DNA from: Flavobacterium psychrophilum
GTDB lineage: Bacteria > Bacteroidota > Bacteroidia > Flavobacteriales > Flavobacteriaceae
NCBI GenBank assembly: GCA_943325515.2
Contig: CALPPS020000002.1
Location: 6,680-70,679, forward strand
Direction of reading: 5' to 3'
DNA length: 64,000 bases
Shown here: positions 1-64,000 of the stretch, one piece after another
Position numbering within the stretch: the stretch's first letter is position 1
How the letters are laid out: every line of letters starts with the position of its first letter
The notes under the pieces: generated by a model
The model's input: the letters and a program-made list of their open reading frames with translations, nothing else
Database searches by the model: none
Told to the model about the DNA's origin: nothing
Translations under genes and position numbers: made by a program

Positions 1-149
1 GTTTAGGCGACCAACACCCAATGACATTAGAAGAAATTGGAGAAACTTTCGATTTAACTCGGGAGCGTGTTCGTCAAATTAAAGAAAAAGCAATCCGTAG
101 ATTAAAACATACTTCAAGAAGTAAAATTTTAAAAACATATTTAGGATAA
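1..149 (+). CDS. rpoD: RNA polymerase principal sigma factor, C-terminal end (partial)
   Basis: Only the last 48 residues are in the window; the gene begins to the left. The translation holds sigma-70 region 4.2: the helix-turn-helix with TLEEIG, the recognition helix [16 protein letters not shown], and a short tail ending KTYLG. This helix contacts the -35/-33 promoter element. The TLEEIG...RERVRQIE/KxxAxxRL pattern is typical of principal (RpoD/SigA) factors rather than ECF factors, so the housekeeping sigma is the most likely identity. Regions 1-3 are not visible, so an alternative group 2 sigma cannot be excluded. A rho-independent terminator follows at 182-216. Confidence 0.88.
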
Positions 150-181
150 ATTTAGTCCTAAAGTCTAATATCTTAATGTCG

Positions 182-216
182 AAACTCCGGAAATACTTTC
201 GGAGTTTTATTTTTTT
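182..216 (+). terminator. Rho-independent terminator after the sigma factor gene
   Basis: Arms 182-189 and 200-207 are perfectly complementary (8 bp, GC-rich centre) and can be extended inward by three weaker pairs. A T-rich tract runs to 216. It lies 33 nt after the sigma factor stop codon. Confidence 0.85.
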
Positions 217-251
217 AATCTGAACTTATTTCAGATTCTCCAATTATAATT

Positions 252-259
252 TACTTTTG
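252..259 (+). promoter_or_regulatory. Putative -7 promoter element for rpe
   Basis: TACTTTTG matches the Bacteroidota -7 consensus TAnnTTTG. No clear TTG/TTTG -33 partner is seen at the expected distance. It predicts a transcript start near 265 and a leader of about 50 nt containing the hairpin at 293-315. Confidence 0.45.
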
Positions 260-292
260 CATAAACAACACAAACTAATTTCAGTATTATAA

Positions 293-315
293 GATGCTGA
301 AATAAATTCAGCATC
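293..315 (+). repeat. 9-bp inverted repeat directly before the rpe start codon
   Basis: Arms 293-301 (GATGCTGAA) and 307-315 (TTCAGCATC) are perfectly complementary around a 5-nt loop and end two bases before the ATG at 318. There is no T-tract, so it is not a normal terminator. In RNA it would place a stable hairpin over the ribosome-binding region; in DNA it could be an operator. Confidence 0.6.
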
Positions 316-317
316 AA

Positions 318-977
318 ATGAAAAACACACTTATAGCCCCTTCAATCCTAGCAGCTGATTTTGCCAATCTACAACGAGATATTGAAAAGATAAATAACAG
401 TGAAGCTGATTGGTTTCATATAGACATCATGGATGGAGTCTTTGTGCCTAATATATCCTTCGGAATGCCTGTTTTAGAAGCTATAACTAAACATGCAAAA
501 AAAACAATTGATGTTCATTTAATGATTGTCGACCCAGACAGATATATAGGGACTTTTGCTGCTTTAGGCGCCAATATTTTATCTGTTCATTATGAAGCAT
601 GCACTCATTTACATAGAACATTGCAAGCCATAAAAGCAGCAGGAATGAAAGCTGGTGTTGCCCTTAACCCACATACTAATGTAGATTTACTAGAAGATAT
701 TATAAATGACATTGATTTAATTTGTGTAATGAGTGTAAATCCGGGTTTTGGTGGTCAATCGTTTATTGAAAACACCTATTCTAAAATCGAAAAATTAAAA
801 GAGCTTATTATTAGAAAAAATGCTTCCGCTTTAATTGAAATTGATGGTGGAGTTACTGATAAGAATGCTAAAAAATTAGTTGAAGCAGGAGCAAATATTT
901 TGGTAGCTGGGAATTTTGTTTTTAAAGCAGAAAATCCAATTGAAACCATTGCTTATTTGAAGAAATTAACTTCATAG
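318..977 (+). CDS. rpe: Ribulose-phosphate 3-epimerase
   Basis: Cytosolic TIM-barrel enzyme interconverting ribulose 5-phosphate and xylulose 5-phosphate in the pentose phosphate pathway. The 219-residue length is normal. Family motifs are intact: the N-terminal APSILAADF segment, H34 and D36 in HIDIMDG (metal site and catalytic acid), H67 in the DVHLM segment, the phosphate-binding VNPGFGGQ near 140-147, and D176 in EIDGGV, the second catalytic Asp. The ATG at 318 matches the usual family N-terminus. The gene is preceded by a -7-like element and an unusual hairpin that ends next to the start codon. The GH53 gene follows after 10 nt, so the two may share a transcript. Confidence 0.96.
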   Translation: MKNTLIAPSILAADFANLQRDIEKINNSEADWFHIDIMDGVFVPNISFGMPVLEAITKHAKKTIDVHLMIVDPDRYIGTFAALGANILSVHYEACTHLHRTLQAIKAAGMKAGVALNPHTNVDLLEDIINDIDLICVMSVNPGFGGQSFIENTYSKIEKLKELIIRKNASALIEIDGGVTDKNAKKLVEAGANILVAGNFVFKAENPIETIAYLKKLTS

Positions 978-987
978 TTAAACTTAA

Positions 988-2037
988 ATGAAACAACTAT
1001 TTTTCATCCTGTCCTTTTTAATAATTTCTTGTAGTTCAAATGACAAAATACAAGTTGATGAAACAATTCGCGGGGCTGATATTTCCTATTTACCTTTAAT
1101 TGAGAGTGAAGGGATTATTTTTAAAAATAATAATCAACCAGAAAACGTAATTACTACTTTAAAAAAAACAGGATGTAATTACATTAGAATTCGGCTTTGG
1201 CACACACCATCAGATGTTCATTCGAGTTTAACAGAAGTAAAAGCATTAGCAGAAAGAGTTCGAGAAGCAGGAATGAAAGTTTGGATAACTGTGCATTATT
1301 CTGATACTTGGGCCGATCCTGGAAATCAAACAAAGCCCATAGCTTGGCAAAATTTGAACTTCAACGAATTAAAAATTGCCGTTTCAAATTATACAGCGAA
1401 TATAGTTTCAGAAATTAATCCAGATATTATTCAAATTGGCAATGAAACAAATGATGGCTTTTTGTGGCCAACAGGGAGATTGTCGATTAATGAAAACCAA
1501 TATATTCAATTGACCAATGCTGCGACTATTGCCGTTAGAGCAAATTCAAATTCAACCAAAATAATGTTTCACTATGCTGGATTTGAAAATTCGTCTACTT
1601 ACTTTACCAAAATGAATAGTATTGACTATGATTATATTGGGCTGTCATACTATCCAATTTGGCATGGGAAAAACCTAAATGATTTAAAAAATAGCATAAA
1701 CCAACTTGGAACAACATTTAATAAAAAAGTAATAATTGCAGAAACAGCTTATCCTTTTTCTTTGGGATATAATGATTTTACAAATAATATTTTAGGACAA
1801 ATTGATCAAATCATTACGGCTTATCCTCCAACACCAATAGGCCAAAAAAACTTTTTAAATGACCTAAAAAATACAGTAAAAGTTAGCGATCACGGCATAG
1901 GTTTTTGTTATTGGGGCGCAGAATGGATTGCTTTTCGTGGACCAACAGCAACCAATGGTTCACCATGGGAAAACCAAGCACTTTGGGATTTTGACAACAA
2001 TGCTTTACCTGCTTTAGAATTTTTTAAAAAATATTAA
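988..2037 (+). CDS. GH53 arabinogalactan endo-beta-1,4-galactanase-like lipoprotein
   Basis: 349-residue (beta/alpha)8 glycosidase of clan GH-A. The N-terminus is a lipoprotein-type signal peptide with Cys15 as likely lipidation site, so the enzyme probably sits on the envelope. GH53 hallmarks are present: YIRIRLW near 65-71, HYSDTWADPGNQ near 103-114, the acid/base E153 in GNETNDGF, and the nucleophile E252 in IAETAYPF. The family cleaves beta-1,4-galactan, for example pectin side chains. No SusC/SusD pair or other polysaccharide-utilisation genes surround it; it lies 10 nt after rpe. Family is confident; substrate is inferred from the family. Confidence 0.9.
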   Translation: MKQLFFILSFLIISCSSNDKIQVDETIRGADISYLPLIESEGIIFKNNNQPENVITTLKKTGCNYIRIRLWHTPSDVHSSLTEVKALAERVREAGMKVWITVHYSDTWADPGNQTKPIAWQNLNFNELKIAVSNYTANIVSEINPDIIQIGNETNDGFLWPTGRLSINENQYIQLTNAATIAVRANSNSTKIMFHYAGFENSSTYFTKMNSIDYDYIGLSYYPIWHGKNLNDLKNSINQLGTTFNKKVIIAETAYPFSLGYNDFTNNILGQIDQIITAYPPTPIGQKNFLNDLKNTVKVSDHGIGFCYWGAEWIAFRGPTATNGSPWENQALWDFDNNALPALEFFKKY

Positions 2038-2194
2038 TTCCGCTTTTAATAGTCTAATTTTCTTGTTTTTTTAAATATTTCTTCGAAAATAATTCCGTAC
2101 AACTATCTTTGCAATGATTTTTTCTAACGTTTTGAAAAAATACAACTTAGCATCTTTAGATTGTTTTTTAAATGTCAATAGGTAAAAACAAAAA

Positions 2195-2217
2195 ATGCTA
2201 GAAAGGTAATCTAGCAT
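2195..2217 (-). terminator. Terminator after tRNA-Arg
   Basis: Arms 2195-2202 and 2210-2217 form a perfect 8-bp stem with a 7-nt loop. Read on the minus strand it is followed by a run of T (2190-2194 complement). It lies 7 nt beyond the tRNA 3' end. Confidence 0.75.
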
Positions 2218-2223
2218 CTTTAG

Positions 2224-2297
2224 TGACCTCGGCAGGGTTCGAACCTGCAACCATCAGAGCCGAAATCTGATATTCTATCCAGTTGAACTACGAAGCC
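2224..2297 (-). tRNA. tRNA-Arg (anticodon TCG)
   Basis: The minus strand folds as a complete 74-nt cloverleaf. The acceptor stem pairs GGCTTCG with CGAGGTC including two G-U pairs. The D-arm carries GTTCAACTGGATAGAAT, and the anticodon stem TCAGA/TCTGA encloses the loop TTTCGGC (anticodon TCG, reading CGA). The T-arm contains GGTTCGAACCC. The discriminator is A and CCA is not encoded. It stands alone between the GH53 gene and yqeY with its own terminator. Confidence 0.95.
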
Positions 2298-2300
2298 ATT

Positions 2301-2362
2301 AAAAAAATAGATTAAAGAGAAAAGAAAAAAGATCATGTTTTCTCTATATTCTTTTCTCTTTA
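2301..2362 (-). terminator. AT-rich hairpin terminator after yqeY
   Basis: A perfect 14-bp inverted repeat (2313-2326 and 2349-2362) begins 3 nt after the yqeY stop. On the minus strand it is followed by seven Ts (complement of 2301-2307). The stem is purine/pyrimidine biased and AT-rich with a 22-nt loop, so strength is uncertain. Confidence 0.55.
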
Positions 2363-2365
2363 TTC

Positions 2366-2815
2366 TTAAACTAATAATTTTTTAACTATAGCTGATATCG
2401 TTTTACCTTCTGCTGTTCCACCAAGTTGTGCTGAGGCTAATCCCATTACTTTTCCCATAGAAGCTATTCCGGAAGCTCCAGTTTCTGCAATTATTTTTGC
2501 AACTACGAGTTCTACTTCTGCCTCGCTTAATTGAGCTGGGAGAAATTTTTCGATAATAGCTATTTGTGCCAATTCTGGTTCTGCTAAATCAGGACGATTT
2601 TGTGTAGTAAAAATTAAAGCACTGTCTTTACGCATTTTTACTAATTTTTGTAAAATTTTAATTTCATCTGATTCGTTGATTTCTTCTTTAGATCCTGATG
2701 AAGTTTGCGCTAATAAAAGTTCTGATTTGATGGCTCGAAGTGCTTCTAAAGCTATAGTGTCTTTGGCACGCATAGCATTTTTCATTTCGTCCATTATTTG
2801 GGTTGATAAACTCAT
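2366..2815 (-). CDS. GatB/YqeY domain-containing protein
   Basis: 149-residue cytosolic protein of the YqeY family, related to the C-terminal tRNA-binding domain of the amidotransferase subunit GatB. Typical features are the helical N-terminus (LSTQIMDEMKNAMRAKD), the EIKILQKLVKMRKDS segment, the EKFLPAQLSEAEV motif, and the GMG-like segment GIASMGKVMGL near the C-terminus. Precise function is unknown; a role in tRNA-dependent amidation or tRNA binding is inferred from homology. It lies just downstream of ftsZ but is separated by a strong terminator (2898-2928), so it is probably a separate transcript. Confidence 0.9.
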   Translation of the reverse strand: MSLSTQIMDEMKNAMRAKDTIALEALRAIKSELLLAQTSSGSKEEINESDEIKILQKLVKMRKDSALIFTTQNRPDLAEPELAQIAIIEKFLPAQLSEAEVELVVAKIIAETGASGIASMGKVMGLASAQLGGTAEGKTISAIVKKLLV

Positions 2816-2890
2816 AATTTAGATTTTTTTTGATTATTAGGCCGCTCAGATTAATTAGATTTTGAGACTCCTAAAAGCCATACAAAGATA

Positions 2891-2928
2891 AAAAAATAAC
2901 CCGAAAATTTTAGTGAAATTTTCGGGTT
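2891..2928 (-). terminator. Strong terminator at the end of the dcw operon
   Basis: Arms 2898-2910 and 2916-2928 form a perfect 13-bp stem (AACCCGAAAATTT) with a 5-nt loop. On the minus strand it is followed by a T-rich tract (complement of 2891-2897). It lies 24 nt after the ftsZ stop codon. Confidence 0.9.
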
Positions 2929-2951
2929 GGATAATTTGGTTTAGTGTTGGT

Positions 2952-4895
2952 TTAATCTACATTATCATGCAAGAATGAATTGTTGGAACGCAATTGCAAA
3001 TCATCATTGCTGTCTGTTCCTAAAGACATTCTAGAGTTTAAATTTGTATCGGCGGTATTTGACAGATCAAGGCCTAAGCGTTTATAAGCTGGTTCTTTTT
3101 CTAATTCTTCTATACGTGAAGGATTGTTGTGAAATTTATAATTGAACTCTTTTAACTTTCTTCTTCTTTCATCGGCTCTGTGTCTTAAAGTTTCTTCGAT
3201 GGTCATTTCTACCGGTGATACATCTTCAAAGTGCATAACTGTTGATAATGGCTTATCCGTTTCTGCTTGTGGCTTTAAAGTAATATTTAACTCTTCAGCT
3301 ATTGGCTCTTCAATTATTTTTGCTGTTGGTTTTGAGTTTAATAAATCATTCTCTATTTCCATATATTCCTCTAAAGAATATTTGATTACACCACCTTCAT
3401 TCATTTCAGTAACTTGAACAAATTGTACTGCTTCATTTACTATGATATCATTTGCCTCTGATAAATCAAAAACTATTTTGCTTTCTTCAATAGCTTCGAT
3501 TTTTTCAAATGTTGTCGTATCTAGAATATCAAATGTAAATGTAGTTTGTTCTTCCTCAATGCTATTTTGTGGTTCGATCACTTTCATTTCATTAACTTCA
3601 GGAGTAATTACTTTGAAATCGATATCATTAATTGGAGATACAATTTCGAAAGTTACGTCCAAGTTGCGAATAAATTGATTCATAGCTATTAACTCATTGT
3701 CGTCAATAGCTGCTTCTACCACTGTTGGCAATTCTATTTCGTCCTCGATTAATTCAAATACAATTTTTTCAGACACCTCTTCAGTTGGAGTTTCCAGTAT
3801 AGATTGAAAAACTTCTATTGATTTTTGAGTTAGATCACGTTCTAATTTGTGCTCACTATCTAATGAGTGTATAATTTTCTTTGCTTCTATGTTTAAAATT
3901 CCATTTTGTTGTTCTTCATTAAATCCCGTTGCAATGATGGTAACTGCTATTGACTCACCTAATTTTTCATCTTCTCCAACTCCCATAATGATGTTAGCAT
4001 TATTTCCGGCTTCACTTTGAATATGGTCATTAATTTCTCCTATTTCATCAATAGTAATTTCATTTGAACCAGAAACGATAAGCAACAATACGTTTTTGGC
4101 TCCTGAAATTTTATTATCATCTAACAATGGAGAATCTAATGCAGAAATTATAGCTTCTTTTGCTCTGTTTTCACCGCTAGCAGTAGCAGAACCCATAATG
4201 GCTCTTCCACTATTTTCGAGCACAGTTTTAGCATCTTTTAAATCAATGTTTTGAGTATAGTGATGTGTAATTACTTCCGCAATTCCTCTTGATGCTGTAG
4301 CTAATACTTCATCTGCTTTTGAAAATCCAGCTTTGAAACCAAGATTTCCATACACTTCTCTTAATTTATTATTATTGATAACAATCAAAGAATCAACTTG
4401 TTTTCTTAATTTTTCAACACCTAACTTGGCTTGGTCTTGACGAACTTTTCCCTCAAACTGAAAAGGACAGGTTACAATTCCTACAGTTAAAATTCCTTTC
4501 TCTTTTGCCATTTGAGCAATCACTGGCGCAGCTCCAGTTCCTGTTCCACCGCCCATTCCTGCGGTAATGAATACCATTTTAGTATTAGTGTCCAACATTT
4601 TTTCTATATCGCCAACACTTTCTAATGCTGATTGTTGTCCAACATCGGGATTAGCCCCAGCGCCAAGGCCTTCTGTTAAGTTAACACCTAACTGAATTTT
4701 ATTTGGCACAGGACTATTTTGAAGTGCTTGCGAGTCTGTATTACAAACTATAAAATCAACACCATTTATTCCTTGTTTAAACATGTGATTGATAGCGTTA
4801 CTTCCGCCGCCACCTACTCCAATTACTTTTATCACATTTGATTGGTTTTTTGGTAAATCAAATGAGATATTTCCAAATTCTGAGTTGCTTGTCAT
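2952..4895 (-). CDS. ftsZ: Cell division protein FtsZ with long C-terminal extension
   Basis: Tubulin-like GTPase that forms the division ring. The GTPase core spans about residues 20-330: VGGGGSNAINHM near 27-38, NTDSQAL near 52-58, and the tubulin signature GGGTGTG at 115-121. The protein is 647 residues, far longer than the roughly 380 of E. coli. After the core comes a long acidic, low-complexity linker (about 330-560), then a conserved basic helix (HRADERRRKLKEFNYKF) and a KEPAYKRLGLDL segment near the end. Long FtsZ tails are usual in Bacteroidota. It is the last gene of the dcw operon, 35 nt after ftsA and before a strong terminator. Confidence 0.97.
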   Translation of the reverse strand: MTSNSEFGNISFDLPKNQSNVIKVIGVGGGGSNAINHMFKQGINGVDFIVCNTDSQALQNSPVPNKIQLGVNLTEGLGAGANPDVGQQSALESVGDIEKMLDTNTKMVFITAGMGGGTGTGAAPVIAQMAKEKGILTVGIVTCPFQFEGKVRQDQAKLGVEKLRKQVDSLIVINNNKLREVYGNLGFKAGFSKADEVLATASRGIAEVITHHYTQNIDLKDAKTVLENSGRAIMGSATASGENRAKEAIISALDSPLLDDNKISGAKNVLLLIVSGSNEITIDEIGEINDHIQSEAGNNANIIMGVGEDEKLGESIAVTIIATGFNEEQQNGILNIEAKKIIHSLDSEHKLERDLTQKSIEVFQSILETPTEEVSEKIVFELIEDEIELPTVVEAAIDDNELIAMNQFIRNLDVTFEIVSPINDIDFKVITPEVNEMKVIEPQNSIEEEQTTFTFDILDTTTFEKIEAIEESKIVFDLSEANDIIVNEAVQFVQVTEMNEGGVIKYSLEEYMEIENDLLNSKPTAKIIEEPIAEELNITLKPQAETDKPLSTVMHFEDVSPVEMTIEETLRHRADERRRKLKEFNYKFHNNPSRIEELEKEPAYKRLGLDLSNTADTNLNSRMSLGTDSNDDLQLRSNNSFLHDNVD

Positions 4896-4930
4896 ACTAT
4901 TTTGGTTTTGTTATTTTTTACTCTGTTATT

Positions 4931-6316
4931 CTATTCTGCGTTATCTAAAAAGTCTTTAATTTTATCTACATACCGGTCAAAAAAGGATCTCCTTATTTTG
5001 CCTTCTGTTGTTTCATTTTCAATTTTGCTAACTGGCAATTCTACTTCGTCTAAAACTTCTTCCTCTACTTTTTCTTCCACTAATGGTTTAAAAACTGAAT
5101 GTTTTGGCACCTCTGCTCCTACTTCTTTAAGTTCAATTTTGTAGGCGCTATTAGAATTGTTTTCAATACTATTCATAACCAATCCTACAGCAGTAGCAAA
5201 TAATGGACTTGAAATTTCTTCACTAGAATTTCCTGCCAAATGTTCATTTGGATACCCAATTCTAGTATCCATTCCTGTAATATATTCTACTAATTGTTTA
5301 ATATGTTTCAATTGCGATCCTCCGCCAGTTAAAACAATTCCAGCAATTAACTTTTTGCGGGGATCTTCGTGTCCATAAGCTTTAATCTCAGTAAAAACTT
5401 GCTCAATGATTTCAACAACTCTTGCGTGAATTATTTTTGACAAATTCTTTAATGAAATTTCTTTTGGGTCTCTTCCTCTTAGCCCTGGAATAGAAACTAT
5501 TTCATTGTCTTTATTTTCTCCAGGCCAAGCTGAACCAAATTTTGTTTTCAATAATTCGGCTTGTTTTTCAATAATAGAGCACCCTTCTTTAATATCATCT
5601 GTAATCACATTTCCGCCAAAAGGCACAACTGCTGTATGACGAATGATTCCATCTTTAAAAATGGCTAAATCTGTTGTCCCACCACCAATGTCTATCAAAG
5701 CAACACCGGCTTCTTTTTCTTCTTGACTTAAAACGGCATCAGCAGAAGCTAATGGTTCCAGTGTCAAACCAGATAATTCAATACCTGAGCTTTGAATACA
5801 TCTTCCTACATTTCTAATAGAAGAGGCTTGTCCAACTACCACATGAAAACTGGCTTCTAATCGTCCACCATACATGCCTATTGGTTCTTTTATTTCAGAC
5901 TGCCCATCAATTTTAAATTCTTGTGGCAATACGTGGATAATTTCTTCTCCCGGAAGCATTGCTAATTTATTGACTTGGTCAATTAACAATTGAATATCTC
6001 TTCCACTAATTACCTCCTCTGGATTAGTTCTGATCACGTAATCGGTGTGTTGAATACTACGAATGTGTTGTCCTGCGATACCTACAACCACATCGCTTAT
6101 TTTATACCCTGAATTATTTTCGGCTTCTAGAACTGCTTGCTGAATAGATTGAATAGTTTGAGTGATATTATTTACAACACCACGAGCCACACCAAGACTT
6201 TTGGATTTTCCTACACCCAAAATCTCTAGTTTTCCATATTCGTTTTTCTTGCCAATCATGGCAACAATCTTGGTTGTCCCAATATCTAATCCAACGGCAA
6301 TATTCTCTTTTTCCAT
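4931..6316 (-). CDS. ftsA: Cell division protein FtsA
   Basis: Actin-fold ATPase that tethers FtsZ to the membrane. The phosphate-1 motif GLDIGTTKI lies near residues 9-17, the SHS2-type subdomain follows, the phosphate-2 motif ALIDIGGGTTDLAIF is near 205-219, and the adenosine motif IVLTGGGSQL is near 327-336. The C-terminus ends in an amphipathic helix (SFFDRYVDKIKDFLDN), the expected membrane-targeting sequence. At 461 residues it is slightly longer than E. coli FtsA because of a charged insert before that helix. It lies 6 nt after ftsQ and 35 nt before ftsZ, the classic order. Confidence 0.96.
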   Translation of the reverse strand: MEKENIAVGLDIGTTKIVAMIGKKNEYGKLEILGVGKSKSLGVARGVVNNITQTIQSIQQAVLEAENNSGYKISDVVVGIAGQHIRSIQHTDYVIRTNPEEVISGRDIQLLIDQVNKLAMLPGEEIIHVLPQEFKIDGQSEIKEPIGMYGGRLEASFHVVVGQASSIRNVGRCIQSSGIELSGLTLEPLASADAVLSQEEKEAGVALIDIGGGTTDLAIFKDGIIRHTAVVPFGGNVITDDIKEGCSIIEKQAELLKTKFGSAWPGENKDNEIVSIPGLRGRDPKEISLKNLSKIIHARVVEIIEQVFTEIKAYGHEDPRKKLIAGIVLTGGGSQLKHIKQLVEYITGMDTRIGYPNEHLAGNSSEEISSPLFATAVGLVMNSIENNSNSAYKIELKEVGAEVPKHSVFKPLVEEKVEEEVLDEVELPVSKIENETTEGKIRRSFFDRYVDKIKDFLDNAE

Positions 6317-6322
6317 AATCTT

Positions 6323-7045
6323 CTATTTAATGCAAACCACTTGTTTGGTAAACTTCAAATTAATTTTTCTGTATTTGTTTAAAGTGCTATCTAGAACTGC
6401 TTTTTGAAAAAATGCTTTATAGTTTTTAAATTTTCTATCAATGTTTATAGATTTACCAAAATCAATTTGAAAATCATAATTTCTATTGACCATGATTAAG
6501 CTACCGTTAGGCAAAACTTGTATCCCAATGATGTTTTTTTTTAAAAAATCATCTTCTGCAATCATCTTTAAAACTTCAGATAATTTTTCTTTTTTTACTG
6601 CAGCAATTTCCCCAGATAATAGTGGAACTCTAGCAGTATAATTCTCAGACAAGGGCATTTTATTTCCCTCATAATCAAGATAAAAAGAACCAGTTTGATC
6701 AAATACTCTTCCCAGAGGTGTTTTTTGCTCTACCACCACTTTTAAAATTCCATCTACACTAACAAACACATCTATTTTTTGTATCAATTTGTGCCTGCTA
6801 ATTGAATTTTCCAATTTGTTCAAATCTAAATCAACTTTGCTCAAATTTTTTATGTCTTGATTTTTTTCTATTAACAATTTATTAACCATTTCTGGCTTCA
6901 AAAAAAGGTTCTTTTTACCCACAAAAATAACTTCTGTATTTTTAATTTTTCTAGTTGCATTTCGTTGTGAAGTAAAGGAATACAGGGAGACAACAACTAA
7001 AATAATCAACACCAATCTGATATTTGTCCAAGTGAAAATTTTCAT
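6323..7045 (-). CDS. ftsQ: Cell division protein FtsQ
   Basis: Bitopic divisome protein of 240 residues. A short cytoplasmic N-terminus is followed by one transmembrane helix (about 9-25). A POTRA-like region follows, with EVIFVGKKNLFLKPEMVNKLL near 38-58, then the FtsQ core with RVFDQTGSFYLDYEGNKMPLS near 118-138. In the family this protein scaffolds FtsL and FtsI in the periplasm. Its ATG overlaps the murC stop (ATGA) and ftsA follows after 6 nt. Sequence conservation is modest, but position and domain order make the call secure. Confidence 0.92.
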   Translation of the reverse strand: MKIFTWTNIRLVLIILVVVSLYSFTSQRNATRKIKNTEVIFVGKKNLFLKPEMVNKLLIEKNQDIKNLSKVDLDLNKLENSISRHKLIQKIDVFVSVDGILKVVVEQKTPLGRVFDQTGSFYLDYEGNKMPLSENYTARVPLLSGEIAAVKKEKLSEVLKMIAEDDFLKKNIIGIQVLPNGSLIMVNRNYDFQIDFGKSINIDRKFKNYKAFFQKAVLDSTLNKYRKINLKFTKQVVCIK

Positions 7046-8382
7046 AGCAAAGCCTTTTTAATGTTAGGAACTAATTCACCAATATCTCCTGCTCCAATAG
7101 TGATAATTATTTTGGCATTACTTTCTAAAATAGAAGGTATTAAATCGGTTTTTGAAACCAGTTTTTTATTTGGATTTTCCATTTTTGAAAGTAACCAACT
7201 TGATGTAATTCCTTCTATTGTTAATTCTCTTGCAGGATAAATATCCAACATTAAAATTTCATCAAATTGAGACAAACTTTTGGCAAAATCATCGGCAAAA
7301 TCTTTGGTTCTGCTAAACAAATGTGGTTGGAAAATTGCCAACACTTTTTCGCTTGGATACAATTCACGAACTGCTTGATGCACTGCGTTAATTTCGGTTG
7401 GATGATGTGCATAATCATCTATAAAAACCAAATTTTCTGTCTTAATTTGATAAGAAAATCTACGTTGAATTCCTTTAAATGATACCAAGGCTTTAGCAAT
7501 GGACTCTGTTGTTGTACCAAAAGTCTTAGCCATTGCTAAGGCCATCAGGGCATTCATTAAATTATGTCTTCCTGGCAATCCGAATTGTAAATCTTTAATG
7601 ATTTCAGTTGGTGTTTGAACATCAAACACATAAAACCCTTTTTCTATTCGGATATTGAAAGCTTTGTATGTTGATTCTTCATCAATTCCAATAGTTAATG
7701 CCTCTAGAGGCAATCCTTTTGGAACGAATAAATTATTTTTATTTTCAACTTTATCTGCAAATTCTCTAAAGGAATCTTCTATAGCTGATTTATCACCATA
7801 AACATCTAAATGGTCTGAATCCATTGAGGTTACACAAGCAATGTCTGGATACAAATGAAGAAATGATCTATCAAATTCATCGGCTTCAACTACGGTAACG
7901 GTTTTACCATTCCCAATTAAATTGGAATTATAATTTTCTACAATTCCTCCTAAGAAAGCAGTAATATCTGCTCCACTTTCGTAGAGAATATGTCCCAAAA
8001 TACTCGATGTTGTTGTTTTTCCGTGTGTTCCAGCAATCGCAAAACAAAAAGTGTCTTTGGTAATGATTCCCAAAACTTCAGCTCGTTTTTTAACTACATA
8101 ATCTCTTTCTAAAAAGTAATTCCATTCTGAATGAGATACTGGAACTGCCGGAGTTATTATAACCAAAGTATTTTCTACATAATAATCGGCTGGAATTAAA
8201 CTGATATTGTCTTCAAAGTGAATGTTCATTCCATTTGCCATCAACTCTGCGGTTAAAACGGTTGGTGTTTTGTCGTAACCCGAAACATTTTTGCCAATGT
8301 TTTGGAAATAACGAGCCAAAGCACTCATTCCAATGCCTCCAATTCCGATGAAATAGACGTTATGTATTTGGTTTAAATTCAC
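7042..8382 (-). CDS. murC: UDP-N-acetylmuramate--L-alanine ligase
   Basis: Cytosolic Mur ligase that adds L-Ala to UDP-MurNAc, the first peptide step of peptidoglycan synthesis. The N-terminal Rossmann motif IGIGGIGMSALA lies at 12-23, the ATP-binding loop GTHGKTTT at 118-125, and the HHP motif in DYAHHPTEI lies in the C-terminal half. Length (446) is normal. The start is GTG at 8382, one base after the murG stop; no in-frame ATG fits the family N-terminus. It overlaps ftsQ by 4 nt. Confidence 0.96.
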   Translation of the reverse strand: MNLNQIHNVYFIGIGGIGMSALARYFQNIGKNVSGYDKTPTVLTAELMANGMNIHFEDNISLIPADYYVENTLVIITPAVPVSHSEWNYFLERDYVVKKRAEVLGIITKDTFCFAIAGTHGKTTTSSILGHILYESGADITAFLGGIVENYNSNLIGNGKTVTVVEADEFDRSFLHLYPDIACVTSMDSDHLDVYGDKSAIEDSFREFADKVENKNNLFVPKGLPLEALTIGIDEESTYKAFNIRIEKGFYVFDVQTPTEIIKDLQFGLPGRHNLMNALMALAMAKTFGTTTESIAKALVSFKGIQRRFSYQIKTENLVFIDDYAHHPTEINAVHQAVRELYPSEKVLAIFQPHLFSRTKDFADDFAKSLSQFDEILMLDIYPARELTIEGITSSWLLSKMENPNKKLVSKTDLIPSILESNAKIIITIGAGDIGELVPNIKKALL

Positions 8383-8383
8383 T

Positions 8384-9475
8384 TTATTTTATCAATTTTG
8401 ATATTTCTTCAACTATATCTTTAGTAGCATTTGGCTTTGCCAATTTTTTGATATTATGACTTAACTCTTTTTGCAAATTTTCATTTGTAATTAAATCTGA
8501 AAAAACAGTTTCAAATTTTTCTTCTAGTTCATTTTCTCTTAAAAGAATAGCGCCATTTTTATCTATAATTGCTTTAGCATTTTTGGTTTGATGGTCTTCG
8601 GCCACATTGGGTGAAGGAATAAAAATAGTTGGTTTTCCTACCAAACATAATTCGGAAACCGAAGATGCACCAGCACGTGAAATCACAAAATCGGCAGCAG
8701 CATAAATCAAATCCATTCTGTCAATAAAGGCTACTACTTGCACATTTTCTTTTTCATTGAAATGTTGATATTCTTCGTAATATAATTTGCCACATTGCCA
8801 AAATACCTGAATACCACTTGCTAATAGAAAATCTAATTCTTTTTCAATTAAATGATTGACTCTTCTGGCACCAAGGCTTCCGCCGAGTATTAAAAGTATT
8901 TTTTTATCGTCATCAAAATTGAAATATGAAATTCCTTCTTGCTTTTTATTTTCAATAGTTAATAAATCTTGACGCACTGGATTCCCTGTGAATACAATTT
9001 TATTTTTTGGGAAAAAGCGTTCTAAATTTTCATACGCCACACAAATAACATTAGCTTTCTTGCTCAATAATTTATTAGTAATTCCTGGGTAGGAATTTTG
9101 TTCTTGAATAACCGTAGGAATGTTTAAACTGTTGGCCATTTGCAATAATGGTCCGCTTGCAAAACCGCCAGTCCCAATTACTACATCAGGTTTAAAATTT
9201 TTTATAATCTTTCTAGATTTCCATAAACTGCTCATTAGTTTAAATGGAAACATCATATTTTGTATCGTTAATTTTCTTTGTAAACCAGCAATCCACAAAC
9301 CTTCTATGTTGTAACCCGCTTGTGGTACTTTTTGCATTTCCATTTTATCGCTTGCGCCTACAAAAAGAAATTCTGCCTCAGAAAATCGAGATTTTAATTC
9401 ATTGGCAATAGCAATGGCCGGATAAATATGCCCGCCAGTGCCACCCCCACTTATTATGAATTTTAATTTTCTCAT
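8384..9475 (-). CDS. murG: UDP-GlcNAc:lipid I N-acetylglucosaminyltransferase MurG
   Basis: GT-B (GT28) enzyme at the inner face of the membrane that converts lipid I to lipid II. The N-terminal loop [12 protein letters not shown] lies near 9-20, [10 protein letters not shown] near 100-109, and the C-terminal donor-site motif with [17 protein letters not shown] is near 265-281. Length (363) is normal. It is packed between ftsW (1 nt gap) and murC (1 nt gap), as in other Bacteroidota dcw clusters. Confidence 0.96.
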
Positions 9476-9476
9476 T

Positions 9477-10766
9477 TTAACTTCTTTTCAAAATTGGCTC
9501 TAAAGGATTTGCTGCATCTTCAATAGAAAAATCTTCTTGTTCTTCGGCTTCGTCTTCTTGTAATTGTTTGTCGATTAGCTTTTGTAAAGCGTCTTCTCGT
9601 TTTTGTTTTTCAACTTGTTCTTCAGCAATTTCCTCGTCTTTTTTAGTTACACTTAAAATAATTCCAAGTGCAATACAAGTCATCCAAATAGAACTTCCAC
9701 CAGAACTAATTAGTGGCAAAGTTTGTCCTGTTACTGGCAACAATTCTACAGCTACAGCCATGTTTGTCATTGCCTGAAAAATTATTGGGAAACCTAAACC
9801 TATTACGACAAGTTTACCAAAAAGTGAATTGGCTTTATGCGCTGCGACGACAAATCGGAGCAACAATAAAAGATACATTCCTAAGACTAATAATCCTCCG
9901 AAAAAACCATATTCTTCAACGATAATGGCATAAATAAAGTCAGAAGAAGATTGTGGTAAAAAATTTTTCTGCACACTTTTACCTGGTCCAAGTCCATATA
10001 CTCCTCCAGAAGCTATGGCTATTTTAGCTTTCTCAATTTGATAATCGTCTTCATCTGGTTTATCGCTTGTGAAATTATCAATACGTGCCATCCAAGTATC
10101 TACACGATTGGGGAAAGCACCAGGAAAAGCTTTGGCTACTAGGATGAAAAACACCAATCCTATAATACCAGCACCAATAATAATTCCGATATATTTTAAT
10201 GGATATTTGCCAATGAAGGCTAACATCATTACCATGGAAAAAATTAAAGCTGCTGTAGATAAATTGGCTGGAAGAATTAGTATGATAGTAATAAAAACTG
10301 GAAGCCATAATTCCCAAAGTGAGTTTTGAAAAGTTATAGGTGTATCTCTTTTTTTAGATAAATATCTGGCCACAAAAACATATAACACTATTGAAGCCAA
10401 TGTTGACGTCTGGAATGTTATGCCAATAAAAGGTATTTGTATCCAACGACTTGCATTAGCTCCTTCTATAACTGTTCCTTTCAATAATGTATAAATTAAT
10501 AGCAACCAAACGACAGGCAACAACAATCTCGATATCGTTCTGAAATAATGATAGGGAACTTTATGTACTTTATACAAAATAAAAAATCCAACTAAAATTT
10601 GTGCTCCGTGTTTCAAAAGATAAGTTAAAGCATTTCCTGAACCATGACGCATGTAGGCCAAATTACTACTTGCGCTAAACACTGGCATAAAAGAAAACAA
10701 TGCCAACAAGGCAACGAATGCCCAGATGACTTTATCTCCTTTTAGACTGTGAATTAGTTCTTTCAT
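9477..10766 (-). CDS. ftsW: Lipid II polymerase FtsW (SEDS family)
   Basis: Polytopic SEDS glycosyltransferase that polymerises lipid II at the septum together with FtsI. About ten hydrophobic segments cover residues 15-380. The family motif region [25 protein letters not shown] lies in the second half, and the late [14 protein letters not shown] segment is diagnostic of FtsW/RodA. A charged cytoplasmic tail of about 45 residues, rich in Glu/Gln/Lys, ends the 429-residue protein. It lies in the dcw order between murD and murG. An unusual 76-nt spacer with AGCT-rich inverted repeats separates it from murD. Confidence 0.95.
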
Positions 10767-10770
10767 TTTT

Positions 10771-10840
10771 TAGCTGTTAACCTTTAGCTCTTAATATCCT
10801 ATGCATTTTTGCTAACAGCTAATAGCTGAAAGCTGACTGC
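10771..10840. repeat. AGCT-rich inverted repeat in the murD-ftsW spacer
   Basis: Within the 76-nt gap, 10771-10781 (TAGCTGTTAAC) and 10811-10821 (GCTAACAGCTA) are complementary at 10 of 11 positions. Further AGCTGA/AGCTAA units follow to 10836. There is no T-tract on the coding (minus) strand right after the stem, so read-through into ftsW is expected. It looks like a dispersed intergenic repeat of the kind common in Flavobacterium, or an mRNA processing or stability element. Confidence 0.5.
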
Positions 10841-10842
10841 TT

Positions 10843-12177
10843 TTACAAATTCTTTACCGCCGCTTTAAATTGATTTCCTCTGTCTTCGTAGTTTTGAAAT
10901 AAATCGAAACTTGCGCATGCTGGAGATAATAAAACCGTATCACCTTTCTCGGCTAAATGTTTAGCAGTAATTACCGCATCACTCATATTATCAACCTCTA
11001 CCATCATATCAACCACATTTCCAAAAGCATCAATTATTTTTTTATTGTCGATACCAAGGCAGATGATTGCTTTTACTTTTTCGCGAACTAACGACATAAT
11101 TTCGCTGTAATCATTTCCTTTGTCAACACCTCCAACAATCCAAACAGTCGGGACAGTCATACTATCTAAAGCAAAGAAAGTAGCATTCACGTTGGTAGCT
11201 TTACTATCATTGATGTACTGCACATTTTGAATTTTTAACACTTTTTCTAAACGATGTTCTACACCTTGAAAATTGGATAAACTCTCACGAATAGTTTCCT
11301 TTCTAATTTTCATCAGCAGGGCTACAGAAGTTGCTGCCATAGCGTTTTTCATGTTGTGTTTTCCTTCCAATGAAACCTCACCAGTTTTCATTTCAAATTC
11401 CTCGTTGTTGATAATAATGTCCATAGTGTCGTTTTTTATAAAGGCTCCGTTTTCAAAAGTTTTGTTTAATGAAAAAGGAATTAATTTTGCTTTTGTTTTG
11501 TTATTTTTAAACCAGTTTGAGATAGGTTCATCATCTGCATCATAGATGAAATAATCTTCTTCGGTTTGATTCATTGTTATTCTAAATTTTGATGCAATAT
11601 AATTTTCATATTTGTATTCATATCTGTCTAAATGGTCAGGACTAATATTCAATAGAATGGCTATATCTGGTCTATATTTTATATTGCCATCCAATTGAAA
11701 ACTGCTCAATTCTAATACATAATATTCATAATTTTCTTCCGCTACTTGCCAAGCAAAACTTTTGCCAATGTTACCTCCTAAACCAACATTCAGTCCCCCA
11801 TTCTTTAGCAAATGATAAGTCAACATGGTGGTTGTGGTTTTGCCATTACTTCCTGTAATACCTATGGTTTTTGCTTTTGTAAATGGCGAAGCAAATTCGA
11901 TTTCTGAAATCACAGGTATTCCTTTTTCCAAAAGTTTTTTAACCATTGGTGATTTTTCTGGAATTCCCGGACTTTTCATAACCACATCGGCATTTAGAAT
12001 TAAATCTTCTGTATGCTGTTCCTCTTCCCATTTAATCTCATATTTTGTAAGAACGTCTTTGTAATTTTCTTTAATTTTTCCAAAGTCAGAGACGAAAACA
12101 TCGTATCCTTCTTTTTTTCCTAAAATGGCAGTTCCAATCCCACTTTCGCCTCCACCAAGTATTACCAATCGTTGCAT
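10843..12177 (-). CDS. murD: UDP-N-acetylmuramoyl-L-alanine--D-glutamate ligase
   Basis: Cytosolic Mur ligase adding D-Glu to UDP-MurNAc-L-Ala. With the start at 12177 the protein has 444 residues and begins [13 protein letters not shown], a good family N-terminus. The ATP loop GSNGKTTTT lies at 109-117, the Mur motif NISPDHLDRY in the middle, and the C-terminal ligase domain has LLSPACASFDLFQNYEDRG. A longer frame reaches 12234, but those 19 residues overlap mraY and do not resemble the family. The chosen ATG overlaps the mraY stop by one base (TAATG), typical translational coupling. Confidence 0.95.
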   Translation of the reverse strand: MQRLVILGGGESGIGTAILGKKEGYDVFVSDFGKIKENYKDVLTKYEIKWEEEQHTEDLILNADVVMKSPGIPEKSPMVKKLLEKGIPVISEIEFASPFTKAKTIGITGSNGKTTTTMLTYHLLKNGGLNVGLGGNIGKSFAWQVAEENYEYYVLELSSFQLDGNIKYRPDIAILLNISPDHLDRYEYKYENYIASKFRITMNQTEEDYFIYDADDEPISNWFKNNKTKAKLIPFSLNKTFENGAFIKNDTMDIIINNEEFEMKTGEVSLEGKHNMKNAMAATSVALLMKIRKETIRESLSNFQGVEHRLEKVLKIQNVQYINDSKATNVNATFFALDSMTVPTVWIVGGVDKGNDYSEIMSLVREKVKAIICLGIDNKKIIDAFGNVVDMMVEVDNMSDAVITAKHLAEKGDTVLLSPACASFDLFQNYEDRGNQFKAAVKNL

Positions 12178-13403
12178 TATCTCAATTTTAATGTCACAAT
12201 TGAAACAATCGCTAGTAGAATGGCAACTATCCAAAATCGGGTTACGATTTTACTCTCGTGATAACCTTTCTTTTGATAATGATGATGCAAAGGCGACATC
12301 AGAAAAATGCGTCTTCCTTCGCCAAAACGTTTTTTGGTGTATTTGAAATAGGAAACCTGCATAATAACAGATAAATTTTCGGCAAAAAAGATGGCACATA
12401 ATACGGGTAATAACATTTCTTTTCGAACAGAAATAGCCAAAACCGCAATAATTCCGCCGATGGTTAAACTACCTGTGTCACCCATAAAAACGGATGCTGG
12501 ATAGGAATTATACCAAAGAAATCCAATTAACGCTCCTACAAAAGCCGCAATAAAAACTGTCATTTCTCCAGAATTTGGGATATACATTACGTTTAGATAA
12601 CTAGATAATATAATGTTCCCAGAAATAAATGTGAAAATACCGAGCGCCAAAACTGAAATTGCAGAAGTTCCTGCAGCTAAACCATCTATTCCGTCGGTTA
12701 AATTTGCCCCATTTGAAACAGCGGTGATAATAAAAATAACAATTGGTATAAATACTAACCAAGCCCAATTTTCATACCCATCGCCTGTCCACTTTATGAT
12801 TTTGGCATAATCCAATTCATTGTTTTTCATGAATGGAATGGTAGTTACTGTAGATTTACTTTCTCTAGGTGCTTGAGAAATTACATTTTGTGTTTTATAA
12901 AATGTAATTGGAGTTGTTGATCTTTCACGAACAGTAACTCCGGGATGAAAATATAAAACAGAACCAACAATCAAACCTAAACCTACTTGACCTATTACTT
13001 TGAAAATTCCTTTTAAACCTTGTTTGTCTTTTTTGAATATTTTTATATAATCGTCAATAAATCCAATAGTTCCCATCCAAAGTGTGGTAACTATCAAAAG
13101 GATGATATAGATGTTATTTAATTTGGTTAAAAGAATAACAGGAATTAGAGTGGCTATGATTATTATCAAACCTCCCATAGTTGGCGTTCCAGCTTTTTGA
13201 GATTGACCTTCAAGGCCAAGTTCTCTTACCGTTTCACCTACTTGTTGGTTTCTTAAAAAGTTAATGATTTTTTTTCCATAAATGGTAGAAATCATCAATG
13301 ATAAAATCAAAGCCAAAGCTGAACGGAATGTTATGTATTGAAAAACTCCTGCTCCAGGAACATCCATTGTTTTATCGAGGTATTCAAATAAATAATATAG
13401 CAT
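12177..13403 (-). CDS. mraY: Phospho-N-acetylmuramoyl-pentapeptide-transferase MraY
   Basis: Polytopic membrane enzyme that transfers phospho-MurNAc-pentapeptide to undecaprenyl phosphate, giving lipid I. Signature segments are present: GTPTMGG near 75-81, FIDDYIK near 115-121 with the Asp pair, the [12 protein letters not shown] motif in the middle, FMGDTGSL, and the histidine motif [10 protein letters not shown] near the C-terminus. At 408 residues it is longer than E. coli MraY (360) because of an insert near 175-210, a size usual in Bacteroidota. It is followed by murD with a one-base overlap. Confidence 0.97.
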
Positions 13404-13407
13404 AGGT

Positions 13408-14871
13408 TTATTTATTTAGTTGTTCTAAAAGTTCTTTTACCATTTTCATATCGTCAAAATCTTGACGAACACCATTAATTTCCTGATAGGTTTCGTGACC
13501 TTTTCCGGCTATAAGAATAATATCGTTTGGTCCCGCCAGTTGACAGGCAGTTTTTATAGCTTGTTTTCTATCCACAATTGATAATGTTTTTCTTTGATTT
13601 TGTAGCTCAACACCTTTTTCCATATCAGCAATAATGTCGATTGGATCTTCGCTTCTTGGATTATCCGAAGTGATAATTACTTTATTACTCATGCTTGTTG
13701 CTATATGAGCCATAATTGGTCTTTTGGTTTTATCTCTATCACCTCCACAACCTACAACTGTTATTAATTGTTCATTATTTGTTCGGATGTCATTGATGGT
13801 CTTCAAAACATTTTCCAATGCATCAGGCGTATGGGCATAATCTACAATAGCTGTTATTTTATCATCGGAAACTATAAATTGGAAACGACCTGAAACGCTT
13901 TCTAGTTCAGATAAAAATCGCAAAACTTCTAATTTATCTAATCCTAATTCTACCGCTGCACCATAAATAGCCAATAAATTATAAGCATTGAAAGTTCCAA
14001 TGAGTCGAACCCAAACCTCACTTTCATTGATTTTTAATAACAATCCAGATAATTGATTTTCTAGGATTTGCGCTTTATAATCAGCATACGATTTTAAAGC
14101 ATAGGTTAATTTTCTGGCGTAGGTATTTTGTAACATTACCAAACCATTCTTGTCATCTAAATTGGTTAAAGCGAAAGCGGATTTTGGTAAATGGTCAAAA
14201 AAGGATTTTTTTACATCTCTATATTCTGCAAAAGTTGGGTGATAATCTAAATGATCGTGAGATAAATTACTGAAAATACCTCCAGCAAATTGCAATCCTT
14301 CTGTACGCTTTTGATGAATACCATGAGAACTAACTTCCATAAAGCAATATTCAACACCAGCATAATTCATTGCTGCTAAATAATAATTAATAGTCAGCGA
14401 ATCTGGGGTTGTGTGAGTTGCTTTGTGTTCAACTTCATCAACCATGATTTTTACAGTGGATATCAATCCAACTTTGAAACCCGCTTTTTTGAATAATTGA
14501 TATAAAAGAGAGGCAATAGTTGTTTTGCCATTTGTTCCTGTTATTCCAACTAATTTTAAATTTTGTGTAGGATTGCCATAAAAGTTTGAAGCTAAAAGTG
14601 CTAAAGCAGCATTGGTGTCTTTTACTTGAATATAAGTAACTCCTGTAACTATAATTTGTGGTAAAGTATCACAAACAATCACTATTGCGCCGTGATTTAT
14701 TGCTTTTTCAATAAAATCGTGACCGTTAGAAATGGTGCCGCGAATGGCCACAAAAACATCATTATCTACAACTTTACGCGAGTCGAATTCAATTTTGTTG
14801 ATGCAGATTTCCGTCGAACCTTTTACGGTTTCGATGGCAACTTTATATAATATGTCTTTTAAAATAATCAC
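13408..14871 (-). CDS. murE: UDP-MurNAc-tripeptide ligase MurE (meso-DAP type)
   Basis: Cytosolic Mur ligase adding the third residue of the stem peptide. The ATP loop GTNGKTT lies at 112-118, HDHLDYH in the middle, and the DNPR motif at 403-406 within [13 protein letters not shown] is the established marker for meso-diaminopimelate specificity, so peptidoglycan is expected to be of the DAP type. Length 487 is normal. The start is GTG at 14871, overlapping the ftsI stop (GTGA). mraY follows after 4 nt. Confidence 0.96.
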
Positions 14872-16877
14872 GATAACTCAAGTAGGATTGTTTTGTTTTT
14901 ATCTAAAGTTTCTCCGGGATGGATAGATTGTTTTTTTACTTTCCCAATTCCAATAACCTTCACTTTTAATTTTAAATTTTCTAAAAGGGCTACTGCATCC
15001 ATCCCGCTCATTCCCTTAACATTTGGCATTCCTTTTACTTCTTGTTGCTCTTTGATGGCATATTCATTGAACGATTTCTCTTGATTATTTATTTTTCTAT
15101 TTAGGTTTTTAATTTCATTTGTAGAAGGTGTATCAGTAAAAATCTTTTGAGCAATTCGTTTAAATACTGGACCAGCAACATCAGCACCGTAGTACCCTTT
15201 GTTTTTTGCATCTGGCTTGTGTACTACTACGATACAAGAATATTTAGGGTTTTCTGCTGGAAAATAACCCACAAACGAGGAAATATAATGCTTCTCAGAG
15301 CCACCATTTTTTGCATAATTGGCTTGAGCTGTTCCTGTTTTTCCCGCCATAGAAAAATCTTTAGAATACAATGATTTTCCGGTTCCTTTTTGAACTACAT
15401 TTTTCAAAACCGCTTGGATTTTTTTTACAGTTTCATCTGAACAAATCTTCGAGTTGATAATTTCTTTGTCGTATTTTTTGATAACTTTATTCCATTCTTT
15501 TATCTCAGAAACAAACAGAGGTTTTATCATTTCGCCGTTATTGGCAATTGCATTATACAAGGTTAATGTTTGCAAAGGGGTAACAGCAACACCATATCCA
15601 AAAGCCATCCAAGGCAATGCAATAGCACTCCATCTTTTATCTGCAGGATGTGGAATTATTGGAATTCCTTCACCTTGTATTGGCAATCCTAGGGGCTTAC
15701 TTAAACCCATTCTATCTATATGATCTATAAATTGTTTCGGGTTATTTCTGTAATTTTCATAAACCGCTTGGACCATAACCGTGTTTGAAGAAATTTCCAT
15801 TCCACGTCCTAGTGATATTTTTTGTTTACCACCTCTATGAGAATCTTCTACATCTTTTCCGTATATCTTAATTAGCCCACCTTTTCTATCATAAACCTTG
15901 CTTGTGTCAACTTTTTTATCATCTAACAATGCAATCAAATCCACTAATTTAAAGGTTGAACCTGGCTCATGAGATTCTGCAATAGCATAATTTGTGGTTT
16001 CGAAATAGGTTGAATCTGTTTCCTTTAATTTTCCTAGATTAGAAATAGCTTTAATTCTTCCAGTTTTAGTTTCCATCACAACCACACAACCGTGATCAGC
16101 TTTGTATTCCTTTAACTGTTTAAGCAAAGCATGATGGGCAATATCCTGAATATAAACATCAATAGTAGAAATGACATCATATCCATCTTGTGGATCAACT
16201 TCATTAACATCACGAATAGGTTTCCATTGTCCTTTGGCAATTTTTTGTTTTAAAACTTTACCATCTTTTCCGTTCAAATATTTTCTAAACGACCATTCAA
16301 TCCCTTTACCATCTGGTTTTCCTTCGGGTGTTAATCGCTCATATCCTATGGTTCTCTCGGCAATTTTACCTATTGGATGTTCACGAACAGTTTCTTGCTC
16401 GGTAATCACTCCCCCTTTATTAGCTCCTAGATTAAATAGTGGAAAACTTTTAATTTTCATAAATTGAGTATAACTCAAATCACTCGCTACCAATAGATAT
16501 CTGTTCTTATTTTCTCTGGCAATTCTCAATTGGGTTTGATAGAATGCGCTTGATTTACCAAGCATTTTTGATAAAGAATCTGCTAATGGTTTTGCATTTT
16601 TATCAAATGCCTCACTTTTTGGAACAACTGCATCAAAGCGAATGTTATAATTTGGAATTGAAGTGGCTAACAAACTTCCATCTGAAGAATAAATATTTCC
16701 TTTATTTGCAGGAATGACAAAACTTTTAACTGTTTCTTTTTTGGCTAATTCACGCAACTTCGGACCTTCAACCCATTGAATCTTTGAGAGTTTGAAAGTA
16801 ATGGCTACAGCCATCAGAAAGATACTGAAAGCAACTAAATAAATTCGGTAAGAGATATTTTTATCTTCTATTGCCAT
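14868..16877 (-). CDS. ftsI: Septal peptidoglycan transpeptidase FtsI/PBP3 with PASTA domain
   Basis: Class B penicillin-binding protein that cross-links septal peptidoglycan with FtsW. A short cytoplasmic start and one transmembrane helix (about 10-28) lead to the dimerisation domain. The transpeptidase domain has S307 and K310 in EPGSTFK, the SSN triad in EISSNTV, and KTGTAQ. A single PASTA domain occupies about 612-669 (MPNVKGMSGMDAVALL onward). The 669-residue length fits Bacteroidota FtsI. The start at 16877 overlaps ftsL by 10 nt, and the end overlaps murE by 4 nt. Confidence 0.96.
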   Translation of the reverse strand: MAIEDKNISYRIYLVAFSIFLMAVAITFKLSKIQWVEGPKLRELAKKETVKSFVIPANKGNIYSSDGSLLATSIPNYNIRFDAVVPKSEAFDKNAKPLADSLSKMLGKSSAFYQTQLRIARENKNRYLLVASDLSYTQFMKIKSFPLFNLGANKGGVITEQETVREHPIGKIAERTIGYERLTPEGKPDGKGIEWSFRKYLNGKDGKVLKQKIAKGQWKPIRDVNEVDPQDGYDVISTIDVYIQDIAHHALLKQLKEYKADHGCVVVMETKTGRIKAISNLGKLKETDSTYFETTNYAIAESHEPGSTFKLVDLIALLDDKKVDTSKVYDRKGGLIKIYGKDVEDSHRGGKQKISLGRGMEISSNTVMVQAVYENYRNNPKQFIDHIDRMGLSKPLGLPIQGEGIPIIPHPADKRWSAIALPWMAFGYGVAVTPLQTLTLYNAIANNGEMIKPLFVSEIKEWNKVIKKYDKEIINSKICSDETVKKIQAVLKNVVQKGTGKSLYSKDFSMAGKTGTAQANYAKNGGSEKHYISSFVGYFPAENPKYSCIVVVHKPDAKNKGYYGADVAGPVFKRIAQKIFTDTPSTNEIKNLNRKINNQEKSFNEYAIKEQQEVKGMPNVKGMSGMDAVALLENLKLKVKVIGIGKVKKQSIHPGETLDKNKTILLELS

Positions 16878-17215
16878 AGTTTTTGAAAGAAACTTTTTTC
16901 TACTGGTTTTTTAACTTTAATTTTTTGGGGAGGAACCGTTGAAGGAAATATATTTCTTTCTTCCATTTTTTCAGAAACGGTGGATTCCATTTTTAATTTC
17001 ATTAATTCAGAGCGTTTATCTACAAATTCAGATCGCAATTCTTTGACTTCACCAGTCAATTCAGCAATTTTGAATATTTTTTCATCATATCTGTGCTCAT
17101 TGGCTATCATTATTATGGCTAATAGAATTAAGAATACAATAAAACGCCAGTTTTTAGTTGCATCTTCATTGACAAGAAAACGAGCTTTTAATATGCCATA
17201 AACCCCTTTTTTCAT
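16868..17215 (-). CDS. ftsL: FtsL-like cell division protein
   Basis: 115-residue bitopic protein with an N-terminal cytoplasmic segment, one transmembrane helix (about 25-41) and a predicted coiled coil (about 50-90, rich in E, K, L). Sequence alone is poorly conserved; the call rests on topology, size and position between rsmH and ftsI, where FtsL is found in most dcw clusters. In the family, FtsL works with FtsB and FtsQ to activate FtsW/FtsI. Its ATG overlaps the rsmH stop (ATGA), and its end overlaps ftsI by 10 nt. Confidence 0.85.
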   Translation of the reverse strand: MKKGVYGILKARFLVNEDATKNWRFIVFLILLAIIMIANEHRYDEKIFKIAELTGEVKELRSEFVDKRSELMKLKMESTVSEKMEERNIFPSTVPPQKIKVKKPVEKSFFQKLWQ

Positions 17216-18117
17216 CGTTTTTCTGCTATTCTTAATTTTGCACTTCTTGCTCTATTATTTATTTTAATTTCAGCTTCATCTGGAACAATCAGTTTTCCAA
17301 CTAACTGGAATGGAACGGTAAAATTCCCAAAGAAATCTCGCTCTGGTTCCCCTTCAAATAATCCGTTTTTCATAAATCTTTTTACCAGTCTGTCTTCTAA
17401 AGAGTGGTAAGAAATTACGCTTAATCTTCCTTGTGGTTTTAATATTTCAAGTGACTGTTCTAAAAATTCTTTCAAAACTTCCATCTCTTGATTTACTTCA
17501 ATTCGGATGGCTTGATATATTTGAGCTAAAATTTTATTTTTAAACTGATCAGGTAAAAATTTTGATAAAATCATTTTCAACTCATCCGTAGTGTTAATCA
17601 ATTTCATTTCTCTAGCTTCTAAAATGGTTCTTGTCAATGCTGGAGCAATTTTCAATTCGCCATAATCCAAAAAAACTCTTCTCAAATTAGCGTCATCATA
17701 TTGATTAATCACTTTATGTGCATCTAACTCATTTCTTTTACTCATTCTCATATCTAAATCAGCGTCAAAACGAGTTGAAAAACCTCTTTCGGGAACATCA
17801 AATTGATGAGATGAAACACCCAAATCCGCTAAAATTCCATCAACACTTTTCACACCGTGAAATCTTAAAAAACGTTTTATGTATCTGAAATTTTCATGTA
17901 TCAAAGTAAATCTATCATCTATGAAAGCATTAGCTAACGCATCTTCATCTTGGTCAAAACCAAAAAGCTTTCCATTTGAACCCAATCGGCTCAAAATTTC
18001 TCTTGAATGACCACCACCTCCAAATGTAACATCTACATATATCCCATCGGGCTTGATATTCAATCCATCGACAGTTTGCTTTAACAATACTGGATTATGA
18101 TATTCCATTTCCATCAT
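17212..18117 (-). CDS. rsmH: 16S rRNA (cytosine(1402)-N(4))-methyltransferase RsmH
   Basis: SAM-dependent methyltransferase (formerly MraW) that N4-methylates C1402 in the ribosomal P site. The N-terminal HNPVLL motif is followed by the SAM loop DVTFGGGGHS near 29-38, then DGILADLGVSSHQ and FSTRFDADLDMRM in the middle, and SYHSLEDRLVK near the C-terminus. Length about 300 is normal. Three ATGs are possible (18117, 18114, 18108); MEYHNPVLL at 18108 fits the family best but 18117 cannot be excluded. The 5' end overlaps mraZ by up to 23 nt. Confidence 0.95.
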   Translation of the reverse strand: MMEMEYHNPVLLKQTVDGLNIKPDGIYVDVTFGGGGHSREILSRLGSNGKLFGFDQDEDALANAFIDDRFTLIHENFRYIKRFLRFHGVKSVDGILADLGVSSHQFDVPERGFSTRFDADLDMRMSKRNELDAHKVINQYDDANLRRVFLDYGELKIAPALTRTILEAREMKLINTTDELKMILSKFLPDQFKNKILAQIYQAIRIEVNQEMEVLKEFLEQSLEILKPQGRLSVISYHSLEDRLVKRFMKNGLFEGEPERDFFGNFTVPFQLVGKLIVPDEAEIKINNRARSAKLRIAEKR

Positions 18118-18568
18118 CGCTGGTATTTCCCATTACATCTTCAGCTAAGTCAGCAAAATCAACATCATCTCCGGCAATTGCTTTTTCATACAAATCTTTA
18201 TCCCAAATCTCAACGATGTTTACAGCAGATGAAAGCACAATATCTTTTGCAATTTTACCGAAGGCAACCAAATCTTTTGGGATTAATAATCGTCCTAAAT
18301 CATCAACCTCAACCACTTTAACTCCAGCCGTAAATCGACGGATAAAATCATTATTTTTCTTTACAAAACGATTGAGTTTATTAATTTTTTGCATCATTAA
18401 ATCCCATTCAGTCATAGGGTATAATTCCAAACAAGTCTGAAAAACAGAACGTTTCAAAACAAAACCATCTTGCAAAGAGTTAGCAAGTTGCTTCTTTAAC
18501 GCTGAAGGAATCATCAATCTTCCTTTAGCGTCAACTTTGCATTCGTATGTTCCTACTATAGAGTTCAA
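18095..18568 (-). CDS. mraZ: Transcriptional regulator MraZ
   Basis: 157-residue protein with two SpoVT/AbrB-like (MraZ) repeats: GTYECKVDAKGRLMIPSALKK near 6-26 and KVVEVDDLGRLLIPKDL near 84-100. In E. coli MraZ binds phased direct repeats in front of its own operon and represses dcw transcription. The start codon is TTG at 18568: an in-frame stop lies two codons upstream and no nearby ATG gives the conserved N-terminus. It heads the dcw operon, with putative MraZ boxes at 18610-18656 and a -7 element at 18592-18599. Confidence 0.95.
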   Translation of the reverse strand: MNSIVGTYECKVDAKGRLMIPSALKKQLANSLQDGFVLKRSVFQTCLELYPMTEWDLMMQKINKLNRFVKKNNDFIRRFTAGVKVVEVDDLGRLLIPKDLVAFGKIAKDIVLSSAVNIVEIWDKDLYEKAIAGDDVDFADLAEDVMGNTSDDGNGIS

Positions 18569-18591
18569 TGGCTATAAATTTTCATCAAGAG

Positions 18592-18599
18592 CAAAAATA
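18592..18599 (-). promoter_or_regulatory. Putative -7 promoter element of the dcw operon
   Basis: On the minus strand TATTTTTG matches TAnnTTTG and ends 24 nt before the mraZ TTG start. TTTG at 18628-18625 is too far (25 nt) to be a standard -33 element. The region just upstream is occupied by the 10-bp-phased repeats. Confidence 0.5.
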
Positions 18600-18609
18600 T
18601 AAAAATATT

Positions 18610-18656
18610 TACCACAATTTACCACAAAATACCACTTTGTTAATAAGTTTTACCAC
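18610..18656 (-). promoter_or_regulatory. Putative MraZ operator: phased GTGGTA repeats
   Basis: Read on the minus strand, GTGGTA occurs at 18610-18615, 18620-18625 and 18630-18635, exactly 10 bp apart, and again at 18651-18656 (21 bp further). E. coli MraZ is known to bind three TGGGN repeats with the same 10-bp period upstream of mraZ. The array sits just upstream of the putative -7 element, where binding would block the promoter. Assignment to MraZ is inference from position and spacing. Confidence 0.72.
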
Positions 18657-18942
18657 TTCAAAGCTTTTTTATAGAAAAACAGGGTGAAATCAGCACGAGA
18701 AGTTTGTTAATTAAACCATAAGAAATAAGATAAGAATGTGATATAAAATATAAAAATTGGTTTGTAGCATTTTTATTATCAAAAGTTGATTTTATAAAAA
18801 TGCTATGATTTCATAATTTTGAAGAAAACTTTTTTAAAACTTGGTAATCAAATAATCTGTTTTAGCAGTAAATATTCCTTTTTGAAATGAGTTTTAATGT
18901 TTAATATCATATATTTGTTCGTTGTAAAAGTCATTTAAGAAC
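18657..18942. other. Intergenic region between mraZ and the hydrolase gene
   Basis: The mraZ-hydrolase gap is 374 bp in total and serves divergent genes. Besides the mraZ promoter and operator it holds an AT-rich stretch without genes and an inverted repeat at 18765-18805. This has 12-bp perfect arms 18765-18776 and 18794-18805, with an inner 5-bp stem at 18778-18790. A -7-like element for the hydrolase lies at 18910-18917. No small coding frame could be supported. Confidence 0.6.
18910..18917 (+). promoter_or_regulatory. Putative -7 promoter element for the hydrolase gene
   Basis: TATATTTG is an exact TAnnTTTG match 25 nt before the ATG at 18943. A TTTG at 18881-18884 is 25 nt upstream, longer than the usual spacer, so the -33 element is uncertain. 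Confidence 0.5.
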
Positions 18943-19707
18943 ATGGAAGGAAATTTAAAAAAAGAAGGGAAATATTCCTATTATGAAGCGGGAGAAGGAA
19001 CACCAATTGTAGTCTTACATGGCTTGATGGGTGGTCTAAGTAACTTTAATGGAGTTGCAGCTTATTTTTCGACAAGAGGATATAAAATAGTGATTCCAGA
19101 ATTGCCTATTTATACTCAAAACATTCTAAAGACTAACGTGAAAGCTTTTGCAAGATATGTTAAAGATTTTATCACATTTAAAGGTTTTGACCGGGTAATT
19201 CTTTTAGGAAATTCTCTAGGTGGACATATTGCATTGTACCATTCCAAAATGTATCCTGAAAAAGTTGCTGGTTTAGTCATCACAGGAAGTTCTGGACTTT
19301 ATGAAAGTGCTATGGGAGATAGTTATCCAAAACGTGGAGATTATGAATATATCAAGAAAAAAGCTGAAGCTGTTTTTTATGACCCTAAAGTGGCAAGTAA
19401 AGAGATTGTGGATGAAGTTTTTTCTGTTGTTAATGATAGAATTAAGGTAATCAAAACTTTGACCATTGCCAAAAGCGCTATTCGTCACAACATGGCAAAA
19501 GATTTACCAAAAATGCATTTGAAAACCTGCATTATTTGGGGTAAAAATGACCAAGTAACACCCCCAGAAGTTGCTGAAGAATTCCATAAACTTATGCCGA
19601 ATTCGAAATTATATTGGATTGATGAATGCGGACACGCAGCTATGATGGAACATCCTGACGAATTTAATCGTCTTTTGTATAAATGGTTAAAAAAAGTACA
19701 TCTATAG
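18943..19707 (+). CDS. Alpha/beta hydrolase
   Basis: 254-residue cytosolic alpha/beta-hydrolase fold protein. The oxyanion segment HGLMGG lies at 26-31, the nucleophile elbow GNSLGG at 89-94 with S91, the acid probably in IIWGKNDQVTP near 207, and the catalytic His in DECGHAAMMEHP near 235. The set is complete, so it should be an active esterase, lipase or C-C hydrolase, but the substrate cannot be read from sequence. It lies divergent from mraZ and upstream of engB, with a terminator-like hairpin between them. Confidence 0.87.
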   Translation: MEGNLKKEGKYSYYEAGEGTPIVVLHGLMGGLSNFNGVAAYFSTRGYKIVIPELPIYTQNILKTNVKAFARYVKDFITFKGFDRVILLGNSLGGHIALYHSKMYPEKVAGLVITGSSGLYESAMGDSYPKRGDYEYIKKKAEAVFYDPKVASKEIVDEVFSVVNDRIKVIKTLTIAKSAIRHNMAKDLPKMHLKTCIIWGKNDQVTPPEVAEEFHKLMPNSKLYWIDECGHAAMMEHPDEFNRLLYKWLKKVHL

Positions 19708-19710
19708 ACA

Positions 19711-19737
19711 AAAAGTCCTGGTTTAGGGGCTTTTTTA
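19711..19737 (+). terminator. Terminator after the hydrolase gene
   Basis: AAAAGTCC (from 19711) pairs with GGGCTTTT-type sequence ending near 19734, including one G-T pair, followed by a run of six Ts. It lies only 17 nt before the engB start, so some read-through may feed engB. Confidence 0.7.
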
Positions 19738-19753
19738 TTTTAAATAAAAACCA

Positions 19754-20374
19754 ATGAAAATTAATTCTGCTGAATTTATTATTAGCAATTCTGACGTGAG
19801 CAAATGTCCGCTCGAACGATTGCCTGAATATGCTTTCATTGGTCGTTCCAATGTTGGAAAGTCATCTTTAATAAACATGTTGACCAACCACAAAAATTTG
19901 GCAAAAACATCAGGTAAGCCAGGGAAAACTCAGTTAATTAATCATTTTAAAATCAATTTGAATTGGTTTTTAGTAGATTTACCAGGTTATGGTTATGCTA
20001 GAGTTTCTAAAAAAACTAAAGAAGTTTTTCAACAATTCATAACGGATTATTTTGAGAAAAGAGAGCAATTAGTTTGTGCTTTTGTCCTTATAGATATTAG
20101 ACTAGAAGCTCAAAAAATTGATTTGGAATTCATTACTTATTTAGGGGAAATTGAGGTTCCTTTTTGCATTATTTTTACCAAAGCAGATAAGATTAGCAAG
20201 ACAAAAATAGACTCTCATATAGCTGCTTACCGAAAAGCGTTATTAGCCAATAACTGGGAGGAAATTCCTCAATATTTTGTAACCTCAGCAACAGAAACAA
20301 CAGGAAGAGATGTTGTTTTAAATTTTATTGATGGGGTGAATGAAGATATGTTCAAAAATTCGAATGAGTTTTAA
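19754..20374 (+). CDS. engB: Ribosome biogenesis GTPase EngB (YsxC/YihA)
   Basis: 206-residue TRAFAC-class GTPase needed for large-subunit assembly in bacteria studied. G1 is GRSNVGKSS at 30-38, the G2 region is GKTQLINHF, G3 is DLPGYGYA at 75-82, G4 is TKADK near 145-149, and the G5-like TSATE segment follows. The conserved N-terminal start (EFIISNSDVSKCP) supports the ATG at 19754. No promoter of its own is obvious between the upstream terminator and the start. Confidence 0.95.
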   Translation: MKINSAEFIISNSDVSKCPLERLPEYAFIGRSNVGKSSLINMLTNHKNLAKTSGKPGKTQLINHFKINLNWFLVDLPGYGYARVSKKTKEVFQQFITDYFEKREQLVCAFVLIDIRLEAQKIDLEFITYLGEIEVPFCIIFTKADKISKTKIDSHIAAYRKALLANNWEEIPQYFVTSATETTGRDVVLNFIDGVNEDMFKNSNEF

Positions 20375-20927
20375 TCTAGAAAAACAATTGGATTTTTATT
20401 GATGTAATTTAACTTCTTCTTTTAGTTATAAAATGCTTTCTTTACTTGACTTTTTTTCAAATTCAAATTTTTCTGCAATAACTTTTTGGACATTAAAAAA
20501 ACCGTTAGAATTTTCATTGAATGTATTGATGAAAATTTGATCTTAGTCATTTTAAACTGCTGAAAACAGCAACATCTGCCTTGCATTTTTAAAAATTATT
20601 GCAAATCTTGGTCTTAATTTTTAATCTACATTAAATCATTTTTTAATCTAAACGAAATTTAATTAGTTGGCAATTCTATAATTTGGCCAAAGTTTATGTG
20701 TACGAAATATAATTTTTAATTATTTTAAAAAACCATTGGATATAATTATTTAAGTAAAAGAATTGAAACTTTATTTTTACAATTATGCAACTAGTTTAAA
20801 ATTAGAAAAAATACGCTAAAACATTTGAAAGTTTAAAAAAAGAATTTGCTGTATCTTTAAATTCAATACATCAATAAATTGATTTTAATAAAAAACTACA
20901 CCCGAGGTTCACTAAAAATTAAAACAA
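20375..20927. other. 553-bp non-coding region before the CotH pair
   Basis: Very AT-rich, with no frame that looks coding and no exact TAnnTTTG element close to the CotH start. Two small hairpins are visible: arms 20509-20517/20529-20537 (9 bp) and 20558-20562/20567-20571 (5 bp, AAAA loop); neither has a T-tract. The last 27 bp (GGTTCACTAAAAATT region) resemble the leader of the second CotH gene at 23078-23098. It could hold a long 5' leader or unrecognised promoter for the cluster. Confidence 0.6.
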
Positions 20928-23006
20928 ATGAAAAAAAGAATTTTTTTGAGTTATAAAAAGTACCTATTTATACTTTTTTTGCTGTTATCAGTACATAGTA
21001 ATTCACAAACCTTTACCGATAGCAACTTGCCTATTATTGTCATCACTACGGATATGAATCCGGCTACCGCTTTACCCTATGAAATAGTCGATGATCCGAG
21101 AGTTCTTGGAAATATGAAAATCATTAGGCACCCTGACGGTGGTAGAAATTATATGACTGACATCAATAATGCAGCTTATTTAAATTATAATGGTCGGTTA
21201 AGTATTGAATTGAGAGGTACAGCATCACAGTTTTTTGTTGATAAAAAGGGGTATGGATTGACTACATTATTGCCTGATAATGTGAGTAACAACAATGTGA
21301 GTTTACTGGGTATGCCTTCTGAAAACGATTGGATTTTTAATGGATTAGCTTTTGATGCTTCGTTGGTGAGAGATTATTTGGCTTATAATACTTCTCGACA
21401 GATGGGTAATTATGCCACTAGAACAGCGTATTTTGAATTAGTCATCAACGGAGATTACAAAGGTTTATATATACTACAAGAGAAAATTAAGGACGATTCT
21501 AACCGAGTAAATGTTATAGAAATAGCCTCAACAGATAATTCGGGTGATAATCTAACAGGTGGTTACATAACAAAAGCAGATAGGACGACAATAGATGACC
21601 CTACTGAAACTTCAGCCTGGACAGACATTCCCCATGAGGGTAATGATGTTAATTATGTACATCATTTACCCAAGCCAGAAGATGTTACTGTAGAACAAGA
21701 CAATTATATTCACAATCAGTTCGTTATTTTTCAATCGGCTATATCAGCAAATGATTCTAGCCTATCTATAGGTTATCCCAGTCTAATTGATATCCCCACA
21801 TTTATTGATTTTATGCTCTGCAACGAAATAATGGCAAACAAAGATGCCTATGCTGCAAGTACTTACTTTCATAAAGACCGAAATGGGAAACTGCGAGCTG
21901 GACCTATTTGGGATTTTAATTTATCTTTAGGATATGATTTGCCTTTTTGGGGAGTGCCAAATCAAAGTCTAGTTGATACATGGCAATTTTCTGATAGTAA
22001 TCAAGGATCTAAGTTCTGGAAAGATTTATTTGATAATGCTATTTTTAAATGTTATTTATCGAAACGTTTTCATGAATTAACGCAACCCGGACAACCCATG
22101 AATGCAGCTTATTTAAATACATTTATTGACAATACAATTTCTTCAATAAGCGAAGCCATGGTTAGGGAAAATCAAAGGTGGAATACAATACCCAATAATC
22201 CACTTGAAATTGCAACAATTAAAACGTTTATTTCAAACAGAATTGCATGGATGACCGATAATTTAGGAAGTTTTAGCAATTGTTCTAATGTTGTAGTTCC
22301 GCCATTGGTTATCACTAAAATCAATTATAATCCGGCAACTTCTGTTAGTTTTCCAGTAAGCAGTGACCAAGAATTTATTGAAATTACAAATACTGGTTCG
22401 GCAACGGTAAACCTTTCTGGGGTTTATTTTAAAGAACTTGGACTAACGTATCAATTCCCATATAATTCAACTATTTCTGGAAATTCAAGTTTATATTTAT
22501 GTGCTAATGCTGCTGTTTTTCAAGCTAAAAATGGTTTCGCCGCTTTCGGACAATATTCTAGAAATTTATCTAATAAATCTCAAAATCTTGTCCTTGTTGA
22601 TGCTTTTGGTAATTTGATAGACAAGGTCCAGTATTTTGATTCGGCTCCTTGGCCAACAGCCCCTGATGGCACAGGAAGTTATTTGCAATTAACGAGTACT
22701 AGTTTAGATAATAATTTGGCTTCAAGTTGGGTGGCGAGCTCTGCCTCATTAAATGTAAATGAGGTTAATAACGACAATTCGATGATTGTGATTTATCCGA
22801 ATCCTGCCAAAAATATTGTAACAATTAGTTCATCAATAAATATTGATTCTATTAAAATAATTGATGTTTCTGGAAAACAATTAATGACATCAAAAGTTAA
22901 CACAAACGAAACTTCAGTAGATATTTCAAACCTGTCAGCCGGTATTTACTTTGTTAAAGTTTACAGCGCATTTGGTATAAAAACGGAAAAGGTAGTCAAA
23001 GAATAA
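20928..23006 (+). CDS. CotH kinase-like protein with lamin-tail and T9SS sorting domains (copy 1)
   Basis: 692-residue exported protein. A signal peptide (about 1-26) is followed by a CotH-kinase domain (about 50-430): LRGTASQ with KK, then GMPSENDW, DASLVRDYLAYN, ELVINGDYKGLY and LQEKIK, and the metal-site-like motif WDFN with D329. A lamin-tail domain spans about 460-600 (EFIEITNTGSATVNLSG). A type IX secretion sorting domain ends it (YPNPAKN, then SAGIYFVKV and a Lys/Glu tail). CotH of Bacillus is a protein kinase for spore-coat proteins; here a surface-anchored or secreted product is expected. The second Asp of the family's frequent WDFD motif is Asn in this copy. Activity is unproven. 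Confidence 0.9.
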   Translation: MKKRIFLSYKKYLFILFLLLSVHSNSQTFTDSNLPIIVITTDMNPATALPYEIVDDPRVLGNMKIIRHPDGGRNYMTDINNAAYLNYNGRLSIELRGTASQFFVDKKGYGLTTLLPDNVSNNNVSLLGMPSENDWIFNGLAFDASLVRDYLAYNTSRQMGNYATRTAYFELVINGDYKGLYILQEKIKDDSNRVNVIEIASTDNSGDNLTGGYITKADRTTIDDPTETSAWTDIPHEGNDVNYVHHLPKPEDVTVEQDNYIHNQFVIFQSAISANDSSLSIGYPSLIDIPTFIDFMLCNEIMANKDAYAASTYFHKDRNGKLRAGPIWDFNLSLGYDLPFWGVPNQSLVDTWQFSDSNQGSKFWKDLFDNAIFKCYLSKRFHELTQPGQPMNAAYLNTFIDNTISSISEAMVRENQRWNTIPNNPLEIATIKTFISNRIAWMTDNLGSFSNCSNVVVPPLVITKINYNPATSVSFPVSSDQEFIEITNTGSATVNLSGVYFKELGLTYQFPYNSTISGNSSLYLCANAAVFQAKNGFAAFGQYSRNLSNKSQNLVLVDAFGNLIDKVQYFDSAPWPTAPDGTGSYLQLTSTSLDNNLASSWVASSASLNVNEVNNDNSMIVIYPNPAKNIVTISSSINIDSIKIIDVSGKQLMTSKVNTNETSVDISNLSAGIYFVKVYSAFGIKTEKVVKE

Positions 23007-23098
23007 TTATTGCTATTGCTGAAACTGTTTTAAATTTCTAGAAAAAAAATCAAAATAAAACATAAGTATACCCATCGGGTTCACTAAAATTAATACAA

Positions 23099-25153
23099 AT
23101 GAAAAAAAGAATTTTTTTGAGTTATGAAAAGTATCTATTTATTCTTTTTTTGCTGTTATCAGCATATAGTAATTCACAAACATTTACCGATAGTAGCTTG
23201 CCTATTATTGTTATCACAACAGATGTAAATCCGGCTACAGCTTCACCCTATGAAATAGTCGATGATCCGAGGGTTTTAGGAAATATGAAAATCATTAAGC
23301 ACCCTGACGGTGGTAGAAATTATATGACTGATATCAATAATGCAGCTTATTTGAATTATAATGGGCGTATTAGTATTGAGTTTAGAGGTTCTTCATCACA
23401 GTGGCTAGATAAAAAAGCGTATGGATTGACTACATTGATGGCTGATAATGTTAATAACAACAATGTGAGTTTACTAGGAATGCCTTCTGAGAACGATTGG
23501 ATTTTAAATGGATTAGCTTTTGATGCTTCGTTGGTAAGAGATTATTTGGCATACAATATTTCACGACAGATGGGTAATTATGCTTCTAGAACAGCCTATT
23601 TTGAATTGGTTATTAATGGAGACTATAGAGGTTTATATCTATTACAAGAGAAAATAAAGGCCGATACTAACCGAGTAAATGTTGTAAAAATAACTTCTTC
23701 AGATACTATGGGCGACAATTTAACGGGTGGCTATATAACAAAAGCTGATAGAACAAATGGAACTGATCCTGCAGTTTGGATAGATATTCCCTATTATAGT
23801 GCTAATGTTGAATATAGACATGAATTACCCCAACCTGAAAATGCAACTGTAGAACAAGACAATTATATTCACGATAAATTCACTATGTTCCAATCGGCTA
23901 TAACAGATAATGACTCAAGCCTATTTTCGGGTTACCCTGCTATAATTGATATACCTACTTTTATTGATTTTATGCTCTGCAGTGAATTAATATCTAGTTC
24001 AGATGCCTATCAGTATAGTACTTATTTTCACAAAGACCGTAATGGGAAGTTAAGGGCTGGACCAATATGGGATTGTAATTTGACTTTAGGATATGATTTT
24101 TTTGATCGTAGTGTAGTAGATCAATGGCAATTTTCTAATAGTGATAATATAGGATCAATGTTCTGGACAGATTTATTTAACAATGCTATTTTTAAATGTT
24201 ATTTATCAAAACGTTTTCACGAATTAACGCAACCAGGACAACCCATGAATGCAGCTTATTTAAATACATTTATTGACAATACAATTTCTTCAATAAGCGA
24301 AGCCATGGTTAGGGAAAATCAAAGGTGGAATACAATACCCAATAATCCACTTGAAATTGCTACAATTAAAACGTTTATTTCAAACAGAATTGCATGGATG
24401 ACCGATAATTTAGGAAACTTTAGCGATTGTTCAAATGTTGCAGTTCCGCCACTGGTTATTACTAAAATCAATTATAATCCGGCAACTTCTGTTAGTTTTC
24501 CAGTAAGCAGTGACCAAGAATTTATTGAAATTACAAATACTGGTTCGGCAACGGTAAACCTTTCTGGGGTTTATTTTAAAGAACTTGGACTAACGTATCA
24601 ATTTCCCTACAATTCAACTATTTCTGGAAATTCAAGTTTATATTTATGTGCTAATTCTAGCGTTTTTCAAGCTAAAAATGGTTTCGCCGCTTTCGGACAA
24701 TATACTAGAAATTTATCTAATAAATCTCAAAATCTTGTCCTTGTCGATGCTTTTGGTAATTTGATAGATAAGGTTGAATATTTTGATTCGGCTCCTTGGC
24801 CAACAGCAGCGGATGGCACCGGAAGTTTTTTGCAATTAACGAGTACTAGTTTAGATAATAATTTGGCTTCAAGTTGGGTGGCGAGCTCTGCCTCATTAAA
24901 TGTAAATGAGGTTAATAACGACAATTCGAGGATTGTAATTTATCCAAATCCTACCAAAAATATTGTAACAATTAGTTCATCAATAAATATTGATTCTATT
25001 GAGATAATTGATATTTCTAGCAAACAATTAATGACTACAAAAGTTAATACAAACGAAACTTCAGTAGATATTTCAAACCTGTCAGCCGGTATTTACTTTG
25101 TTAAAGTTTACAGCGAATTTGGTGTAAAAACCGAAAAGATTATGAAAGAATAA
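23099..25153 (+). CDS. CotH kinase-like protein with lamin-tail and T9SS sorting domains (copy 2)
   Basis: 684-residue tandem paralogue of the preceding gene, with the same layout: signal peptide, CotH-kinase domain (FRGSSSQ with DKK, GMPSENDW, LQEKIK), WDCN with D325, lamin-tail domain and C-terminal T9SS sorting domain. The first 430 residues have diverged noticeably, while the end of the kinase domain and most of the lamin-tail region are nearly identical at the DNA level. The leader (GGTTCACTAAAAT before the ATG) is also shared. WDCN replaces the WDFN of copy 1, so both lack the second acidic residue. The 92-nt gap has no terminator. Confidence 0.9.
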   Translation: MKKRIFLSYEKYLFILFLLLSAYSNSQTFTDSSLPIIVITTDVNPATASPYEIVDDPRVLGNMKIIKHPDGGRNYMTDINNAAYLNYNGRISIEFRGSSSQWLDKKAYGLTTLMADNVNNNNVSLLGMPSENDWILNGLAFDASLVRDYLAYNISRQMGNYASRTAYFELVINGDYRGLYLLQEKIKADTNRVNVVKITSSDTMGDNLTGGYITKADRTNGTDPAVWIDIPYYSANVEYRHELPQPENATVEQDNYIHDKFTMFQSAITDNDSSLFSGYPAIIDIPTFIDFMLCSELISSSDAYQYSTYFHKDRNGKLRAGPIWDCNLTLGYDFFDRSVVDQWQFSNSDNIGSMFWTDLFNNAIFKCYLSKRFHELTQPGQPMNAAYLNTFIDNTISSISEAMVRENQRWNTIPNNPLEIATIKTFISNRIAWMTDNLGNFSDCSNVAVPPLVITKINYNPATSVSFPVSSDQEFIEITNTGSATVNLSGVYFKELGLTYQFPYNSTISGNSSLYLCANSSVFQAKNGFAAFGQYTRNLSNKSQNLVLVDAFGNLIDKVEYFDSAPWPTAADGTGSFLQLTSTSLDNNLASSWVASSASLNVNEVNNDNSRIVIYPNPTKNIVTISSSINIDSIEIIDISSKQLMTTKVNTNETSVDISNLSAGIYFVKVYSEFGVKTEKIMKE

Positions 25154-25296
25154 CTATTGCTAACGTTGCAACTGTTTTCAATTTGCAGCATACTTTTTTG
25201 TAAATATAACGAGGTGCGTTTTAATTTTTGTTTAACATTTTATAATTGATTTATCTAATATAAATATATCTTTAACTTTTATAAAACTCTTTAATT
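25154..25296. other. Gap between the CotH pair and the lipoprotein gene
   Basis: 143 bp, AT-rich. TATCTTTA at about 25267 resembles but does not match a -7 element. No terminator hairpin is seen, so transcription may continue from the CotH genes into the next four genes. Confidence 0.4.
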
Positions 25297-25686
25297 ATGC
25301 TTAAAAAACTTATTTCTTTAGCTTTTCTAATTATCCTTGGCTTGTCTTCTTGTTCACATGATGAAGGTTATGGCGGTTTAGCTACAATAAAAGGAAAAAT
25401 TTATGGCCAAAATTTTAACAACAGTGGAACACTTGTCAATCAAGGCTATCTTGGAGGAGTTAAGGTATACATAAGCCAACACAATAATCCTAGTTATTTT
25501 GACAGTATGGATTCAGCTTATGACGGCACTTTCAAATTTGATTATTTGTATACCGGGACTTATGATATTTGGGTTTACGGGGATTGCGATTATTGCAGTT
25601 GGGATCAAATTTATGTACTAAAGACCATTAAAATTAATTCCAAAAAAGCTAAAGTAGTAACAGAAGATTTTATTATTGCATTTTAA
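25297..25686 (+). CDS. Small lipoprotein with a carboxypeptidase-regulatory-like fold (hypothetical)
   Basis: 129 residues. The signal peptide ends in the lipobox LSSC with Cys19, so the product should be a lipoprotein. The rest resembles a single prealbumin-like beta-sandwich: GKIYGQ, GVKVYIS, AYDGTFKFDYLYTGTYDIWVYG. This is the pattern of CarboxypepD_reg or SdrD-B-type repeats. An aromatic Cys-containing loop (GDCDYCSW, about 99-106) is notable. I do not recognise a named family. It is the first of four closely spaced genes and may be an envelope partner of the CotH proteins. Confidence 0.72.
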   Translation: MLKKLISLAFLIILGLSSCSHDEGYGGLATIKGKIYGQNFNNSGTLVNQGYLGGVKVYISQHNNPSYFDSMDSAYDGTFKFDYLYTGTYDIWVYGDCDYCSWDQIYVLKTIKINSKKAKVVTEDFIIAF

Positions 25687-25698
25687 TAAATCCTAAAT

Positions 25699-26433
25699 AT
25701 GTTGGAACTTATAGATTCTATGAATACCGTCTGCTTATCCGAACTTGACCAAGTTGCCTTAATGAACCGCATAGACAATAAATACGTGCTCGATGCCCAA
25801 CAAGTAGCCCTAATTATTCCATTAATACAAAACCATTACAAGGTTTTAGAAATTGAGAAAAACAAAATTTTTACCTATGAAAATAACTATTTCGATACTC
25901 CAAACCTACAATTTTACTACGATCACCATAATGGATATTTAAATCGTTTAAAAGTAAGAGGAAGAAAATATAAAGAAAGCGAGACTAGTTATTTTGAAAT
26001 AAAAAGAAAAGAGAACATCGATCGCACTGCCAAAATAAGAGAAATAACAACAGATTTAATTTCAGAAATTGATGAAAATAGAAAAAAGATAATTCAAAGC
26101 CATTACAGAAAAAATATAGCCGATTTAAAAATAGTACTTCAAAATAAATTTAACAGAATCACTTTTACTAATAACGAACACACAGAACGCATAACACTTG
26201 ATTTTAACATCCAATTTTCAGATAACAACCAACAAAAAACCTTTACAAATTTTTTTGTACTCGAAATCAAACAGTCGAAATCGAATGGGCGTTCCATAAT
26301 TAGCAATACGCTGAAAAAAAATAACATACGCGAACAAAGCTTCAGTAAATACATTTTTGGAGTTATTGTTTTAAAAGAACACATTAGAAAAAACAACTTT
26401 TTGTCATTAATCAAAAAAATAAATAAATTATAA
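25699..26433 (+). CDS. VTC-domain (polyphosphate polymerase-type) protein
   Basis: 244-residue soluble protein with the triphosphate-tunnel fold of yeast VTC4. Tunnel-lining charges are present: R24 and K28 in NRIDNKYVL, R83/K85/R87 in RLKVRGR, E100/K102/K104 in FEIKRK, R164 and D168 in ERITLDFN, and E189/K191 in VLEIKQSK. No SPX domain or membrane segment is present, unlike the eukaryotic protein. The complete basic tunnel suggests it binds or makes polyphosphate from ATP; this is family-based inference. It is followed after 2 nt by the DUF4956 gene, its usual genomic partner. Confidence 0.88.
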   Translation: MLELIDSMNTVCLSELDQVALMNRIDNKYVLDAQQVALIIPLIQNHYKVLEIEKNKIFTYENNYFDTPNLQFYYDHHNGYLNRLKVRGRKYKESETSYFEIKRKENIDRTAKIREITTDLISEIDENRKKIIQSHYRKNIADLKIVLQNKFNRITFTNNEHTERITLDFNIQFSDNNQQKTFTNFFVLEIKQSKSNGRSIISNTLKKNNIREQSFSKYIFGVIVLKEHIRKNNFLSLIKKINKL

Positions 26434-26435
26434 AA

Positions 26436-27068
26436 ATGAATGATCATACTAACCCTCTGTTTAATCTAAACGAATTTGGCATAAGAACAACAATTAATTT
26501 AATAGCTGTATTGATTTTAGTTGGACTCATTTACTACCCTAAACATAGAAATAAAGACTTTATATTCACTTTTGTCCTTTTCAATGTCATCAATTTTATG
26601 ATCTGCTTCTTGTTAGGTTCTGCCAAAATTAATATGGGATTTGCTTTTGGTTTGTTTGCCATCTTTTCCATAATTAAATACCGAACCATAGTGGTTTCTA
26701 TCAAAGACATGGGGTATTTCTTTGTGTGTGTGGCATTAGGTATGCTAAATTCGTTAGCCAATTCCAATGATAACTTTATGGTAGTAATCATTTGTAATTT
26801 AGTTATTTTAACATTGACTTTTCTATTAGACAGACTCGATTTCATCAACAACGAAAATGTAAAAGAAATAATTTATGATAATGTGGAATTAATAAAACCC
26901 AATGTAAGAGAAGAATTAATTGCAGACCTAAAAGAAAGAACCGGCTTAGAGATTCATAAAGTTGAAATAGTCTCTATTAATTACCTAAAAGATATTGTTT
27001 TATTGAAAGCATTCTACTATTCAAAAGAAAGCCAAAGTGCATTACCTACGATTTCTGACAACGATTAA
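26436..27068 (+). CDS. DUF4956 integral membrane protein
   Basis: 210 residues with about four transmembrane helices (roughly 17-36, 43-62, 92-108, 113-131) and a cytosolic C-terminal domain (about 135-210). The diagnostic family segment GLFAIFSIIKYRT lies between helices 2 and 3. The C-terminal region (LKERTGLEIHKVEIVSINYL) is also characteristic. Function is not established. The tight coupling to the VTC-domain gene (2 nt) suggests it is the membrane part of the same machine, analogous to the transmembrane domain fused to VTC proteins in yeast; that is inference. Confidence 0.87.
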   Translation: MNDHTNPLFNLNEFGIRTTINLIAVLILVGLIYYPKHRNKDFIFTFVLFNVINFMICFLLGSAKINMGFAFGLFAIFSIIKYRTIVVSIKDMGYFFVCVALGMLNSLANSNDNFMVVIICNLVILTLTFLLDRLDFINNENVKEIIYDNVELIKPNVREELIADLKERTGLEIHKVEIVSINYLKDIVLLKAFYYSKESQSALPTISDND

Positions 27069-27070
27069 GG

Positions 27071-27838
27071 ATGGATGTAAATAAAACCATAAATCAAATT
27101 AAGTGTTTATTTTTAATAATCTTTTCAATATCAACTTATGGACAACTCTCCCCTAAGAAAGATTTTTCAACTTGGAGTTGGATTCAATTAGAAAAGAAAA
27201 CATTCAAACACCAGTATGTAAGCTTCCAATATCAGGCTAGGTATGATAATTACGGATTTACATTTAATCGCAGCAACTTTTATCTTGGTTATGGCATTGA
27301 ATACTTTAAAAAATTTAATACAGAGGTCGTCTACCAATTCAGCACTAGTTATAAAAAAGATGAACACACTTTTTTTGTGGGAACGACCTATAAATGTAAA
27401 CTTTTTAAAAAAACATCACTTTTTTTAAGAACAGCCGTTCAGCATACGCAAAACTATTTCACAGGAGATCCTATCGCCGACAAACCATTAACTGAATGGA
27501 GAAACCGTATTCGTTTGTCTTATAGTTTAAATAAGAATTATAACGCGACTCTATCAGCCGAACCGTATTTGGCATTTGATCGACTGCATCCAGGTCATAT
27601 TAGTAGAATTCGTTACGTGAGCCAACTCAACTTTAGATACAATAAGTTTAATAACCTGTCATTGTTTTATTTGATTGAGCCCGATGTTATAACCTATAAA
27701 AGGCCCAATACAGATTATGTAATAGGAATCACCTATAGCATCAAGCTGCCAAATAAGTGGAAAGATTTTAATAAATTCTACCAGCGGTCAAATGCAGATA
27801 AAGATAAAGACCGCGATACCAAAGATTCCTATAATTAA
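27071..27838 (+). CDS. DUF2490 outer-membrane beta-barrel protein
   Basis: 255 residues with a signal peptide (about 1-32, ending in YGQ) and a series of alternating amphipathic beta strands rich in Tyr, Phe and Arg. It has the DUF2490 pattern of FSTWSWIQLEKK, YRSxY-like strands, EWRNRIRLSYS and RIRYVSQLNFRYN. It is probably an outer-membrane barrel of unknown activity. It lies 2 nt after the DUF4956 gene and closes the CotH/VTC cluster. A second DUF2490 protein heads the export operon at 50223. Confidence 0.82.
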   Translation: MDVNKTINQIKCLFLIIFSISTYGQLSPKKDFSTWSWIQLEKKTFKHQYVSFQYQARYDNYGFTFNRSNFYLGYGIEYFKKFNTEVVYQFSTSYKKDEHTFFVGTTYKCKLFKKTSLFLRTAVQHTQNYFTGDPIADKPLTEWRNRIRLSYSLNKNYNATLSAEPYLAFDRLHPGHISRIRYVSQLNFRYNKFNNLSLFYLIEPDVITYKRPNTDYVIGITYSIKLPNKWKDFNKFYQRSNADKDKDRDTKDSYN

Positions 27839-27877
27839 GATTATTAATGTCTGATAAAAAAATAAAAATGATTATTT

Positions 27878-28213
27878 TTATTTTTTTAATTGTAATTTCT
27901 CTGCAAAATAATCACAAAAATCCTTCATAGTATCCGCCATTTTTTCATCTGCGGTAGCTCGTTGAAATGTATCTGCCATGGCAACTAAAGTTTGATGGAA
28001 AAATAGTTTCATTTCATCTACAGGCATGTCTTTTGTCCATAAATCAATACGAAGAGTTTCTTTTACATTACTATCCCAAATGGAAAGCATTATAGCTTTT
28101 GCCTCTTCATGATCTACTCCACCCTCTTGTGCTGTCCAATTTAGTTTTTCTGGAACTCTATTTTCATCTAATTCTATAAGAAATTTTATTTCGGATTTAA
28201 TGGTATTACTCAT
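27878..28213 (-). CDS. gldC: Gliding motility protein GldC
   Basis: 111-residue soluble protein matching GldC of Flavobacterium johnsoniae in size, sequence pattern (SEIKFLIELDENRVPEKLNWTA then MKLFFHQTLVAMADTF) and position after gldB. GldC is not strictly essential for gliding but improves it. The start is ATG at 28213, overlapping the gldB stop by 8 nt (ATGAGTAA); a longer frame to 28258 would extend deep into gldB and adds residues unlike the family. Confidence 0.93.
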   Translation of the reverse strand: MSNTIKSEIKFLIELDENRVPEKLNWTAQEGGVDHEEAKAIMLSIWDSNVKETLRIDLWTKDMPVDEMKLFFHQTLVAMADTFQRATADEKMADTMKDFCDYFAEKLQLKK

Positions 28214-29168
28214 TCTTCTTTGGTTTATATTTTGATTTTTCAAATATTTGCTTGGCATCCATTTTTAACATGTTCTGTAGGCTACTTTCGTTATGTTCCA
28301 TAAATGAACGAACGATTTGCCATCCAACCCATTGTCCTATTCTTCCTGGTGATTCATTATCAATTTCAAGATAAAATTTTGAAAATGGCGCAAGATTTAT
28401 GAAGCGATTTGGTAATCTTGAATCAGTGTCAAAAAGCAGATTATCATCAATAAAAAAACGCCACATATAGCTTTCGTTTTCTTGACACCAAGTAATTTGT
28501 TCTGGCTTGTATCCAATTCTCTCAGCATCAGAGTAATTTGGAAGCAACAAATCTTTTAAATACAATTGTTTACCATAATAAATCATACTTGACAATAATG
28601 TTTTATCACTTGGTGGTGGAACTTTTGTCAATGCGAAACTTGATACAATATCTGGCATCATTTGTCTTTCCTCGAAATTCTGTTTTAAATATTCTGGAAA
28701 TTGATAAAATTTATGATTAGTTCCAAGGTACAATTCAAGAGCAATAATAAGTTTGTCATTAGCATAAATAGCCTTACTATTATAATCCATTTCAGCGATA
28801 ACAGTAAATACTTTTGGAGTGATAGTTTCGGGAAAATAATATTTTATATGTTTGAATAAATTTTCAATTTCAGTAGTTTGCTTATCGAAATTTGGGTATT
28901 TTTTTTGTACTTCATTATAAAGCGCTCTCCAATCTTTGTTTTGTAATTTATCTATCCAAACTTTATCATCATATTTATTCGAAAAGAAAAAAGGATATTT
29001 GGCTTTCAAACTCGCTAAGTCTTCTGGTTTTGTTTCGAAAAAAGCTTTATCAAAACGATCAACACTTAATTCAATAGGAATTTGTTCAACATCCTTTTCA
29101 ATTTTTGATTTTTTATCGCAAGAAATCAATGAAAATAGTAGAAGGTAAATCAAAAAATATTTTAACAT
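28206..29168 (-). CDS. gldB: Gliding motility lipoprotein GldB
   Basis: 320-residue lipoprotein with a signal peptide ending at Cys17 (LISC). The mature part has the GldB features, including IELSVDRFDKAFFETKPEDLASLK near the start, YFPETITPKVFTVIAEMDYNS, and late MWRFFIDDNLLF and PGRIGQWVGWQIVRSFM. GldB is required for gliding in F. johnsoniae; it is an envelope protein of unknown biochemical role. It is co-transcribed with gldC (8-nt overlap) and divergent from nadE, the same arrangement as in related flavobacteria. Confidence 0.94.
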   Translation of the reverse strand: MLKYFLIYLLLFSLISCDKKSKIEKDVEQIPIELSVDRFDKAFFETKPEDLASLKAKYPFFFSNKYDDKVWIDKLQNKDWRALYNEVQKKYPNFDKQTTEIENLFKHIKYYFPETITPKVFTVIAEMDYNSKAIYANDKLIIALELYLGTNHKFYQFPEYLKQNFEERQMMPDIVSSFALTKVPPPSDKTLLSSMIYYGKQLYLKDLLLPNYSDAERIGYKPEQITWCQENESYMWRFFIDDNLLFDTDSRLPNRFINLAPFSKFYLEIDNESPGRIGQWVGWQIVRSFMEHNESSLQNMLKMDAKQIFEKSKYKPKKNE

Positions 29169-29218
29169 TTTTTAGAAATTTTTAGGTAATTAATGAAGTT
29201 AAAAAACATACGATTTTT

Positions 29219-29226
29219 TACATTTG
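29219..29226 (+). promoter_or_regulatory. Putative -7 promoter element for nadE
   Basis: TACATTTG matches TAnnTTTG, 38 nt before the nadE ATG, in the 96-bp gap between divergent gldB and nadE. No convincing -33 TTG is seen at 17-23 nt. Confidence 0.5.
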
Positions 29227-29264
29227 CAAATATACATTGCAGTTTTTAATAAAAATCATAAGAA

Positions 29265-30086
29265 ATGTCAAAAAAAAGCAAAATTGAGGTAGAGAAAGTT
29301 AACACGTATATTGTTAACTGGCTGAAGGATTATGCGACTAATGCAAAAGTAAAAGGTTTTGTAGTTGGAATTTCAGGAGGTATTGATTCTGCAGTTACTT
29401 CTACGCTTTGCGCTCAAACAGGTTTAACTACTATATGTGTTGAAATGCCAATACATCAAGACAGTAAACAAGTAAGCAGAGGAAGAGAACATATTGAACA
29501 ATTAAAAAGAAGATTTCCAAATGTGAAAAGTGCAGAATCTGATTTAACTTCAGTTTTTGAAACATTCAAAAATATAGTGCCAAATCATGATGAAAACGAT
29601 AAAGTACATTTATCATTAGCCAATACTAGAGCAAGATTACGAATGACAACTTTGTATTATTATGCAGGGATTAATGGTTTATTAGTTGCTGGCACGGGAA
29701 ATAAAGTAGAGGATTTTGGGGTTGGTTTTTACACTAAATACGGTGATGGTGGTGTAGATTTAAGTCCAATTGCTGATTTAATGAAAAGTGATGTTTATGC
29801 TTTAGGAGGATATTTAGAAATTCCTGAATCGATACAAAATGCTGCACCGACAGATGGTTTATTTGGTGATTCAAGAACCGATGAAGAACAACTAGGCGCA
29901 ACTTATGACGAATTAGAATGGGCAATGATTCAAGCAGAAAAAAATAAAACAATAGAGGATTTTACAGATAGAGAAAGAGAAGTTTTTGAAATTTATAAGA
30001 AGTTAAACACTATAAACAAACACAAAATGAATTCAATTCCTATATGTTTAATCCCAAAAAAACATAAAAATTTAATAATTGTTTAA
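29265..30086 (+). CDS. nadE: NAD(+) synthase (ammonia-type)
   Basis: 273-residue cytosolic enzyme catalysing the last step of NAD synthesis, amidation of deamido-NAD. The ATP-pyrophosphatase P-loop SGGIDSAV lies at 37-44. The middle has TRARLRMTTLYYYA and GTGNKVEDFGVGFYTKYGDGG, and the later part has the PTDGLFGDSRTDEEQLG substrate loop. No N-terminal glutaminase domain is present, so ammonia is the expected amide donor. The stop codon lies in the centre of a palindrome (30076-30095). Confidence 0.96.
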   Translation: MSKKSKIEVEKVNTYIVNWLKDYATNAKVKGFVVGISGGIDSAVTSTLCAQTGLTTICVEMPIHQDSKQVSRGREHIEQLKRRFPNVKSAESDLTSVFETFKNIVPNHDENDKVHLSLANTRARLRMTTLYYYAGINGLLVAGTGNKVEDFGVGFYTKYGDGGVDLSPIADLMKSDVYALGGYLEIPESIQNAAPTDGLFGDSRTDEEQLGATYDELEWAMIQAEKNKTIEDFTDREREVFEIYKKLNTINKHKMNSIPICLIPKKHKNLIIV

Positions 30087-30113
30087 TAACAATTAAATAA
30101 TAATTATTTAATT
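30076..30113. promoter_or_regulatory. Nested palindromes between nadE and the response regulator gene
   Basis: TAATTGTT-TAAT-AACAATTA (30076-30095) is a perfect inverted repeat with 8-bp arms, overlapping the nadE stop. Immediately after, 30091-30100 and 30104-30113 (AATTAAATAA/TTATTTAATT) form a 10-bp inverted repeat around TAA. There is no T-tract. They are candidate operators for the regulator at 30155 or weak terminators. Confidence 0.4.
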
Positions 30114-30154
30114 TTACAGTAAATTCTATTAATTTTTAATCAAACACCACAATT

Positions 30155-30784
30155 ATGATTAATGTATGTATCGCTGATAACTTTCCAGTAGTCCACTTTG
30201 GAATGAAAGCTTATTTCAAGGATCACCCTGAAATAATCATATCTTCAAATGTAGGGAATTTTTTTATGGTTTCAGATGCCTTAAGAAACAAAGAAATTGA
30301 CGTCTTAATTATCGATTTAGAACTTGAAGGATTAAAGAGTATTTATGAAATCAAGTCAATCATCAAAAATTTTCCAAAAACTAAAGTTATCGTATTTAGT
30401 AGCTTGTCAGAAAACATTTATGCTCCAAATGCAATCAAGGCAGGATGTGCAGGCTACGTTCACAAGACATCAAAACTTGAGAATTTAGGAACAACAATTG
30501 TCAAGGTAAGCCAAGGACAAATTATCCTAAATGAAGATATCAAGAGAAACTTAGCATTGATAGCTAAACAAAACAAATCAGAACGTTTATATAGAAAACT
30601 TTCTAACAGAGAGATTGAAGTATTGCGTTTTCTTAGTGATGGCAAGAAAAACAACGAAATTGCTAAAATTTTGGGTCTTAACGAGAAAACTATCAGTACT
30701 TACAAACTGCGTCTTTTGACGAAACTAAATGTAACCAATTTGGTTGACCTTGTTAACAAGGCTAAAACATTAGAAATCGTTTAA
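30155..30784 (+). CDS. LuxR/NarL-family response regulator (orphan)
   Basis: 209 residues. The receiver domain (about 1-120) has D8 in the acidic pocket, phosphoacceptor D54 in LIIDLELEG, and the conserved Lys in GYVHKTSK. The C-terminal LuxR helix-turn-helix (about 147-205) begins LSNREIEVLRFLSDG and contains NEIAKILGLNEKTISTYK. It should activate or repress promoters when phosphorylated. No histidine kinase lies in the window, so its partner and target genes are unknown. It is followed by a strong terminator. Confidence 0.92.
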   Translation: MINVCIADNFPVVHFGMKAYFKDHPEIIISSNVGNFFMVSDALRNKEIDVLIIDLELEGLKSIYEIKSIIKNFPKTKVIVFSSLSENIYAPNAIKAGCAGYVHKTSKLENLGTTIVKVSQGQIILNEDIKRNLALIAKQNKSERLYRKLSNREIEVLRFLSDGKKNNEIAKILGLNEKTISTYKLRLLTKLNVTNLVDLVNKAKTLEIV

Positions 30785-30793
30785 AAATAAAAC

Positions 30794-30828
30794 CCCGTCT
30801 AGCCTAAAAACAAGACGGGTTTTTTTTT
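30794..30828 (+). terminator. Terminator after the response regulator
   Basis: Arms 30794-30800 (CCCGTCT) and 30813-30819 (AGACGGG) are perfectly paired, followed by nine Ts from 30820. It lies 10 nt after the stop. The dnaG gene converges on it from the other side, and the T-rich tail reaches the dnaG stop. Confidence 0.88.
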
Positions 30829-32812
30829 ATAAATAAGTTGACCGAATTCTTCCTATTTTATTGGTTAAACTGACTTTTAATTTATTATAATCATTAATAG
30901 TCGCTTTTAGTTCTTCAAGTTCATTTTCTCCTTCTTCATTACTAAAATTATTCATTAAATCTAAAATCAATTTATTAATGAGATATTCTCTTAATGAAAT
31001 AATAGTTTCTGAAACATATTGACTAACATTTTGCATTTTGGTTTTTACATAAATATGCTTAGTTTCCCAATTATGCAACAACTCTTTTTCTTCGAGCATT
31101 AAAATATCAGTAACTATTTGTGAATGTTCAGATGATAATTTCATTAAATACTGTTCTATAACAAAGTCATCATTTTGATTATAATAAGTTATTAAATCAT
31201 TATAAATTTCTTTAAAAACAGGATTGGCTAATTCAACTTCATCTTCTTGTAAACTCAAATAAATTCGTTGAAAAACTTTAACTGTAGTTGTCTCTTTTTC
31301 TTCAACCATCTCACCATCCTCATTTGCTTTCAAAATAAAATCTTCAAAATCTGTTTCTAAATTGCCATAAAGCAAAAGCATTTCAATGATTTTGCGTTCT
31401 AACTCGTAAACAATATTAATTTTGTCTTGAGTAATTTGTTGCACTTCATTTTTGACTACTTCAAAAGCTTTTTGCTCTGTTTTAAGCTTCTTTCCAGCTT
31501 CCGAAATATCTTTCTGAATGAGTTGTGCCAAAGTATTTTGTAACACTTGCTCTGAAATATCCATAATTCGAGCGCACTCTTGAATGTATACTTCTCTTTT
31601 AATTCTATCTGGAATTTTGGAAATACTAACCACCATATCCCGAATTAAATCGGCTTTTTTGATAGGATCATTTTGTGCTTCATTCATCAAAAGCGATGCT
31701 TTGAACTGAATGAAATCTTTGGCGTTATTTTCTAAATAAGCAACTAAATCATCGTATGAATTTTTTCGTGCAAAACTATCTGGATCATCACCATCAGGAA
31801 ACGTACAAACTTTTACATTCATGCCTTCTTCCAAAATCAAATCGATACCACGAATAGAGGCTCTCAAACCTGCCGCATCTCCATCAAAAAGAACAGTGAT
31901 ATTTTTGGTTAATCGGTTGATTAATCGTATTTGGTCTGGAGTTAAAGCAGTTCCAGAAGAAGCCACTACGTTTTCAATTCCCGCTTGATGCATTTGGATT
32001 ACATCGGTATAACCTTCTACTAAATAGCAATTGTTTTGTTTGGCAATCGCTTGTTTAGCATGAAAAATTCCATACAAAACTTTACTCTTATAGTAAATTT
32101 CACTTTCTGGAGAATTAAGATATTTAGCTGCTTTTTTATCGTTGGTCAAAATTCTTCCACCAAAACCTAAGTTTCTTCCGGATAAACTTTGAATCGGAAA
32201 CATGACTCTTCCTTTAAAACGATCGAAATGTTTTCCGTCTTCTCTAGTAATGGTTAAGCCAACTTTTTCAAGAAATTCTAATTGATACCCTTTTGACAAC
32301 GCTTCTTTACTAAAAGCATCCCAAGTTTCAGGTGAATATCCCAAACCAAATTTGGCAATGGTTTCGTTGGTAAAACCTCTTTCCTTAAAATAAGACAACC
32401 CAATAGCTTTTCCTTCTTCTGAATTTAAAAGCGTTTCTTGAAAATAGGTTTTGGCAAATTCAGAAACCAAATACATGCTTTCTTTTTCATTGGCCTCAAT
32501 TTTATCTTCTTGAGAAGTTTCGGTTTCTTCTATTTCAATATTGTATTTATTGGCTAAAAAACGAATGGCTTCCGGATAGGTAAAATGTTCGTGCTCCATC
32601 AAGAAAGTCACCACACTTCCGCCTTTTCCAGAGCTGAAATCTTTCCAAATTTGCTTCACAGGAGAAACCATGAACGATGGTGAACGTTCATCCGAAAACG
32701 GACTTAATCCTTTGTAGTTACTACCAGCACGTTTTAATTGGACAAAGTCACCTATGACTTCTTCAACACGAGCGGTTTCAAAAACTTTATCTATGGTTTC
32801 GCGAGTAATCAA
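30827..32812 (-). CDS. dnaG: DNA primase DnaG lacking the zinc ligands
   Basis: 661-residue primase. The N-terminal zinc-binding domain is recognisable by sequence around it (KRAGSNYKGLSPFSDERSPSF, about 28-48, and WKDFSSGKGG, 56-65). However, the four expected ligands are replaced: S37, S40, D58 and S61 for Cys, His, Cys and Cys. The Toprim core is intact, with EGYTDVIQMHQAG and VLFDGDAAGLRAS. A helicase-binding-type C-terminal region follows. The start is TTG at 32812, with a stop codon two codons upstream. From memory the same substitutions occur in other Flavobacterium primases. It converges on the response regulator. Confidence 0.93.
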   Translation of the reverse strand: MITRETIDKVFETARVEEVIGDFVQLKRAGSNYKGLSPFSDERSPSFMVSPVKQIWKDFSSGKGGSVVTFLMEHEHFTYPEAIRFLANKYNIEIEETETSQEDKIEANEKESMYLVSEFAKTYFQETLLNSEEGKAIGLSYFKERGFTNETIAKFGLGYSPETWDAFSKEALSKGYQLEFLEKVGLTITREDGKHFDRFKGRVMFPIQSLSGRNLGFGGRILTNDKKAAKYLNSPESEIYYKSKVLYGIFHAKQAIAKQNNCYLVEGYTDVIQMHQAGIENVVASSGTALTPDQIRLINRLTKNITVLFDGDAAGLRASIRGIDLILEEGMNVKVCTFPDGDDPDSFARKNSYDDLVAYLENNAKDFIQFKASLLMNEAQNDPIKKADLIRDMVVSISKIPDRIKREVYIQECARIMDISEQVLQNTLAQLIQKDISEAGKKLKTEQKAFEVVKNEVQQITQDKINIVYELERKIIEMLLLYGNLETDFEDFILKANEDGEMVEEKETTTVKVFQRIYLSLQEDEVELANPVFKEIYNDLITYYNQNDDFVIEQYLMKLSSEHSQIVTDILMLEEKELLHNWETKHIYVKTKMQNVSQYVSETIISLREYLINKLILDLMNNFSNEEGENELEELKATINDYNKLKVSLTNKIGRIRSTYL

Positions 32813-32856
32813 ATCTTATGTTTAAAAAATTTATTTTAAGGGTTTAAAGTTACAAT

Positions 32857-32889
32857 AAAAAAAGTGTTCCAAAAACTGAAACACTTTTT
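32857..32889 (-). terminator. Terminator after the outer-membrane protein gene
   Basis: Arms 32859-32868 (AAAAAGTGTT) and 32880-32889 (AACACTTTTT) pair perfectly around an 11-nt loop. On the minus strand a run of Ts follows. It lies between dnaG and the 32915 gene and ends the ECF-sigma module. Confidence 0.8.
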
Positions 32890-32914
32890 CAAAGTATAAA
32901 CTAACCTAACAAAT

Positions 32915-34051
32915 TTAATTGAAGTCGAAGCGAATTCCTAATGATATATTATTTTGTTTCACTGCGTTATCCTGAAACAATGGATTTAAATCATATTTCA
33001 AATAAAGACTTGTTGCTTTATAACCGATATAAGTACTTACACCATAAATAAAATCGTTAACATTGAAATCTCCTTTTTCTTTGGTGGTGAATTCGTTACC
33101 ATCAATTTCATAACATAATTTTTGTTTTGATTTTATTCTTATACCTGCATAACCACCAATTCCTAATCGGAAACTTTGATGAGTTCTAAATGATCTTTTA
33201 CCGTCTTTATCTTTCGCTTTGGTAAAGTCAAATTCTAAATGTGCTGGCACTGTTAAATACACGTTTCTAAAACGAGAATCTTTCAAATTAACGGCACTTG
33301 TTTCAAGATTGGTTTGGTTTCCATTCACCACAAACAAACGATTATCCGTTGGGCGAAGATTATTGTACATCACAGACATTCCATATTTTAAATGCAATAA
33401 ATTATCATTTTTGAAAAGTCTAGTGTTTGCAGTAAAACCCCATTCGTAGAAATGTGAACCCCAATATCTGTAATCTGAATTGGCAGCACTTCCATTGGTC
33501 ACCAAGTTATTTACACCCGCTGCAAATACGAATTGTGATGTGGTTCTTCTTTCATTTCTAATTTTTTTCTTACAAATATAATTTCTCTTTATTCCTTTAA
33601 CATCAAAATAAGTGCTATCTATTGTTTCATAAGTAATTTTATGTTTTTTTCCGTCAAAATAAATACTGTCTTTATCATCTTCTTTTTTGAAGTCAATAGA
33701 TATACTGTATCTCTTTTTTTTGTTATTTTCAGATAATTTCCCATCTACTTTTTGTTTTACCAAATCTTTTAATTCCTCTTGAGCTTGACCAACTCTTGTC
33801 TCTATATTTTTTGAACGAGTTTCTGCTAATTTCATTTTTTTGTCATCAGCTTGCTCTTTAGTAATAGTTCCTGTTTCTAATTCTTTGTTTACAGTTTCTA
33901 TTTCTGATTTTAATGCTACTTTTTCTTCTTTTGTAATCTTTTCAATTTTTTCGGCAATAACTCTTGCTTTTTCTTCAAATGTTTCTTGTGCAACCATTTT
34001 GCTTGCAACTAAGCAAAAAAACACGGCTAGGTAAATAGTAAAATTTCTCAT
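32915..34051 (-). CDS. Outer-membrane beta-barrel protein with coiled-coil N-terminal region
   Basis: 378 residues with a signal peptide (about 1-22, ending VAQ). Residues 25-110 are highly charged and helical (repeated EKIEKITKEEK- and KEQADDKKMKLAETR-like segments), probably a periplasmic coiled coil. The rest (about 170-378) alternates Tyr/Phe/Arg strands (DYRYWGSHFYEWGFTANT, HLKYGMSVMYNNLR, FRLGIGGYAGIRIK) and ends in Phe-Asp-Phe-Asn, like an outer-membrane barrel. I do not recognise a named family. It is the third gene after the ECF sigma and putative anti-sigma factor and may be their regulatory target. Confidence 0.8.
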   Translation of the reverse strand: MRNFTIYLAVFFCLVASKMVAQETFEEKARVIAEKIEKITKEEKVALKSEIETVNKELETGTITKEQADDKKMKLAETRSKNIETRVGQAQEELKDLVKQKVDGKLSENNKKKRYSISIDFKKEDDKDSIYFDGKKHKITYETIDSTYFDVKGIKRNYICKKKIRNERRTTSQFVFAAGVNNLVTNGSAANSDYRYWGSHFYEWGFTANTRLFKNDNLLHLKYGMSVMYNNLRPTDNRLFVVNGNQTNLETSAVNLKDSRFRNVYLTVPAHLEFDFTKAKDKDGKRSFRTHQSFRLGIGGYAGIRIKSKQKLCYEIDGNEFTTKEKGDFNVNDFIYGVSTYIGYKATSLYLKYDLNPLFQDNAVKQNNISLGIRFDFN

Positions 34052-34079
34052 GACTGTTGATTTTAAATTTGATTAATGA

Positions 34080-34832
34080 TTATTCTTGATTATTCCTGTT
34101 GGCTAAAGCCACTTTTACTTCTTGGTAATTTTTAGTAATTTTTTTAATAACTTTTTCTCTGAAAGTTTGTTCCACTTCGCCATCTACTTGAGAAAGTAAA
34201 CTTTTAGCATCTATTGTTAAACTTGATTTTTTGTTTGTCAATTGTTTTGAAGTTTTGTCTAAATCTGCCAATAATGCTTCATCCGATTTTGCCTCTTTTT
34301 TACTTACAATAACAACTGGTGTTGCTAGTTGAATTCTTGGCAATTCTTTTAGCGCAACATCAGATGAATTCTGAAATTCAATAGGTTTGTCTCTTATTAT
34401 TTGATTTTGATTGCTTGTTGTTTTTTGATTTATTTTTTCTTGATTGTTGATTGAAACTCCTTGATTTTTAGTGTTTATTGAACTTTTTTCTGCAGATACA
34501 ACTGAATTAGTTTGTTCTACAGCTTTAACTATTGGTGGTTGATTTTTTTCTGTTTCATTTTGAGTTGCATCTTTTTTTATTTCTGTTTCTACAACTGCAT
34601 TTGGAGTTTCAATTTTGGTATTGTTTTGATTGAGCAAAAATAAACCAAGTGTTACGAAAACCAAAATGCTGGCAGCTATAAACAAAAAGCCAAAAGGACG
34701 TTTTGTTTTTTTTTCTTCGGCCACAGAAAGCATTGCATCTAATCTATCCCAAGCTTGAGCTGAAGGTTGAATTTCTCTTGCATTCAAATTTTCTCTGAAC
34801 TGTTTTTCTATTTTACTCGGTTCCATTGTCAT
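34080..34832 (-). CDS. Putative membrane-bound anti-sigma factor
   Basis: 250 residues: a cytosolic N-terminus of about 45 residues (EKQFRENLNAREIQPSAQAWDRLDAML), one transmembrane helix (about 48-66), and a long low-complexity periplasmic part rich in Asn, Gln, Lys and Thr. Topology, and an overlap of 14 to 20 nt with the ECF sigma gene, point to an anti-sigma factor. No zinc-anti-sigma HxxxCxxC motif is present, so the mechanism would differ from ZAS proteins. Start could be 34832 or 34826 (MEPSKIEK), the latter being more likely. Role is inferred from position. Confidence 0.7.
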   Translation of the reverse strand: MTMEPSKIEKQFRENLNAREIQPSAQAWDRLDAMLSVAEEKKTKRPFGFLFIAASILVFVTLGLFLLNQNNTKIETPNAVVETEIKKDATQNETEKNQPPIVKAVEQTNSVVSAEKSSINTKNQGVSINNQEKINQKTTSNQNQIIRDKPIEFQNSSDVALKELPRIQLATPVVIVSKKEAKSDEALLADLDKTSKQLTNKKSSLTIDAKSLLSQVDGEVEQTFREKVIKKITKNYQEVKVALANRNNQE

Positions 34833-35373
34833 AATTTTTTAATGTCTTGATATTGTCTTGAAGCATTTTTCGTGCATGAGACAATTGTGATTTTGATGTT
34901 CCTTCGCTAATGTTTAACATTGTTGCTATTTCATGATGTTTAAATCCTTCGATAGCATAGAGATTGAAAATCATTTTATATCCATCGGGCAAACTGTCAA
35001 TTAAAAACTGAATATCTTCGACAGAAAACTGACTTTCTATATTATTGTGTCTTTCTTCAAAGAAATTTTCATCTTCTATGAATTGTACTTTTTTCTGAAC
35101 TCTGATAAATGAAATACATTCGTTGACCATAATTCTTCGTATCCAACCTTCAAAACTTCCTTTGTGTTCGAAATTTTTTAAACCGGTAAACACTTTCATA
35201 AAAGCTGTAATCATAATGTCTTCCGCTTGATGCACGTCTTTTATATATTGACGGCAAACGCTTAACATTTTTGGAGCGAATTTGGAATAAATCTGATGCT
35301 GTGCATGGCGATTATTTTCGACAGCCAATTCGATTATTTCTTTTTCGTCTTTATGTAAATTGATTACTTTCAT
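34813..35373 (-). CDS. ECF RNA polymerase sigma factor
   Basis: 186 residues. Region 2 (about 20-85) includes KDVHQAEDIMITAFMKVF and FEGWIRRIMVNECISFIR. Region 4 (about 125-180) has LPDGYKMIFNLYAIEGFKHHEIATMLNISEGTSKSQLSHARKML as its helix-turn-helix, which identifies a sigma-70 ECF factor. The start is ATG at 35373 (MKVINLHKDEKEI); a TTG four codons upstream is less likely. It is co-transcribed with the putative anti-sigma gene and the outer-membrane protein gene. The signal it answers is unknown. Confidence 0.93.
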   Translation of the reverse strand: MKVINLHKDEKEIIELAVENNRHAQHQIYSKFAPKMLSVCRQYIKDVHQAEDIMITAFMKVFTGLKNFEHKGSFEGWIRRIMVNECISFIRVQKKVQFIEDENFFEERHNNIESQFSVEDIQFLIDSLPDGYKMIFNLYAIEGFKHHEIATMLNISEGTSKSQLSHARKMLQDNIKTLKNYDNGTE

Positions 35374-35385
35374 ATTAAATGTCAA

Positions 35386-35549
35386 AATTCAATTGCAATT
35401 TCAAAAAAAATTGTCATTGATTTTTGTATTTGATTTTTGAAATGAATTAGATTTCTATTAGCATAGACGAGTATAGTTGTGAAATGGTTGCATGAAGTAA
35501 TTAAAAATGTGGAATTATTTTTTTTATGTTGGAATTTATCCCTCGTTGG
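35386..35549. other. Upstream region of the ECF sigma operon
   Basis: AT-rich, about 165 bp, without a credible coding frame. It should hold the sigma operon promoter; no exact TAnnTTTG element was found on the minus strand, which would fit recognition by the ECF factor itself. The remaining part of the gap up to 35736 is the tandem repeat. Confidence 0.4.
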
Positions 35550-35733
35550 AATGGACAAACTGTGTGCAAAACTTGTAATCTAAAAACTGAGACATAAAAG
35601 AGATTCCTACGGAATGACAAAGTTTGTGTAAAACTTGTAAACTAAAAACTGAGACATAAAAGAGATTCCTACGAAATGACAAATTGTGCGTAAAACTTGA
35701 AACTGACAACAGAAAACTGAGACTAAAAACTAA
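35550..35733. repeat. 62-bp tandem repeat, about 2.7 copies
   Basis: Three units begin near 35550, 35612 and 35674 (period 62 bp, measured by ACTTG at 35571, 35633 and 35695). Each contains AATGACAAA, TGTG(T/C)G/AAAACTTG and AAAACTGAGAC; units 1 and 2 also share GACATAAAAGAGATTCCTACG. Unit 3 diverges in its second half. It lies directly downstream of the polyprenyl synthase gene (stop at 35737) and probably belongs to a dispersed intergenic repeat family. Confidence 0.8.
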
Positions 35734-35736
35734 CAA

Positions 35737-36717
35737 CTACTTCTTTCTTTCAATAACATAATTCACCATCAGAGAAAGCGCATCACGATAGTCAGATGGA
35801 GGGAAATTGTTTAAGATTTGAAGCGCTTCTTGTTGGAATTCAACCATTTTTTCTTCGGCGTAAGCCAAACCGTTCTTATTTTTTACGAATTGGATAACTT
35901 CTTTAACGCGCTTTTTATCCTTATTATGATTTTTGATGGAGTTAATACACCAGCTTTTTTCTTTAGATGTACAATTATTCAAAGCATAGATTAAAGGTAA
36001 TGTCATTTTTTGTTCCTTGATGTCTATTCCGGTTGGTTTTCCAATCGCATCATCGGTATAATCAAACAAATCATCTTTTATTTGAAATGCCATTCCGATG
36101 AGTTCACCAAATTTTCGCATAGCTTCTACTTGTATCTCATCCTCGGAAACAGATTTTGCACCAAGAGCACAACAGGAGGCAATTAGAGTGGCTGTTTTTT
36201 TTCGGATGATTTCATAATACACTTCTTCAACAATATCCAATCGGCGAGCTTTTTCTATTTGAAGTAATTCACCTTCACTCATTTCACGAACGGCAACTGA
36301 AATTATTCGCAGCAAATCAAAATCGTCATTATCAATGGAAAGCAATAATCCCTTTGACAGGAAATAATCACCAACGAGAACCGCAATTTTGTTTTTCCAT
36401 AAAGCATTAATAGAGAAAAATCCGCGTCGTCTGTTGCTGTCATCAACCACATCGTCATGAACCAAAGTTGCCGTATGAATCAATTCGATTACACTGGCGC
36501 CTCGATAGGTTCTTTCATTAACTTCTTCCTTTTCGGAAAGCATTTTGGCGACCAAAAAAACAAACATTGGACGCATTTGTTTTCCTTTTCGGTTTACAAT
36601 ATAATAGGTTATTCTGTTAAGTAAGGCAATTTTGGAAGTCATCGATTCGTAGAACTTCTTTTCAAAAAGTTCCATTTCGTTCTGGATAGGTTGTTTTATT
36701 TGTGAAGTAATATTCAT
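35737..36717 (-). CDS. Polyprenyl diphosphate synthase (IspB-type)
   Basis: 326-residue trans-prenyltransferase. The first Asp-rich motif is in LVHDDVVDDSNRRRG and the second in FQIKDDLFDYTDD; GKQMRP near 46 and the KKTATLIASC segment are also typical. It makes a long-chain prenyl diphosphate, in Bacteroidota most likely the menaquinone side chain, by head-to-tail condensation; chain length cannot be read. A -7 element (36723-36730) ends only 5 nt before the ATG, implying a nearly leaderless transcript. Confidence 0.92.
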   Translation of the reverse strand: MNITSQIKQPIQNEMELFEKKFYESMTSKIALLNRITYYIVNRKGKQMRPMFVFLVAKMLSEKEEVNERTYRGASVIELIHTATLVHDDVVDDSNRRRGFFSINALWKNKIAVLVGDYFLSKGLLLSIDNDDFDLLRIISVAVREMSEGELLQIEKARRLDIVEEVYYEIIRKKTATLIASCCALGAKSVSEDEIQVEAMRKFGELIGMAFQIKDDLFDYTDDAIGKPTGIDIKEQKMTLPLIYALNNCTSKEKSWCINSIKNHNKDKKRVKEVIQFVKNKNGLAYAEEKMVEFQQEALQILNNFPPSDYRDALSLMVNYVIERKK

Positions 36718-36722
36718 CTTCT

Positions 36723-36730
36723 CAAAGGTA
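36723..36730 (-). promoter_or_regulatory. Putative -7 element immediately before the polyprenyl synthase gene
   Basis: TACCTTTG on the minus strand, ending 5 nt before the ATG at 36717. If used, the transcript would start at or within a few bases of the start codon. Confidence 0.5.
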
Positions 36731-36735
36731 CACTA

Positions 36736-36767
36736 TTGCAATCGTTTGAAAAAAAAAATTATCTTTG
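36736..36767 (+). promoter_or_regulatory. Putative promoter of the lipoprotein gene at 36826
   Basis: TTG at 36736-36738, a 21-nt spacer, then TATCTTTG at 36760-36767, fitting the Bacteroidota TTG/TAnnTTTG pattern. A leader of about 50 nt follows. Confidence 0.6.
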
Positions 36768-36825
36768 ATTAAACCTTTTATAAAAACTATATTCTTATTT
36801 ATCTTAACATAAAAAAATAGTACCT

Positions 36826-37698
36826 ATGAAATTAAAAAAATTATTTGGCATTATAGCATTCGTTGCTATTTTTACATTAGGAAGTTGTTCAAAAGACAAC
36901 AACTCGTCTGACACAAGTCTAACTAGTGCTGATGCAGTAGCTGCTAACAAAATGGATAAGGCTTCAAATGATATTTCTGATGTTATTGAAGATGTTTATT
37001 TTCAGCAAAATCCATCAAGTGCAGGAAAAAATGCGACTACATTTTTGACATTATTGCCAATGTGTGCATCAGTTAGTGTCGCTACTACAACCCCAAATTC
37101 TTGGGAGAGAACTGTCACTTTTACTAATTGTACCTTTAACGGAAATATTTTAAATGGGCAGATTATTGTTTCAGGAGCTTTACCATTACCTACTGCAAAT
37201 GTTTTAGCCACTACTGGTTATACTATCAATTATGAGTTTATAAATTTTACTCATAATGCTATTTTGATTGAAGGTAATAGATCGATTACACGAAAATTTG
37301 CTAGTAGCCAACTCTCACCAGATAACCATCCTATTCATATAATAGACATAGACATGACCGCTACTTTTCCTAACGGAGATGTTTATACTAGAGTGGGAAC
37401 AAGAACAAGAGAATGTGTTGAGAATTTTGGAGATGGAATATTAAGTAATAATGTATATAAAATATACCAATCTATTACTAATACTAGACCTAATGGTGCA
37501 CAACATTCTCATATTGTTTTAGAAACATCTCCACTTAAAATAGATATGGCTTGTCAATACAAAGTTGTTAGTGGAGTTTTAACAATAACTGGTACAAACA
37601 ATACTGCTATTATAAATTATGGAAATGATACGTGTGATAATAATGCTACCATTGCAATTAATGGGGGCGCAGCAAATCCATTTACTTTCGGAAATTAA
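36826..37698 (+). CDS. Hypothetical lipoprotein
   Basis: 290 residues with a signal peptide and lipobox LGSC (Cys21), followed by a Ser/Asp-rich linker. The mature part is rich in Thr, Asn and Ile with many short beta-type segments (WERTVTFTNCTFNGNILNGQ, NYEFINFTHNAILIEGNRSITR, YKVVSGVLTITGTNN). This resembles secreted beta-sandwich lipoproteins of flavobacteria. I do not recognise a family. It has its own promoter and terminator and no functionally related neighbour. Confidence 0.75.
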   Translation: MKLKKLFGIIAFVAIFTLGSCSKDNNSSDTSLTSADAVAANKMDKASNDISDVIEDVYFQQNPSSAGKNATTFLTLLPMCASVSVATTTPNSWERTVTFTNCTFNGNILNGQIIVSGALPLPTANVLATTGYTINYEFINFTHNAILIEGNRSITRKFASSQLSPDNHPIHIIDIDMTATFPNGDVYTRVGTRTRECVENFGDGILSNNVYKIYQSITNTRPNGAQHSHIVLETSPLKIDMACQYKVVSGVLTITGTNNTAIINYGNDTCDNNATIAINGGAANPFTFGN

Positions 37699-37721
37699 AA
37701 ATTATTAATTACAAAAGGAAC

Positions 37722-37757
37722 AAAGTCCCGACTTCAAATTGAATTCGGGACTTTTTT
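37722..37757 (+). terminator. Terminator after the lipoprotein gene
   Basis: Arms 37722-37731 (AAAGTCCCGA) and 37745-37754 (TCGGGACTTT) pair over 10 bp, followed by a T-run to 37758. It overlaps the end of convergent rlmN (stop at 37757). Confidence 0.88.
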
Positions 37758-38797
37758 TATGATTTATTAGCTAATTGACCACAAGCGGCGTCAATATCTT
37801 TTCCGCGACTTCTTCGGACTTTGGCAACGATATCATTTTTTTCCAATGCTTTGATGTAATTATCGATAGCAGCATCAGAAGCTTGTTGGAACTCTCCGTC
37901 ATCAATGGGATTATATTCTATCAAATTAACTTTACAGGGAACATATTTACAGAATTTTACTAAAGCATCAATGGAAGCTTTATCATCGTTAATGCCTTTC
38001 CAAACCACATATTCATAGGTAACTTTACTTTTGGTCTTTTGATACCAATACAGTAATGCTTCTTTCAATTCGGGTAATTGAAAGTTTTTGGTAAAAGGCA
38101 TAATGTGATTTCTGGTTTCTTCAATAGCAGAATGTAAAGAAACAGCTAATTTGAATTTCACGGCATCATCTGCCATCTTTTTAATCATCTTTGAAACTCC
38201 CGAAGTAGAAACAGTAATTCTTTTTGGCGACATGCCTAATCCTTCATCTGAAGTAATCATAGCAATGGCTTTCATTACATTGTTATAATTCATCAATGGT
38301 TCACCCATACCCATAAATACAATATTAGACAATGGACGATTGTAATACAAACGACTTTCTCTGTCTATGGCAACCACTTGGTCATAGATTTCTCCGGGCT
38401 CGAGATTTCGCATTCTTTTCAATCGAGCTGTCGCACAAAAATTACAATCCAAACTACAACCTACTTGGCTTGAAACACAAGCTGTAGTTCTGGTTTCTGT
38501 TGGAATTAATACACTTTCAACAATCAAACCATCGTGTAAACGAACTGCATTTTTCACCGTTCCGTCTTCACTGCGTTGCATGGTATCAACTTTGATATGA
38601 TTAATAACAAAATTGTTTTCGAGCATTGTTCTAGTTTCTTTGGAAACGTTTGTCATGTCTTCAAAACTATGTGACGCTTTACTCCAAAGCCATTCATAGA
38701 CTTGATTGCCACGAAAAGCTTTGTCCCCATTAGTCACAAAAAAATCGCGTAATTGTTCTTTGGACAGACTTCGGATGTCTTTTTTCTCGATTTCCAT
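37757..38797 (-). CDS. rlmN: Dual-specificity RNA methyltransferase RlmN
   Basis: 346-residue radical SAM enzyme that methylates C2 of A2503 in 23S rRNA (and A37 of some tRNAs). The [4Fe-4S] cluster Cys residues are C114, C118 and C121 in GCSLDCNFC. The conserved C339 near the end (DIDAACGQL) is the expected methyl-carrying Cys. FMGMGEPLMNY and VSLHSA motifs are intact. Its ATG lies 5 nt after a -7 element, opposite the divergent O-methyltransferase promoter. Confidence 0.96.
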   Translation of the reverse strand: MEIEKKDIRSLSKEQLRDFFVTNGDKAFRGNQVYEWLWSKASHSFEDMTNVSKETRTMLENNFVINHIKVDTMQRSEDGTVKNAVRLHDGLIVESVLIPTETRTTACVSSQVGCSLDCNFCATARLKRMRNLEPGEIYDQVVAIDRESRLYYNRPLSNIVFMGMGEPLMNYNNVMKAIAMITSDEGLGMSPKRITVSTSGVSKMIKKMADDAVKFKLAVSLHSAIEETRNHIMPFTKNFQLPELKEALLYWYQKTKSKVTYEYVVWKGINDDKASIDALVKFCKYVPCKVNLIEYNPIDDGEFQQASDAAIDNYIKALEKNDIVAKVRRSRGKDIDAACGQLANKS

Positions 38798-38801
38798 GGC
38801 G

Positions 38802-38809
38802 CAAATTTA
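38802..38809 (-). promoter_or_regulatory. Putative -7 element immediately before rlmN
   Basis: TAAATTTG on the minus strand ends 5 nt before the rlmN ATG, predicting a nearly leaderless mRNA. It lies within the 60-bp divergent gap with the O-methyltransferase gene. Confidence 0.5.
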
Positions 38810-38815
38810 GGGTAT

Positions 38816-38843
38816 TTTGGTTAGTTGTTAATTTGTATTTTTG
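38816..38843 (+). promoter_or_regulatory. Putative promoter of the O-methyltransferase gene
   Basis: TTTG at 38816-38819, a 16-nt spacer and TATTTTTG at 38836-38843, with ATG 15 nt downstream. The element lies inside the longest possible reading frame (start 38825) and so argues for the start at 38858. Confidence 0.6.
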
Positions 38844-38857
38844 TAAAAAATAAAACC

Positions 38858-39499
38858 ATGCATTTCCTTTCTGACGAATTAGATTCTTATGTTACCAATC
38901 ATTCAGAAAATGAACCTGAATTATTAGCACAATTAAATAAAGAAACGCACCAAAAAATTCTACAACCTAGAATGTTAAGCGGTCATTTTCAAGGTAGAGT
39001 TTTGAGTATGCTTTCTAAAATTATTCACCCAACATCTATTCTTGAAGTTGGCACTTATACTGGTTATGCCACACTATGTTTAGCAGAAGGTTTAGCAGAA
39101 AATGGTACTATAGACACATTAGACATTGAAGAAGAATTAGTCGATTTTCAGAGAAAGTATTTCGATAAAACCATATGGGCAAATCAAATAACGCAACATT
39201 TAGGTGATGCTTTAGAAATCATTCCAACTTTGAACAAAAAATATGATTTAGTTTTTATTGATGCCGATAAAGAAAATTATATCAATTATTTCCATTTGAT
39301 TGTTCCGATGATGAACAAAGGAGGCATTATTCTTTCGGATAATGTTTTATGGAGTGGCAAAGTTTTGGAGGAAGTGAAAACGAGTGATATTACCACCCAA
39401 ATTTTATTGGAATACAATCAATTACTGAAAAATGATACTAGAGTAGAAACTGTTTTGTTCCCCATTCGTGATGGATTGACGGTTTCGAGAGTGAAATAA
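38858..39499 (+). CDS. SAM-dependent O-methyltransferase
   Basis: 213-residue class I methyltransferase of the caffeoyl-CoA/catechol O-methyltransferase type. The SAM-binding motif ILEVGTYTGYATLCLA is followed by TIDTLDIEEE, then YDLVFIDADKENYINYF and GGIILSDNVLWSGKV, the metal- and substrate-site segments of this family. The start MHFLSDELD at 38858 is chosen because the promoter elements lie inside the longer frame beginning at 38825. Substrate is unknown. It ends next to a 7-bp tandem repeat shared with the 3' end of the convergent PAP2 gene. Confidence 0.9.
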   Translation: MHFLSDELDSYVTNHSENEPELLAQLNKETHQKILQPRMLSGHFQGRVLSMLSKIIHPTSILEVGTYTGYATLCLAEGLAENGTIDTLDIEEELVDFQRKYFDKTIWANQITQHLGDALEIIPTLNKKYDLVFIDADKENYINYFHLIVPMMNKGGIILSDNVLWSGKVLEEVKTSDITTQILLEYNQLLKNDTRVETVLFPIRDGLTVSRVK

Positions 39500-39500
39500 A

Positions 39501-39525
39501 AATTACGAATTACGAATTACGAATT
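39501..39525. repeat. 7-bp tandem repeat at a convergent gene junction
   Basis: AATTACG is repeated three times plus a partial copy (39501-39525). It spans the last codons and stop of the PAP2 gene on the minus strand and begins 2 nt after the O-methyltransferase stop. Confidence 0.85.
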
Positions 39526-40060
39526 TCAAATAAATTTTGTAGCAAATAAACCCATAAGTAGCTCCAAAAGCATAACCCGTAATAATATCTGATGGGAAAT
39601 GCAACCCAAGATAAATTCGGCTGTAAGCAAATAGTAAAGGAAACAGCAACAGTAAATAAGCGTGTTTATAAAACTTCTTCAAAATCATAAAAACAAAAAC
39701 CGAAGTTGCCATAGAGTTTGTAGCATGACCTGAAAAGAAACTATAAGAAGGACTTGATTTCACAATTCTGATTATAGTTTTTATTTCTTCATCATTACAA
39801 GGTCGCGGACGTTCGAAATACCATTTAAATAGATTGGCAGTTTGGTCGCAAAGCAGCACTAATAATGCCGTAAATAGTAAATAGTAACCAAATTTTTTCC
39901 AGCCTAGTTTATTTTGAACAAGATAAAAAATCAAAAGAAAAAATGGTGTCCAATAGACTGGTTTTGTAATCATCAACCAAAGACCGTCGAATGAAGATGA
40001 ACCTAAGCCGCTTAAAAAAACAAGAAGTTCTTTATCTAGATCAATGATTTTTTCCAGCAT
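39503..40060 (-). CDS. PAP2-family membrane phosphatase
   Basis: 185-residue polytopic membrane protein with the PAP2 phosphatase signature. KxxxxxxRP appears as FKWYFERPRP; the middle motif is SFFSGHATNSM (PSGH-type, with Ser-Gly-His); the last is SRIYLGLHFPSDIITG (SRxxxxxHxxxD). All catalytic residues are present, so it is probably an active undecaprenyl-pyrophosphate or phosphatidate phosphatase. The final residues (FVIRNS) are encoded by the 7-bp tandem repeat. The ATG overlaps the tatA stop by one base (TAATG). Confidence 0.92.
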   Translation of the reverse strand: MLEKIIDLDKELLVFLSGLGSSSFDGLWLMITKPVYWTPFFLLIFYLVQNKLGWKKFGYYLLFTALLVLLCDQTANLFKWYFERPRPCNDEEIKTIIRIVKSSPSYSFFSGHATNSMATSVFVFMILKKFYKHAYLLLLFPLLFAYSRIYLGLHFPSDIITGYAFGATYGFICYKIYLKFVIRNS

Positions 40061-40383
40061 TATAATTGTCTTTTTATGGGGCCCGTTAAATCCTCGATAT
40101 CTTGAGTTGCATTTTGAACAGGATTGGTTAAATTTGAATCTAATCCTTCTTTTACCTTTTCTACTTCGGCAGTAAAAGTAGCCGTTAAATCTTTCATAGA
40201 AGTATCTATTCCATTAGTTTCAGCTCCTTTTTGAATTTCAGCTTTTATTTCATTAGTAGCGTTTTTCAACTGCGCCATTATCTTCCCTAATGTTCTTGCT
40301 ATTTCTGGAACTTTATCAGAACCAAATAGCATCAACGCTATGAAAATTATAAATAGTATTTCGCCACCGCCTATTCCAAACAT
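40060..40383 (-). CDS. Twin-arginine translocase TatA/TatE family protein
   Basis: 107 residues. A short N-terminal transmembrane helix (FGIGGGEILFIIFIALMLFG, about 2-21) is followed by the hinge GSDKVPEIARTLGK and an amphipathic helix, then a charged tail. This is the TatA/B layout; Glu8 in the helix is of TatB type, so assignment between TatA and TatB is uncertain. It forms part of the pore for folded proteins with twin-arginine signals. tatC is not in the window. It overlaps the PAP2 gene by one base. Confidence 0.88.
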   Translation of the reverse strand: MFGIGGGEILFIIFIALMLFGSDKVPEIARTLGKIMAQLKNATNEIKAEIQKGAETNGIDTSMKDLTATFTAEVEKVKEGLDSNLTNPVQNATQDIEDLTGPIKRQL

Positions 40384-40427
40384 ATTCTTAAGTTACTATA
40401 TTAAAAGTACAAATTTACAAAGTTATA

Positions 40428-42668
40428 TTAATCAAATTTTGATTTCTCAACTGTTTTTGGCCAAGAGTTATTAGCCGTATCGATATCGGCTGTTTCTTCT
40501 TTGGGGTCAAGTACAATTTTTTTTATGGCTTTTTTGGTAGCAAATGTTCTACTCACTTCTTGATCATTTATTCTCCAAATTTGAGCTGGAAAATAATGGT
40601 TTTCAGTAGTTCCATCTTCAAAGGTGATTGCTATAATTATTGGCATTACCAATCCACCAGGTTTATCAAAAGTAACTTGATAAAAATATTTTGGCTCGTT
40701 TAATGTTAATTTTTCTTCTGCAGTGAAATGTTGGTTTATATATTCATCTAAAGCCTGATAATCTGAAGATTTAAATGGCTTATTCAATTCTGGTTTAAAA
40801 TCTACGGTACCTTCAGCAATCATATATACCATTGGTCCGATATTGGTATCTCTACGACGTCTTGGTTTCGGTGAATTTTTTGCATCAGTTGAAGGTTCAT
40901 TGCTTACAAAATATTTTTTTACTTCTTTGATACCAATGTCATTGTAATCTGTGGTATAAAACCAACCTCTCCAAAACCAATCTAAATCAACTGCCGAGGC
41001 ATCTTCCATGGTTCTGAAAAAATCTTCTGGAGTGGGATGCTTAAATTTCCATCGATTAGCATAGGTTTTAAATGCATAATCAAACAATTCGTGCCCCATA
41101 ATTGTTTCACGAAGAATATTCAGTGCTGTGGCTGGTTTCCCATAGGCATTATTTCCAAACTGACGAATACTTTCTGAATTGGTCATAATAGGTTCTAACC
41201 CTTTTTGATCACCGCTCATATAAGGAACTATATTTTTAGCAGGTCCACGACGAACAGGAAAATTTGCATCAAAGGTTTTTTCGGCTAAAAATTCCATAAA
41301 AGAATTTAAACCTTCATCCATCCATGTCCATTGACGTTCATCAGAATTGATAATCATAGGAAAATAATTATGCCCAATTTCATGACATATAACACCTAAC
41401 ATTCCATATTTAGTCTGGTCTGTATATTTTCCGTTTTCATCAGGGCGACCATAATTCCAGCAAATCATTGGGTATTCCATTCCTTGATCTCTGGCGTTGA
41501 TTGAAATGGCTTTTGGATAAGGATAGTCAAAAGTATAACTCGAATAACTTTTCAAAGTATGCGCTATAATTCTCGTAGAATATTGTTCCCACAATGGATT
41601 TCCTTCTTTGGGATATAATGAAATTGCCATGGCGGTGGTATTTCCTGTTTTGACTGCCATAGCATCATAAATGAATTTTCTTGAAGTAGAAATTCCAAAA
41701 TCGCGGACATTTTCTGCTTTGAATTTCCATGTTTTTTTGGCGATAGCAAATCCTTTTTCTCTTGCTTCGGCTTCGGCTTGTGTTACTACAATTACTGGTT
41801 TATCAAAAGATTTTTCGGCTTCGGTATATCTTTTTAATTGTTCTGGAGTAAAAACTTCGCTTCTGTTTAAAAGTGTTCCTGTTGCTTCCAAAATATGATC
41901 TGCTGGAACTGTAATATTGACTTCAAAGTTTCCAAAGGTTAATGCAAACTCTCCAGAACCCCAAAATTGCATATTTTGCCAACCTTCTACATCATTATAA
42001 ACGGCCATTCTTGGGTAAAATTGTGCCAAAACATACAAGTTATTGCCATCTTTATCAAAATGTTCATAGCCCGAGCGTCCACCATCTAATAAATAATTAT
42101 TGATGTTATACCACCATTTTATAGAAAAAGTAATCTTTTCTCCATGTTTCAAAAACATGGGCAACTCTATTCTCATCATGGTTTGATTAACTGTATACTG
42201 CATTGGTTTCCCGTTGACATCTTTTACATAATCAATCTTAAAACCACCATCAAAATCTTCTTCTAAATATTTTCTAGAGAAATCTTTAACCGAAATTGAC
42301 GAATCAGTTTTATTGCTTTCTACCAAAGGCGAATTGGAATTTCTTGCTTTTTCATTTTGGTCTAATTGAAGCCATAAATAATCCAATGATTCCTTAGCAT
42401 TATTGGTATAGGTTATGGTTTCAGTGCCATACAATTTTTGATTTTTATCATCTAATTCAACATCAATTTTATAATCGGCTTGTTGCTGATAATATTCTGG
42501 CCCTGGCGCACCAGCTGCTGTACGATACATAGTGGGCGTTGCCAATAAATCATACATTTGTTTGAACTTATCTGGATTTCTGTAATCAGGATTTGAAGTT
42601 TTGGGAGTTTCTTGAGCTTGTAAAATACTCATAAACAGCATCAAAAAAAAAGTAGCTATTCTTTTCAT
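40428..42668 (-). CDS. M1-family metallopeptidase
   Basis: 746 residues with a signal peptide (about 1-18). The zinc site is complete: H429, E430 and H433 in HEIGHN, and E452 19 residues after H433 in WMDEGLNSF. The aminopeptidase recognition segment is GMEYPM rather than the textbook GAMEN, as in other Bacteroidota M1 enzymes. A C-terminal region with basic loop PKPRRRR precedes the end. It is expected to trim peptides in the periplasm or at the surface. Confidence 0.92.
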   Translation of the reverse strand: MKRIATFFLMLFMSILQAQETPKTSNPDYRNPDKFKQMYDLLATPTMYRTAAGAPGPEYYQQQADYKIDVELDDKNQKLYGTETITYTNNAKESLDYLWLQLDQNEKARNSNSPLVESNKTDSSISVKDFSRKYLEEDFDGGFKIDYVKDVNGKPMQYTVNQTMMRIELPMFLKHGEKITFSIKWWYNINNYLLDGGRSGYEHFDKDGNNLYVLAQFYPRMAVYNDVEGWQNMQFWGSGEFALTFGNFEVNITVPADHILEATGTLLNRSEVFTPEQLKRYTEAEKSFDKPVIVVTQAEAEAREKGFAIAKKTWKFKAENVRDFGISTSRKFIYDAMAVKTGNTTAMAISLYPKEGNPLWEQYSTRIIAHTLKSYSSYTFDYPYPKAISINARDQGMEYPMICWNYGRPDENGKYTDQTKYGMLGVICHEIGHNYFPMIINSDERQWTWMDEGLNSFMEFLAEKTFDANFPVRRGPAKNIVPYMSGDQKGLEPIMTNSESIRQFGNNAYGKPATALNILRETIMGHELFDYAFKTYANRWKFKHPTPEDFFRTMEDASAVDLDWFWRGWFYTTDYNDIGIKEVKKYFVSNEPSTDAKNSPKPRRRRDTNIGPMVYMIAEGTVDFKPELNKPFKSSDYQALDEYINQHFTAEEKLTLNEPKYFYQVTFDKPGGLVMPIIIAITFEDGTTENHYFPAQIWRINDQEVSRTFATKKAIKKIVLDPKEETADIDTANNSWPKTVEKSKFD

Positions 42669-42725
42669 AGACTATAAATTAAGGGATAAAAGTAAAAAAA
42701 TATATGGCTTAATGATGAATTAAAT

Positions 42726-43226
42726 TTATTTTAACATACCGTATTTGGTGGAAGAAGTTAATAATAAACTCTTCTTTTCGCCAGCATTATTAAATTGAAT
42801 AATATTCTGTTGTTCAGGATATAGTTCTGTAAGTATAGAATTTTCAATTTTAAGGGAATTTATTTTGGAAATATCTTTAATTCTCAAATAACAAATCAAC
42901 ACATTGTTTTCATTTTCTTGACTCAAAAACTCAAAGACTTTTGGTTGACCATTGACAGTTAATTTGAACTTTTCAGATAAATATTTTTTCATCAATTCAA
43001 TGTCTTCAGGTGTTTCTTTTTCTGAGCCAATAAAAGTTCTTTTGGAATATTGCTTTTTTAATGCTTCGTTCAAATCATCGGCAAAAATGCGTGTGGTGAT
43101 TTGAATCATTTTTTTCTTAGGCACAAAATTTATTTGGTAAATTGCTGAATAAAATCGATGAGCACTTATGGCTGTTAAACCAAAAAATAATACTGTCAAA
43201 AATGAGATGTTAAGTAATCTTTTCAT
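42726..43226 (-). CDS. DUF6702 family protein
   Basis: 166 residues with an N-terminal signal or membrane segment (about 1-20), then the pattern AHRFYSAIYQINFVPKKKMIQITTRIF with DDLNEALKKQY, which I recognise as the DUF6702 family. It is a periplasmic protein of unknown function. In related genomes it accompanies M1 peptidases and carboxypeptidase-regulatory proteins, the same neighbours as here (56 nt before the M1 gene, 18 nt after the 43245 gene). Likely one transcription unit. Confidence 0.82.
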   Translation of the reverse strand: MKRLLNISFLTVLFFGLTAISAHRFYSAIYQINFVPKKKMIQITTRIFADDLNEALKKQYSKRTFIGSEKETPEDIELMKKYLSEKFKLTVNGQPKVFEFLSQENENNVLICYLRIKDISKINSLKIENSILTELYPEQQNIIQFNNAGEKKSLLLTSSTKYGMLK

Positions 43227-43244
43227 GTCTCAAAAGTAATTAAA

Positions 43245-43997
43245 CTATTTAGTCTTCTCGTTTTGCAATTCTAAATATTTTGTTGACAAATCTGAGAAGA
43301 TAAATCGAGCCATAATTTTATTTTTGGAATGTAAAGCTTCGGTTAATTTTGGCTCTTCTATTGCATAATACCAAAACCCTCTTACGTTATCCTTTTGGAT
43401 TTTTAAGTTATCGGTAAAATATTCAATAGGAAATAGATTTTCTATTTTCTCCAATAATTTTTCTTTTCGTTCGATAGTCAATTCTTTTTTTAGCATTGTG
43501 GTTCTTCCTGACATCCAATTCAACAAAGGATCAAGACCAACCGAACCTCCAAATCCTATTTTACCATCTGCATCAGAAGCTACTTTAAGTTTTCTCTCTG
43601 CTGGAGTATATTTTTTGGCAGATCTTTCTAAAATTCCTAAGGAGACCGCATTGATATTGGGATACGTCTTTACCTCTACTTCATCTAGCGGAATGACTTT
43701 GGCATGTAACGTAATCACAAAAAGTTTTTTGATTATTTCATTTTCATCAATAACAGTCTTTTTTGTTATGACTTGTAAACCTGAAAATTGTAAAGTGTCT
43801 CCCACTTTTACAAACATTGAAAAGTTGCCATTTCCATCCGTGACAGTATTTGATTCTGAGCGAAGATTAGTTACATAAACTTCGTTTAATTCTTTTATTT
43901 GAGAAGTTATTTTTCCTTTCAACAAAGTTAAGGTTGCAGTTTGAGCGTATACAGATGAGAAAAATAAAAACAATATTGTTGTCTTAAATAACTTCAT
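43245..43997 (-). CDS. Carboxypeptidase-like regulatory domain protein (hypothetical)
   Basis: 250 residues with a signal peptide (about 1-18, ending in YAQ). Residues 25-110 form a TonB-receptor-like N-terminal carboxypeptidase-regulatory domain: LLKGKITSQIKELNEVYVTNLRS, then GNFSMFVKVGDTLQFSG and VIPLDEVEV. The remaining 140 residues are charged, predicted helical and unrecognised. There is no beta-barrel, so it is not a SusC-type receptor. It heads the M1/DUF6702 gene group. Confidence 0.82.
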   Translation of the reverse strand: MKLFKTTILFLFFSSVYAQTATLTLLKGKITSQIKELNEVYVTNLRSESNTVTDGNGNFSMFVKVGDTLQFSGLQVITKKTVIDENEIIKKLFVITLHAKVIPLDEVEVKTYPNINAVSLGILERSAKKYTPAERKLKVASDADGKIGFGGSVGLDPLLNWMSGRTTMLKKELTIERKEKLLEKIENLFPIEYFTDNLKIQKDNVRGFWYYAIEEPKLTEALHSKNKIMARFIFSDLSTKYLELQNEKTK

Positions 43998-44091
43998 TAT
44001 TCTAAATTTACGATGTAAAAATAGCTGATTAGATTACCAAAATTTTATAATCTTTTGTTAAACTTACTAGTAAAGAAACAAATCACAATTC

Positions 44092-44802
44092 ATGAAAAAA
44101 CTAATTATTGCCAGTACATCAACTCTTCATGGAGGAAATTATTTAGAGTACCTAATACCTACTTTGGAAATTCATTTCAAAGATTGTCATGAAATACTAT
44201 TCATACCCTATGCTCGTCCAGGAGGAATGTCACACGATGATTATACTGATACTGTTAGAAAAGCTTTTTCCAAAATAAACAAAACGGTAAAAGGGTTACA
44301 CGAATTTGAAAACACAGTTCATGCTCTTCAAAATGCAGAAGGGATTTTTACTGGTGGTGGAAATACATTTTTATTAGTATCGCAGTTATATCAAAATAAT
44401 GTAATGGAAACATTAGCAAAAGTAGTTGAAGACGGAACGCCTTATTTGGGCTCAAGCGCAGGAAGCAACATTACAGGATTAACGATGCAAACTACCAATG
44501 ATATGCCTATCATTTATCCTCCGAGTTTTAAAACTTTAGGATTAATTCCATTCAATTTAAATCCACATTATCTTGATGCTGATTTACAGAGTAATCATAT
44601 GGGCGAAACTCGTGAAACCAGGATAAAAGAGTTTCATGTTTTTAACAGCATACCTGTTTTAGGATTGCGTGAAGGAAGTTGGTTAGAAGTTTCAGGAGAA
44701 AAAATACTATTGAAAGGAAAATTAACCGCTAGATTATTTAGACAAAATCAAGACGCTGAAGAATTACAACCCGAAACAGATTTAGCATTTATAGGAAAAT
44801 AA
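44092..44802 (+). CDS. pepE: Dipeptidase E (peptidase family S51)
   Basis: 236-residue cytosolic serine peptidase that hydrolyses Asp-Xaa dipeptides in Salmonella. The nucleophile S122 lies in LGSSAGSN (GxSAG type). GIFTGGGNTFLL near 84-95 and the FNLNPHYLDAD segment with the catalytic-triad His complete the S51 pattern. The stop codon lies inside the 53-bp direct repeat (44795-44847) that also carries a tRNA-Gly fragment, so the 3' end of the gene is part of that duplication. Confidence 0.93.
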   Translation: MKKLIIASTSTLHGGNYLEYLIPTLEIHFKDCHEILFIPYARPGGMSHDDYTDTVRKAFSKINKTVKGLHEFENTVHALQNAEGIFTGGGNTFLLVSQLYQNNVMETLAKVVEDGTPYLGSSAGSNITGLTMQTTNDMPIIYPPSFKTLGLIPFNLNPHYLDADLQSNHMGETRETRIKEFHVFNSIPVLGLREGSWLEVSGEKILLKGKLTARLFRQNQDAEELQPETDLAFIGK

Positions 44803-44830
44803 AAAACCTCAAACTTTCGTTTGAGGTTTT
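44803..44830. terminator. Terminator hairpin, copy A (pepE end)
   Basis: Perfect 12-bp stem AAAACCTCAAAC (44803-44814) and GTTTGAGGTTTT (44819-44830), loop TTTC. It follows the pepE stop directly and ends in Ts, so it can terminate pepE and, on the minus strand, any read-through from tRNA-Gly. Confidence 0.85.
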
Positions 44831-44890
44831 GAGCGGAAGACGAGGCTTCCCGATAGTCTTCGGGATAAACTTCTCGCCTCTTGAAAATAA

Positions 44891-44918
44891 AAAACCTCAA
44901 ACTTTCGTTTGAGGTTTT
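44891..44918 (-). terminator. Terminator hairpin, copy B (tRNA-Gly end)
   Basis: The same 12-bp stem as copy A (44891-44902 and 44907-44918), located 1 nt beyond the tRNA 3' end on the minus strand, followed by Ts. Confidence 0.88.
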
Positions 44919-44919
44919 G

Positions 44920-44992
<73 letters not shown>

Positions 44993-45106
44993 ATTTTTGT
45001 GAGTGCAAATATATATAATAAGTTTCTTTTGATGCAAATTTTTTAAAAAAATTCAGCAAAAAAAATTAAATTTATATTTCAAACAGAACCATTAGGTTAT
45101 GAAAAT

Positions 45107-45814
45107 CTAAGAATATAATTTAGAGAGTATTTCTTGTTTTGCTGAAGGATGATAAAGAAACAAACAAGATTTATCTTTTATAGCTTTTATTATTTTTTCA
45201 TTAATCTCAATAGGAACAGCAGGGCAACCTTGACTTCTTCCTAATCTTTTGTTCTGCTTAATGAATGACTCTGAAACATAATCGGCACCGTGAATTACAA
45301 CCGCTCTTTTTCTAGCATTATCATTCAATCCTTTTTCTAAACCATCTAGCTTTAAAGACAAACCATGTTTGCCTTTATAAATTTCTCCAGTGGCATAAAA
45401 ACCAATACTACTTTTGAAAGACTCAGCTTGATTGGAAAATTTATTTGCATATTCTTCTCCTGTATTTCTGCCATGAGCCACTAACGTTTGAAATAAAACT
45501 ATATTTTTTTCCAAATCAATTACCCACATTCTTTTAACATTGGAAGACAAACTAAAATCTATAAGAGTCAAAATGTTTTTTTGAATTATTCCTTTTTGTT
45601 TCAAAGCATAGAAACCATCTAACGCCATAGTAAAACATTCGAATTTTGGCAATTCAAATGAATTTGCATTTAGTTGGTTATAAATGGAAACATTTTTGGA
45701 AACAGCTTTATTAACTATTTCCATATTCTTATTTGCGGAGATTGTTTTGTCGGGAAAACTATTGAAAGACATCAACAATAAGAAAAACAAAAATGATAGG
45801 GATTTATAATTCAT
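45107..45814 (-). CDS. Murein L,D-transpeptidase catalytic domain protein (YkuD_2 type)
   Basis: 235 residues after moving the start to ATG at 45814 (MNYKSLSF...), which gives a proper signal peptide (about 1-20). The catalytic region has VVIHGADYV and the nucleophile motif GRSQGCPAVP with its Cys, as in L,D-transpeptidases. The family probably acts on peptidoglycan in the periplasm, forming or editing L,D-cross-links; reaction not proven. A longer frame begins with TTG inside the -7 element and is rejected. It is divergent from the DUF5916 gene. Confidence 0.9.
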   Translation of the reverse strand: MNYKSLSFLFFLLLMSFNSFPDKTISANKNMEIVNKAVSKNVSIYNQLNANSFELPKFECFTMALDGFYALKQKGIIQKNILTLIDFSLSSNVKRMWVIDLEKNIVLFQTLVAHGRNTGEEYANKFSNQAESFKSSIGFYATGEIYKGKHGLSLKLDGLEKGLNDNARKRAVVIHGADYVSESFIKQNKRLGRSQGCPAVPIEINEKIIKAIKDKSCLFLYHPSAKQEILSKLYS

Positions 45815-45850
45815 TGAATAGTATAGGTTTAAAGTGAGACATGGGTTCTG

Positions 45851-45879
45851 CAAATATATACTATATACACAAAAAACAA
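45851..45879 (-). promoter_or_regulatory. Putative promoter of the L,D-transpeptidase gene
   Basis: On the minus strand: TTG at 45879-45877, an 18-nt spacer, TATATTTG at 45858-45851. It overlaps the longest possible reading frame and so fixes the start at 45814. Confidence 0.65.
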
Positions 45880-45944
45880 TTATTTTAATATAGTATTAAG
45901 TAAATTTTAATTCTTCAAAATCACATTACTTTTTTTGAATAGTC

Positions 45945-45975
45945 TTGTTATTAATCAGTCAAATACTTATTTTTG
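45945..45975 (+). promoter_or_regulatory. Putative promoter of the DUF5916 gene
   Basis: TTG at 45945-45947, a 20-nt spacer and TATTTTTG at 45968-45975, 21 nt before the ATG at 45996. The upstream TTG would be the first codon of the longest frame, so it is more likely the -33 element. Confidence 0.65.
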
Positions 45976-45995
45976 CAGCACTAACCTACAAATCT

Positions 45996-48431
45996 ATGAC
46001 TAAGTATTCGTACTTATTACTCTATGCTATTCTGCTAAATAGCAGCCTTTTTTTTGGTCAGAAAAAAACACTTCATACCCAACCCACATCTGAAAAAATA
46101 GTAATTGACGGAAAGTTCAATGAAAATGCATGGCAATCTGCGGAAATAGCTAGCGATTTTATTATGATAAATCCAGACAATGGCAAACCCATGCCTCAAG
46201 AAAGAAAAACCGAAGTAAAAATAGTATACAGCAATGAAGCTGTATATGTTGCCGCCACTCTTTATGATAATGAACCCAATAAAATACTAAAAGAATTAAC
46301 ATCAAGAGATAACTTTGCCACTGCAGATCACTTTGGGGTTTTCTTCAATGGATACAACGATGGCCAACAAGAATTTCGTTTTATTGTTAGTGCCGCTGGT
46401 GTACAACAAGATTGGATATACACCGAAGCCAATGGCGGAGACTTTTCTTGGGATGCTATTTGGGACAGTCATGTAGAATTAACAAAGTATGGATGGACTG
46501 TAGAAATGAGAATTCCTTATGCAGCTTTGCGCTTTTCTACCGAAAAAAAACAAACTTGGGGTTTAAATTTTTACCGTGAAATAAGAAGACTCCGACAACA
46601 ATATTCTTGGAACTTTATTGACAATAAAATCGTAAACGAAAGTACTCAATCCGGAATTTTAGAAGGAATAGAAAATGTAAATACCCCCACTCGCCTTTTC
46701 TTAATTCCCTACGCATCACAATATGTTTACGCTAATAAAACCAACAAAACCAATGGCGAATTTAAAGGCGGCCTTGATATAAAATACGGCATCAACGATG
46801 CGTTTACTTTAGACGCTATTTTGATACCCGATTTTGGTCAAGCCAAATTTGACAACATAGAACTAAACCTAAGTGCCTTTGAACAACAATTTAGCGAGAA
46901 TAGACCTTTTTTTACGGAGGGAACTGACTTATTTAATAAAGGCGAATTACTCTACACCCGAAGAATAGGTGAAACCCCAGATATAGAAATATCAGACAAT
47001 GAAAGCATAATAGATAAACCTGGAAATATTCGTTTAGTCAATGCCTTAAAAGTTTCAGGACGAACCAAAGGTGGCTTGGGCATTGGAGTCCTAAATGCTG
47101 TTTCTGAAAAAACCAGTGTGGTTATAAAAAACAATGACAACAATGAAAGCCGACTTGAAATACTTTCGCCTTTAACAAACTATAACGTATTTGTATTAGA
47201 CCAGCGATTTCGTAAAAACTCCTCCGTTACATTTGTAAACACCAATGTTACGCGCAATGGCTCTTTTAAAGATGCCAATGTATCAGCCTTAATTTTTGAT
47301 TTAAATACCATAAAAAACACCTATAATTTGAACGGAAGTTTCAAATACTGTTATAGTAATGAAACACCATCTATAGAAGATAAAAAAGGATTTACCTCTG
47401 AACTTTATTTAGCCAAATCTAGTGGAAAATACCGCTATGGATTGGGGGGAGAATACTATTCCAAAGACTATGATATCAATGATTTAGGAATTAATTTCCA
47501 AACTCATTACCATTCGCTTTATGGCAATGTTAGCTATAGAATATTAAATCCCAGCAAAACCTTCAATTCATTCCAAACAAATTTTAATTTTTATTCGGAG
47601 TTTGACAATACTACAGGGAAAATACAAGAAGGTCAAGTAAACATTAACCTCAACACTAATGATACCAAAAACGATTATTATGGTGGCGGATTTAATTTTA
47701 GACCGTTAAAAGTATATGACTTTTATGAGCCAAGATCAGGTGATGAGAGCAATTTTGTAGCTCTTCCCGAAAATTGCAATATGTGGTTTTATTATTCTTC
47801 TAATTACAACAAAAAATTTGCTTGGGACTTCAATCCTTCCTACACCTTTTTTAACGAAAAAAACAGAGTGAGTTATGGCTTTGGCTTAAGTCCAAGATAC
47901 CGGTTTGACGACCATTTTTCTTTAATTTATAATTTCAACTTCAACCGTCAAAACAACACTACTGGATGGGTAGATTTTGATAATAAAAATACTATTTTTG
48001 GTAGAAGAGATCGTATTACTTATGTTAATACACTACAAGGAAAATATTCGTTAAACAATAAAATGAATTTATCCCTTTCCATAAGACACTATTGGTCTTA
48101 TGTCAATAACCGCAATTTCTTGACCCTTCAAAATGACGGTAGCCTATTAGAAAATACCTCTTTCAACGAAAATAAAAATTACAACCTGAACCTTTGGAAT
48201 TTAGATTTATCCTATTCCTGGTGGTTTGCTCCAGGTAGTCAAGTATCTGTTTTATACCGAAATAATTCTTCTTTGTTCAGCAGAGAATTTAGCCGACAAT
48301 TTGAAAGTAATTTTAAAGATGTTGTTGACAATCAAAACTTAAATCATTTATTCTCAATTAGTGTTCGCTATTTTATAGATTATAACACCGTAAAAAATTC
48401 TAATCTTCATAAAATAGTAACCAACCCATAG
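45996..48431 (+). CDS. DUF5916 / CBM9-like outer-membrane protein
   Basis: 811 residues with a signal peptide (about 1-22, SSLFFGQ). The N-terminal part (about 35-230) is a carbohydrate-binding-family-9-like beta domain: KIVIDGKFNENAWQSAEIASDF, EVKIVYSNEAVYVAATLYD, DHFGVFFNGYNDGQQEFRF. The remainder is the DUF5916 region with many alternating aromatic strands (YLKY/RYGLG patterns), probably an outer-membrane barrel. Family function is unknown. The start at 45996 is chosen because the longer frame starts at the -33 element. Confidence 0.88.
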   Translation: MTKYSYLLLYAILLNSSLFFGQKKTLHTQPTSEKIVIDGKFNENAWQSAEIASDFIMINPDNGKPMPQERKTEVKIVYSNEAVYVAATLYDNEPNKILKELTSRDNFATADHFGVFFNGYNDGQQEFRFIVSAAGVQQDWIYTEANGGDFSWDAIWDSHVELTKYGWTVEMRIPYAALRFSTEKKQTWGLNFYREIRRLRQQYSWNFIDNKIVNESTQSGILEGIENVNTPTRLFLIPYASQYVYANKTNKTNGEFKGGLDIKYGINDAFTLDAILIPDFGQAKFDNIELNLSAFEQQFSENRPFFTEGTDLFNKGELLYTRRIGETPDIEISDNESIIDKPGNIRLVNALKVSGRTKGGLGIGVLNAVSEKTSVVIKNNDNNESRLEILSPLTNYNVFVLDQRFRKNSSVTFVNTNVTRNGSFKDANVSALIFDLNTIKNTYNLNGSFKYCYSNETPSIEDKKGFTSELYLAKSSGKYRYGLGGEYYSKDYDINDLGINFQTHYHSLYGNVSYRILNPSKTFNSFQTNFNFYSEFDNTTGKIQEGQVNINLNTNDTKNDYYGGGFNFRPLKVYDFYEPRSGDESNFVALPENCNMWFYYSSNYNKKFAWDFNPSYTFFNEKNRVSYGFGLSPRYRFDDHFSLIYNFNFNRQNNTTGWVDFDNKNTIFGRRDRITYVNTLQGKYSLNNKMNLSLSIRHYWSYVNNRNFLTLQNDGSLLENTSFNENKNYNLNLWNLDLSYSWWFAPGSQVSVLYRNNSSLFSREFSRQFESNFKDVVDNQNLNHLFSISVRYFIDYNTVKNSNLHKIVTNP

Positions 48432-48446
48432 GAGCGAATAAATTTA

Positions 48447-48473
48447 TTGAACTAAATTTAAGCCGTATCTTTG
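48447..48473 (+). promoter_or_regulatory. Putative gpmI promoter
   Basis: TTG at 48447-48449, a 16-nt spacer and TATCTTTG at 48466-48473, with ATG 17 nt after the -7 element. Confidence 0.6.
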
Positions 48474-48490
48474 TTTAAAATAAATGCCTA

Positions 48491-50017
48491 ATGAACAATA
48501 AAGTAATCCTTATGATACTAGACGGTTGGGGGAAATCTCCGGACCCAAAAGTTTCTGCTATTGACAATGCCAATGTTCCGTTTATCAATAGTTTGTATCA
48601 AAATTATCCAAGTGCACAATTAAGAACTGATGGACTCAACGTTGGGTTACCCGAAGGGCAAATGGGAAATTCCGAAGTAGGCCACATGAACCTTGGTGCG
48701 GGTAGAATAGTGTATCAAGATTTAGCCAAAATTAATTTGGCAGTCAAAAATAAAACCATGAACCAAGAAAAGCCATTGCTAGATGCTTTTCAATATGCAA
48801 AAGACAATAACAAAGCTGTTCATTTCCTTGGATTGATTTCTGATGGTGGGGTGCATTCGCATACGTCACATTTGCGTGGGTTGATTGATGCTTCTCAGGA
48901 TTTTGGTTTGCCAAAAGTTTTTGTACATGGCTTTACCGATGGTCGCGATGTGGACCCAAAATCAGGGAAAGGTTACATACAAGATTTAGAAAACTATATT
49001 CAAAATACTTCGGTTAAAATTGCCACTGTTATTGGTAGGTATTATGCCATGGACAGAGATAAACGCTGGGAACGCGTAAAGCTGGCGTATGATTTGGTAG
49101 TAAACGGAACTGGTAAACACACTACCAATTTGGTACAAAGCATAGCCGATAGTTATGCCGAAAATGTAACCGATGAATTCATCCAACCGCTAACGGCTGT
49201 TGATGCTACTAACACACCTATTGCCACTATTCAAAATGATGATGTGGTGATATTCTTCAACTTTAGAACCGATAGAGGTCGTGAGTTGACCGAAACCTTG
49301 TCGCAAAAAGATTTCCATGAATTCAACATGCACAAACTGAATTTGTACTATGTGACGATGACCAATTATGACGATACTTATCAAAACGTACACGTTATTT
49401 ATGACAAAGACAACATCACCGAAACGCTGGGCGAAGTATTAGAAAAACACAACAAAACTCAAATTCGCATAGCCGAAACCGAGAAATACCCACATGTTAC
49501 CTTCTTCTTTTCGGGTGGAAGAGAAATTCCATTTCGTGGCGAAAGCCGCATCTTGAGAAACTCGCCCAAAGTGGCTACCTATGATTTGCAACCCGAGATG
49601 AGCGCCTATGAACTAAAAGACGCTTTGATCCCAGAATTAAACAAAGGCGAGGTAGATTTTGTATGTCTCAATTTTGCCAATGGCGATATGGTGGGACATA
49701 CCGGCGTGATGGCAGCAGCCATTAAAGCTTGTGAAGCTGTTGATGTTTGTGTTTCCGAAGTAGTAACCGCCGCTTTGGCCAACGATTATACTACCATTAT
49801 CATTGCGGACCACGGGAATTGTGAAACGATGATAAACCCTGATGGTTCACCCAACACTGCACACACCACCAACCCGGTGCCTATTATTATGGTAGACAAA
49901 GACCCTGTCAGCCTGCATGATGGCGTTTTGGGCGACTTGGCTCCTACGATATTAGAACTGATGGGCATAGAAAAACCCGAAGTCATGACGGGTAATTCCT
50001 TGTTAGTACGCTTATAA
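48491..50017 (+). CDS. gpmI: 2,3-bisphosphoglycerate-independent phosphoglycerate mutase
   Basis: 508-residue Mn-dependent enzyme interconverting 3- and 2-phosphoglycerate in glycolysis. The N-terminal metal Asp is D11 in MILDGWG. The catalytic S61 is in GQMGNSEVGHMNLG. The substrate region VHGFTDGRDVDPKSG and the C-terminal metal motifs ADHGNCETM and TAHTTNPVP are complete. Base composition is slightly richer in GC than neighbouring genes, as often for highly expressed genes. It has its own promoter and a terminator-like hairpin. Confidence 0.97.
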   Translation: MNNKVILMILDGWGKSPDPKVSAIDNANVPFINSLYQNYPSAQLRTDGLNVGLPEGQMGNSEVGHMNLGAGRIVYQDLAKINLAVKNKTMNQEKPLLDAFQYAKDNNKAVHFLGLISDGGVHSHTSHLRGLIDASQDFGLPKVFVHGFTDGRDVDPKSGKGYIQDLENYIQNTSVKIATVIGRYYAMDRDKRWERVKLAYDLVVNGTGKHTTNLVQSIADSYAENVTDEFIQPLTAVDATNTPIATIQNDDVVIFFNFRTDRGRELTETLSQKDFHEFNMHKLNLYYVTMTNYDDTYQNVHVIYDKDNITETLGEVLEKHNKTQIRIAETEKYPHVTFFFSGGREIPFRGESRILRNSPKVATYDLQPEMSAYELKDALIPELNKGEVDFVCLNFANGDMVGHTGVMAAAIKACEAVDVCVSEVVTAALANDYTTIIIADHGNCETMINPDGSPNTAHTTNPVPIIMVDKDPVSLHDGVLGDLAPTILELMGIEKPEVMTGNSLLVRL

Positions 50018-50019
50018 AT

Positions 50020-50058
50020 AAACTACAACTTTTTATCGTTGTAGTTTGTGTGTTTTTA
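50020..50058 (+). terminator. Terminator after gpmI
   Basis: Arms 50020-50029 and 50038-50047 form a 10-bp stem (AAACTACAAC/GTTGTAGTTT) with an 8-nt loop. A T-rich stretch follows after GTGTG. Confidence 0.65.
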
Positions 50059-50188
50059 TTCACTTTGTGGGCACGGATTACAATTTCGCACTATCTATTA
50101 TAGATAAAAAAGTAATGATAAAACTCCTTTTGAGAAAATAAAAAAGGATTAAAAAAAGTTAAAATTTCATTTTTGATAGTAATACTAT

Positions 50189-50196
50189 TATATTTG
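50189..50196 (+). promoter_or_regulatory. Putative -7 element of the DUF2490-TetR-export operon
   Basis: TATATTTG is an exact match 26 nt before the TTG start at 50223. TTTG at 50172-50175 is only 13 nt upstream, so the -33 element is uncertain. This is where the TetR regulator would be expected to act. Confidence 0.5.
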
Positions 50197-50222
50197 CATA
50201 AAAATATATCATTATAACTATT

Positions 50223-50948
50223 TTGAAACTAAAACACTTACTCCTTTTACTCGCTTTTATAAGTAGTAGCCAACTTGTTTTTGGTCAAGAAAAAAAAGAG
50301 CTTGGTTCTTGGAACATCTTAAATGTTACCATGAAAGTAAATCCAAAATGGAATTTCTTTACAGAAGCACAGCTCAGAAGTTTAGCTTTTTATAGTGATT
50401 TCCATTATTATGAAATAAAAATTGGAGCCACCTATAAAATCAAACCAAATTTTTCGGTAACTGGTGGAATTGGCAATTACAACACCTATAGCGAAGGCGG
50501 AAATTTTTTAAAACCTATTCAAAATAAAGAAATCAGAACTTGGGCTCAAGTCAATTTAAAAAACCCATTTGACTATATCATTTTTGAACACCGCTACAGA
50601 GCAGAGCAACGATTTACAACGAATGGGTATAGAAATAGATTCAGATATCGTTTATCGGCAGTAGTTCCGTTGGAAGGAAAAAAAATAGAGCCCAAAACAT
50701 TTTATCTTTCGGCATGGAATGAACTATTTTTTACTGATAAGGAACCTTTTTTTGAGAGAAATCGCCTTTTCATTGGTGGCGGTTATGAGTTTTCAGAAAA
50801 CTTAGCCGTTCAAACAGGTTATATTCATCAGTTTGATTATAAAATTAATGACGAAACAGGTCGCGACTTTTTTAATGTAGCACTACTATATAATTTTAAT
50901 TTGAAACAAAAAGCGAAGCATGATTTTCATCCTTCGACAAATGATTAA
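50223..50948 (+). CDS. DUF2490 outer-membrane protein heading an export operon
   Basis: 241 residues with a signal peptide (about 1-21, LVFGQ). The strand pattern is typical of DUF2490: LGSWNILNVTMKVN, FFTEAQLRS, EIRTWAQVNLKNP, EHRYRAEQRF, RNRFRYRLS and RNRLFIGGGYEF. The start is TTG at 50223, since no in-frame ATG precedes it after the promoter and MKLKHLLLLLAF is a good signal start. The tetR gene follows after 3 nt, so it is the first gene of a five-gene operon with TetR, ABC, HlyD and TolC. Confidence 0.82.
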   Translation: MKLKHLLLLLAFISSSQLVFGQEKKELGSWNILNVTMKVNPKWNFFTEAQLRSLAFYSDFHYYEIKIGATYKIKPNFSVTGGIGNYNTYSEGGNFLKPIQNKEIRTWAQVNLKNPFDYIIFEHRYRAEQRFTTNGYRNRFRYRLSAVVPLEGKKIEPKTFYLSAWNELFFTDKEPFFERNRLFIGGGYEFSENLAVQTGYIHQFDYKINDETGRDFFNVALLYNFNLKQKAKHDFHPSTND

Positions 50949-50951
50949 AAA

Positions 50952-51632
50952 ATGACCATGAATAATTTATCTTTAAAAATACAAATCAATAATAACATCT
51001 TTGTTAAAGATCCAGAAACCTCAACGCTGGGTAGAAAAATTATACAAGAGAGTATTATCTTAATGAATGAAATTGGTTTTGAAAATTTTACCTTCAAAAA
51101 GCTAGGTGAACAAATAGGTTCTAACGAAAGTTCTATTTATCGTTATTTTGAAAGCAAACACAAACTATTGGTTTATCTATCTTCCTGGTATTGGAGTTGG
51201 ATTGAATATCGAATGGTTTTTGAAACCAATAACATAGACAACGCATTTGAAAAACTAAAAAAAGCAATAACTATAGTCACAGAAAAAATTGAGGATGATT
51301 CTAAAACAAAACATATCAATGAGGCCATTTTAAACCAAATTATTATAGCAGAATTTACCAAAACATTACTAACAAAAGAAGTTGATGAAGAAAATAGAGA
51401 AGGCTTCTTTTTAGTTTACAAAAGAGTAATCAATAGAATTATAACTATTATTGAGGAAGTGAATCCTGACTACATTTTTGCCAAAAGTTTAGCTTCTTCT
51501 ATTGTTGAAGGAGCATTGCATCAACATTTTTTGAAAGACCACTTGAAAACAATTACCAATTGTAACAACGATATATCTCCAACAGATTTTTATATAAATT
51601 TAGTTTCCCAAACTTTAAAATCACAACTATGA
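50952..51632 (+). CDS. TetR/AcrR-family transcriptional regulator
   Basis: 226 residues. The N-terminal helix-turn-helix lies at about 30-75: IIQESIILMNEIGFENFTFKKLGEQIGSNESSIYRYFESKHKLL. The C-terminal ligand domain is less conserved. The first ATG (50952) and the second at codon 3 (50958) are both possible. Its TGA overlaps the ABC gene start (ATGA). As the second gene of the operon it probably autoregulates the exporter in response to a small ligand. Confidence 0.9.
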   Translation: MTMNNLSLKIQINNNIFVKDPETSTLGRKIIQESIILMNEIGFENFTFKKLGEQIGSNESSIYRYFESKHKLLVYLSSWYWSWIEYRMVFETNNIDNAFEKLKKAITIVTEKIEDDSKTKHINEAILNQIIIAEFTKTLLTKEVDEENREGFFLVYKRVINRIITIIEEVNPDYIFAKSLASSIVEGALHQHFLKDHLKTITNCNNDISPTDFYINLVSQTLKSQL

Positions 51633-53296
51633 AATATACACCTTTACAACGTTTTATTAGCCTATTACGACTGGATAAAAAAGACATTTCGCAAGTATTC
51701 TTTTATGCCATTTTTGCTGGATTGGTAAGTTTGTCATTGCCATTAGGCATCCAAGCTATTATCAATTTAATTCAATCAGGGCGCGTGAGTGTTTCATGGG
51801 TTGTATTAGTAATTATTGTCATTATTGGAGTTGCCTTGGTTGGCATTTTATCCATTATGCAACTACGAATTACAGAGAATTTACAACAAAAAATATTTGT
51901 TCGTTCTTCTTTTGAATTTGGGTATCGATTGCCAAAAATTAAGTTTGAAGAATTATATAATCAATATCCACCAGAATTGGCCAATCGTTTTTTTGATACG
52001 ATTACTATTCAAAAAGGAGCTTCAAAATTATTGATTGATTTTTCATCAGCACTTCTTCAAATCGTCTTTGGAATTATTTTGCTTTCACTATATCATCCTT
52101 TCTTCATTTTCTTCGGACTGATACTGTTGTTTTTATTGTATATCATTTTTAAATTTTCGTATAATTCAGGGCTTTCTACCAGTATTAAAGAATCAAAATA
52201 CAAGTATAAAGTAGTAAGTTGGTTGCAAGAAATGGCAAGAAACAATTATAGTTTTAGAAAAAAAACCAACTTTGATTATGCATTAATCAAAAACAACTAT
52301 TTAGTTACTCAGTATTTAGAGTATAGAGAAAAGCACTTTAACATCATCAAAAGACAGTATTTACAATTGATTGTTTTTAAAGTAATCATTACCGCTGGAT
52401 TGCTATTCATTGGTGGGTATTTAGTACTGAATCAAAAAATGAATATCGGACAATTCGTTGCTGCTGAAATTATCATTTTATTGGTTATAAATTCAGTCGA
52501 GAAAATTGTGGTTGGTCTAGAAACGCTTTATGATGTTTTAACTGCAGTTGAAAAAATTGGACAAATTTCAGATTTAGAAATAGAACCTAATCAAACTACT
52601 ACCAATGAAATTTGTTATAACAACATTACTCTAGAAGCTGAAAACATTAAGTTCAAATTCCCAGAATCTAGGGATTATGTTTTAGACAATATCAATTTGA
52701 AAATTGAAAATTCAGAAAAAATATTCTTGGAAGGTGATAATGGTTCGGGAAAAACCACTTTGATAAGAATACTTTCTGGATTATTACAACCTACATCAGG
52801 CACGTTTTTTATCAACGATGATACTTACAGAAAAATTGATTTACAACAGTTTCGTTCTCAAATCGGAACCATAATTAATGGCGAAACACCTTTTGAAGGA
52901 ACTATTTTAGAAAACATAACTTTCAACAATCCTAGTATTTCTCAAGAGGATATCAAATGGGCTATAGAAAGCGTAAAATTAGGTTCATTTATAAAATCAC
53001 TACCCAAAGGATTGGATACCAAAATTTTTCCAGAAGGAAAACAACTTTCTTCATCCAATGCTCAAAAAATACTTTTGGCTAGAAGCATCATCAACAAACC
53101 TAAAATTCTTTTCTATGAAGATGCTTTAGACAGAATGGATGCTCATATTGCCAAAGAAATCATTGACTTTTTAACATCGGGTGAAAACAAATGGACTTTA
53201 ATTGTGTCCTCAAAAAATCCGTATTGGAAAGAAAAATGCACACGTAAAATCACTATGCAAGAAGGAAAAATAAGTAACGACACTAAAACTATTTAA
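51629..53296 (+). CDS. ABC transporter-like protein with degenerate ATPase motifs
   Basis: 555 residues: about six transmembrane helices (residues 25-300) in an exporter-type fold and a C-terminal nucleotide-binding domain. No C39 peptidase domain is present. Walker A GDNGSGKTT is intact (369-377). The signature is LSSSNAQ (473-479) instead of LSGGQ, Walker B reads FYED (E497-D498 in place of DE), and the H-loop position has Ser528. From memory similar sequences occur in other flavobacteria, suggesting a conserved variant rather than decay. With HlyD and TolC it resembles a type I secretion or export machine. Confidence 0.88.
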   Translation: MKYTPLQRFISLLRLDKKDISQVFFYAIFAGLVSLSLPLGIQAIINLIQSGRVSVSWVVLVIIVIIGVALVGILSIMQLRITENLQQKIFVRSSFEFGYRLPKIKFEELYNQYPPELANRFFDTITIQKGASKLLIDFSSALLQIVFGIILLSLYHPFFIFFGLILLFLLYIIFKFSYNSGLSTSIKESKYKYKVVSWLQEMARNNYSFRKKTNFDYALIKNNYLVTQYLEYREKHFNIIKRQYLQLIVFKVIITAGLLFIGGYLVLNQKMNIGQFVAAEIIILLVINSVEKIVVGLETLYDVLTAVEKIGQISDLEIEPNQTTTNEICYNNITLEAENIKFKFPESRDYVLDNINLKIENSEKIFLEGDNGSGKTTLIRILSGLLQPTSGTFFINDDTYRKIDLQQFRSQIGTIINGETPFEGTILENITFNNPSISQEDIKWAIESVKLGSFIKSLPKGLDTKIFPEGKQLSSSNAQKILLARSIINKPKILFYEDALDRMDAHIAKEIIDFLTSGENKWTLIVSSKNPYWKEKCTRKITMQEGKISNDTKTI

Positions 53297-53298
53297 TC

Positions 53299-54645
53299 AT
53301 GCTCAATATTTCTAACAACAATCAGATTACTGAAAACATTGAACAGTTTAGCACAGTAAAAAACTTGAGCCATAGGCCACATTATAAAATTTTGAATAAA
53401 ATAATCCTAGGAGTTTCTATTTTGGCAGTTATTATTTTATTTCTTCCTTGGACACAAAATATCTCTGGTTCAGGTGCTGTAACAACATTGAAGCCTGGCC
53501 AAAGACCACAAACTATTCATACTGCCATAGCAGGAAGAATCGAAAAATGGTATGTGAAAGAAGGAGATTTTGTAAACAAAGGCGATACCATTCTTTTTAT
53601 ATCTGAAACCAAAGAAGACTATCTTGACCCTAACTTGATTAAAAATACCGAAAGCCAAATGAAAGCCAAGGAAATGGCGCAGGTTTCTTATGGAGGAAAG
53701 GTAACCACATTGTCAGCTCAAATTGCTGCTATTCAAAACGAGAAGCATTTGAAACTCCAACAGGCAAAAAACAAAATAAGACAAGGGATTTTAAGAGTAA
53801 AAAGTGATAGTATTGATTTAATAGCCGTTAGAACTCAAGTAAAAATTGCTAATACACAATTCAATCGTGCTATTGCTTTGAACAAAGAAGGGTTAAAACC
53901 ATTGACTGATGTGGAAGAAAAAAGATTGAAACTTCAAGAAATGGATGCCAAAATAATCACCCAAGAAAACAAACTTTTAGCTAGCGAAAATGAATTGATA
54001 AATGTCAAAGTAGAAGTCAATCGTATAATAGCAGAGTATAATGAAAAAGAACAAAAAGCAAGAAGTGATCAATATACAGCCTTGAGTAATCAATATGATA
54101 CGGAAGCGCAAGTCAACAAATTGAAAAACCAATACACTAATTACCAAATCAGAAATGGCATGTATTATATCAAAGCACCACAAAGCGGTTATGTGAATAG
54201 AGCATTACAATCAGGAATTGGAGAAACAATAAAAGAAGGAACACAAATCGTAAGCATAATGCCATCAAAATATGATATCGCCGTTGAGACTTATGTAACA
54301 CCTACTGATTTACCATTGGTGCACAAAGGAGAAAAAGTAAGAGTTTGGTTTGATGGTTGGCCTACAATAGTATTTTCTGGTTGGCCAGGAATGAGTTATG
54401 GAACATTTGGAGGAAAAATAGTTGCCGTAGAAAATTTTATTAGCGATAATGGAAAATTCAGAGTACTAATTGCTCCAGACGCTGAAGAAGCTCCGTGGCC
54501 TAGACAAGTAAGTATTGGTTCTGGCGCGCAAACATTAGCTTTACTTGATAATGTCCCTGTTTGGTTTGAACTATGGCGAACTTTGAATGGTTTCCCACCA
54601 AATTATTATCAGCCAAAAGAGAATTCACAAAAAGAGAAAAAATAA
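53299..54645 (+). CDS. HlyD-family periplasmic adaptor
   Basis: 448 residues. One transmembrane helix (about 34-54) is followed by a biotinyl-lipoyl-like segment (SGSGAVTTLKPGQRPQ, GRIEKWYVKEGDFVNKGD). A long coiled-coil hairpin spans about 130-275, then comes the second half of the lipoyl domain (YIKAPQSGYVNR) and a beta-barrel domain. It should bridge the ABC protein and the TolC channel. It lies 2 nt after the ABC gene and overlaps tolC by one base. Confidence 0.92.
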   Translation: MLNISNNNQITENIEQFSTVKNLSHRPHYKILNKIILGVSILAVIILFLPWTQNISGSGAVTTLKPGQRPQTIHTAIAGRIEKWYVKEGDFVNKGDTILFISETKEDYLDPNLIKNTESQMKAKEMAQVSYGGKVTTLSAQIAAIQNEKHLKLQQAKNKIRQGILRVKSDSIDLIAVRTQVKIANTQFNRAIALNKEGLKPLTDVEEKRLKLQEMDAKIITQENKLLASENELINVKVEVNRIIAEYNEKEQKARSDQYTALSNQYDTEAQVNKLKNQYTNYQIRNGMYYIKAPQSGYVNRALQSGIGETIKEGTQIVSIMPSKYDIAVETYVTPTDLPLVHKGEKVRVWFDGWPTIVFSGWPGMSYGTFGGKIVAVENFISDNGKFRVLIAPDAEEAPWPRQVSIGSGAQTLALLDNVPVWFELWRTLNGFPPNYYQPKENSQKEKK

Positions 54646-56033
54646 TGAAATCAATAGTTCTAGGTTTTTTATTTATTGGATTTTTAGGATTTGGACAAAA
54701 TTCACAACCAAAAGAATTTAGCTATAATGAATTCTTGGGTTATGTGAAAAAGTATCATCCAATGGTGAAAAGTGCTGCCTTACAAGTGAGTAGTGCCCAA
54801 GCTAATTTGATGATGGCGCGTGGCGGTTTTGACCCAAAGATTGAAGTTGATTTTGAACAAAAAAAATTCAAAGACAGCGATTATTACTCCGTTCTCAACA
54901 GTAGCTTTGTCATTCCAACTTGGTATGGAATTGAAGTAAAAGCTGGTTTTGATAATAATGAAGGTATTTACCTTAATCCAGAAAACACAGTTCCAAATCA
55001 AGGGTTAACCTCGTTAGGAATCAATATTCCGCTTGGACAAGGATTGTTTATCAACCAAAGAATGGCCGATTTGCGCAAAGGAAAACTACAAATCAATTTG
55101 AGCCAAGCCGAACAAAAACTACAGGCAGTTGCTGTTTTGTATGAGGCATCTGTTGCTTATTTTAATTGGCGGAAAAGTTACAACGAAGTATTGCTCTATG
55201 AAAACTATGCAAAAAATGCGCAAGTCCGATTTATAGGTGTGAAATCACTTATAAGAGAAGGTGACAAACCAGCCATTGATAGTGTTGAAGCTGGAATAAT
55301 AGTAAAAAATAGGTTGTTGAGTTTGGAGGATTCTAAATTAAAATTAAATAAAGCCAAATTGGGATTATCTAATTTCCTTTGGCTCGATAATAATATCCCA
55401 TTTGAATTGGCCGATGATTTGATTCCAGAAGGGAATTTGGAACAAACAATACAAGAAACATTAAGAACGAATGAATTATTGAATACTGAAATTTCAATTA
55501 CTAATCATCCAAAAATCAATGCACTCCAAAGTAAAGTAGACATTTACACCGTTGACAAAAAACTAAAAGCCAATATGCTTTTGCCAAAAATTGATTTGGG
55601 ATATTCCTACTTATCAGAACCAAGTTATTTTGACAATTATAGATTTCAGGATTATAAAGTAGGCGTAAATTTTGCTTTTCCTTTATTCTTAAGAAAAGAA
55701 AGAGGCAGTTTGAAAATAGCTAAATTCAAAGTACAAGATGCACAACTAGATTTAGATTTAGAAAAAGTACAATTGAAAAATAAAATCAATGCACAGCAAA
55801 TCGAAATTCAATCGTTGCTAAAACAAAAAAATATTATTTCAGATTTAGTAAATGATTACAACATCATGCTAACTTCGGAAGACCGATTATTTTCCTTTGG
55901 TGAAAGCTCCATTTTCCTAATTAACTCGAGAGAAAACAATTTAGTCTCCGCTCAATTAGCTGAAATTACAATAGAAAACAGGTATTTCATTTCAAATGCA
56001 GAACTATTTAAAATCATGGCCAATCCAGAATAA
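54645..56033 (+). CDS. TolC-family outer-membrane channel
   Basis: 462 residues with a signal peptide (about 1-18, FLGFGQ). The outer-membrane efflux fold is shown by the long helical repeats and beta segments (FNWRKSYNEVLLYENYAK, GVNFAFPLFLRKERG). The start is ATG at 54645, overlapping the HlyD stop (TAATG); a longer frame from 54573 lies inside hlyD and is rejected. With the ABC and HlyD proteins it forms a tripartite exporter whose substrate is unknown. Confidence 0.92.
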   Translation: MKSIVLGFLFIGFLGFGQNSQPKEFSYNEFLGYVKKYHPMVKSAALQVSSAQANLMMARGGFDPKIEVDFEQKKFKDSDYYSVLNSSFVIPTWYGIEVKAGFDNNEGIYLNPENTVPNQGLTSLGINIPLGQGLFINQRMADLRKGKLQINLSQAEQKLQAVAVLYEASVAYFNWRKSYNEVLLYENYAKNAQVRFIGVKSLIREGDKPAIDSVEAGIIVKNRLLSLEDSKLKLNKAKLGLSNFLWLDNNIPFELADDLIPEGNLEQTIQETLRTNELLNTEISITNHPKINALQSKVDIYTVDKKLKANMLLPKIDLGYSYLSEPSYFDNYRFQDYKVGVNFAFPLFLRKERGSLKIAKFKVQDAQLDLDLEKVQLKNKINAQQIEIQSLLKQKNIISDLVNDYNIMLTSEDRLFSFGESSIFLINSRENNLVSAQLAEITIENRYFISNAELFKIMANPE

Positions 56034-56049
56034 GTAAAGCTAAAATAGT

Positions 56050-56057
56050 TACTTTTG
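56050..56057 (+). promoter_or_regulatory. Putative -7 element for map
   Basis: TACTTTTG matches TAnnTTTG, 20 nt before the map ATG and 17 nt after the tolC stop. No clear -33 TTG is seen. Confidence 0.5.
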
Positions 56058-56076
56058 CAACCTGAAAATACTGAAT

Positions 56077-56895
56077 ATGATTATCCAAAAAACTCGTGAA
56101 GAAATTGAATTGATGCGCGAAAGCGCCTTAGTCGTTTCAAAAACGTTAGGCATGATTGCCTCTGAAATAAAGCCAGGTGTAACTACTTTACATTTAGATA
56201 AATTAGCAGAAACATTTATTAGAGATCATGGTGCCACACCAGGATTTTTAGGCATGTATGGATTTCCAAATTCACTTTGTATGAGTCCTAATGCACAAGT
56301 GGTTCATGGTATTCCTAACAATACACCTTTGCAAGAAGGGGATGTGATTTCTGTAGATTGTGGTGCTTTAAAAAATGGATTTTATGGTGATCATGCCTAC
56401 TCATTTGAGATAGGTGAAGTAGCTCCAGAAGTAAAAAAATTATTAAAAGTTACCAAGGAAAGTCTTTATGTTGGAATCAGAGAATTTAAAATTGGTAATC
56501 GTGTAGAAGATGTGGGCAATGCTATTCAAAAATATTGTGAAGGACATGGTTATGGTGTAGTACGCGAGCTAGTTGGTCATGGACTAGGAAGAGTGATGCA
56601 CGAAGCACCAGAAATGCCCAATTATGGCAAACGCGGACGTGGAAAATTGTTTGTAGAAGGAATGGTAGTTGCCATTGAACCGATGATAAACATGGGAACA
56701 AAAAACATTAAACAACTAAAAGACGGTTGGACCATATTAACTGCCGATGGAAAACCGAGTGCACATTTTGAGCACGACGTAGCTTTAGTAGATGGAAAAC
56801 CAGAAATACTTTCCACATTTGCTTATATCTATAAAGCCTTGGGAATTGAAAGTAATGAAGAGGATGAATTTCGTAAAACTAGATTAGTATTATAA
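56077..56895 (+). CDS. map: Methionine aminopeptidase, type I
   Basis: 272-residue metallo-aminopeptidase that removes the initiator Met. The pita-bread fold metal ligands are present: Asp in ISVDCGALKNGFYGDHAYSF, His in VGHGLGRVMHEAP, and the two Glu in VAIEPMINMG and HFEHDVALV. Length is slightly above E. coli MAP (264) because of a C-terminal tail. The stop overlaps the next gene by one base. Confidence 0.95.
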   Translation: MIIQKTREEIELMRESALVVSKTLGMIASEIKPGVTTLHLDKLAETFIRDHGATPGFLGMYGFPNSLCMSPNAQVVHGIPNNTPLQEGDVISVDCGALKNGFYGDHAYSFEIGEVAPEVKKLLKVTKESLYVGIREFKIGNRVEDVGNAIQKYCEGHGYGVVRELVGHGLGRVMHEAPEMPNYGKRGRGKLFVEGMVVAIEPMINMGTKNIKQLKDGWTILTADGKPSAHFEHDVALVDGKPEILSTFAYIYKALGIESNEEDEFRKTRLVL

Positions 56896-57728
56896 TGAAA
56901 AAGATTTTCAAATTCATACTGAATACCATTCCTCGACCAGTACTTATTCGGTTGAGCATAGTAGTTAGACCTATTTTAGCCTTTCTATTAAAAGGAAACA
57001 CCTTTACAGACCCAATTGACGGAAAAAGTTTTCGTATGTTTTTGCCTTATGGTTATGGAAATCAAAGAAACAATGTGCTTTCGCCGAGCACGCTTTCATT
57101 AGAAAGACACCGGTTATTGTGGTTGTATTTGCAGAATGAAACGGACTTTTTTCAATCTGAACTTGATTCAGATTCTCCAATATCGAAAACAAAAAGATTA
57201 AAATTAAGAGATACTGAAACGAATTCAACATTAAAAGTACTGCACTTTGCTCCTGAACAAGAATTCTACAAACGTTTCAAAAAGCAAACTAATATCGATT
57301 ATACCACCACTGATTTGCTTTCGCCTTTAGCGGATGTAAAAGCTGATATTTGTAATTTGCCTTTCGAAGATAATGCCTATGATATTATTTTTTGCAATCA
57401 CGTTTTAGAACACATTCCTGATGATACCAAAGCCATGCAAGAATTATATCGTGTGCTAAAACCAAGTGGAATGGGAATATTTCAAATTCCTCAGGACTTG
57501 TCAAGAGCCACTACTTTTTCTGACGATACGATTGTTGACCAAAAAGAACGCGCCAAAATCTTTGGACAATATGACCATGTTCGTGTTTATGGTAGAGATT
57601 ATTTTGATAAACTAAGAAATATTGGTTTTAAGGTAGTCGAGGAAAATTATACTAATAAAATTTCACCTGAATTAGTAGAAAAATATTGTCTTGCAAAAGG
57701 AGAAATTATTCCTATTTGTTTCAAGTAA
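56895..57728 (+). CDS. Class I SAM-dependent methyltransferase
   Basis: 277 residues. The N-terminal ~110 residues include a hydrophobic segment and ERHRLLWLYLQNE. The methyltransferase core has LHFAPEQEFYKRF, DICNLPFEDNAYDIIFCNHVLEHIPDD and LYRVLKPSGMGIFQIPQD, motifs of the Methyltransf_11 family. The glycine-rich motif I is degenerate (HFAPEQ), as in related flavobacterial proteins. It is translationally coupled to map (TAATG), but substrate is unknown. Confidence 0.86.
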   Translation: MKKIFKFILNTIPRPVLIRLSIVVRPILAFLLKGNTFTDPIDGKSFRMFLPYGYGNQRNNVLSPSTLSLERHRLLWLYLQNETDFFQSELDSDSPISKTKRLKLRDTETNSTLKVLHFAPEQEFYKRFKKQTNIDYTTTDLLSPLADVKADICNLPFEDNAYDIIFCNHVLEHIPDDTKAMQELYRVLKPSGMGIFQIPQDLSRATTFSDDTIVDQKERAKIFGQYDHVRVYGRDYFDKLRNIGFKVVEENYTNKISPELVEKYCLAKGEIIPICFK

Positions 57729-57789
57729 TAATTTTTTTGGCATTATTTTGGAGCAAATATTCTAACTTTATACTTTGTTACAAATAATT

Positions 57790-59043
57790 ATGACGCATAA
57801 AATATACATCAGCTTTTGTTTTTTGATGATTTCTTTGGTTTCTTTTTCTCAAGTAGAAAAGGAAATAGTTCCTCCTTATCATTTCAAAACGGTAACTTTT
57901 ACTCAAAATGATCAAAATGCTATACCTATTTTTAAATTAGGAGATAGTTTTCAATTTCAATTTGATGATTTGTATGGCAACGAAGCTAATTATTTCTTCA
58001 CTATTACTCATTGTGATTATGATTGGAAACCTTCACAATTATCAAAAAATGAATACATCAATGGTTTTGATGACCAACGCATTCAAGATTACTCTAACTC
58101 ACTAACTACCCTACAATTATATTCTCATTATCGATTATCTTTCCCAAATAGATTTACACAATTTAGAGTTAGTGGTAATTATGTGATTAAAATTTTAGAT
58201 GACGATAAAAACGTTGTTTTTAGTAAAAAATTTATCTTGTACGAAGAATTAGTTTCTGTTCCGATGCAAGTGAGAAGAGCAAGAACCTTGGATGTTATAA
58301 ATCAAAAACACAATATTGAATTTTCTATAAAATCACCCATTATTACTTTTCAAAGTCCACTGCAAAACGTAAAAGTGATGCTCTTACAAAATGGAAAATT
58401 TGACAATGCTATTACCAATATTAAACCACAATATACTATTGGCAATGATTTAATTTATAAATATGATAAAGAAACCCAATTTTGGGCTGGAAATGAATTT
58501 TTATTTTTTGAAAATAAAGACATTCGTGCAGCAAACAATAGTATAGCGCTTATTGATTCAAAAAGTGGTTTATACAATGCCCATTTATACCAAAATCAAT
58601 CAAGAGCAAATGCTCCTTATACTTTTTTCCCTGATATTAACGGGAATTTTATAGTGAAAAATATTGGAGCTGAAAACAACGATATAGAAGCAGATTATGC
58701 TTGGGTTTTCTTTACTCTTGCTGCCCCAAATTATTACGGGAAAAAATCTATTTATATCAATGGAATGTTCAACAATTATGCTATTAGTGAGGAAAACAAA
58801 ATGGATTATAATGAAGAAAAAGGCATTTATGAAAAAGCCATAATGATAAAGCAAGGTTTCACAAATTATCAATATATTATTTCAGATGAAAAAGGAAAAA
58901 TTGATGAAGAAAATGCCATAGATGGTAACTTTCATCAAACAGAAAACAACTACTTTACCTTAGTTTATTATAGAGAAAATAATCAACGCTATGATAGGGT
59001 AATTGGTAAAGGAATTGCAAGTTCAGTTGATATAACCAACTAA
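57790..59043 (+). CDS. Type IX secretion system plug protein (DUF5103)
   Basis: 417 residues with a signal peptide (about 1-20, SLVSFSQ). It matches the DUF5103 family, identified in Flavobacterium as the Plug that closes the SprA translocon of the T9SS from the periplasm. Recognised segments are FGDSFQFQFDDLYGNEANYFFTITHCDYDWKPS, the FRVSGNYVIKILDDD strand and FYYRENNQRYDRVIG at the end. The start is ATG at 57790; a frame from TTG 57775 is less likely. The plug is consistent with the two T9SS-sorted proteins and gldB/C in this window. Confidence 0.88.
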   Translation: MTHKIYISFCFLMISLVSFSQVEKEIVPPYHFKTVTFTQNDQNAIPIFKLGDSFQFQFDDLYGNEANYFFTITHCDYDWKPSQLSKNEYINGFDDQRIQDYSNSLTTLQLYSHYRLSFPNRFTQFRVSGNYVIKILDDDKNVVFSKKFILYEELVSVPMQVRRARTLDVINQKHNIEFSIKSPIITFQSPLQNVKVMLLQNGKFDNAITNIKPQYTIGNDLIYKYDKETQFWAGNEFLFFENKDIRAANNSIALIDSKSGLYNAHLYQNQSRANAPYTFFPDINGNFIVKNIGAENNDIEADYAWVFFTLAAPNYYGKKSIYINGMFNNYAISEENKMDYNEEKGIYEKAIMIKQGFTNYQYIISDEKGKIDEENAIDGNFHQTENNYFTLVYYRENNQRYDRVIGKGIASSVDITN

Positions 59044-59086
59044 TAAAAATTTAACATCCAAAACTCTTTTCCTATTTTATTTTTTG

Positions 59087-59094
59087 TAAATTTG
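59087..59094 (+). promoter_or_regulatory. Putative -7 element for apaG
   Basis: TAAATTTG is an exact match 24 nt before the apaG ATG. No TTG was found at 17-23 nt upstream. Confidence 0.5.
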
Positions 59095-59118
59095 ACAACC
59101 TAATTCAATCTATATTAG

Positions 59119-59505
59119 ATGGTTTCTCAAATAACAAGAGGCATAAAAATTTCGGTTTTGACTAGTTTTGAAGGCACATACTTCAAAAACTACAAAATTC
59201 ATTTTGCTTTTAGTTATGAAATTACCATCGAAAACCACAGTAAAGATTCTGTTCAATTATATACTCGCCATTGGGAAATTCTCGACTCACTTAATGATAT
59301 TGAAATCGTGGATGGTGAAGGGGTGATTGGTAAAAAGCCCGTGCTAAAACCAGGCGAAAAATATACTTATAATTCAGGTTGTTTGTTATCTTCTCCTTTT
59401 GGTGCTATGAGTGGTTATTTCAATATGATTAATTTTACTTCTACTAAAAATTTTAAAGTTATAGTGCCTACATTCAAGTTGAGTGCACCATTTGCTTTGA
59501 ATTAA
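59119..59505 (+). CDS. apaG: ApaG-domain protein
   Basis: 128-residue single-domain protein with a fibronectin-III-like beta-sandwich: GIKISVLTSFEGTYF, FAFSYEITIENHSKDSVQLYTRHWEI, VIGKKPVLKPGEKYTYNSG, and SPFGAMSGYF. These are the ApaG/DUF525 features. ApaG of Salmonella is linked to Co2+/Mg2+ handling, but its biochemical role is unclear. It lies between the T9SS plug and pruA with its own -7 element. Confidence 0.9.
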   Translation: MVSQITRGIKISVLTSFEGTYFKNYKIHFAFSYEITIENHSKDSVQLYTRHWEILDSLNDIEIVDGEGVIGKKPVLKPGEKYTYNSGCLLSSPFGAMSGYFNMINFTSTKNFKVIVPTFKLSAPFALN

Positions 59506-59520
59506 TTTTGAAATAACTTC

Positions 59521-59554
59521 TTGTCAAAAATTCAAATATTCCTTTGTACTTTTG
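59521..59554 (+). promoter_or_regulatory. Putative pruA promoter
   Basis: TTG at 59521-59523, a 23-nt spacer and TACTTTTG at 59547-59554. The leader before the ATG at 59628 is about 65 nt. Confidence 0.5.
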
Positions 59555-59627
59555 TTTAAAATTAAATAATTCTCATCATTTGAGTTATCTATTCAAAACA
59601 TTTACTAATTATCTAATAAAATAAAAT

Positions 59628-61256
59628 ATGCTAAAAGGATTTTTTCATGTCCCAAAAGCGGTTAATGAACCCGTAAAATCATACGCTCCAAATTCTCCAG
59701 AAAAAGCATCAGTTTTAGCGGCCTACAAAAAAATGTGGCACGAAACTATTGATGTTCCAAATTACATTGGAAAGGAAGAAATTCGAACTGGAAACACAAG
59801 GAATATGACGGCACCACATGACCATAAACATGTTGTGGGCACCTACCATTTAGCAGAAAAAGCACATGTTGAAAAAGCAATTGCTTCTGCACTTGAAGCC
59901 AGAAAAAATTGGGCAAACATGGCGTGGGAACAACGCGCTGCTATCTTTTTGAAAGCAGCTGAATTGATTGCTGGACCCTATCGCGCTAGGATTAATGCGG
60001 CGACCATGATTGCACAATCCAAAACTATTTTTCAAGCAGAAATTGATGCTTCTTGTGAATTAATAGATTTCTTACGTTATAACGTAGAATTCATGACACA
60101 AATTTATAACGACCAACCCAAATCGATTTCAGATGTTTGGAATCGAGTGGAATATCGCCCTTTGGAAGGATTTGTATATGCTATAACTCCTTTCAACTTC
60201 ACAGCCATAGCTGCTAATCTTCCTGCTAGTGCAGCGTTGATGGGAAATGTTGTGATTTGGAAACCAAGTGATAGTCAAGTTTTCTCAGCAAAAATTATTA
60301 TTGATGTTTTCAAAGAAGCTGGCGTTCCTGATGGTGTTATCAATGTTGTTTTTGGTGATCCGGTTATGATTACTGATACTGTTCTAGCAAGCCCTGACTT
60401 TGCTGGAGTTCATTATACAGGCTCCACATTTGTATTCAAAGAAATTTGGAAAAAAATTGGAAACAATATTCACACATATAAAACCTACCCAAGAATTGTA
60501 GGCGAAACTGGTGGAAAAGATTTTGTTTTAGCACATCCAAGTGCCAATGTAAAGCAAGTAGTTACCGGAATTACTCGTGGTGGTTTTGAATTCCAAGGAC
60601 AGAAATGCTCAGCAGCTTCTAGAGCCTATATTCCTAAAAGTTTGTGGCCAGCGGTAAAAGAACAATTGATTACCGATATAAAATCAATGAAAATGGGTTC
60701 GCCTGAGGATTTTGGAAATTTCATCACAGCAGTAATTCATGAAGATTCCTTTGACAAATTAGCCAAGTATATTGACCAAGCTAAAAAAGATGCTGATGCC
60801 GAAATTATTGTAGGTGGAAATTATGATAAATCAAAAGGTTATTTTATTGAACCAACAGTTATCGTAACTACCAATCCAAAATACGCTACTATGAAAACCG
60901 AATTATTTGGACCGATAGTTACGCTATATGTTTATGAAGATTCCAAATGGGCAGCAACATTGTCTTTGGTTGATGAAACTTCAGATTATGCCTTGACTGG
61001 AGCCATTTTTAGTCAAGATCGTTATGCTATTGAAGAAGCAACATTAGCATTACAAAATAGTGCCGGAAACTTCTATATTAATGATAAGCCTACAGGAGCT
61101 GTTGTAGGAATGCAACCATTTGGTGGAGCAAGAGCATCGGGAACAAATGACAAAGCAGGTTCAATGCAAAACTTATTGCGTTGGGTTTCACCAAGAACCA
61201 TCAAAGAAACTTTTGTAACACCAGAAGATTATCGTTATCCGTTTTTGGGAGAATAG
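59628..61256 (+). CDS. pruA: L-glutamate gamma-semialdehyde dehydrogenase
   Basis: 542-residue NAD-dependent aldehyde dehydrogenase that converts P5C/glutamate semialdehyde to glutamate in proline degradation. The catalytic Cys lies in FEFQGQKCSAASRAY, the Glu general base in IVGETGGKDF, and the NAD site in AITPFNFTAIAANLP. It is a monofunctional PruA; the proline dehydrogenase partner is not in the window. Length and motifs match the delta-1-pyrroline-5-carboxylate dehydrogenase family. Confidence 0.95.
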   Translation: MLKGFFHVPKAVNEPVKSYAPNSPEKASVLAAYKKMWHETIDVPNYIGKEEIRTGNTRNMTAPHDHKHVVGTYHLAEKAHVEKAIASALEARKNWANMAWEQRAAIFLKAAELIAGPYRARINAATMIAQSKTIFQAEIDASCELIDFLRYNVEFMTQIYNDQPKSISDVWNRVEYRPLEGFVYAITPFNFTAIAANLPASAALMGNVVIWKPSDSQVFSAKIIIDVFKEAGVPDGVINVVFGDPVMITDTVLASPDFAGVHYTGSTFVFKEIWKKIGNNIHTYKTYPRIVGETGGKDFVLAHPSANVKQVVTGITRGGFEFQGQKCSAASRAYIPKSLWPAVKEQLITDIKSMKMGSPEDFGNFITAVIHEDSFDKLAKYIDQAKKDADAEIIVGGNYDKSKGYFIEPTVIVTTNPKYATMKTELFGPIVTLYVYEDSKWAATLSLVDETSDYALTGAIFSQDRYAIEEATLALQNSAGNFYINDKPTGAVVGMQPFGGARASGTNDKAGSMQNLLRWVSPRTIKETFVTPEDYRYPFLGE

Positions 61257-61432
61257 TTTTGTTTTTTAAAGTATTAAATTATAGTTCAAGTTAAAAAAAT
61301 TAACTTTTATATGCCTATAATAATCAATATTCTAAATTTCAATTTATCAAACCAAAAATGAAATAATAAACGAAACATTTTGAAATTTCAATACCGCAGA
61401 AAAAAGGTCTTTTTAAAATAACTATTGATGAT

Positions 61433-61460
61433 AAAAAAAGCTCTAAATAGAGCTTTTTTT
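61433..61460. terminator. Bidirectional terminator between pruA and rsmG
   Basis: Arms 61433-61444 and 61449-61460 form a perfect 12-bp stem (AAAAAAAGCTCT/AGAGCTTTTTTT) with a 4-nt loop. A-rich and T-rich ends let it act in both directions. It overlaps the rsmG stop by 2 nt. The rest of the 202-bp gap is AT-rich with no gene; TTGAAATTTCAA at 61380-61391 is a 12-bp palindrome. Confidence 0.85.
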
Positions 61461-62088
61461 ATGCTTTAATTTTTAATGGTAAATGAACCACTTTTTTAGT
61501 TTCAAAAAAGTCATCTTTAAAAAAATCAGCAATATTGTATTCAGTAGCTTCTGGAAAATCTTTTAGTTCTTCGGTTAAATCACCTCCTTTGAGATATAGA
61601 ATACCATTTTTCAATTCATGCTTGTTTTGTTTTTTGATTTTATCTTTTATCCAAAAAACAAAATCGGGCATATTGGTCACAGCACGGCTTACAATAAAAT
61701 CATAATCGCCTTTAACATTTTCAGCTCGTATTTGTTCAGCTTTTACATTTTTTAATGCTAATGCTTCTACAACAGCTTTTACAACATTAATCTTTTTCAA
61801 AATAACATCGATCAGATAAAACCGTGTTTCAGGAAACAAAATAGCCAATGGAATTCCAGGAAAACCACCTCCTGTGCCAACATCTAAAATAGATGTTCCA
61901 CCTTCAAACGGCTGAATTTTGGCAATAGCTAAAGAATGTAACACGTGTTTAGTGTAAAGCTCATCAATATCTTTTCTCGAAATCACATTAATTTTTGCAT
62001 TCCAATCGTTATATAATGCTTCTAGCTTTTCAAACTGTAGTATTTGATTATCAGTTAAATTAGGAAATTGTTTCAGAATTTCTTCCAT
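61459..62088 (-). CDS. rsmG: 16S rRNA (guanine(527)-N(7))-methyltransferase RsmG
   Basis: 209 residues from the chosen start (MEEILKQFPNLT at 62088). Motif I ILDVGTGGGFPGIPLAILFP, preceded by HVLHSLAIAK, and FIVSRAVTNMPDFVFW are characteristic of RsmG (GidB), which methylates G527 of 16S rRNA and whose loss gives low-level streptomycin resistance in other bacteria. ATGs also exist upstream at 62103, but a -7 element at 62104-62111 puts the transcript start downstream of it. Confidence 0.95.
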   Translation of the reverse strand: MEEILKQFPNLTDNQILQFEKLEALYNDWNAKINVISRKDIDELYTKHVLHSLAIAKIQPFEGGTSILDVGTGGGFPGIPLAILFPETRFYLIDVILKKINVVKAVVEALALKNVKAEQIRAENVKGDYDFIVSRAVTNMPDFVFWIKDKIKKQNKHELKNGILYLKGGDLTEELKDFPEATEYNIADFFKDDFFETKKVVHLPLKIKA

Positions 62089-62103
62089 AAATAGAATTTT
62101 CAT

Positions 62104-62111
62104 CAAAAATA
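62104..62111 (-). promoter_or_regulatory. Putative -7 element for rsmG
   Basis: TATTTTTG on the minus strand, 16 nt before the ATG at 62088. It supports the shorter rsmG start. No TTG at the -33 distance is seen. Confidence 0.5.
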
Positions 62112-62165
62112 ATGTTTTAGTTGATAATTATGATTTGTTTATAATCTTTAAAAAATTTTAATAAT

Positions 62166-62173
62166 TATATTTG
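62166..62173 (+). promoter_or_regulatory. Putative -7 element for the desaturase gene
   Basis: TATATTTG, 20 nt before the ATG at 62194. TTTG at 62134-62137 is too far away, so the -33 element is uncertain. Confidence 0.5.
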
Positions 62174-62193
62174 CCAAAATCTTATTTCAATAA

Positions 62194-63291
62194 ATGGACA
62201 CAACAACGCCTGTTTTTTCTAAAAACGATAATCTTAAATTCTTTAGAACCTTAAATTCTAGAGTTAATAACTACTTTAAAGAAAACAATATTCAAAAAAC
62301 TGGAAATTGGAAATTACACTTGAAAACGATTATTTTGTTTAGCGTTTTCTTAACGCCCTATTTTTTAATAATTACATTAACTTCTATGCCTTTTTGGGTT
62401 TTCTTTTTACTCTCTATCGTTATTGGTATTGGTATGGCGGGAATAGGAATGAACGTAATGCACGATGGAAATCACGGCTCTTATTCTAATAAAAATTGGG
62501 TTAATAAATTTATGGGTGGAACTATTTATATTTTGGCTGGCAATGTATACAATTGGCAAGTACAACACAATGTATTGCACCATACCTACACCAATATTCA
62601 TGGGCATGATGAAGATCTTGATGCTGGTAGAGTTATCCGTTTTTCACAAGAAGCAAAATGGTATACTTTTCACAAATTTCAACATTATTACTCTGTTTTT
62701 TTATATGGATTACTGACTTTCAATTGGTCATTAACAACCGATTTTAAACAAATGAAAGGTTATTTGAAAAGAAAATTATCCTATGGCGACGTTAAATCTC
62801 CTAAAATACTTTGGACAACTTTGGTAATTACAAAAGTTATTTATTTTTCAATTTGGATTGTACTTCCTATGATTTTAGGGGTATTGTGGTGGAAAGTTTT
62901 AATTGGTTTTTTTGTTATGCATTACACAGCAGGATTAATTTTGAGCATCGTTTTTCAATTAGCACATGTTATAGAAGATACTACAAATCCGAAACCTAAT
63001 GAAGAAGGTGAAATGGAAAATACATGGGCTATTCATCAATTGTTTACTACCGTGAATTTTGCTCCAAAAAATTGGCTTGTAAATTGGTATACTGGCGGAT
63101 TAAATCATCAGATTGAGCACCATCTTTATCCAAACATTAGCCACATACATTACGGAAAAATAGCTAAAATAGTAAAAGAAACAGCTAAAGAATGTAATTT
63201 ACCCTATCACGAATACCGAACAATGCGAAGTGCAGTAATTGCGCACTTTAAGCATTTGAAAGAATTGGGAAGACAACCACAATTAGCATAA
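62194..63291 (+). CDS. Membrane fatty-acid (acyl) desaturase
   Basis: 365-residue di-iron integral membrane desaturase. The three histidine boxes are intact: HDGNH (90-94), HNVLHH (125-130) and HQIEHH (305-310), with hydrophobic segments at about 47-88, 105-120, 205-245. The third box with Gln at its second position (HQIEHH rather than HxxHH only) is usual in front-end and related desaturases, but no cytochrome b5 domain is fused. It probably introduces a double bond into membrane acyl chains; position is not determinable. Confidence 0.9.
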   Translation: MDTTTPVFSKNDNLKFFRTLNSRVNNYFKENNIQKTGNWKLHLKTIILFSVFLTPYFLIITLTSMPFWVFFLLSIVIGIGMAGIGMNVMHDGNHGSYSNKNWVNKFMGGTIYILAGNVYNWQVQHNVLHHTYTNIHGHDEDLDAGRVIRFSQEAKWYTFHKFQHYYSVFLYGLLTFNWSLTTDFKQMKGYLKRKLSYGDVKSPKILWTTLVITKVIYFSIWIVLPMILGVLWWKVLIGFFVMHYTAGLILSIVFQLAHVIEDTTNPKPNEEGEMENTWAIHQLFTTVNFAPKNWLVNWYTGGLNHQIEHHLYPNISHIHYGKIAKIVKETAKECNLPYHEYRTMRSAVIAHFKHLKELGRQPQLA

Positions 63292-63300
63292 TCAATTTAT

Positions 63301-63326
63301 AAAACGCCTTCATTGGCGTTTTTAGT
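63301..63326 (+). terminator. Terminator after the desaturase gene
   Basis: AAAACGCC (63301-63308) and GGCGTTTT (63315-63322) form an 8-bp stem with a 6-nt loop, followed by T. It lies 10 nt after the stop and 26 nt before the next start. Confidence 0.85.
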
Positions 63327-63347
63327 TTAACATAAATAAAATATTCA

Positions 63348-64000
63348 ATGAGCATTTTATCCGATAGAATCAACAATTTATCAACCTCGCAAACCTTGGC
63401 AATGGCTGCCTTAGCCAGAGAATTAAAAGCACAAGGAAAAGACATCATCAGTTTAAGTTTGGGTGAACCAGACTTTAACACTCCAGACTTCATCAAAGAA
63501 GCCGCAAAAAAAGCCATCGATGAAAACTATAGTACCTATTCGCCTGTTGACGGATATGGAGAATTAAAAGATGCTATTTGTAGAAAATTCAAACGCGATA
63601 ATAATTTAGATTACAAGCCAGCGAATATCGTAGTGTCAACCGGTGCTAAACAGTCGTTGTATAATATTGCTCAGGTAATGTTGAATGACGGAGATGAAGT
63701 AATACTTCCTGCACCATACTGGGTTTCCTATTTTGAAATTATCAAACTTTCTGGAGGTATTCCTGTTGAAGTTCCAACTTCGGTAGAAACTGATTTTAAA
63801 ATGACAGCAGCACAATTGGAAGCCGCTATAACACCAAAAACCAAAATGATGTGGTTCAGTTCACCATGCAATCCAAGTGGTTCGGTTTATAATCGTGAAG
63901 AATTAATTGCCATCGGAAAAGTTTTAGAAAAATACCCAAACATCTATATAGTTTCAGACGAAATCTACGAACACATTAACTTCTCTGGAACATTTTGCAG
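63348..64000 (+). CDS. Aspartate aminotransferase-like PLP enzyme, partial
   Basis: The first 217 residues of a class I/II aminotransferase; the gene continues past the window. It starts MSILSDRINNLSTSQTLAM. Fold-type I motifs seen are SLGEPDFNTPDFIKEAAKKAI, STGAKQSLYNIAQVML, ILPAPYWVSYFEI, the FSSPCNPSGSVYN segment (Asn for PLP), and VSDEIYEHI with Asp for the ring nitrogen. The PLP lysine lies beyond the end. Resembles the bacterial AspC/AspAT Ib group, but specificity needs the missing part. Confidence 0.9.
   Translation, partial: MSILSDRINNLSTSQTLAMAALARELKAQGKDIISLSLGEPDFNTPDFIKEAAKKAIDENYSTYSPVDGYGELKDAICRKFKRDNNLDYKPANIVVSTGAKQSLYNIAQVMLNDGDEVILPAPYWVSYFEIIKLSGGIPVEVPTSVETDFKMTAAQLEAAITPKTKMMWFSSPCNPSGSVYNREELIAIGKVLEKYPNIYIVSDEIYEHINFSGTFC

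Follow-up and report, generated by a model that had tools for sequence, protein, structure and literature searches.

Gene content of the locus

The window analyzed here, a stretch of 64,000 nucleotides of Flavobacterium psychrophilum, carries a row of six open reading frames on its plus strand (CotH-CotH-lipoprotein-VTC-DUF4956-DUF2490). The row had been described in an initial annotation of this DNA, and we confirmed it as listed below, with the last four genes separated by 12, 2, and 2 nt:

20928..23006, + strand: CotH-type kinase 1 (predicted), 692 aa; signal peptide, CotH domain, lamin-tail domain, and T9SS type A sorting tail (Pfam, NCBIfam)
23099..25153, + strand: CotH-type kinase 2 (predicted), 684 aa; tandem duplicate of CotH-type kinase 1, 88% DNA identity
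25297..25686, + strand: small lipoprotein, 129 aa; lipobox Cys19, Cys97/Cys100; without a Pfam family
25699..26433, + strand: VTC domain protein, 244 aa; Vtc4-type polyphosphate polymerase fold, without a membrane helix
26436..27068, + strand: DUF4956 inner-membrane protein, 210 aa; predicted to have five helices, then an alpha/beta domain at the C terminus
27071..27838, + strand: DUF2490 protein, 255 aa; basic outer-membrane barrel (predicted), KdgM-like by profile match

The domains assigned earlier (VTC, DUF4956, DUF2490, and, in each of the two large proteins, CotH) all score above their curated Pfam cutoffs, with 156.9 and 160.6 bits for CotH (PF08757; cutoff, 23.8) and 86.3 bits for VTC (PF09359; cutoff, 23). 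The flanking genes scanned with Pfam encode an EngB-type GTPase and GldB.

Both CotH proteins carry the lamin-tail domain (Pfam) and the T9SS type A sorting tail (TIGR04183), and are therefore predicted to reach the cell surface. The catalytic Asp pair, D306 and D329, is kept in both, is invariant in 22 CotH proteins, and was aligned to the CotH structure 5jd9 (profile match, E 2.6e-46). Its spacing of 23 residues is that of D228 and D251 in Bacillus subtilis CotH, for which a passage of PMC7821199 describes loss of activity on the changes D228Q and D251A. Judging from this equal spacing, D306/D329 would correspond to D228/D251. Both window CotHs are predicted to be protein kinases. The two genes share a leader and, over 2,138 nt, 88% of their nucleotides, which points to a recent tandem duplication.

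A predicted Vtc4-type polymerase and its probable membrane partner

The VTC protein had been proposed to be a Vtc4-type polymerase domain, and on this point the predicted fold and the tunnel residues agree. The residue numbering given earlier is right: R24, K28, R83, K85, R87, E100, K102, E189, and K191 are invariant in 40 homologues, and K104 is almost invariant across them. In the alignment, K28, R87, R89, and K102 match the catalytic residues K200, R264, R266, and K281 of Vtc4, and E189, S216, and K217 match Vtc4 E426, S457, and K458 when counted by hand through weakly aligned stretches. No SPX domain was found in the 244-aa protein with Pfam. We also sought the polyphosphate kinase PPK1 in a set of 42 genomes with DUF4956 (below) and found it in 40 of them, including 32 of the 33 that have VTC, so VTC would be a second polymerase in these genomes; it probably has a special task and probably does not make the bulk of the polyphosphate. 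The fold of PPK1 is unrelated to that of VTC; the two occur together and presumably share their product.

A genome scan with DUF4956 had yielded these 42 loci, from Flavobacterium, Emticicia, Cytophagales, Chitinophagales, Sphingobacteriales, Ignavibacteria, Kapaibacteria, and unplaced Bacteroidota. VTC is present in 33 of them, and 34 of the 35 VTC matches in this set are followed within 1 kb by a DUF4956 gene in the same orientation; the remaining match is a part of a VTC gene apparently split between two contigs of genome G010. The same near-absolute linkage appears in a phylum sample of 296 Bacteroidota genomes (raw counts, uncorrected for kinship and genome size), in which 48 genomes carry VTC, 74 DUF4956, and 107 CotH: all 48 VTC genomes have DUF4956, and a same-strand DUF4956 lies within 1 kb at 51 of the 55 VTC places and at 2.7 to 2.9 kb at three more, the remaining one being a fragment. 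For other phyla, we relied on plasmid records, control genomes, and cited papers. By coordinates, all 16 plasmid VTC genes adjoin DUF4956 (nine in Aminobacter, two each in Shinella and Deinococcus, and one each in Nitratireductor, Nonomuraea, and Streptomyces), and a 17th plasmid DUF4956 record, from Pseudoalteromonas, has a VTC remnant adjoining. VTC and DUF4956 are also found in the same three of 14 control genomes, namely, Bacteroides ihuae, Corynebacterium glutamicum, and Methanosarcina acetivorans. The association of the genes at the locus is far above chance expectation. As an association, the polymerase-membrane pair is solid, and the data support VTC plus DUF4956 as one unit across phyla.

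The predicted structure of DUF4956 shows five long helices followed by a C-terminal beta-alpha-beta-beta domain (pLDDT 75.9, pTM 0.59) and thus replaces the four-helix protein of the initial annotation, which is what the four peaks of a hydropathy scan alone would give. Basic residues lie close to the loops between helices 1 and 2 and helices 3 and 4, suggesting a cytoplasmic C terminus. No transporter relative was recognized in a PDB profile search or in structure and family comparisons, and a convincing PDB match was found neither by the profile search, which gave no match, nor among the structure matches listed. Specifically, the VTC membrane domain is absent among the best 25 of the 37 families matched to DUF4956, and no chain of a VTC complex is among the structure matches listed for the model, whose pTM is only 0.59. 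The earlier idea of a “split VTC4” stays an analogy, as these comparisons did not relate DUF4956 to the membrane domain of VTC.

Envelope genes beside VTC and DUF4956

The lipoprotein is a conserved member of the operon; it stands before VTC in 24 of the 42 related loci, its lipobox Cys is invariant, and it has a Cys pair (C97/C100). At the other end of the row, DUF2490 lies on the same strand within three genes of VTC in 28 of the 33 VTC loci of the 42-locus set, the five without it nearby being L019, L025, L028, L029, and L037, the last of which ends inside the DUF4956 gene. The family assignment holds for all 39 members scanned with Pfam, 19 of which also match a general outer-membrane barrel family. 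At positions 72 to 192 of 234, the DUF2490 profile matches KdgM (4fqe; E 2.7e-4), a porin for acidic oligomers (oligogalacturonate) whose pore is lined by Arg. DUF2490 proteins are themselves strongly basic: the net charge averages +12.8 in 39 of them, versus +0.8 in 293 control ORFs and +0.9 in 103 ORFs that look exported. Conserved basic residues fall at positions 144, 146, 179, and 181 of the window protein, which has Q89 and T100 where 37 and 35 of the 39 members, respectively, have Arg.

In other Bacteroidota, DUF2490 gives way to a protein of about 355 aa that is anchored in the membrane and encoded directly before VTC or after DUF4956. The 23 proteins of this kind form a single BLAST-connected family with hydrophobic N termini; 12 match HlyD_3 and six HlyD_D23 (E 0.01 or better), and the family profile matches EmrA (1.2e-13) as well as AcrA and MacA (about 1e-8). 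These proteins, which belong to other loci and not to the window, thus resemble HlyD/EmrA-type periplasmic adaptors both in family and in their N-terminal membrane helix. A count covering 46 of the 55 VTC places, 23 of which also supplied the adaptor profile, gave the HlyD-type adaptor at 24, DUF2490 at 14, both at none, and neither at eight, so that adaptor and DUF2490 are two mutually exclusive envelope modules. The first reading of the locus had passed over both the KdgM-like DUF2490 and the HlyD-type adaptor, and it is these neighbors, a basic barrel or alternatively an adaptor, that indicate export across the envelope.

DUF4956 loci without VTC have envelope neighbors too: L083 encodes a member of the Porin_O_P family there, and L030 and L031 encode TonB-type barrels; genes of similar length, placed by length and position alone, occupy the same position beside DUF4956 in L032, L033, L035, L036, and L041. 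In L087, L088, L089, L093, L094, L096, and L099, DUF4956 is followed by a gene for 326 to 332 aa and then by one for 410 to 413 aa. The former encodes a HlyD family protein in L087, the one scanned of the seven loci; two of the latter were scanned, that of L094 giving a weak outer-membrane efflux match below the cutoff and that of L087 giving no match. In L075, Porin_O_P follows DUF4956, with the VTC remnant adjoining. This company of envelope proteins suggests that DUF4956 is the inner-membrane component of an exporter, in which it might form the conduit for a chain.

CotH and VTC

The initial annotation had staked its interpretation on CotH, VTC, and DUF4956 occurring together beyond close relatives, and they do: across the 296 Bacteroidota genomes, CotH is found in 47 of the 48 with VTC versus 60 of the 248 without it (counts uncorrected for kinship and genome size), in 20 of the 26 with DUF4956 and no VTC, and in 40 of the 222 that have neither. 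Presence is roughly nested, with VTC within DUF4956 and mostly within CotH, which suggests that the VTC product needs CotH rather than that CotH needs VTC. Only one of the 48 VTC genomes goes without CotH, while 60 of the 107 CotH genomes go without VTC; since CotH is so common without VTC, polyphosphate is unlikely as a general CotH donor. The earlier proposal that polyphosphate feeds CotH thus keeps a strong co-occurrence in its favor and is weakened by these same genomes, and we favor CotH proteins that would act on, or anchor, an exported product over polyphosphate as their universal donor. Among the control genomes, CotH occurs in C. glutamicum, M. acetivorans, and B. subtilis, and B. ihuae has VTC and DUF4956 without CotH.

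At the level of gene position the link is looser. Of the 33 VTC genomes in the 42-genome set, 15 (about 0.5 expected) have a CotH gene no more than 10 kb from VTC and 18 have none at that distance; in 14 of the 15, this gene sits upstream of VTC in the same orientation. We built a tree of 36 rows from 66 profile matches, keeping those with E < 1e-50 and a WD.[DN] motif, counting identical sequences once, and adding the two window CotHs, which fall in a different clade from the 11 VTC-linked CotHs of the tree. The VTC-linked CotH of L002, without a WD.[DN] motif, and those of G010 and G027 are outside the tree; L045 (G028), VTC-linked and unlabeled in the tree, groups with the linked Emticicia CotHs, and L071, in the linked clade, is itself not close to VTC. 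In the related genomes G005, G006, G011, and G013, the CotH next to VTC is of the linked type and one of the window type lies on a different contig; in L002 the slot holds yet another, divergent CotH. The slot is thus filled by different subfamilies. This may reflect a selective advantage of having a CotH of some kind in that position, or coincidence in the present genome. The CotH link that had been read from the window is carried by the co-occurrence, and the donor idea is weakened further by the 15 of 33 and by the subfamily found here.

A candidate export unit and its alternatives

Of the earlier interpretation as a whole, the Vtc4-type polymerase domain, the VTC-DUF4956 unit, export as indicated by the neighbors, and the CotH co-occurrence stand, and the split VTC4 and the donor idea lose ground. 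In our reading, which we rate at even chances, the lipoprotein, VTC, DUF4956, and DUF2490 would form a polyphosphate synthesis-and-export unit, and CotH at the surface would take part in its pathway. VTC would polymerize polyphosphate from ATP in the cytoplasm; DUF4956 would hold the VTC product at the inner membrane and take the chain across; the basic DUF2490 barrel, or the HlyD-type adaptor in other Bacteroidota, would carry it outward; and the surface-anchored CotH kinases might anchor, prime, or consume it. The CotH part is the weaker half of this reading. It is tempting to speculate further that this is a dedicated trans-envelope polyphosphate exporter in which VTC and DUF4956 work with interchangeable modules, a lipoprotein plus KdgM-like porin or a HlyD-type adaptor, and CotHs use or anchor the chain; we advance this version tentatively, as a possibility well short of an even bet. 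If it were true, extracellular phosphoryl chemistry need not rely on ATP. Against an export unit speak the eight of 46 VTC loci with neither module, the lack of a recognized transporter relative of DUF4956, and the 18 of 33 VTC genomes in which CotH is more than 10 kb away, and, in the window, the two common Arg positions that DUF2490 lacks and the differing CotH subfamily.

Alternatively, the CotH pair may be an incidental neighbor, a separately expressed recent duplicate unrelated to the VTC operon that starts 143 nt downstream. The subfamily difference and the four relatives whose window-type CotH is on another contig agree with this, whereas the filling of the same upstream slot by varied subfamilies, in 14 of 15 cases upstream on the same strand, and the excess over the 0.5 of 33 genomes expected by chance do not; we regard it as possible, though rather doubtful. 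A different enzyme in place of a polymerase, such as a triphosphatase that makes no polymer, is improbable. Triphosphatases and class IV adenylate cyclases have the same fold, which speaks for such an enzyme; the predicted tunnel fold of the window VTC is of the Vtc4 type rather than that of another tunnel enzyme.

The product could also stay inside, as membrane-bound polyphosphate that buffers phosphate or stress, with DUF4956 acting as its anchor or as a sensor, and with the envelope proteins devoted to phosphate uptake. Near VTC, Nitratireductor has a phosphate transporter and a phytase-like protein, and Deinococcus QL22 has genes for acid phosphatase and for a phosphonate transporter; such neighbors fit a phosphate product and would fit storage too. 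We consider an internal buffer unlikely nonetheless, given that PPK1 is already present in nearly all DUF4956 genomes, that HlyD-type adaptors are parts of exporters, and that secreted CotH accompanies VTC almost without exception. Somewhat more remote is a polysaccharide accessory, in which CotH, VTC, and DUF4956 would regulate or decorate an exported glycan carried by the adaptor or porin. The cargo of KdgM is indeed acidic oligosaccharides, and passages of two papers place the genes beside glycan synthesis, adjoining pel in streptococci, clostridia, and bifidobacteria (PMC7112168) and together with a chitin-synthase-like gene in a Clostridium perfringens VTC/CotH locus (PMC2879425). However, no annotated glycosyltransferase is among the listed neighbors of five annotated plasmid VTC loci, and the scanned flanks in the window are the EngB-type GTPase and GldB.

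Relation to known systems

Two questions are open: by what route bacteria would bring polyphosphate to the outside, and how kinases function after secretion, with little ATP at hand. Both become accessible to simple gene removals in an operon as compact and widespread as this one, which unites a VTC-type polymerase with an unexplained membrane protein, a candidate exit through the envelope, and secreted kinases. The operon also lets us propose roles for DUF4956 and DUF2490, Pfam families without an assigned function. With the eukaryotic VTC complex (Vtc4/Vtc3/Vtc1), the locus shares the Vtc4-type catalytic fold, the tunnel residues, and the pairing of a polymerase with a membrane protein; it differs in that the 244-aa VTC is without SPX, the membrane part is a separate protein, DUF4956, and outer-membrane or periplasmic partners and secreted kinases adjoin. 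The HlyD-type adaptor and the KdgM match recall secretion through EmrA/MacA-type adaptors or KdgM-type porins, except that here DUF4956 would serve as the inner-membrane component and a phosphate polymer would be transported. The window CotHs likewise share with the B. subtilis spore-coat kinase a kinase domain with both catalytic Asp residues, but they have a lamin-tail domain, are predicted to be exported through the T9SS, and involve no spore.

In yeast, polyphosphate synthesis by VTC is coupled to membrane translocation, as stated in part of PMC9911596. The adjacency of CotH, polymerase, and DUF4956 is itself already in print: the relevant part of PMC7112168 describes cotH, a poly-phosphate polymerase, DUF4956, and DUF4832 beside pel in streptococci and clostridia, with a related set in bifidobacteria, and suggests Pel regulation by phosphorylation. 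Where these Gram-positive loci have DUF4832, the window has the lipoprotein and DUF2490 instead. The C. perfringens locus, in the portion of PMC2879425 concerned, holds VTC and CotH genes. Among open-license PMC papers, we found none that tests the function of the CotH/VTC/DUF4956 unit. A DUF4956-DUF2490 pair of Bacteroides thetaiotaomicron, BT3498-99, appears in an iron-response table in PMC10434189.

Neighbours of DUF4956

Seven Bacteroidota loci from other genomes that carry DUF4956, the predicted inner-membrane protein, without the VTC polymerase-domain gene (L087, L088, L089, L093, L094, L096 and L099) share a common gene order. The gene after DUF4956 is of the HlyD type, the periplasmic adaptor family of exporters, as assigned by family scan in L087 only, and a gene of 410-413 aa, with a weak match to efflux proteins in one of the two scanned, also lies downstream of DUF4956 in all seven. 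From sequence, these three genes look like a tripartite export set, in which DUF4956 would be the inner-membrane part. Other DUF4956 loci have porin-, phosphatase- or phytase-like genes or a PPDK_N gene nearby.

Gene neighbourhoods of DUF4956
L083:4116-8301, inositol-phosphate synthase, DUF4956, Porin_O_P-family protein and CotH, consecutive
L075:7273-9651, Pseudoalteromonas plasmid, lamin-tail protein, VTC remnant, DUF4956, phosphate-selective porin family protein
L081:3412-6442, DUF4956, 341-aa exported protein (no known family), 480-aa gene
L082:5763-8871, DUF4956, 341-aa exported protein (no known family), 480-aa gene
L077:7330-11370, also L076 and L078, alphaproteobacterial plasmids, phytase-like exported protein after DUF4956-VTC
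L084:3555-5429, PPDK_N protein adjoining short DUF4956, opposite strand
L092:6772-8667, PPDK_N protein adjoining short DUF4956, opposite strand

The VTC remnant of L075 is a 104-aa frame, and the host genome of L083 has a second, separate locus with VTC-DUF4956. Domain scanning identified the 480-aa gene of L081 as a purple-acid-phosphatase-like protein. On a Nitratireductor plasmid, a phosphate transporter sits between DUF4956-VTC and the phytase-like exported protein. PPDK_N, a phosphoryl-transfer protein, was found beside short DUF4956 in both loci scanned (L084 and L092), and a gene equal in length occupies the same position in L085, L086 and L098.

Surroundings of the window operon and PPK1 spacing

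Both duplicated CotH genes (window 20880-25200) have a common leader ahead of the start codon (gttcacta...), and the repeat unit therefore takes in the upstream region. Just downstream of the operon lies gldB, which is in keeping with a host that bears the type IX secretion system.

28206-29168, strand opposite the operon, gliding-motility lipoprotein gene gldB

In five genomes of the DUF4956 set (G007, G009, G012, G014 and G020), a single contig carries both the polyphosphate kinase gene PPK1 and VTC, separated by ~32-50 kb, perhaps a conserved arrangement.
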